From contig JALLAP010000128.1 in NCBI GenBank assembly GCA_036939355.1, positions 1-25,368 of the forward strand: 25,368 nucleotides of DNA, given 5' to 3'. Under the pieces are notes generated by a model that worked only from the letters and a program-made list of their open reading frames with translations, had not been told where the DNA came from and made no database searches. Source of the stretch: Thalassiosira profunda. Lineage: Eukaryota; Bacillariophyta; Thalassiosirophyceae; Thalassiosirales; Thalassiosiraceae. A program made the position numbers and the translations under genes. Shown here piece by piece: positions 1 through 25,368 of this stretch (position 1 is the first letter of the stretch; every line of letters starts with the position of its first letter).

Positions 1-2
1 TC

Positions 3-2932
3 GACGTTTGCGCGCACGTCGATTGGGAGCCCCTCTTTGCCTGCCTGCGGAGGGCGGTTGGCGATGAAGAAGGAGGGCCAGTGCCCACTGCCGGTACTGA
101 AAGCAAGGCTACCGCCATCGATCCGAACGTGGCGCTTTGTCCCTACGAGCTCGGCGGGACGTGCGCCGACGATCGGTGCCCATACCAGCATTTGCAGCGC
201 AAAGATGCTGCTCGAATGATGGAGGATTTGGATGGGCATTTGAGGTATAATGAGTTTCCGGCGGTGCGATTGCCACGTGCCTTTGCGCGAGAGGATTTCA
301 TATCCAAGGCAGAAACAGAGGAGGCTGGTGGCTCGCTTCTTCCCTCCGTTGCAAGTGGCAATGGCAGCGGGCGAGACGAACGCTTGTATCACTGCCCCGT
401 GTGCGCGGGTGAAAAGACGTACAGCCAGGAGGAGCTGAAGTCTCATTTGGAGCACGAGTGTAACAATCCGAGCGCCCTGACAGTCGAAGGCAAGCAAGTG
501 ACCGTCCGTCACGTTCTACGCGACCCAAAGGTGGATCCTTTGGAGGACGACGGCACTGCAAGCGCATCAGACACAGGACCTGATGACTCGGTTGGAGGCG
601 ACGAGGCTTCAAGCGCAGATGCGCCCTCAGAATCGCAGGTAGACGCGGAGGAAAAGTGCGGGGTGAAGGACAACCTCGATTACCTCTCACTCCCGTCTGT
701 GGACGACGACGGTGGTGACGACAACAGCAATGCTCAGTCTCCGAATGGCATCCTTGGCGCTCTCTTTGACGACTTCTTTTGGTGGCAGCGACTTCCCTGT
801 CCAATTGTGACGCCAGCAAAGATGAAAGGAGACCACACCACCTTTGACTACTTGCTCTCTGTGTTTGGCTTTCAGAGGGAGCGAAATGGCGGGGAGGGTG
901 GGTCGACCGATATTCTGTGGTGCATGAGATCAGCGTCGCCAGATGATAAGTCAGAGCAACTCGAAAATGTCCTCCTCTTCTCGCGGATCGTCGACTTGTC
1001 CCGGGTGTTGGTTCACATGGGACGCGATTCTATGGCACTGTCGGCAACGAGCGTGGTGTGCGAATTGTGGGGCGAAGACGAATCGTTGAGGGCACTGCTC
1101 GAGGATGCTGCCCGGTCGATCCAGTCCCTCGCGCATGGTCGATGCTCCGCGACCCTCTTCCAGGTCCAATCACGCCTCCTGCTCGTCTCGGAAGCTCTTC
1201 GCGCCCACTACGAGTCCCTTCGTGGCGATGGTGTTGTCGGCGAAGAGATGGACCTCGAGGATCTGCTCGAACAGATGAAGTATCTGAACCATCCTATGGA
1301 TTGCGAAGGAGGCGGGAACGAAGCGCACCCTCTCAGGAAGTCCGGCTTCATGACCGTAGGCGAAACCCTTCTGTCCCATTTATCATCGTCCGCAGATGAG
1401 GGCGACGACGTGGATGCCTTTGTGAGGCAGCTGAGACTGATGATTGAGAAGTTTGTCGTCGTTCCCTTTACGCATCTCAGGACGAGCAAGCAACAGCTGG
1501 ACTTCCTGATTCAGTGCATTTGCATGGGGGCCTTCTTCGGGGAGCTGCACCGCCACGCAGCGAATGATGGCTGCACTCTGGTTCCCTTTTTGCACGTTCT
1601 CGAGCCGATTTGGAGCTCTTTGCAGCCGCTGCTTCATGGTTCGCCAGCGTCATATTACGATTACGAGCAGGGCCACAACAGATGGGTTCGGCCTGACATG
1701 GTCGCCCTTTTGGTGTTTGGCCCTACCATCTTTGGTTCGTTGGCCAATACCATCGTTTCGCAGGGCGCGCCTTCCACGACGACTGAGAAAACGCCTCCGA
1801 GATTAGATGCGAGGGCACGCGCTGACTTGACGGCCTACGACAACTTCGTCTCTGGAGTCGTCAAGGATCTGGGCCGCTTCAGCAGACGCACAAAAGGATT
1901 TGTTGAGCCGTTGCTGGCTCCGATCCATGCTTTTTCTGCAACACTCTCTGTTGCTCTTGGATCCATGGAGAAAGCGCGTCTCCGGCTTGAGAATGTTCTG
2001 AACAAGGATGCTGGAGCTGGCACAAAACAGCCATCGATGTACGCTCTTGCTGAAATCCTCTGGTCCCAGTTGGTGTCAGTGAGCATGCTCTGCCCGCCGC
2101 GTTCGGCCTTTCCTAAGCTTACTGACAAATCGAGCGATTTGGGTGCGTCGTTATTGCCTGATGAGATCCTTCAAAGTCACCGCGAGATTGCGTCGCGAAT
2201 AATTGGGAACGGCGTCCAGCTGTGGAACGTGAAGCTGCGAGGCGATTCGCATATGAATTTGGCATCCCCTTGCTTCAGTGCGCATCGCAAAGAATGGGAG
2301 ATGGCGGCTACGGAGATCTTTGACGATCGACCTGCGTTGGACGCAGACGGTCGTGGAATGGCTGAGCAACCACCCTCTGAGTTTGGCTTCCGCATTTCGG
2401 ATCCTTATTCATACACTAATTCTGTGGGGTTGCCAGGCAGGCCATCGGTGTTCCCGGAGAGCCTACTCCTTCTTGGAAAGGCACTGACAAGTCTGAGATT
2501 GGATAAGTGCGGGTTGGCAGAGCTGCCGCTCGGGTTTGGCTTTCACCTGACAAATCTCAAGGTGAGTGCCCATCCTTGCTGTCGTCGCATCCGGTGCTGT
2601 CCGCGCCAGTGTTCTCAGCTCACAGTTGATCCGCGGGAAACAAGTCCCTTGACCTGTCGCACAATCGTTTGAGTGAGCTTCCTTCCTCCGTTTCCTCCTT
2701 GGCAAGCCTGGAGATGCTCAACGTGTCGCACAATCGCCTAGAAGTGTTTCCACCGTTGAGTCAATGCAGCAACCTTCGGGTCATTGACGTTTCGCACAAC
2801 CAGCTGCCACACATCCCGGCCGACCTGGCTCTGCGATGCCACAATTTGCAATCATTTCTCATTCATGGTAACCCGGCATCCGAAGCAGTTCCTCCGCCAC
2901 AGAAGCGACAGAAAGTGGGAGAGGATCCCTAG
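3..2932 (+). CDS. zf-C3H1 zinc-finger protein with C-terminal leucine-rich repeats (5' partial)
   Basis: The reading frame is open from the window edge and has no ATG before the first zinc finger, so the start lies upstream. Exon 1 is 3-2561, the intron 2562-2644 and exon 2 2645-2932, about 948 residues in view. Near nt 138-191 is CPYELGGTCADDRCPYQH, spacing C-x7-C-x4-C-x3-H, which matches the zf-C3H1 family of human ZFC3H1 and fission-yeast Red1. Those proteins connect nuclear RNA to exosome decay. A second Cys/His cluster (CPVC...H...H) lies near nt 393-461, followed by an acidic low-complexity stretch and a long helical region. The C-terminus holds about four leucine-rich repeats (LDLSHNRLSELP, LNVSHNRLEVFP, IDVSHNQLPHIP) and a basic tail QKRQK. 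The LRR register runs straight through the splice junction. A role in nuclear RNA decay is inferred from the zinc finger only; the LRR end suggests a protein-binding surface. Confidence 0.8.
2562..2644 (+). other. Phase-0 intron in the zf-C3H1/LRR gene
   Basis: GTGAGT donor directly after the Lys codon at 2559-2561, and AG at 2643-2644. Removing these 83 nt joins LTNLK to SLDLSHNRLSELP in perfect LRR register. Reading through instead gives a Cys/Arg-rich tail and an early stop. A nearer AG (CACAG around 2625) would put the LRR out of frame. Confidence 0.85.
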
Positions 2933-3063
2933 AAGGTAGGTAATGGTATGTATTTGGTCGTTGGCGGCGTCTGATATCGCATAAACGAAATAAGCTACTT
3001 TGACAAATCTTATCACATTGTCATTACATCTACCGATAGCAAAACATCCTCCTCCTTTTGCTG

Positions 3064-4257
3064 CTACGCCGAAGCCGCGAACAGCGAACTCTTCGTCGGC
3101 AACCCAAGCCCCGTTCTCGCTGATCCTTTGGATGCATCCGCTGCTTTCGTCGCAAAACTGTCATTAGCATGCTTTTCTATCCAAGGATGATGCAATGCCT
3201 CCGCGGCCGTCATTCGCTGTGCAGGGTCCATCTGCAACAATCGTCGAACGAAGTCTTTTGCGTCTTCGCTGACAAGGCTCCAATCATCCTCGCCAAAGAC
3301 AAAGTCGCCTACCAGGACGAGCCTCCGGGTCTGTTCGCTATCTGTGCCACTAAAGGGCGGATATCCCGCAATTAATATGTAGGCCGTGATTCCGACCGAC
3401 CAAAGATCGCACGCCTTGTCGTAGCTTTGTCTCAAGACCTCCGGAGCGATGTAATGAGCTGTGCCCGCGATTGCCGTCATGGGCGGCTCTCCGGGGAGGT
3501 GATGTCGTGCCAGGTCGAAATCTACTATCTTCACGTCCGACTTGTCGTCCTCAGTAACAAACAGTATGTTCCCCGGTTTGACATCTCTGTGCACGATGTC
3601 GTGGCGGTGCATGTACGCCACGGCCGACAGGACTTGTCGGATTATTCTCGCCGCGTCGTCCTCTGCAACGCAGGCCCATCCGCCGATCCTGTGCAACAAC
3701 TCTCCGCCCGCGCAAAGATCGAGGACGAAGTGGACGTATGTCGTGCTCTCGTAGACGTCGTGGAGGCGGACGATGTTAGGGTGGTTCATTTGTTGCAACA
3801 GCGATATTTCGCGGGCGAGGCCGGCCGGCGCCACGGTGGTGTTGGTCTTGTTGATGGATTTGACCGCGTACTTGAGGCCATCGAGCTTCCGGGTGCAAGC
3901 TCGGACGGATCCGTTGCGACCTCGGCCGAGCAGCCGAGGATCGATTCGATACTTGTTGTGCACGCTGCTGACCTTCTTGGCCGCGAAGGAGTGCGCCGCC
4001 GCGGTGAGAGAATCGGCGGATGCGCGCAAATCTTCGCTGCTGGCGTTAGCTGACGCTGACGAGTCCTCCTCATTGCTGGTGATGGTGTTAGCTGACGTGC
4101 TGCACGACGAGACGGTGAGGGCAGTTGTCGTCGCGTTGCTGTCCGCGAGTGGCGATTGGTGCCCATCGCGAGCCGCGTCCTTCCTCGCGGCGGCCTTCCC
4201 CGCGGCGGCATCCATTCTACTGTCCGAGGGGGTTCCTTTCGTGGTGCCGGCGTCCAT
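3064..4257 (-). CDS. CaMK-like Ser/Thr protein kinase with DFD in place of DFG
   Basis: Single-exon gene of 397 aa starting at the ATG at 4257. Residues 1-100 are a low-complexity Ala/Ser/Thr/Asp tail. The kinase domain spans about 103-365: glycine loop GRGRNGSV (111-118), AVK lysine 133, alpha-C Glu 150, HRDVKPGN with catalytic Asp 225, APE (271-273), and the CaMK-type sub-domain XI ending AEALHHPWI. The hinge (LDLCAGGELLHRI) and DLWSVGITAYILIAGYPPF fit the CaMK/CDPK group. No EF hands or clear calmodulin-binding helix follow; the C-terminus is only a short Ser/Ala tail. The magnesium-binding motif reads DFD (246-248): the metal Asp is kept but the Gly is replaced. It is probably an active cytosolic kinase; substrate unknown. 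It converges with the upstream LRR gene (131 nt apart) and diverges from the lipid enzyme at 4635. Confidence 0.9.
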   Translation of the reverse strand: MDAGTTKGTPSDSRMDAAAGKAAARKDAARDGHQSPLADSNATTTALTVSSCSTSANTITSNEEDSSASANASSEDLRASADSLTAAAHSFAAKKVSSVHNKYRIDPRLLGRGRNGSVRACTRKLDGLKYAVKSINKTNTTVAPAGLAREISLLQQMNHPNIVRLHDVYESTTYVHFVLDLCAGGELLHRIGGWACVAEDDAARIIRQVLSAVAYMHRHDIVHRDVKPGNILFVTEDDKSDVKIVDFDLARHHLPGEPPMTAIAGTAHYIAPEVLRQSYDKACDLWSVGITAYILIAGYPPFSGTDSEQTRRLVLVGDFVFGEDDWSLVSEDAKDFVRRLLQMDPAQRMTAAEALHHPWIEKHANDSFATKAADASKGSARTGLGLPTKSSLFAASA

Positions 4258-4329
4258 TCGTCTATTTCGGCTTCAATGTGAGCAGCGCAGCGCTCATGTG
4301 CTTCTCTTTGTGGGGGTGTGGAGGCGCGC

Positions 4330-4381
4330 TGCTAATCCCGATCGGAGGCCATGTTTGTGCGTGCTAATCCCGATCGGAGGC
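4330..4381. repeat. 20-bp direct repeat, 32-bp spacing
   Basis: TGCTAATCCCGATCGGAGGC occurs exactly at 4330-4349 and again at 4362-4381. The core CCGATCGG is palindromic, so each copy could bind a dimeric regulator. The copies start 32 bp apart, about three helical turns, inside a divergent promoter. The function is inferred. Confidence 0.8.
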
Positions 4382-4391
4382 ACATGATTTA

Positions 4392-4430
4392 GGGCAGTTC
4401 CTTGGGGCAGTACCTTTGGGCAGTAACTTT
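4392..4430 (+). repeat. Three tandem 13-bp GGGCAGT repeats
   Basis: Units at 4392-4404, 4405-4417 and 4418-4430 read GGGCAGTTCCTTG, GGGCAGTACCTTT and GGGCAGTAACTTT. They lie 11 bp after the 20-bp direct repeat and about 200 bp upstream of the ATG at 4635. They could be a transcription-factor array or a chance minisatellite. Confidence 0.75.
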
Positions 4431-4634
4431 GTAGCGACACAGAAATCAGACAGGCATCTTTTCGACTTGACGCCCAAATTCGGGTGTCAGGAAAAAGGTC
4501 TCTCTGCCCGCCCCAACTCGCATTTATTTGCAGCAGACGAACGTTGGAGCGAGGCCGAGGCGGCATCATTCCGCCGGAGAGCCAGACCGGCCTCTGCCGT
4601 GATCGCGGCCTGGCGGGCGACTCTGTGAAAGAGG

Positions 4635-5778
4635 ATGGGCGATCCCGACGCCCGCGCCACTTTCAACGCCCACCGGCGGCAGCTGAAAAATGCCGTCCGT
4701 CGCGACGTTCTGTTCCTCGTCGGCGGCGTCATCGCCTACTGCATCGTGGCATACGTCGAAACGTACGCGTCGGACGACGAGATTCGCCTGAAAAATGTCA
4801 TGCAATCGTTGTCGGAGGGGCAGGACGGCGATGACTGTGTGGAGAATGACGGAGACGCATGTCACACGCAGCGCGCTGATCGGCAATCAACGGGGATTAT
4901 CGACGCGGGCTTCATCATCACGAGGCCACTGCATTCCTATTTGGCTCGCAACCGCGACGTGAACGACATGCTCGCGATGGGCAATTCCATTCTACTGACG
5001 ATCCCGCTCGCCTATGTGGCGTATGTCACTCTGTGGAAGGGAGACTTCCGGCTGTCCTTTCGGCTGATTGCGACGCACCTCTTTCGGACGTGCTGCGGCT
5101 GGTTCACGTATTTGCCGCCCCCCGCGGCGTTCCTCCCGTCGGTGTACGACTTCCCGGAGATGCTGCTCTGTCTGAACCAAGAGTGCTCCGTCGACAGCGT
5201 CGAGGTGAACTTTCTGACCTTCTTTTCCGGCCATGTCGCAACAATTGTGAGTTGCAATTGACGCTACAGTATATCGTGGCTAGAACTTGCTACTGATTGC
5301 CATTCACTGTCTTCAGGTCATCATCGCAAACTATCTGTATCTGGCCAACCACACTCGCCTGGCGGTCTGCCTGCACTGCTTCAACTGGCTGCAAGCCATT
5401 CGATTGCTGGCCACCCGGGGGCACTACTCCATCGATCTCATCGTCGGTTACGTCGTGGCCGTCTTTGTATCGCATCCGGCGGAGCGATTAGGTCTCTATT
5501 ACTCCTGGGGCATCCAGCCGCCGCTCCCATCCGCCCTCGAAACGTTCGAGATCTTGGTGGGGGTGAGCTCTGCGGGGCCGGCGAGGAGCAACGCTGCCGT
5601 GTCCAGCGAGGATGAAACGAAGGAAAAGGGGAATAGCTCGACTTTCCCAAAGCCGAACATTCACGGCAATGCGCATCGAGTGCAATCGGACACGAGCGTA
5701 CGAATCGCAGTCAATATCTTTGCGGACATTGCGATGAAACGGAGCGAGAGCAGTCCGGCCTTGTGTCAAAGCGAATGA
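4635..5778 (+). CDS. Sphingomyelin-synthase-like / PAP2_C multi-pass membrane transferase
   Basis: Exon 1 is 4635-5246 and exon 2 5317-5778, with a 70-nt GT-AG intron, phase 0. The product is 357 aa. Membrane spans are visible near residues 24-45, 113-135, 140-165, 190-215 and 245-258. The catalytic signature of the sphingomyelin synthase/PAP2_C family is present: SGH with His 200, then GHYSID with His 240 and Asp 244. Spacing is close to the H-H-D triad of animal SMS enzymes. Family members move a phospho-headgroup from a glycerophospholipid to ceramide at the Golgi or plasma membrane; whether the headgroup here is choline, ethanolamine or inositol cannot be read from sequence. The N-terminus has no SAM domain. 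The last about 90 residues are a Ser/Glu-rich cytosolic tail. The insert between the first two spans is acidic with two Cys. Confidence 0.82.
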
Positions 5779-5985
5779 GATCCCTGCGACTCTCCGCGAT
5801 GACTGGCTGTCATGTATGTTATATGCCTATTACCCTGTCGTCTTTTGTCTGAGCTGAGTACAAATAGATTGATCAATAGCTCTCATGAATGTTACATCTA
5901 CGCATATGCAAAGTGGTTGAAATGAGAAGGCAGTGCATCACAGCTGGGAACCCCGGCGTTGCGCAGAACGCTCCATCGCCAATCT

Positions 5986-8900
5986 TTACTCCTCGGCATC
6001 GTGTTCCCTCTCCCACCGCGTGCTCCCGTGCTTCCTTAACCGCCCGTTTTCTCCCTCGGCGGCCGCCGCCTCCTCGGCGTGATTTCGTTCCGTCCGCGTC
6101 GTTCCCTCGCGGACGCGGTGCGCCCGTGCGCGCTCCACCTCGAAAGTAGTGCTGGACCAACCATCCGGCGGTCCCGACGACGCCCGCGGCGACGACGACC
6201 ACTTCGCGCCCTTGGAGCGCTTGGCGCCCTTGGACGACTTGCCCCCGACTTTGGCGGGGCGGGGCGCCGATGCCGCGGCGGGCGATGGGGACGGCTTGCC
6301 ATTGTCACCGTGGGAAGGCGGCGGCGTCGTTTGCCCTTCCGTTGGCTTCGTTGCTGGCGTCTCGCTCTCGTCCGACTCCGGCATCGACATGGACAAGTCC
6401 AGCATCTCGGAGGGCGTGGGAGCATTTGTTCCCAGCTCGAGGTCATCGTCTGAGTTGGAATTCACAAGGCTCTGCTTTGGCACCGCGGGCGCCGGTGGCG
6501 GTGCCTCGGCCACCTCCGGATCGTGGCAGTAGTCCCCGCCGGGGACGTCGCCCGCGCCGCCCGCCGCGCACCCCGGCACGGGCGTCGACCGCCCCACCGG
6601 CCGTCGAAAGCACGCCAGCGACCCCCGGCAGTCGCCGTCCGCGTCGCAGTCGCCCGCGCACGCGGCGCAGGGCGCGGCGGGGGTGCACCCCCCCGCGCCC
6701 CGCCACCGCAGCGGACCGGCCGGCGTGGGCGCCGCCGTCGATCCCGGCGCGTCGCCGCCGCCGTCGGGATCGAAGCAGTAGTCGGCGCCGGCGACGTCGC
6801 CCGGTCCGCCCGCGGCGCACCCCGGAACTTGGGCGCGGTCGTCCCGCGCGCGCTGGAAGCACGCCAGGCCGCCGACGCAATCGGCGTCGCCGTCGCAGTC
6901 GCCCGCGCAGACGTCGCACGGAGCCTCCGGGGTGCACGCGTCACGTCCCTGGTAGCGCAGCCGCGGCAGCTCATCTCCGACGGGCGCCGGGGTTGGCACA
7001 TTACCCAAGTCGGCCTCCGCCACAAAGTCCCAGCCGTACCTGTCCTCGGTCCCGCACGGCGTCACGACCAGCGGCGCGCCCTTCCACGCGTCGTTTCCTC
7101 CTTGGAAGGTGACGCACAAATCGTCGTGCCCCTGCAATTTCAGCGCATCGGGCCCGCGCGACTCATCCTCGCGGTAGAATTCCGTCAGCACGTCGTCGGC
7201 GCCACAGGGTCCCACCTCCACGGGCGCCTCGACATTGCGTCCACGGCTCTGCAAGAAAGACAAGGCGAGTGAGCAACAGAATTTCAAAATTTGAAATTCA
7301 ATTCGAAAAAAAAACGCTCGTTGAAAATTCAAACGGTCTTTTGAAAATTTTGAATTGGTTTGAAAATTCAATTTTCCAAATGGTCAAAGTTTTCAAACGA
7401 CCATTTCAAACGGTTCAAATTTGAAAGCAACAAGCCGAATATGACCAAGCACTTACCGGGTCGACGCTGTCCAAGGGCACCAGCATGCAGTTCTCGTCGT
7501 CCCAGATGGAGCGAATGTGACCGTACGGGTCCATGTGCCACAGCTGGTCCATCTGCTCCATCCGCGCGACGATCGAGCCATTATCGGCGCCGTCGCTGCT
7601 GTTGGTGGATGTGGTCAGCGTATCAGGCGCGCACGGCTCGAGGAGGAGCGGCGAGTGGGCCGGGGCCAGGGCGCCGGAGATGCACCATCCCGTGCTTGTG
7701 CCGCTCCAACCCTGCTGCAGCCCCCGGTCTCCCACGACGCCGGACCGTTCGACCGCCAGACCACTGCCGCCACCCGCCTGGGATCTGATAAAGTACGCCT
7801 CCACCTCCCCATCGTCCGTCGTCGGCATCCCGCTCGGCCTATCGTCAAATCCGACGTCGTAACAGTAATCCGCGCCGGGAATGTCCCCCTCCCCGCCCGC
7901 ACTGCACCCCGGAATCGGCCCGCCCTCCCCGTCGGCCCGCTTGAAGCAAGCCAGCTCGACATCGGGGTCGGACGATTGGCAGTCGGCGTCGGCGTCGCAG
8001 TCCCCCTCGCACGCGGCGCAGGGCTCGTCGGGGGTGCACCCGTTGACGCCCCGCCAGACCAGATTTCCGCTTTCTGGGGCGGGCGGCGGGGTTCCATTCG
8101 TACTCGGCGCGCGGGACGGAGTGGGGTGGCGGGGCACGCAATAGTCGGCCCCGGGCACGTCGCCCGCGCCGCCGGGGGCGCAGCCCGGGATGCCCTCGTC
8201 GAGGATGCGGTGGTGGCACTCCAACCCCTCCTGGCAGTCGGCGTCGGCGTCGCAGTCGCCGGTACAGACATCACAGGGTTCGTCGGGGGTGCAGCCGTTG
8301 ACGCCGCGCCAGGTGAGGGGCGGATAGCCGCCCGGCGGCGTGGTCAACGGGGTGGGGGCGTGGGTGGGCGGGGGCCACAGTCCGTGCCAGCTTTTGGATT
8401 TTGCGGACTTGGACTTGGAGGATTTGGGACGCTTGAACAGCTTGGCTTGCACGTCGTGGCCCCAGCCGGCGTTCTCTTCGTCGTGGTGGTTCCAGTCGGA
8501 GCCTTCTCCGTTGGCGTGGCCGGTGCCGTGGTCGTTGGGCTTGCCGGAGCCGGAGTTGCCATCGTTTGAGTTGGCGTCCTTCCCGCTGGACTTGCCGCTC
8601 TTGCCCAGCGGGCTTCCGTTATTGGCAACTTCCTCCTCGTCGCCGTGGATCCAGCTGCCGTCGCCAACCTCGCCGTCCTCGTTCCAATGGAACGGATCCT
8701 CCTCGTCGTCCTTGGCCGCCTTGGCCGCCTCGCTCTTGCCGCTCTTGGCCCGGCGCCACGCATCTTCCGCGCGGGCCTCGAACGCCGCGTCGGCTCCGCC
8801 GTGCGCGTCCGCCTCGGGAGCCTCCGCAGCAGCTGCTTCGCTGCCTTCGTCCGCCTCAGGCTCGGGCGCGGGCTCGGGCTCGGTTTCGCCGTCCGCGAGG

Positions 8901-9097
8901 TACTCGTTGTGCATCTTCAGACCGCGCGTGTGCACATCGTTTGAGCGCCGCCGCCGCGGAGGCCCGCGCGGCCGCGGCAGGCCCTCGTGCCGCGCGCCGA
9001 CGCCATTCTCTGGCAATGGTCGTTCGACGCCGCCGGCGGGGGGCTCGGCATGGGCCGTCGCCGAGGCCGCGAGGCCCAGGAGCATCCGCCGCTTCAT
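5986..9097 (-). CDS. Secreted Cys-rich repeat protein with ricin-type trefoil and Lys/Ser-rich segments
   Basis: Exon 1 is 9097-7457 and exon 2 7248-5986, joined in phase 0 across a 208-nt intron; 967 aa. It opens with a signal peptide (MKRRMLLGLAASATAHA). Next comes an acidic, Gly/Asn/Lys/Ser-rich region (about 70-240) with KSGKSSGK and KSSKSKSAKSKS stretches like those in diatom wall or secreted proteins. Two Cys-rich modules follow (263-320, 348-412), then a region of about 190 residues resembling a ricin-B beta-trefoil (QLWHMDPYGHIRSIWDDENC, LQGHDDLC, YGWDF), then two more Cys-rich modules and a Ser/Thr/Pro stalk. Modules share GCTPxxPCxxCxGDCDxDxDC ... PGCxxGGxGDxPGxDYC; the Asp ladder suggests metal binding. 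Probable role: extracellular sugar-binding or wall protein (inferred). The last about 90 residues are uncertain because another frame encodes a membrane-span-like stretch. Confidence 0.8.
6526..8311 (-). repeat. Four Cys/Asp-rich protein modules encoded in the secreted gene
   Basis: Module 1 lies at 8311-8138, module 2 at 8056-7862, module 3 at 6960-6775 and module 4 at 6708-6526. Each has about 58-65 residues and eight or more Cys in the order GCTP..PC..C.GDC, D.DC, L.C, PGC, DYC. Modules 1 and 2 share WRGVNGCTPDEPC exactly; modules 3 and 4 (CTPEAPC, CTPAAPC) are nearer to each other. This suggests pairwise duplication on each side of the trefoil. Confidence 0.85.
7249..7456 (-). other. AT-rich 208-nt intron inside the trefoil
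   Basis: GTAAGT donor (GT at 7456-7455) and TTTCTTGCAG acceptor (AG at 7250-7249); splicing joins DSVDP to SRGRNVE in frame. The interior is far more AT-rich than the flanking exons and is dense in TTTGAAA and its complement TTTCAAA, with GAAAATTCAA repeated. It could fold on itself. Confidence 0.85.
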
Positions 9098-9686
9098 GAT
9101 GACTCTGTGACTCTTGACTCTGATGTTACTTGCTCAGATTTGACCCTGTCGGCCGCGCCGCTCGTGTCGCTCGTCACCGCCGATGGCTGTGGCCGCTTCG
9201 TAGGAGAGGCCGACGAGGCTCCGAGGCGCGGTTTCAAATGGCGCGGCGGCCGCGGCGGAGAACGGAGAGGGGGGCGGGGGGACATTGAATCCGCCCTCAC
9301 AAAAATGTTGGGCGGGCCGAAAATTTGGGCTACGAGGGGAATCAGTATGTCTGTACGTAGAGGGGATGGTACAACGTATCGGGTACGTAATTGGTGTCGG
9401 CCGAGAGCACTCGAAACCTCTCGAAACTGCTTGCTGTCTCCGTTTGTTGGTCGCTCTCGATACATTGGATAGATCTCTAGAGCCTTCGAAGTTAAGCCGT
9501 TGATACAATGCGCTGTGCCTGCATACAATACGATCGCAAGATACTTGATGTGCACAGTCAATCTAGTCTCCTACAATCTACAAAATAATGTGCATCCTAT
9601 TAGCTCTTAGCGCCAGTGTAGCTGTGTTAAATCTCTAGCCCGAGGTATCGCTTGATTGGGCTTGGTGTGCTTATTATCTCGACGGA
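9098..9686. other. Gene-free stretch upstream of the secreted-protein gene
   Basis: No convincing coding region was found on either strand. It should hold the promoter of the minus-strand gene starting at 9097 and the 3' end of the small gene stopping at 9687. Visible items: a TGACTCT repeat at about 9105-9122, and TACGTA palindromes at about 9353 and 9393, which could be bZIP-type sites. No RNA gene was seen. Confidence 0.5.
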
Positions 9687-10223
9687 TCATCGGGGCGATT
9701 CTCCTCGCAGCACTATCGCCCGGCCGCGGGCCGCCGCGGCCGATCGCTCCGAGAGCAGCGCCGAGACCCGGGCGAGGTGCCCGTCGTCGCGCACCCCCTC
9801 GTGCCTCTGGAGGGCCTGCTCGCGCAGCACGGCCCGGGCGTGGAACTTGCGGCGCTTGCGGACGCGGAGCGGATGCTCCAACACGAGGTGCTCGAGGCCG
9901 AGGACGTCCTCCAGCCGGATTTCGTCGGTCGGCGCGTGATCGTCGGCGGAGGAGCCGCGCACGAGGGCGGCGCGGGCGCGGATCGCGTCTTTGAGGGCGG
10001 CGCGGCGGGCGGCCCGGACGTCGGATTCGGTGGACGACTTGGCGCGCTCGTAGGTCGGATCGGCCTGGTAGAGGTGCATGATGGAGCCGCCGGCGACGCG
10101 GACTCGCTTGACGGCGCTCGGCGCGGCTTGGGCAGGGCGCGTCTTGTCGTGAACGCGCGGCCATCCCTGGAGCGGCTCGATCCCCGGCGCCGTTGTCGAA
10201 GGCTGGAGCGTAGTGCAGGTCAT
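9687..10223 (-). CDS. Conserved-looking small basic protein of unknown function
   Basis: Single exon of 178 aa from the ATG at 10223; an in-frame stop shortly upstream supports this start. I do not recognise the family. The composition is not that of a shadow frame: residues 40-95 (VKRVRVAGGSIMHLYQADPT, then ERAKSSTESDVRAARRAALK) and 100-165 (EIRLEDVLGLEHLVLEHP, then RKRRKFHARAVLREQALQ) look like amphipathic helices. The C-terminus is Ala/Arg/Ser-rich. No signal peptide, membrane span or Cys/His metal motif is visible. It is probably a soluble helical protein. The opposite strand is also open over much of this stretch, but with low-complexity Gly/Ala/Arg composition. Confidence 0.55.
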   Translation of the reverse strand: MTCTTLQPSTTAPGIEPLQGWPRVHDKTRPAQAAPSAVKRVRVAGGSIMHLYQADPTYERAKSSTESDVRAARRAALKDAIRARAALVRGSSADDHAPTDEIRLEDVLGLEHLVLEHPLRVRKRRKFHARAVLREQALQRHEGVRDDGHLARVSALLSERSAAAARGRAIVLRGESPR

Positions 10224-10852
10224 CGTCAACTTATGGAATCAAGGAAGAGGTTCCCTTGGATTATGAGGACAACCGTCGGAAGAAGGCAGAGAATGGACGC
10301 CGTCGGCAAATGCAGCTGGTCCCGTTGCTTTTCTCCGTGAGTTGCCAACTGCCAAAGCGTTCGCTTGGGCTGGTGTGAGTGCCACAAAGCGAGTGTCAAG
10401 GGCCTGTTTGCTCACGATTTGCATCGCCGCCAGCTGCTCCAGCTTCTCGTCGTGCTGCTTTGCTAAATCTCATTTGTGAGTCTTTTGTGACAGGCCAAAT
10501 AGAGGACATCGAATGCCGTTTCTAAAAGACATCGCCGCTCGGAGGAGTTTGTGCGCAGCCGGCGAGCTGTTCCCGCGACGCTGCACAGACTCTCAGGAAC
10601 AGATGGCACCGGTGCCACTTCCAAAGGCATTGATCGTATTGTGACCAAAGTCTTCTCGACAGGTGGTGCTCTGGAATTGATTGTGCACCCTCTTCAGCTG
10701 ACTCTCGCATTCCAAAAACTTTCACCCGATGGATAATCGCTACAACCACCACCACCATGTACCACCACACTTCGCCACCGCTCTCTACCTACTCGACTAC
10801 TCTCTATCGATTGATGATGATAGCTGTAATAATGATAGATCCGAGCGTTGTC
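10224..10852. other. Stretch without a confident gene; exon-like fragments on both strands
   Basis: There is no full gene. On the plus strand 10234-10336 reads EEVPLDYEDNRRKKAENG and ends at a good donor (GTGAGT at 10337). On the minus strand about 10460-10320 reads AKQHDEKLEQLAAMQIVSKQ and onward, after a possible acceptor TTTAG. The two overlap and cannot both be ordinary exons of one gene. Because a degraded gene copy lies next door, these may also be gene relics. The stretch around 10740-10850 is A/T- and CCA-repeat-rich. Confidence 0.35.
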
Positions 10853-11202
10853 TAGCTTATTTGGATCACGCAATAACCGCCAACTACCAAATGCACACCA
10901 TTACCTACCTTTTAGAGATCCTCTCCCAGTTTCTGTCGCTTCTGCGGCAGAGGAACTGCTTCGGATTCCGGGTTGCCGTGGATGGGAAAGGATTGCAAAT
11001 TGCGAAGCATCGCAGGGCGAGGTCGGCCGGGATGTGAGCAGCTGGTTGTGCGAAATATCAACGGCCCGAAGGTTGCTGCACGGACTCAACGATGGAAATC
11101 GATGCAGGGAATTGTGCGACACGTTGAGCACCTCGAGGCGTGTCTGTGGGAAATCGAGGGCGGAAGCTCGCTCAAACGATTGTGCGACAGGTCAAGGGAC
11201 TT
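10853..11202 (-). pseudogene. Inverted, frameshifted copy of exon 2 and 3'UTR of the zf-C3H1/LRR gene
   Basis: Read on the minus strand, this aligns along its whole length with 2643-2998: AAGTCCCTTGACCTGTCGCA at the start, then CTCAACGTGTCGCACAAT, TGCAGCAACCTTCGGG, TTTCGCACAACCAGCTGC and GAAGCAGTTCCTC. It continues past the stop into the shared 3'UTR stretch AGGTAGGTAATGGT and ends near AATAAGCTA. Compared with the parent it has a 1-nt loss in the second LRR, a 1-nt loss near CTGCTCACATC and a 2-nt gain near GATGCTTCGC, so the LRR is read in three frames. The original stop position is kept (TAA). The start of similarity coincides with the parent's exon 2 boundary. There is no poly(A) tail, so DNA-level duplication and decay is more likely than retroposition. 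Confidence 0.85.
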
Positions 11203-11668
11203 TTTTGCCTCCGGAGCCACTTCCTCTGGAGCCACGGTACCGCGATCCACCTCTCTTCCGTCCACCGCCCCCGCCGCCCGCACCGCCCTGGCCCTTGCTC
11301 CGATCGGCCTCCGCCGGCTTCCTCCCCGCCTTCTTCTCGATCTCGAGCACCCTCCCATGGAGCATAAATTTGCTCTCAATCTTCCGCTCCGTCCGAGGAT
11401 CCCTAACGAGGGTGCTCTCGGCCTCTGCCACGGTGGTGGCGACCGCCGCGGCGCTGTCGAAGTCCACAAAGGCGAATGCGCGTTTGGGGTTGAGGGTGAT
11501 GCTCAAGATCTTCCCCTGCTGTTCGAACAGCGCGCGGACATCTGCCTCGGTAGTTTTGTCGGGAATGTTGCGAATGAAGAGGGTGGCGTTTGGGACGCGT
11601 CGCGAGCTTTGGGCCATCTGCTCCATTTCCTGCGCCCGACCTTCCCCGTTATTTCTTTCGCCCTCCAT
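11192..11668 (-). CDS. RRM RNA-binding protein with Gly/Arg-rich tail (5' end uncertain)
   Basis: From the first in-frame ATG (11668) the product is 158 aa. One RRM spans residues 27-115, with RNP2 LFIRNI and RNP1 AFAFVDF, followed by a KK/RGG-like tail (GGGGGGRKRGGSRYRGSRGS). The frame stays open upstream with coding character (NVVRALRRAEAERGAW) to a possible acceptor at 11800-11801, so a 5' exon is probably missing. The protein probably binds RNA in the nucleus or in granules; the RRM resembles the G3BP/hnRNP class, but no NTF2 domain is seen. The TGA stop (11194-11192) lies inside the duplicated LRR fragment, so the present C-terminus (GGKKVP) was partly set by that duplication. It is divergent to the photolyase-family gene. 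Confidence 0.7.
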   Translation of the reverse strand: MEGERNNGEGRAQEMEQMAQSSRRVPNATLFIRNIPDKTTEADVRALFEQQGKILSITLNPKRAFAFVDFDSAAAVATTVAEAESTLVRDPRTERKIESKFMLHGRVLEIEKKAGRKPAEADRSKGQGGAGGGGGGRKRGGSRYRGSRGSGSGGKKVP

Positions 11669-12020
11669 AGTTTGATCCTCCTGCGCCGCGTCGTCGCCAT
11701 CGTCGCCCCCGAGGACGGCCTCGGCCGCGGCCCGTGCGGCAGCCCACGCGCCCCGCTCGGCCTCGGCGCGTCGGAGCGCGCGGACGACATTGATTTTTTC
11801 TGCTTGTATAGGTCCGCCAACAGCGACCCCGCCCAGACGATGTCTTTGTGAGGGGCTGCAGAGTGCCCTGGCGGCTGTCTGCGGATAGGGGGTGCGGGCG
11901 TGGGCGTTGAGCGAGGGAGCAAGCGAGCAGCCACAAAGGCAAAAGCAGCGGGTCGCTGACGGACAACTCACCACCGATCTCTTGCTTCAAATTCAAAGCA
12001 CCTTCGCCCGCCGCGCCAAC
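11669..12020. promoter_or_regulatory. Divergent region between RRM gene and photolyase-family gene
   Basis: Holds the possible 5' coding extension of the RRM gene (to 11799) and the promoters of both genes. A possible donor (GGTGAGTTG on the minus strand, about 11970) and acceptors (CCGCAG, CTGCAG, AAGCAG) suggest a spliced 5' leader for the minus-strand gene. No other feature was recognised. Confidence 0.45.
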
Positions 12021-13823
12021 ATGATGGCGGTGCCCCTCGCGCTGGCGCTGCTGCAATCCTCGCGCGCCCTCCTCTCGGCGCCGGCGGTCGCCACTCCCCG
12101 CCCCCGCCTCGCCTCGGCGCGCCGAGCACTCTGGCGAGCGACACATCATGGGTATCCTGATGGCAGCCGCCGACACAGATCTAGGTGCACCGCGGTCCGG
12201 GCCGCCTCCGCTTCATCGCCGGATGACGCCTCCCGAAAAGATACGGCGTTGCTGTGGCTCTCCCCAAATCGACTGCGGGTGCGGGACAATTTGGCATTGA
12301 CGCGGGCCGCGGAGCTCGGACGCGACGGACTCGCAATCTGCCTCGCATGGTCGCACAACACATCGGCAGCGTCATCCATTGACAATTTCACTCCGGTCGA
12401 GGCGTTTGGGCTAGCGGCCGCGCGGGCGCTGGACGCCTCCCTCGAAGAGTTGGGCCAAAGGCTGGTGTTTCTGCAATCGCACGAGGCGGAGGATCCAGTA
12501 TCCATTATTGCCGAAGCAGTGCATCATTTGCAACCGGCTCATGTGATGGTGGACACCTGCCTTTTGGACCGGCATCGCAACTATGCAACAAAGCTGCGTG
12601 GCAAATTGCAGAACATGAGCGAGGATGCTGCAAATGCTCCTCCAAATGTTGTGGAGGTGATTGATGACGGCACGCTGGTCCCCTTTCAGCAGGCGCACAA
12701 AGCGTTGGGGCGCAGCCGCAAGGGCGGCCGGTCGTTGAGGTGGACGACCTTTTTGGGCAACGCGCTGAAGAGAATGGGAGAGGACGGTATGAGCGAGAGG
12801 CTGACCACTTGGGATATGCCAGACCTGCCTCCGCCACTGCATGGGTGCGATGACATGCTTGCAACAACACTGGGCGTCGCTTGCTATCCATCGTGGGCGC
12901 AGCAGCTTCTATCAGATTGGGGCGAAGTGTCCGAGGCTGAAGCAATGTGTCGCGCAAGCAACAGTGCATCAACCCCACTGACAAATGGACCTGCCAATTC
13001 GTCTCCCTTGACCGAAAAGGGTTCTAAAGACACCAAACTATCGCCGTATCTGCGATACGGAGTCATTTCGCCCCAGCGCGCTGCAAAAGCTGGCGTGCGC
13101 GTCCGCGACCTCCTCTGGCGAGACTGGTCGCACATTTGCTTTGGCCTGCTCGGGCCGATAAGACGAGGTGATGCGGTGCTCGAATTCCTCGACGAGGCTT
13201 GGTGCCCGCTGTCCAACACGCTGGGTGTTGAGGAGGAGGACCTCTTCCGTCTCTGGTGCGTGGGGAACACGGGCTCCAAAGTGGTGGACGCGGGCATGCG
13301 GCAGCTGTGGAAGGAGGGGTGGATGCCGCGAAAAATGCGAATCCTCTCCGCCGCCTGCCTCGTGGAGGGACTGGGTATCAACTGGCGTTGGGGCCGGGAT
13401 TGGTTCGCGCATACTCTGATTGATTGCGATCCGGCAATCAATGAGTTGATGTGGCAGAACGCCGGGATGTGCGGGGTTGATCCGTTCTATACGTGCGTGA
13501 AGTGGGAGGCATCGCCGAACATCGAAGGCGAGGAAGGCGCATATGAGTATGTCGAAAGGTGGCACAACGAAGAGCTCGTTTGGCCGTCGTATTTGAAGCC
13601 CTACGCGGAGAGAGAGCCTCCAAAAGAGATCGTCGAGAGAGCAAACTCGCAAAGAGAGGCGCTACAAAAGAAAGGCGTGTACAAGGCGGCGAGGACCGTG
13701 GCCAATAGCGGAGTGCGCGTCGCGTGGCCAGGATTGGATCCATCGGGCATTGTTGTCGAAGAAGGAGAGGTTATGGGAGTTGGCCTGACCCCTGTGGATG
13801 AGTTGAGAATACGGGCTCAGTGA
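12021..13823 (+). CDS. Cryptochrome/photolyase-family flavoprotein with organelle presequence
   Basis: Single exon of 600 aa from the ATG at 12021; the open frame upstream has no ATG. Residues 1-65 are Ala/Arg/Ser-rich and basic, like a transit peptide. The N-terminal photolyase alpha/beta domain covers about 75-220 (ALLWLSPNRLRVRDNLAL). The FAD domain covers about 338-520: TKLSPYLRYGVISP, NTGSKVVDAGMRQLWKEGWM, INWRWGRDWF and LIDCDPAINELMWQ. These match the family's TG.P.vDAgMR.L...GW motif, the W.WG motif and the D.D.A.N..WQ motif. Tryptophans are kept at GWM and at INWRWG. Differences: Gly-Ser-Lys in place of Gly-Tyr-Pro, and VDPFYTC where repair enzymes have the NP..Q end. It could be a DNA repair enzyme or a light sensor; the sequence does not decide. 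Its 3' end converges with the ABC transporter (110 nt apart). Confidence 0.85.
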   Translation: MMAVPLALALLQSSRALLSAPAVATPRPRLASARRALWRATHHGYPDGSRRHRSRCTAVRAASASSPDDASRKDTALLWLSPNRLRVRDNLALTRAAELGRDGLAICLAWSHNTSAASSIDNFTPVEAFGLAAARALDASLEELGQRLVFLQSHEAEDPVSIIAEAVHHLQPAHVMVDTCLLDRHRNYATKLRGKLQNMSEDAANAPPNVVEVIDDGTLVPFQQAHKALGRSRKGGRSLRWTTFLGNALKRMGEDGMSERLTTWDMPDLPPPLHGCDDMLATTLGVACYPSWAQQLLSDWGEVSEAEAMCRASNSASTPLTNGPANSSPLTEKGSKDTKLSPYLRYGVISPQRAAKAGVRVRDLLWRDWSHICFGLLGPIRRGDAVLEFLDEAWCPLSNTLGVEEEDLFRLWCVGNTGSKVVDAGMRQLWKEGWMPRKMRILSAACLVEGLGINWRWGRDWFAHTLIDCDPAINELMWQNAGMCGVDPFYTCVKWEASPNIEGEEGAYEYVERWHNEELVWPSYLKPYAEREPPKEIVERANSQREALQKKGVYKAARTVANSGVRVAWPGLDPSGIVVEEGEVMGVGLTPVDELRIRAQ

Positions 13824-13933
13824 TGTGCCAACAGGAACAATTCGTTACAGCTGTTACAACTTCGGGCGATTGACAACATCAAACAACTCCTCGCTTCACA
13901 TCCAGCATCACAAAACAGATCACTCAAGTCAGC

Positions 13934-16900
13934 TTATTCTCCCTTGTAGCCTTCTTCGCTGAGGGGATCGATTGCGCTCTCCCTGTCAATCAACGTAAAG
14001 ATTCTTTCGCCTGCAGCCTTCGCCTTGTCGCGGTCAGTTGCGCCTTGGCTGAAATAGATAGCAGAGGCACCAATGTGAGGTGTGAGCGTTGAAACAGCAC
14101 TAAACCCACAGCTGGAAACTCACGCAGCCATGCCCAAGCCGGAGAGCGAAAAGAGAAGGGAGAACATCGAGATCAGGAAGTCGCGGAAGGTGAAAGCGTC
14201 CGGCCATTTCCAGAGAACGAAACCGCCCCACCAGAACATCAGCGCGATTCCCCACATCTGAATGAATTGGCCCGACGCGACCAGGGAGCACTTCTTGAAT
14301 GTCTCGAGCAGGGACTCGGGATGTTTCTTGCGAAGCGCCTCGGTGTAGTCGTCCAAGCGGGTCTCCTCGAGCGAAAGCGACGCCACTGTACGAATGTTGA
14401 GCAGAGACTCGATGGCGATCGCGCCAGGGCCGTCCTCGTCCTCCTTGATTTCCGCATCATCTTCGCCCATGTACATCTTCATCTCCATTTCGGCTCCAAA
14501 CCCCATGAACCTGCCCACGGTGCGGACGAATAGTGAGTTTGATTGGCAAATGAAGCGCAAGTTGTCAGCATATATTCACTCACGGGATGGTCGCAAGAGA
14601 CACCAATGCGAAGGGCCACATGTAGATGAAGGAAACGACAACTCCCACAAGGACGCTGGTGAGGCTCATTACCAGCTGCCGAATTGGCTGCCCAGAGAAG
14701 CTGTGGATCAAAGCCGCATCATCCGACAGCCGGGACGTCAAACTACCAACAGAGTGGGCGTCGAAGAAGGCGATCTCCTGGCGGAGGAGGCTGGTGAATA
14801 CCGAATCTCTCACGCGTTTGTTCATCCGCTCGCTGGCGCTTCCGAACCCATAAAAGACAAGAATGTCTCCAATCATCACAGCGCCAATCACGCCGAGCCA
14901 GCCCCACGTCAATTGGAGGGAAATGGTCCTCAGCTCATCAGCGACAGACGTGTGATATTCGTCACACGTTGTGTAGGGTTCAGGCACGAATTCTTCTTCG
15001 TCACAAGGAAGGACGGGGTAGTAGAGATACTCGACCACTGGCGGAGGCGGAGCACGATTGAGCACATACACAAGAGAAACAGGTCGATAACAGATGGGCA
15101 ACAGTGGCCACTCACTGTACGCAAAGATGATGCCCCAGCCGGGGAACATCAGACCCGCCAAGACTGCGCCCACAGACCCCACAGCAAAGTAGCCTACGTC
15201 ATCCTTCGCCAGCAGGCGTGCTTTCGACGCGATCTTCTTTTCGGTCTCTTTGTCCACCTCTTTGTCTTTGCCCTCCTCATCCTCGTCCAGTACGGCCGTG
15301 CTCTTACTCTTCACCACAGATTTCTTGGCAGAATTCTCCTTTGCCGGGCGATGCGAGGTCGTCCCCATGTCCTGCAACTCCACAAGCACTCGGTACTTGC
15401 TATCAGGGTTCGCCATGAGTTCGTCGTGCGTCCCAATCTCTCGAACGCGTCCATCAGAAATGTAAGCAATCCGGTCTGCAAACGACAGGGAGACGACACA
15501 TGTAAGGAGAAGGGCAGAAAGAAATATCCGTCAGTCTCAACGACGCTTACCTGCGTTCTTGATCGTGCTGGAGGCACAGAACACAAAGGCAGGGTGAGTG
15601 AGAGGCAAAGAAAGAAGCAATCCGATCATTCCAAATCGACTCCTACCTGAGGCGATGCGCGATGACGATCGTTGTCCTGCTGTGCTCTTGCATCAGCAGG
15701 TCGAGAGCTTCTTGCACAACTCGTTCGGACGCAGTGTCGAGGGCTAATCCATTGAATTATTTGGCGTAAGATTGGGTCAAATCGATCGCAAAGGCAAGAC
15801 ACAACAGATGCAGATCACCTACCAGAGGTGGCTTCATCGAGCAGCAGCACGCGAGGGTCCTTGATGATGGCACGTGCGATGGCAATGCGCTGCTTCTGAC
15901 CACCCGATACAGCCAGGGAGGTCTCGCCCAGCTGAGTGTTGTATCCTTCAGGGAAGGAAGAGATGAAATTGTGCGCGTTTGCCTTCTTTGCAGCGGCATA
16001 AACCTCCTCATCGGTAGCATCAGGTTTTCCGTATCGGATGTTTGCCATGATGGTATCATTGAAGAGCGTCGGTTCTTGGCTGACCAAACTGATTTGGTTG
16101 CGGTAGTACTGGATGTTNCATGATGGTATCATTGAAGAGCGTCGGTTCTTGGCTGACCAAACTGATTTGGTTGCGGTAGTACTGGATGTTCAAGTCTTTC
16201 ACATCCCGGCCTTCAAATTCGATGGATCCCATCGTAGGATCGTAATACCTCTCGATCAGCTGCATCACAGTCGACTTGCCGTGACCCGAGGGGCCGACGA
16301 GGGCAAGCGTTTCTCCTCTCTTGACCGCCAGGTTGACGCCGTGGAAAATGTTCGTCTCGGGACGCGTTGGATAGTGGAAGTGGACATCTAACAAGAGGCG
16401 ATGTTAGATGCATGCAATCGAGCAGAACCTCAACTGAATGCTTGCGCGGCTTACCTTTCAGCACAATCTCATTTCCGGAATCCGCCAGGCCCGCGCGATC
16501 CTTTGGGACAAACACGCTGACCCTCCTATCTTCGTCCTTCTTCGCGTCGTTGCTCTCGCTACCATGGCCGCACCCATTGCCATGGTTGCTTTTGCTGGCG
16601 GTTCCGGGAGATTGCTGCGCGCGAACAAGAGTTTGGTACCCCCCTCCTTCGATAGCCATCAACTCGTCGTGCGTGCCCGTCTCAGCGATCCTACCATTGT
16701 CCACGACCGCAATCATGTCCGCATTCTGGGCCACAAGGAACGAAGCTGAGCAAAAGAAGTGCAAATTCAAGTAGCAAACAGCTCCGTGCGGCATCTCACC
16801 TTGATTGTAGACAACCGATGCGCGACGACGAGGGTAGTCATTCCAGTGTGGCCCAACGATGACTCTTTCGAGAGGATTTCGTCGAGCGCCCTCTGAACGG

Positions 16901-19600
16901 TTTGCTCCGATTCGCTGTCGAGGGCACTAGTGGNACTCTTTCGAGAGGATTTCGTCGAGCGCCCTCTGAACGGTTTGCTCCGATTCGCTGTCGAGGGCAC
17001 TAGTGGCCTCTGTTGGAATAGCGCAAATCGTCAACAACTGGGTTCAAGGAACAAATGCATTGTCAAAGAGTAGGTAATACGCACCATCGAGCAACAGGAT
17101 CTTCGGCCGACGCAACAGGACGCGAGCGATGGCGATCCGTTGCTTTTGGCCACCAGACAATTTTCCTCCCAGATCGCCGACCAAAGTGTCGTAGCCGTCT
17201 GGGAAGTCCATGATGAAGTCGTGCGCGTTCGCCGACTTGGCCGCTTCCTCAATCTCGCCTTGTGTCGGTGTCTTTCCGAGCGAGGTCACGCCATACGCGA
17301 TGTTCTCTCTGATCGTTCGCGCAAACAGCTTGGGCTCCTGGGAAACCAATCCGATCTGAGAGCGCAACCACTTGACGTTCAGATCCCGCAGATCCACTCC
17401 ATCTAGCTTGATGCCGCTGCCGTACTTGCCCTGCTCGACGTCGCCACCGAAACCGACGTCAGCGTCCACGTCGTAGAAACGCTCCATCAGAGACATTATG
17501 GATGATTTGCCGCATCTAGATGGGCACATGATGTGAGCAGTCAAAGCAGAAAAGCTGCACCCAGGCCAACTCTATTACTCACCCGCTCTTTCCCACAAGG
17601 GCAACAGTCTTTCCACTCTCGACTTGCAGGGAGAGTCCGTCCAGCACCTTGACCTGCGGTCTGGATGGATACGTGAATGTGATATTTTGGAACTCGATCC
17701 TCCCATTGCAAGTAGTTGGTTTCAGCCCTTCATCAGACGACGAGTCGATGCTGTAGGGAGGCATCTTTGAAGCTGGGACCCGCTTTTTGTGGTGGGTCGT
17801 CTCCATCACGCCCAAGGCGGAAGCATCGTCCTTTTCTCCCTCCGAGCTCGTGGTCGTCTCTCTGCCGACAGTTTTGACATCCCACGCCTTGCCCTTCGCC
17901 GAGTCCATCAGCGGCGTGGAGCTTGCCTCGTTGGTCGACATTCTATCAATCTCAGCCAGTTTTCGCGTCCCGCCCACGGTGCCTTCGTCGAGCAGCACAT
18001 TCACATCGAACGAGTCGTTGTAGTCTCCCTCGACGCGACGCTTCAGAACAAACGCCGGCCCCGCCGCCGCCTGTGCGCCCTGCAGTGATTCCGCCGCCCC
18101 GCTGACTTGCGGCAAGGCCATGGCCGCGATGGAGATGGCGAACAGCGCCCCGAATATTTCCATTCCGGTAGTAGGACAGGGCTCGTTCATCGGGACTGCA
18201 TTCGAGGGATCGCAACCCGTCTCCAACACGGCGTCGTACAGCAGCCAAAGACCAAAGAGGGTGNGGGACTGCATTCGAGGGATCGCAACCCGTCTCCAAC
18301 ACGGCGTCGTACAGCAGCCAAAGACCAAAGAGGGTGACTGCAATGTATCCGAGCAGCATGCTACCCATCACTGCGCCGTTCGCAAAGCCCAAAGCCCACT
18401 CCCTCTTCGTGGCAGTGTCGCAGGCCTCCTTCGTGGCTCCCTTGTAGTTGTCGATTGTCACGGGTACCGCATTGAGGCTGAGAATGGTGCGGATCCCACT
18501 GACCGCCGCGTAGGCTATTTCGCCGGCCCGCTCGTATCCTTTCTTTGCATCGGCACTCTGATTGGCAATCATTTTCATCAAGAACACGGCGCTCACGGAC
18601 ATGAAGGGGACGGTGGCCAGAACGACGAGGCTGACCTTCCAGCTGGAATAGAAGCCGTAGACGAACCCCCCTATCCCAGTGATCAGGAACTGGAAGCCTT
18701 CCCCCACCTTTCGCCCCAATCCCTTCTTCACCTTGTTCCCCTCTCCCTCGATCATTGCCGCTGTTCCCGCCACGTCCGTCAGATCGAAGTAAGCCGTATC
18801 CTGCTGCAGCAAAAGGGAGAGGTAGTTGCGCTGGAACAGCTGCGCCATGTCGGCGGCCGCGGCGTCGAGGAGGGTGTTCTGGGCGGACATGCTGACAAAG
18901 ACAATGACCCTGCGATGTACGGTTGCAAATGACGTTCAGTTGGAAGGGAACGGGAGCAAATGGATGATTTGCAAATGGGAACGTCTCATGTGAGCCCCAA
19001 AGAGTGCAACATCAACCAAAGAATGCACAAATCAACACGCAACGCACCCCAAGACCATGAACGTGTAGGCCATCTCCCGAATCCCGTCCATGAAGGTTTC
19101 GGTCTGCGACGGTACGGTGAACTTTTCGAAGACTTGCGCTGCGGTATGTTGGAGGACAGATTGCAAACAGATGTCAGAGAAGAGACATGCATAAGATGTG
19201 TCAAGTGAACCTGCGACGGTCATGATGTGATGGTCTCACCAAAGAAGAAGCACATGGCGGGGTAGACGCAGCCACTGATGAATGCGGATATGAGCCCAAC
19301 GATCAAGAAGGTGCGCGTCCGCGGCTTGGCCGTCGACAGCGACCACAGCTCCGCGAGGGAGGCGACGCTCTTCGGCTCCTTGTCCTTCTCCTTGTCCTTT
19401 TCATCGGCAGCTCCATCAGACGACGACTTCTTGTTCGGCTTGCTGTCGGCCCCGGTCTTGCTGCGCGCGGTCGGGGGGCGGTAGGACTTGCCGATGTTGA
19501 CCGTTGCATCGGGCCGGGTGTCGGCGTCGTGCGAGGATGGATTGGGCGTGCCGATCGCGAAGGAGCCGCCGCCGCCCCCTCCGCCCGACGATTCCGTCAT
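13934..19600 (-). CDS. ABCB/MDR-type ABC transporter with domain order TMD-NBD-NBD-TMD
   Basis: Thirteen exons on the minus strand: 19600-19240, 19138-19048, 18909-17583, 17515-17085, 17009-16800, 16725-16455, 16387-15823, 15743-15647, 15567-15551, 15475-15116, 15037-14584, 14510-14124 and 14048-13934. Removing 73 nt at each of three N joins makes all phases fit and gives 1488 aa. TMD1 (about 95-400) is followed by a long Ser-rich linker. NBD1 (about 530-775) has [33 protein letters not shown] and VAHRLST. NBD2 (about 845-1085) has [34 protein letters not shown] and IAHRLST. A charged linker and TMD2 (about 1135-1450) follow, ending [20 protein letters not shown], three more residues and TAA. 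Both NBDs keep every catalytic motif. It is a probable ATP-driven exporter of lipids or hydrophobic compounds in the plasma or an internal membrane; substrate unknown. Confidence 0.88.
15551..15567 (-). other. 17-nt microexon of the ABC transporter
   Basis: CACGATCAAGAACGCAG sits between an acceptor (CTCCAG) and a donor (GTAAGC). It is needed to rebuild the H-loop sequence [16 protein letters not shown]: the preceding exon ends at HRL plus AG, and the following exon starts with AC CGG. It enters in phase 2 and leaves in phase 1. Confidence 0.85.
16046..16190. repeat. Exact 72-bp duplication around a single N (unmerged contig overlap)
   Basis: 16046-16117 equals 16119-16190 base for base, with N at 16118. 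It encodes the Q-loop part of NBD2 ([19 protein letters not shown]) twice. Deleting one copy plus the N restores a continuous NBD2 exon. This is an assembly artefact, not biology. Confidence 0.95.
16862..17006. repeat. Exact 72-bp duplication around a single N (unmerged contig overlap)
   Basis: 16862-16933 equals 16935-17006, with N at 16934. It covers the D-loop part of NBD1 ([20 protein letters not shown]). Removing 73 nt leaves a 137-nt exon whose phases match both neighbours. Confidence 0.95.
18192..18336. repeat. Exact 72-bp duplication around a single N (unmerged contig overlap)
   Basis: 18192-18263 equals 18265-18336, with N at 18264. It covers the membrane-span stretch [20 protein letters not shown] of TMD1. 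Removing 73 nt leaves a 1254-nt exon in the right phase. Confidence 0.95.
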
Positions 19601-20160
19601 GGTTGCTTGACTTATTGGTGATTTGATGGAGGCTTTCGTCGGTGGCGGCGCGCCGTCGTCGCGATTTATGAGCCCATGGCTCGTCGGCTTGCCGATGGTG
19701 TCGGTGATGATGGCTTCGATTCTGTTCGTTGCAAAGTTGCACGCAAGATTTTTCGCGAGACGTGGGCATCTTTTTTGCTTGGATTCTTTCTGGCGCTGCT
19801 GAATGCTGAATCTTTGAGCTCTGGCAATGGCTCTCCATCTCTGTCTCCCCTGCCTCACATCCTCTTACCGATATTTCCACCTCTTCTCTCCCACTGCCGC
19901 CTCTTTTGCGATACCTGCCGTTCGCACGTCAAGGTATCTCAGAGAGGTGAGGCACAAGTTTGCCGGTTACACACAATAAAACACAAATCTCCGTTGCCGT
20001 TTTACGATTATCTCTCCTCCCCAGTTTGGAGTCTACGGCAGTCTGAATGTGTAGTAGCAAAAAGATGGTTTGTCGATCTTTTGTGTAGCTGCCCAAACCC
20101 GGTTCCGACCTTTCCCCGTAGCCCTAGTCCTGCAAGCCAACATTAAGCATCTCTCCTCTC
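19601..20160. other. Gene-free stretch between FolD 3' end and ABC transporter start
   Basis: Both neighbours are on the minus strand, so this holds the transporter promoter and the FolD 3'UTR. The transporter frame is open upstream of its ATG as far as 19858 but has no other ATG. Around 19800-19920 the plus strand is strongly pyrimidine-rich. No RNA gene or repeat was recognised. Confidence 0.5.
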
Positions 20161-21282
20161 TCAACTCTTGCCCGCGGTGGCCCTCCGCCAGCTGTTCCAC
20201 GTATTCCGCAACAGCATGGCAATCGTCATCGGTCCCACGCCCCCCGGCACCGGCGTGATCCACCCCGCCACCTCCTTGGCCTCCTCGTAATTCACGTCGC
20301 CCACCAGCCGGTACCCCCGCTTGGTGCCCGGCGCGTCGACGCTGTTTATCCCGACGTCGACCACCACGCACCCCTCCTTGAGCCACGCCCCCGGGACCAT
20401 CTTCGCCCGTCCCACGGCCGCCACGACAATGTCGGCGCGCTTCACGATCTCCTCGGCGTTCTTGGTGCGGGAGTGCACGATGGTCACGGTGGCATTGCGA
20501 TGCAGCAAGAGCATCGCCACCGGCAGCCCCACGAGATTGGAACGACCGATGACCACCGCATTCTTCCCCTCGATGTCGCACTCGATCCGATCGAGTAGTT
20601 CGATGCACCCCTGGGGGGTGCAGGGGATGTGGAACGGGAGGGTCGTGAAGTCCCTCCAGTTCAGCTTCGCGGCGCCCGCGTGGGTGGCCGTGCTGAAGAG
20701 CTTGGCGGTGTTGGCGGGGTGCAGTCCGTCCACGTCCTTTTCGGGCTTCACCGCCTCGAGGATGGTTCCCTCGTTGATTTTCTCGGGCAGCGGCAATTGA
20801 ACCAAGATGCCGTGCACCCGCTCATCGTCGTTCCACTCTTGAATCTTCGCCAACAGTACCTCCTCCGTCACGGCCTCGACATCCTCGTAAGTCTCCAAAA
20901 ACGAATCCATCCCGCAGTCCGCGCACGCCTTCTGCTTCATCCGGACGTAGGTCTGGGAATCCTTCCGGGTGCCCACCAGCATGACGGCCAATCCGGGCTT
21001 GGACTCGGCAAGGGAGCGGCCGGCGAGCTTGTCGGCGAGCTCGGACCTCACGGCGGCCGCGATGGACTTGCCGTCGATGACGTTCCCGAGGCTGGATGGT
21101 TTGTCGTCGGCGGACATGGCGAGATGTGTGGATCTGTTGCGAGGGCGATGTTGCAAGTGTGTCGACCGATGCGAGGGCAGGTCCACGAAGGCGAGGGACG
21201 GTGCACGCGGCGCGATGGCGCTCGAGGCGGACGAGGAGAGCAGGAGGAGGACGGCGACGCGCAGCGAGGGCCGCACGGGCAT
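20161..21282 (-). CDS. folD: Bifunctional methylenetetrahydrofolate dehydrogenase/cyclohydrolase, presequence-bearing
   Basis: Single exon of 373 aa from the ATG at 21282. FolD interconverts 5,10-methylene-THF, methenyl-THF and 10-formyl-THF using NADP(H). The conserved residues are visible: TYVRMK with Tyr 112 and Lys 116, VQLPLP with Gln 162, and KDVDG with Asp 185. The spacings match E. coli Tyr50/Lys54/Gln98/Asp121. GRSNLVGLP and the following VHSRT form the nucleotide site, and PVPGGVGPMT closes the domain. No formyl-THF ligase domain is fused. Residues 1-55 form a hydrophobic leader (VRPSLRVAVLLLLSSSASSA, then IAPRAPSLAF) that looks like a signal plus plastid-type transit peptide, with AIAP where red-plastid presequences often have AFAP. 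An internal ATG (residue 56, MSADDKP) could give a cytosolic form. Divergent to the oxidoreductase gene at 21650. Confidence 0.93.
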   Translation of the reverse strand: MPVRPSLRVAVLLLLSSSASSAIAPRAPSLAFVDLPSHRSTHLQHRPRNRSTHLAMSADDKPSSLGNVIDGKSIAAAVRSELADKLAGRSLAESKPGLAVMLVGTRKDSQTYVRMKQKACADCGMDSFLETYEDVEAVTEEVLLAKIQEWNDDERVHGILVQLPLPEKINEGTILEAVKPEKDVDGLHPANTAKLFSTATHAGAAKLNWRDFTTLPFHIPCTPQGCIELLDRIECDIEGKNAVVIGRSNLVGLPVAMLLLHRNATVTIVHSRTKNAEEIVKRADIVVAAVGRAKMVPGAWLKEGCVVVDVGINSVDAPGTKRGYRLVGDVNYEEAKEVAGWITPVPGGVGPMTIAMLLRNTWNSWRRATAGKS

Positions 21283-21649
21283 GAAAAATCGGGTGTCGGA
21301 GATGACGAGAGGGCGGTCCAACGATGCGTCCGTCCGCGCTGTGTGTGTTGCAATGGTTGGAGTGGTTGAGTTGACGTTGTAGATGTTGAATGTGATGCGC
21401 CGATGGGTTGAGGTGCGACAGTTTGTGGTTGTTGCTTCCTTGGTTCAGGTGCGACAGCTTTGATTCGGTTCATCAGATAGTTGTGCCGTCTTGGTGCCCA
21501 AGTAAACAGGTACAATATCAGTAGTAAAGAGGCGGTATTTCCCTTTAGAAGCCCAACTTGGCTCTTATCAATAAAACCGAAGTTGAGAATAAGATCGCAT
21601 CTTTGTGTTGCTCACTCAACCTCCACCACACAAATCACCAATCACCCTC
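21283..21649. promoter_or_regulatory. Divergent promoter region, FolD / FNR-like oxidoreductase
   Basis: 367 nt between two start codons facing apart. It contains an imperfect direct repeat, GGTTGAGGTGCGACAGTTTG at 21406-21425 and GGTTCAGGTGCGACAGCTTTG-like at 21442-21462, spaced 36 bp apart. Both genes carry plastid-like presequences, so joint control is possible. Confidence 0.55.
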
Positions 21650-22981
21650 ATGAAGGTCTCTTCCCTCCTCGCTGCCCTCGCGGCCGCCGCCCCGGCCGCC
21701 GGCTTCGCCCCCTCCCTCGCCTCCTCCCCGCTGGCCGCCCGCTCCCCATCCGCCGCCGAGCTCCCATCGCTCCAACCCGATGGCGCCTACTCGGCGGGGT
21801 GCACCCTCGTCGCCCCCTCGCCATCATCACTCGGCCGGCGCACCCGCCTCCACATGGGATGGGGGCCCGATCCGATCTGGGCCCCCGCCGCGATCGAAAG
21901 CAACATCGTCGCGTGTCCGTCGGGCTCGTGCGTCTCGCTCCGGGTGAACGTCGCCGACGGGTCCGAGTTCGTTTATCCGGGGCAGTACGTCCAGGTGAAG
22001 CCCGCGGGAGGTGCGTTCGTGTTTTTTCGGTGCGGATAGGCCTTGCCATCTATTTCTTTGGTTCCGCTGGGATCTCGTTGGGATGTCCAGAGGAAAATAT
22101 CTTCTTTTGGGCAGGGTCGTCACAAGAGATTCACATATTGTGGACAGACTGCTGCATGGGAGATCATTGGGGAGGCTTGGGGTGCACATTCATTTGGGAT
22201 ACCGCGCATTTGTTGTTGCAATTGGAATCAAGTGTTTGCAATTCATTGGCCTCGATGCTTCTCACATCACATACTAACGTGTCATTTTGTTGTCCAAACA
22301 GATGACAGCGTCAACCCAATCTTTCTGGCCATCGCCAGCGCGCCCACCGGGGAAGCACCAAAGCCCGCCCCGAAGGGCAAGAAAGGAAGCGAGGCCGACA
22401 CCGCCGCGGGTCCGGAGCCGTCGGCGCCCGCACCGGCTACCTGGGAGTTCCTGATAAAAAAGACGGACAACAACGCCTGGATCACCGACGCTGCGCCGGG
22501 CTCCACCGTCGCCATGTCCCAAGTGATGGGCGGTGGCTTTCCCATCGAGGAGAATTTGGAAGGCTTCAAATACGACTTTCCCACGCAAAACGTCCTCCTC
22601 TTCGCCGGGGGAAGCGGCATTGCTCCCATTCGCTCGGCCATCGAATCGGGTCAACTGAACGTTGGGGGCGGGCGGACGTGCACTCTTTATTACGGCGTGA
22701 GCACGCCCGACGACATGCCGTACGTGTCCAAATTCCCGGAGTGGGAGGAGCGGGGCGTGCAGGTGGTGCCGGTGGTGTCCCGGCCGGACGTCCCGTGCGA
22801 GTCGGGGGCGATGTGGGGCGGACGGACGGGGTACGTGCAGAACGCGCTCGAGGAGGACGGGGTGCCGATCCCGCGGAACAGCGGCGCGCTGATGTGCGGG
22901 GTGAAGGGGATGTGCGAGGGGGTCAAGAGCATGCTGATGGACAGCGGAGTATTCGAAGGGCGAGTCTTGACGAACTTTTGA
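21650..22981 (+). CDS. Plastid-type FNR-like oxidoreductase (pKIWI502-like)
   Basis: Exon 1 is 21650-22010 and exon 2 22302-22981, with a phase-1 intron of 291 nt; 346 aa. The N-terminus (MKVSSLLAALAAAAPAAGFA, then PSLAS) is a signal peptide with the AGFAP motif of heterokont plastid import. The FAD-binding barrel begins near residue 80, with PGQYVQVKP and, after the splice, NPIFLAIASAPTG. A low-complexity Pro/Lys/Ala insert of about 35 residues follows. The NAD(P)-binding half has LLFAGGSGIAPIRSAIESG, LYYGVSTPDDMPY, VVPVVSRPD and GYVQNAL, as in the plant pKIWI502/At1g15140-like FNR group, and ends LTNF. It is probably a soluble stromal NAD(P)H-dependent flavin reductase; partner and substrate are unknown. 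The insert sits at the strand pair between barrel and nucleotide domain. Confidence 0.87.
22011..22301 (+). other. 291-nt intron with a TACTAAC branch site
   Basis: GTGCGT donor and CCAAACAG acceptor. TACTAAC, the consensus yeast-type branch sequence, is at 22272-22278, about 23 nt before the acceptor. It is about four times longer than most introns in this window. No coding frame or small RNA was recognised inside. Confidence 0.85.
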
Positions 22982-23147
22982 GGAGGGTGTTTGGTATCGG
23001 TGAGCTTTTGCTGCCCAAATGGGGTATCGCTGCACACTTTACCTACCTACGATACTTGACAGACAGCAATGGTTTAGCTGGTGCTGTTACAAAACAATTA
23101 GATACGATGAGGAAACAACTCTTGCCCTCTAAACACATCTTAATCGG

Positions 23148-25358
23148 TTATGACCAAGCATCATCGATCGTCTTCCGAATCAGGAGCATCAGCGCGCTCA
23201 GGGCCTCTTTGTTTGGTGGCTTCCAGTTGCCTGTCTCGATCCAGTGCGCCACGCCCAAATCTCCTTTGTTTTCGTCCTTGCGCAGCTTGCTTCGCAACTT
23301 GGAGCATTCGCCGCGGCAATCCTCCTGGCGTTGGTAGTACTCGCGGCCTGGCTCGAGCTTGTCCATCAATCGAACGACCTCGCGTATGCTCGAGGGCATT
23401 GAGGTAATCTCAAAACTGATCAAGGGATCAACGTCGGCGTTTGCTTTCGCTGGCTCCTGGAGGGCATCTGCTTTGCGTTTTCTGGATGCCACATCTTCAT
23501 CCTCGTCAACGCCTGTCACATTAACATCATCGTCGCTGCTCTCGTCACTGCTCTCGTGGCTACTCTCGTCACTGCTCTCGCCACTGCTCTCGCCACTGTG
23601 GGCGGAGGGGATAGTCTGCCAGGGGACATCGACCATCTCCGATATTTCGCGAGAGCTCTCCCACAGATCCCGGCGGATGCTCTCGGCCGTTGCCCCTCCA
23701 TCGTAGATCTTCTTGCGGTTCTTGCAAATGTTGGCGACCGTGGGCTGGCAAATCTTGCCGATGTAACTTTGCGTCTCTTCCCGGAGATCGCCCTTCCTTC
23801 CCAGGCGTTTCCAATCCACCAGGCACAAGTTGGCTTCGAACCAACCATCTTTATCAGCCGTGTGGTCAGCAATGTCTTGCTCTCGCTCAGACCATGGCTC
23901 GATCTGCTCTGTCACCACCCCGATGATGTACACTGGGCCAATGTATCCCCCACGGTCGTTCTTCAGCCAATCCGGGCAATACTGACACTTGGGATATTCG
24001 TGTCTCATGATGACAAAGGACCCGACCACTGCATTCTTGAGCCACATGGCCACTATCCGAGCGGCGTGGGGCGTTTCTTCCGGTCTTATCGACGCAAACA
24101 ATAAATCTCCTTTCATCGCCCTTCGAAGGTCGTCTTGAGACATGTCGCCAATATGAGGAACAATGTTTCCAGGCGGATTCCAGTACCCGGGTGTGATAAT
24201 TCCCTTCTCGACGAATACGCCAAAACCTAGGTTTTCTTTCAATCCACTTCTCACGAATGGGTTGAGGTGCAGTAGTGGCTTCGTCATGAATGCCTGCTCC
24301 GTCGAGTCCACATGTCCTCCCAAGCCAACAATATCCACATCTGAAGAGGTAGAATCGAGATCGCCCCCTTTTACGCCAATAATCTCCACATCCGAGAACC
24401 TCGATTCCTCCCCGTCGCTGTCCTCGTATAATCCACCGTTAGATTTCCACAGCGACGGATAGTTCTCTGGCCGATTTAGTTCAGACTTTGCGATCGGCGC
24501 GGTCCCTTTTTGATTGGCAACGAAGTCGTCGTGCGCCTTCATTGCATCTGACAATTGGGAACAGGCCTTCTCCTCTCCGCCTACGTCGGCCACGTACCAT
24601 CCCACCAATCTCGCCCATTCATCGTTGCAATCTTTGTCCGTGACATTCTTCACCCCGACCATCTTGCGATCCTTCAACTCGTAATCCTCTTTGGACATGA
24701 CATATTGCTCCTCGAGGTCAGTGTCCTTGTCTCCATCGTTAAAGTTCACCCCGTACCGACGGACGGGACCGTACTTTCCATCACCGACTGTTTTGTATGA
24801 TGCGACCTTGCCCAGGAACCACTCACCCTCCCGTTCGTCGCCGTCGTGCAACCACGCTGCAAATACTTCCTTCCCCATCTCAAATCGAGGTTTGAGATGG
24901 GCGAGCTTGGGTTGAGATACGGGGGTAACAACCGCCTCCGCCTTGATGTGTTTGCATGCACCCTGCTCGGGCGTGGGCGGCTCGGTCTTGGCCTCTCCCT
25001 TTGCATCCCCCGCCTCGATTTTGGCAGGAGCCACCTCCAAATGGAATTGGCCCCGGTTACACCCAGAAAGAGGGCACGGCACCGTCGACACCGACCCATC
25101 AACCGCGCCTCCCGCGGATGCGCGCGAGGACAGGCACATCTTGCACACGTCGTGGAGGCACGTGCCCCGCAGGAACGTCAGTGGGGCCGAGGCCGAATGT
25201 TGCCGATCGCAGGAGGGGCAGGCCCAGTCCACGGGGGAGAAGTGGGCGGATGATGGCATGGCTATGGTTGTAGAGAGGGAGTGGTGTTGTTGCAAGTGCG
25301 CGCTCATTTTCTGGGGTCGCAAGATTTTTGTACGTAGTACTTTTACGTACGTATCCAT
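23148..25358 (-). CDS. RING-finger protein with Tudor-like and EVE-like regions
   Basis: Single exon of 736 aa from the first ATG (25358); in-frame ATGs at residues 18 and 34 are alternatives. The first 33 residues look like translated leader, so 25259 is a plausible real start. RING-type pattern: Cys 47, 50, 67, His 69, Cys 72, 75, 95, 100. Next is a Lys/Glu-rich linker, then about 163-230 (FAAWLHDGDEREGEWFLGKV, then RRYGVNFNDGDKDTDLEEQY), which resembles a Tudor/SGF29-like fold. At about 365-560 is GDLLFASIRPEETPHAARIV and YIGPVYIIGVV, which resembles an EVE-type domain. A Ser/Glu-rich repeat, a basic RKRKAD stretch (possible nuclear signal) and a helical C-terminus follow. Likely a nuclear chromatin-associated E3 ubiquitin ligase (inferred). 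I do not know a family with this exact domain set. Confidence 0.75.
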   Translation of the reverse strand: MDTYVKVLRTKILRPQKMSAHLQQHHSLSTTIAMPSSAHFSPVDWACPSCDRQHSASAPLTFLRGTCLHDVCKMCLSSRASAGGAVDGSVSTVPCPLSGCNRGQFHLEVAPAKIEAGDAKGEAKTEPPTPEQGACKHIKAEAVVTPVSQPKLAHLKPRFEMGKEVFAAWLHDGDEREGEWFLGKVASYKTVGDGKYGPVRRYGVNFNDGDKDTDLEEQYVMSKEDYELKDRKMVGVKNVTDKDCNDEWARLVGWYVADVGGEEKACSQLSDAMKAHDDFVANQKGTAPIAKSELNRPENYPSLWKSNGGLYEDSDGEESRFSDVEIIGVKGGDLDSTSSDVDIVGLGGHVDSTEQAFMTKPLLHLNPFVRSGLKENLGFGVFVEKGIITPGYWNPPGNIVPHIGDMSQDDLRRAMKGDLLFASIRPEETPHAARIVAMWLKNAVVGSFVIMRHEYPKCQYCPDWLKNDRGGYIGPVYIIGVVTEQIEPWSEREQDIADHTADKDGWFEANLCLVDWKRLGRKGDLREETQSYIGKICQPTVANICKNRKKIYDGGATAESIRRDLWESSREISEMVDVPWQTIPSAHSGESSGESSDESSHESSDESSDDDVNVTGVDEDEDVASRKRKADALQEPAKANADVDPLISFEITSMPSSIREVVRLMDKLEPGREYYQRQEDCRGECSKLRSKLRKDENKGDLGVAHWIETGNWKPPNKEALSALMLLIRKTIDDAWS
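23536..23597 (-). repeat. 12-bp-period microsatellite coding for (ESSD)-type repeats
   Basis: CTCGTCACTGCT-like units repeat about five times on the plus strand. On the minus strand they encode SGESSGESSDESSHESSDES, an acidic Ser-rich tract in the RING protein. Such tracts vary in length between strains. Confidence 0.75.
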
Positions 25359-25368
25359 GTTATTTCCA

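Follow-up and report, generated by a model that had tools for sequence, protein, structure and literature searches.

A family of apparent ABCB-type transporters in diatoms with the domain order TMD-NBD-NBD-TMD

Can an ABCB-type exporter have its two NBDs side by side in the chain, with its second TMD at the C-terminal end and no NBD behind it? One source (PMC4649718) lists full ABCB transporters as TMD-NBD-TMD-NBD. What is encoded on the minus strand at 13934..19600 of the 25,368 nucleotides of Thalassiosira profunda DNA analysed here (the window) is quite a contrast: read from 19600 to 13934, the spliced frame gives TMD1, NBD1, NBD2, TMD2 and stop. That frame was built by excising 12 introns, all GT..AG, and, at each of three single-N contig joins, one of the two copies of a 72-bp overlap; it yields 1488 aa plus a stop codon. 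TMD1 (PF00664) is at 18014..19330 (aa 91-425; E 3e-39) and NBD1, here also called NBDa (PF00005), at 16615..17710 (aa 527-795; E 5.2e-29), both, like all parts of the gene, on the minus strand. A 46 aa linker (16477..16614) leads to NBD2, or NBDb (PF00005; 15366..16476; aa 842-1087; E 2.4e-34), at whose start the gene has an intron, 16388..16454, and a charged linker of 48 aa (15222..15365) leads to TMD2 (PF00664; 13985..15221; aa 1136-1472; E 3.5e-42). The end of the post-TMD2 linker, with the conserved tail ...RESAIDPLSEEGYKGE, and the stop codon occupy 13934..13984. All four pieces exceed the Pfam cut-offs. The original prediction, which had proposed this order for a 1488-aa product of 13934-19600 and placed an intron at 16388-16454, was right in each respect, the order being borne out by the spliced frame, by Pfam and by domain HMMs.

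To which class of ABC proteins would such a product be assigned? With two PF00664 and two PF00005 domains it has the composition of the full ABCB transporters, P-glycoprotein/ABCB1, BSEP and plant ABCB1/19 among them, and draws on the same TMD and NBD families. It does not have their TMD-NBD-TMD-NBD order, as its NBDs are adjacent in the chain and no NBD follows TMD2. The membrane domains of ABCG transporters fall in a different Pfam family, whereas both TMDs here match PF00664, and the NBD-TMD arrangement of both ABCG/PDR halves is absent from a protein whose first half is TMD-NBD. The likeness of the NBD2-TMD2 half to the ABCG order (as given in PMC4649718) is formal. ABCE and ABCF proteins, in the same source, also have two NBDs adjacent in the chain; unlike the window protein with its two PF00664 domains, they are without membrane domains.

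Is the order a product of the assembly or of the gene model? Three single-N joins, at 16118, 16934 and 18264, fall within the gene, which would suit contigs misjoined or misordered across a gene of canonical order. Each N is flanked on both sides by an exact 72-bp overlap, and a search of the 21.8-Mb genome finds the 72-mer of each join twice, once on either side of the N it belongs to, and nowhere else. The same overlap is found at 24 of the 26 N joins counted and is lacking at two, in a count over overlapping loci that takes some joins repeatedly; an N with an exact 72-bp overlap is this assembler's style of joining. Both critical junctions are gap-free, as NBD1 meets NBD2 inside 16119-16933 and NBD2 meets TMD2 below 16117, so that, as had been argued from the letters, the joins alone do not create the order. 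An independent protein of Thalassiosira profunda (P0001; longest contig 1.3 Mb) matches 100% of the window protein at 97% identity. The original prediction had laid itself open to a transcript with NBD2 after TMD2 and to an NBD exon missed downstream of 13934. When the order was re-examined in the 14 permuted proteins of transcript ('mmetsp') source among the 120 homologues listed, TMD-NBD-NBD-TMD was confirmed in all 14, and no NBD lies in the window between the TMD2 stop and the next gene, a photolyase-like ORF of opposite orientation. An artefact would now require that the independent protein and the transcripts of other diatoms all carry one error; with the overlaps unique as well, it has been rejected, and we give it next to no credence. 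The joins at 16118, 16934 and 18264, and a further one at position 2093 of a locus on contig C326, each insert 73 bases; as this is not a multiple of three, automatic gene calls on the assembly would break there.

The photolyase-like ORF encodes a DNA photolyase-like protein by Pfam (11892-13823, plus strand). Pfam also recognises a tetrahydrofolate dehydrogenase/cyclohydrolase (20161-21321, minus), a protein kinase (3064-4257, minus) and an AtPDCT1/2-like protein (4635-5261, plus) in the window. Two adjoining minus-strand ORFs, 5986-7371 and 7415-9097, have repeated Cys-rich motifs of the form CTPxxPCxxCxGDCDxDxDC...; neither ORF matches a Pfam family at E 1e-5.

The gene is not the only one of its kind in this genome. 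A second permuted paralogue, on contig C1243 (7500-11004), is gap-free across its NBD1-NBD2 junction, until the contig end cuts it inside NBD2, at Walker A. In it NBD1, linker and NBD2 form an uninterrupted reading frame, and the border of NBD2 lacks an intron. The original prediction saw in the intron that sits at this border in the window gene a sign of exon shuffling; the intron is there, but the argument drawn from it is weak because the paralogue does without, and it has been dropped as evidence. Contig C326 (11200-17164) of this genome carries a canonical ABCB, TMD-NBD-TMD-NBD, so both orders coexist in one diatom. This canonical protein, 34% identical to the permuted one in the NBD-TMD stretch, and its relatives P0121-P0155 are the sister clade of the permuted proteins, with the linker motif DPLSEEG in common.

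How widespread is the order? A search with the window protein gave 7906 homologues, of which the best 120 were listed and scanned with domain HMMs built from the window's own four domains and the matches of that search. TMD-NBD-NBD-TMD was found in 112 of these 120 (110 before split TMD matches were merged). The other eight comprise two fragments that fit the permuted order (NBD-NBD-TMD and TMD-NBD-NBD), five very long canonical double proteins, four from plants and one from a bird, and one doubled form. The last, P0005, is a 2566-aa gene model of Nitzschia sp. Nitz4 that reads TMD-NBD-NBD-TMD-TMD-NBD-NBD-TMD, its second TMD1 match being short; perhaps two tandem genes were fused in one model. 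A profile search added 33 new identifiers in the best 120 of its 5075 matches: 31 permuted proteins, P0273, which has the permuted order with a split NBD, and P0242, which is long and canonical. In a further search the query was canonical, residues 1-900 of a 955-aa stretch from contig C326 that spans TMD1-NBD1-TMD2. None of the 120 matches listed, of 7217, had TMD-NBD-NBD-TMD; 98 were TMD-NBD-TMD-NBD and 22 were fragments or odd models. That shows that the domain scan by itself does not produce the permuted order, and as the query is itself TMD-NBD-TMD the list leans canonical by construction and is no gauge of rarity.

Among the matches listed, the permuted proteins that carry an organism name are all from diatoms, and many rows carry no organism. 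The genera are Thalassiosira, Conticribra, Skeletonema, Detonula, Chaetoceros, Leptocylindrus, Rhizosolenia, Dactyliosolen and Attheya, together with Nitzschia, Cylindrotheca, Seminavis, Entomoneis, Pseudo-nitzschia, Fragilariopsis, Epithemia and one Bacillariaceae MAG. Thalassiosira profunda is a diatom and we take the other genera to be diatoms too; names shortened to, for example, 'Dact', 'Rhizoso', 'Detonul' and 'Pseudo' were completed by us. The original prediction had proposed looking for the order in related stramenopiles, and it is present in proteins and transcripts of other diatoms. The stramenopile host thereby implied agrees with the 97% identity to a diatom protein. Some diatoms have several copies, Cylindrotheca fusiformis at least five permuted identifiers among the matches listed in the profile search. 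Seven of the 143 permuted proteins (112 and 31) are shorter than 1200 aa and incomplete in a TMD. Others extend beyond TMD2 in Lys/Ser-rich C-terminal tails (P0260, P0254, P0255, P0268, P0250, P0060 and more; 135-197 aa in the twelve longest), in which the domain scan detected no NBD.

Have the displaced NBDs kept what is needed for catalysis? In the window protein Walker A, signature, Walker B and H-loop can be read from the translation in both NBDs, as the original prediction had it in describing both as intact. When motif patterns were scored in the 143 permuted proteins, every NBDa and every NBDb had the signature SGG[QE]. Walker A is present in all 143 NBDa and in 141 NBDb, the H-loop pattern in 141 NBDa and all 143 NBDb, and the Walker B glutamate motif in 138 NBDa and 141 NBDb; the Q-loop pattern was missed in 4 NBDa and 14 NBDb. 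With the motifs so kept, both ATP sites look active. The end of the protein is conserved as well. Permuted proteins commonly finish in RIFxLIDRxSxIDPLSxEGKKxx-stop, and the linker of canonical proteins matches this, but runs on from DPLSEEG into NBD2. The C-terminus is thus a cut-short TMD2-NBD2 linker, as the original prediction had read it for the window protein, and from the domain border onward the old last NBD is missing.

From what did the permuted protein descend? Trees were made from proteins with four clean domains only, 112 permuted and 95 canonical, with NBDs below 200 aa and TMDs below 230 aa excluded. For IQ-TREE the TMD set was 37 proteins, chosen by list and by step: 13 permuted, 13 stramenopile-type canonical (identifiers up to P0155 of the canonical-query search, some without organism name) and 11 other canonical; the NBD set included 11 of the 13 canonical second NBDs. 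The TMD tree divides every TMD1, whether permuted or canonical, from every TMD2 with support 100; the permuted TMD1s fall with the stramenopile-type canonical TMD1s (98) and the permuted TMD2s with canonical TMD2s (99); both TMDs thereby fall with their ABCB counterparts, and FastTree on the full set gave the same groupings. Against PDB the best row for the window TMD2 is ABCB1 residues 762-1026, i.e., the second TMD of ABCB1. For the window TMD1, 32 of 55 rows match an ABCB chain best in its second TMD, and because of this its identity rests on the trees. On those trees the permuted protein comes from an ordinary full ABCB. A concatenated tree has the permuted proteins as one clade (0.996), sister to a stramenopile-type canonical clade. 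The permuted clade splits into groups of 76 (support 0.389) and 37 (0.999), and as each has centric and pennate members the change of order looks older than the centric-pennate split. Judged by sequence, then, the permuted family is a derived, conserved and reordered branch of ABCB, and one that lacks the defining order of ABCB despite its descent. That the window encodes a real full-length ABCB-type exporter, its order changed in an ancestor of the diatoms sampled here from TMD1-NBD1-TMD2-NBD2 to TMD1-NBD1-NBD2-TMD2, we regard as highly probable.

By what route was the order changed? Two are compatible with this explanation. NBD1 may have been duplicated in tandem and the C-terminal NBD2 lost, in which case 'NBD2' would be a second NBD1. 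One duplication and one cut are simple, TMD2 stops where its own NBD would start, and NBDa and NBDb are sisters (0.81 in FastTree, 88 in IQ-TREE). However, canonical NBD1 and NBD2 also pair within lineages (97, IQ-TREE) and homogenisation would yield the same tree, so the NBD trees are no guide to whether NBD2 moved or NBD1 was duplicated and the last NBD lost. Nor is either NBD clearly nearer to one canonical NBD, the mean identities of NBDa and NBDb to canonical NBD1 and NBD2 being 0.50-0.52, and no three-NBD intermediate was seen among 273 proteins, apparent cases being split NBD matches. All considered, we put the chances of this route at about even. The other would rearrange the second half itself: a tandem duplication of TMD2-NBD2 would have been followed by loss of the first TMD2 and of the last NBD2. 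Its end product is the same and it is consistent with all the TMD and NBD trees, though a remnant of the first TMD2 would hardly fit into the linker between NBDa and NBDb, which is short (family median 40 aa, minimum 28); we think this route rather unlikely. Whereas TMD1 and TMD2 each retain their ancestral identity, the two NBDs of a lineage, canonical or permuted, group with each other, and our guess is that gene conversion may have homogenised the NBDs.

Whatever the route, how would the reordered ABCB-type exporter work? AlphaFold models were made of two truncated relatives in place of the window protein: P0040, which is without its N-terminal part (about TM1-2), and P0006, which is without most of TMD1 (pTM 0.66). 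The modelled NBD pair of both superposes on the closed NBD pair of P-glycoprotein (ABCB1) in VIA, with NBD2 at the P-glycoprotein NBD2 position, in rows that span model residues 1-785 and 29-660, short of TMD2; for P0006 the VIA rows are headed by a crystal form of ABCB1 at 8.3 A. The P0040 model as a whole aligns poorly in Foldseek, its best row having TM 0.54 and rmsd 17.0 A over 1082 columns. AlphaFold was trained on PDB, and so the modelled NBD pair may in part reflect ABCB structures in its training set. The neighbouring NBDs are predicted to pair head to tail in the usual ATP sandwich, NBD2 taking its P-glycoprotein place. TMD2 may then have to use the NBD attached at its N-terminal side, as the original prediction held. 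TMD1 and TMD2 would presumably form one alternating-access pore, and TMD2 would be moved via its cytoplasmic coupling loops on the NBD dimer rather than by a short covalent link from last helix to NBD. In such a cycle ATP would close the NBD1-NBD2 sandwich, the coupling loops of both TMDs, seated on the NBD dimer, would turn the pore outward, and hydrolysis would reopen the sandwich. What would differ is the wiring: NBDs tethered to each other, and no NBD fused to the last helix of TMD2. Two flexible linkers make this topology reachable, that between the NBDs and that between NBDb and TMD2 (family median 49 aa, minimum 37; 48% D/E/K/R).

Might the two halves act apart? Both linkers flanking NBD2 are of low model confidence, and the second half formally has the NBD-TMD order of an ABCG half, so halves could swap between molecules or be cut apart, TMD1-NBD1 and NBD2-TMD2 pairing, for instance, across a dimer of chains. 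A single-chain model already forms the NBD pair, though, and a cut protein would not need the fusion that 112 of the 120 listed relatives keep; such pairing seems to us quite improbable. For P-glycoprotein, co-expressed halves show drug-stimulated ATPase (PMC4045855, citing Loo and Clarke 1994), and the halves therefore need not share one chain. As each TMD keeps its own NBD in that system, loss of the TM12-NBD2 link is not supported by the result. Returning to the single-chain exporter, we propose only tentatively, somewhat doubting it ourselves, that its tethered NBD tandem stays close through the cycle, that TMD2 is driven only by coupling loops, that the TM12-NBD2 connection is dispensable and that this is a diatom-wide class. 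The permuted protein probably works like ABCB, and its probable role is efflux of organic compounds or lipids. In one study erythromycin is reported to up-regulate abcb1 in Thalassiosira weissflogii (PMC10856835), a gene that may or may not be a permuted one.

Among the titles and starts of abstracts listed from the literature searched, which leaves aside most subscription papers, a TMD-NBD-NBD-TMD order was not found described, and that string was absent by text search. In public records some permuted proteins go by 'bile salt export pump' or similar names; these hide the different order, and models on a P-glycoprotein template that ignore it would be wrong. A third domain order, kept across centric and pennate diatoms, is an experiment of nature: it tests which covalent links are needed for export, and sets what the coupling loops do apart from what the TM12-NBD2 link does.
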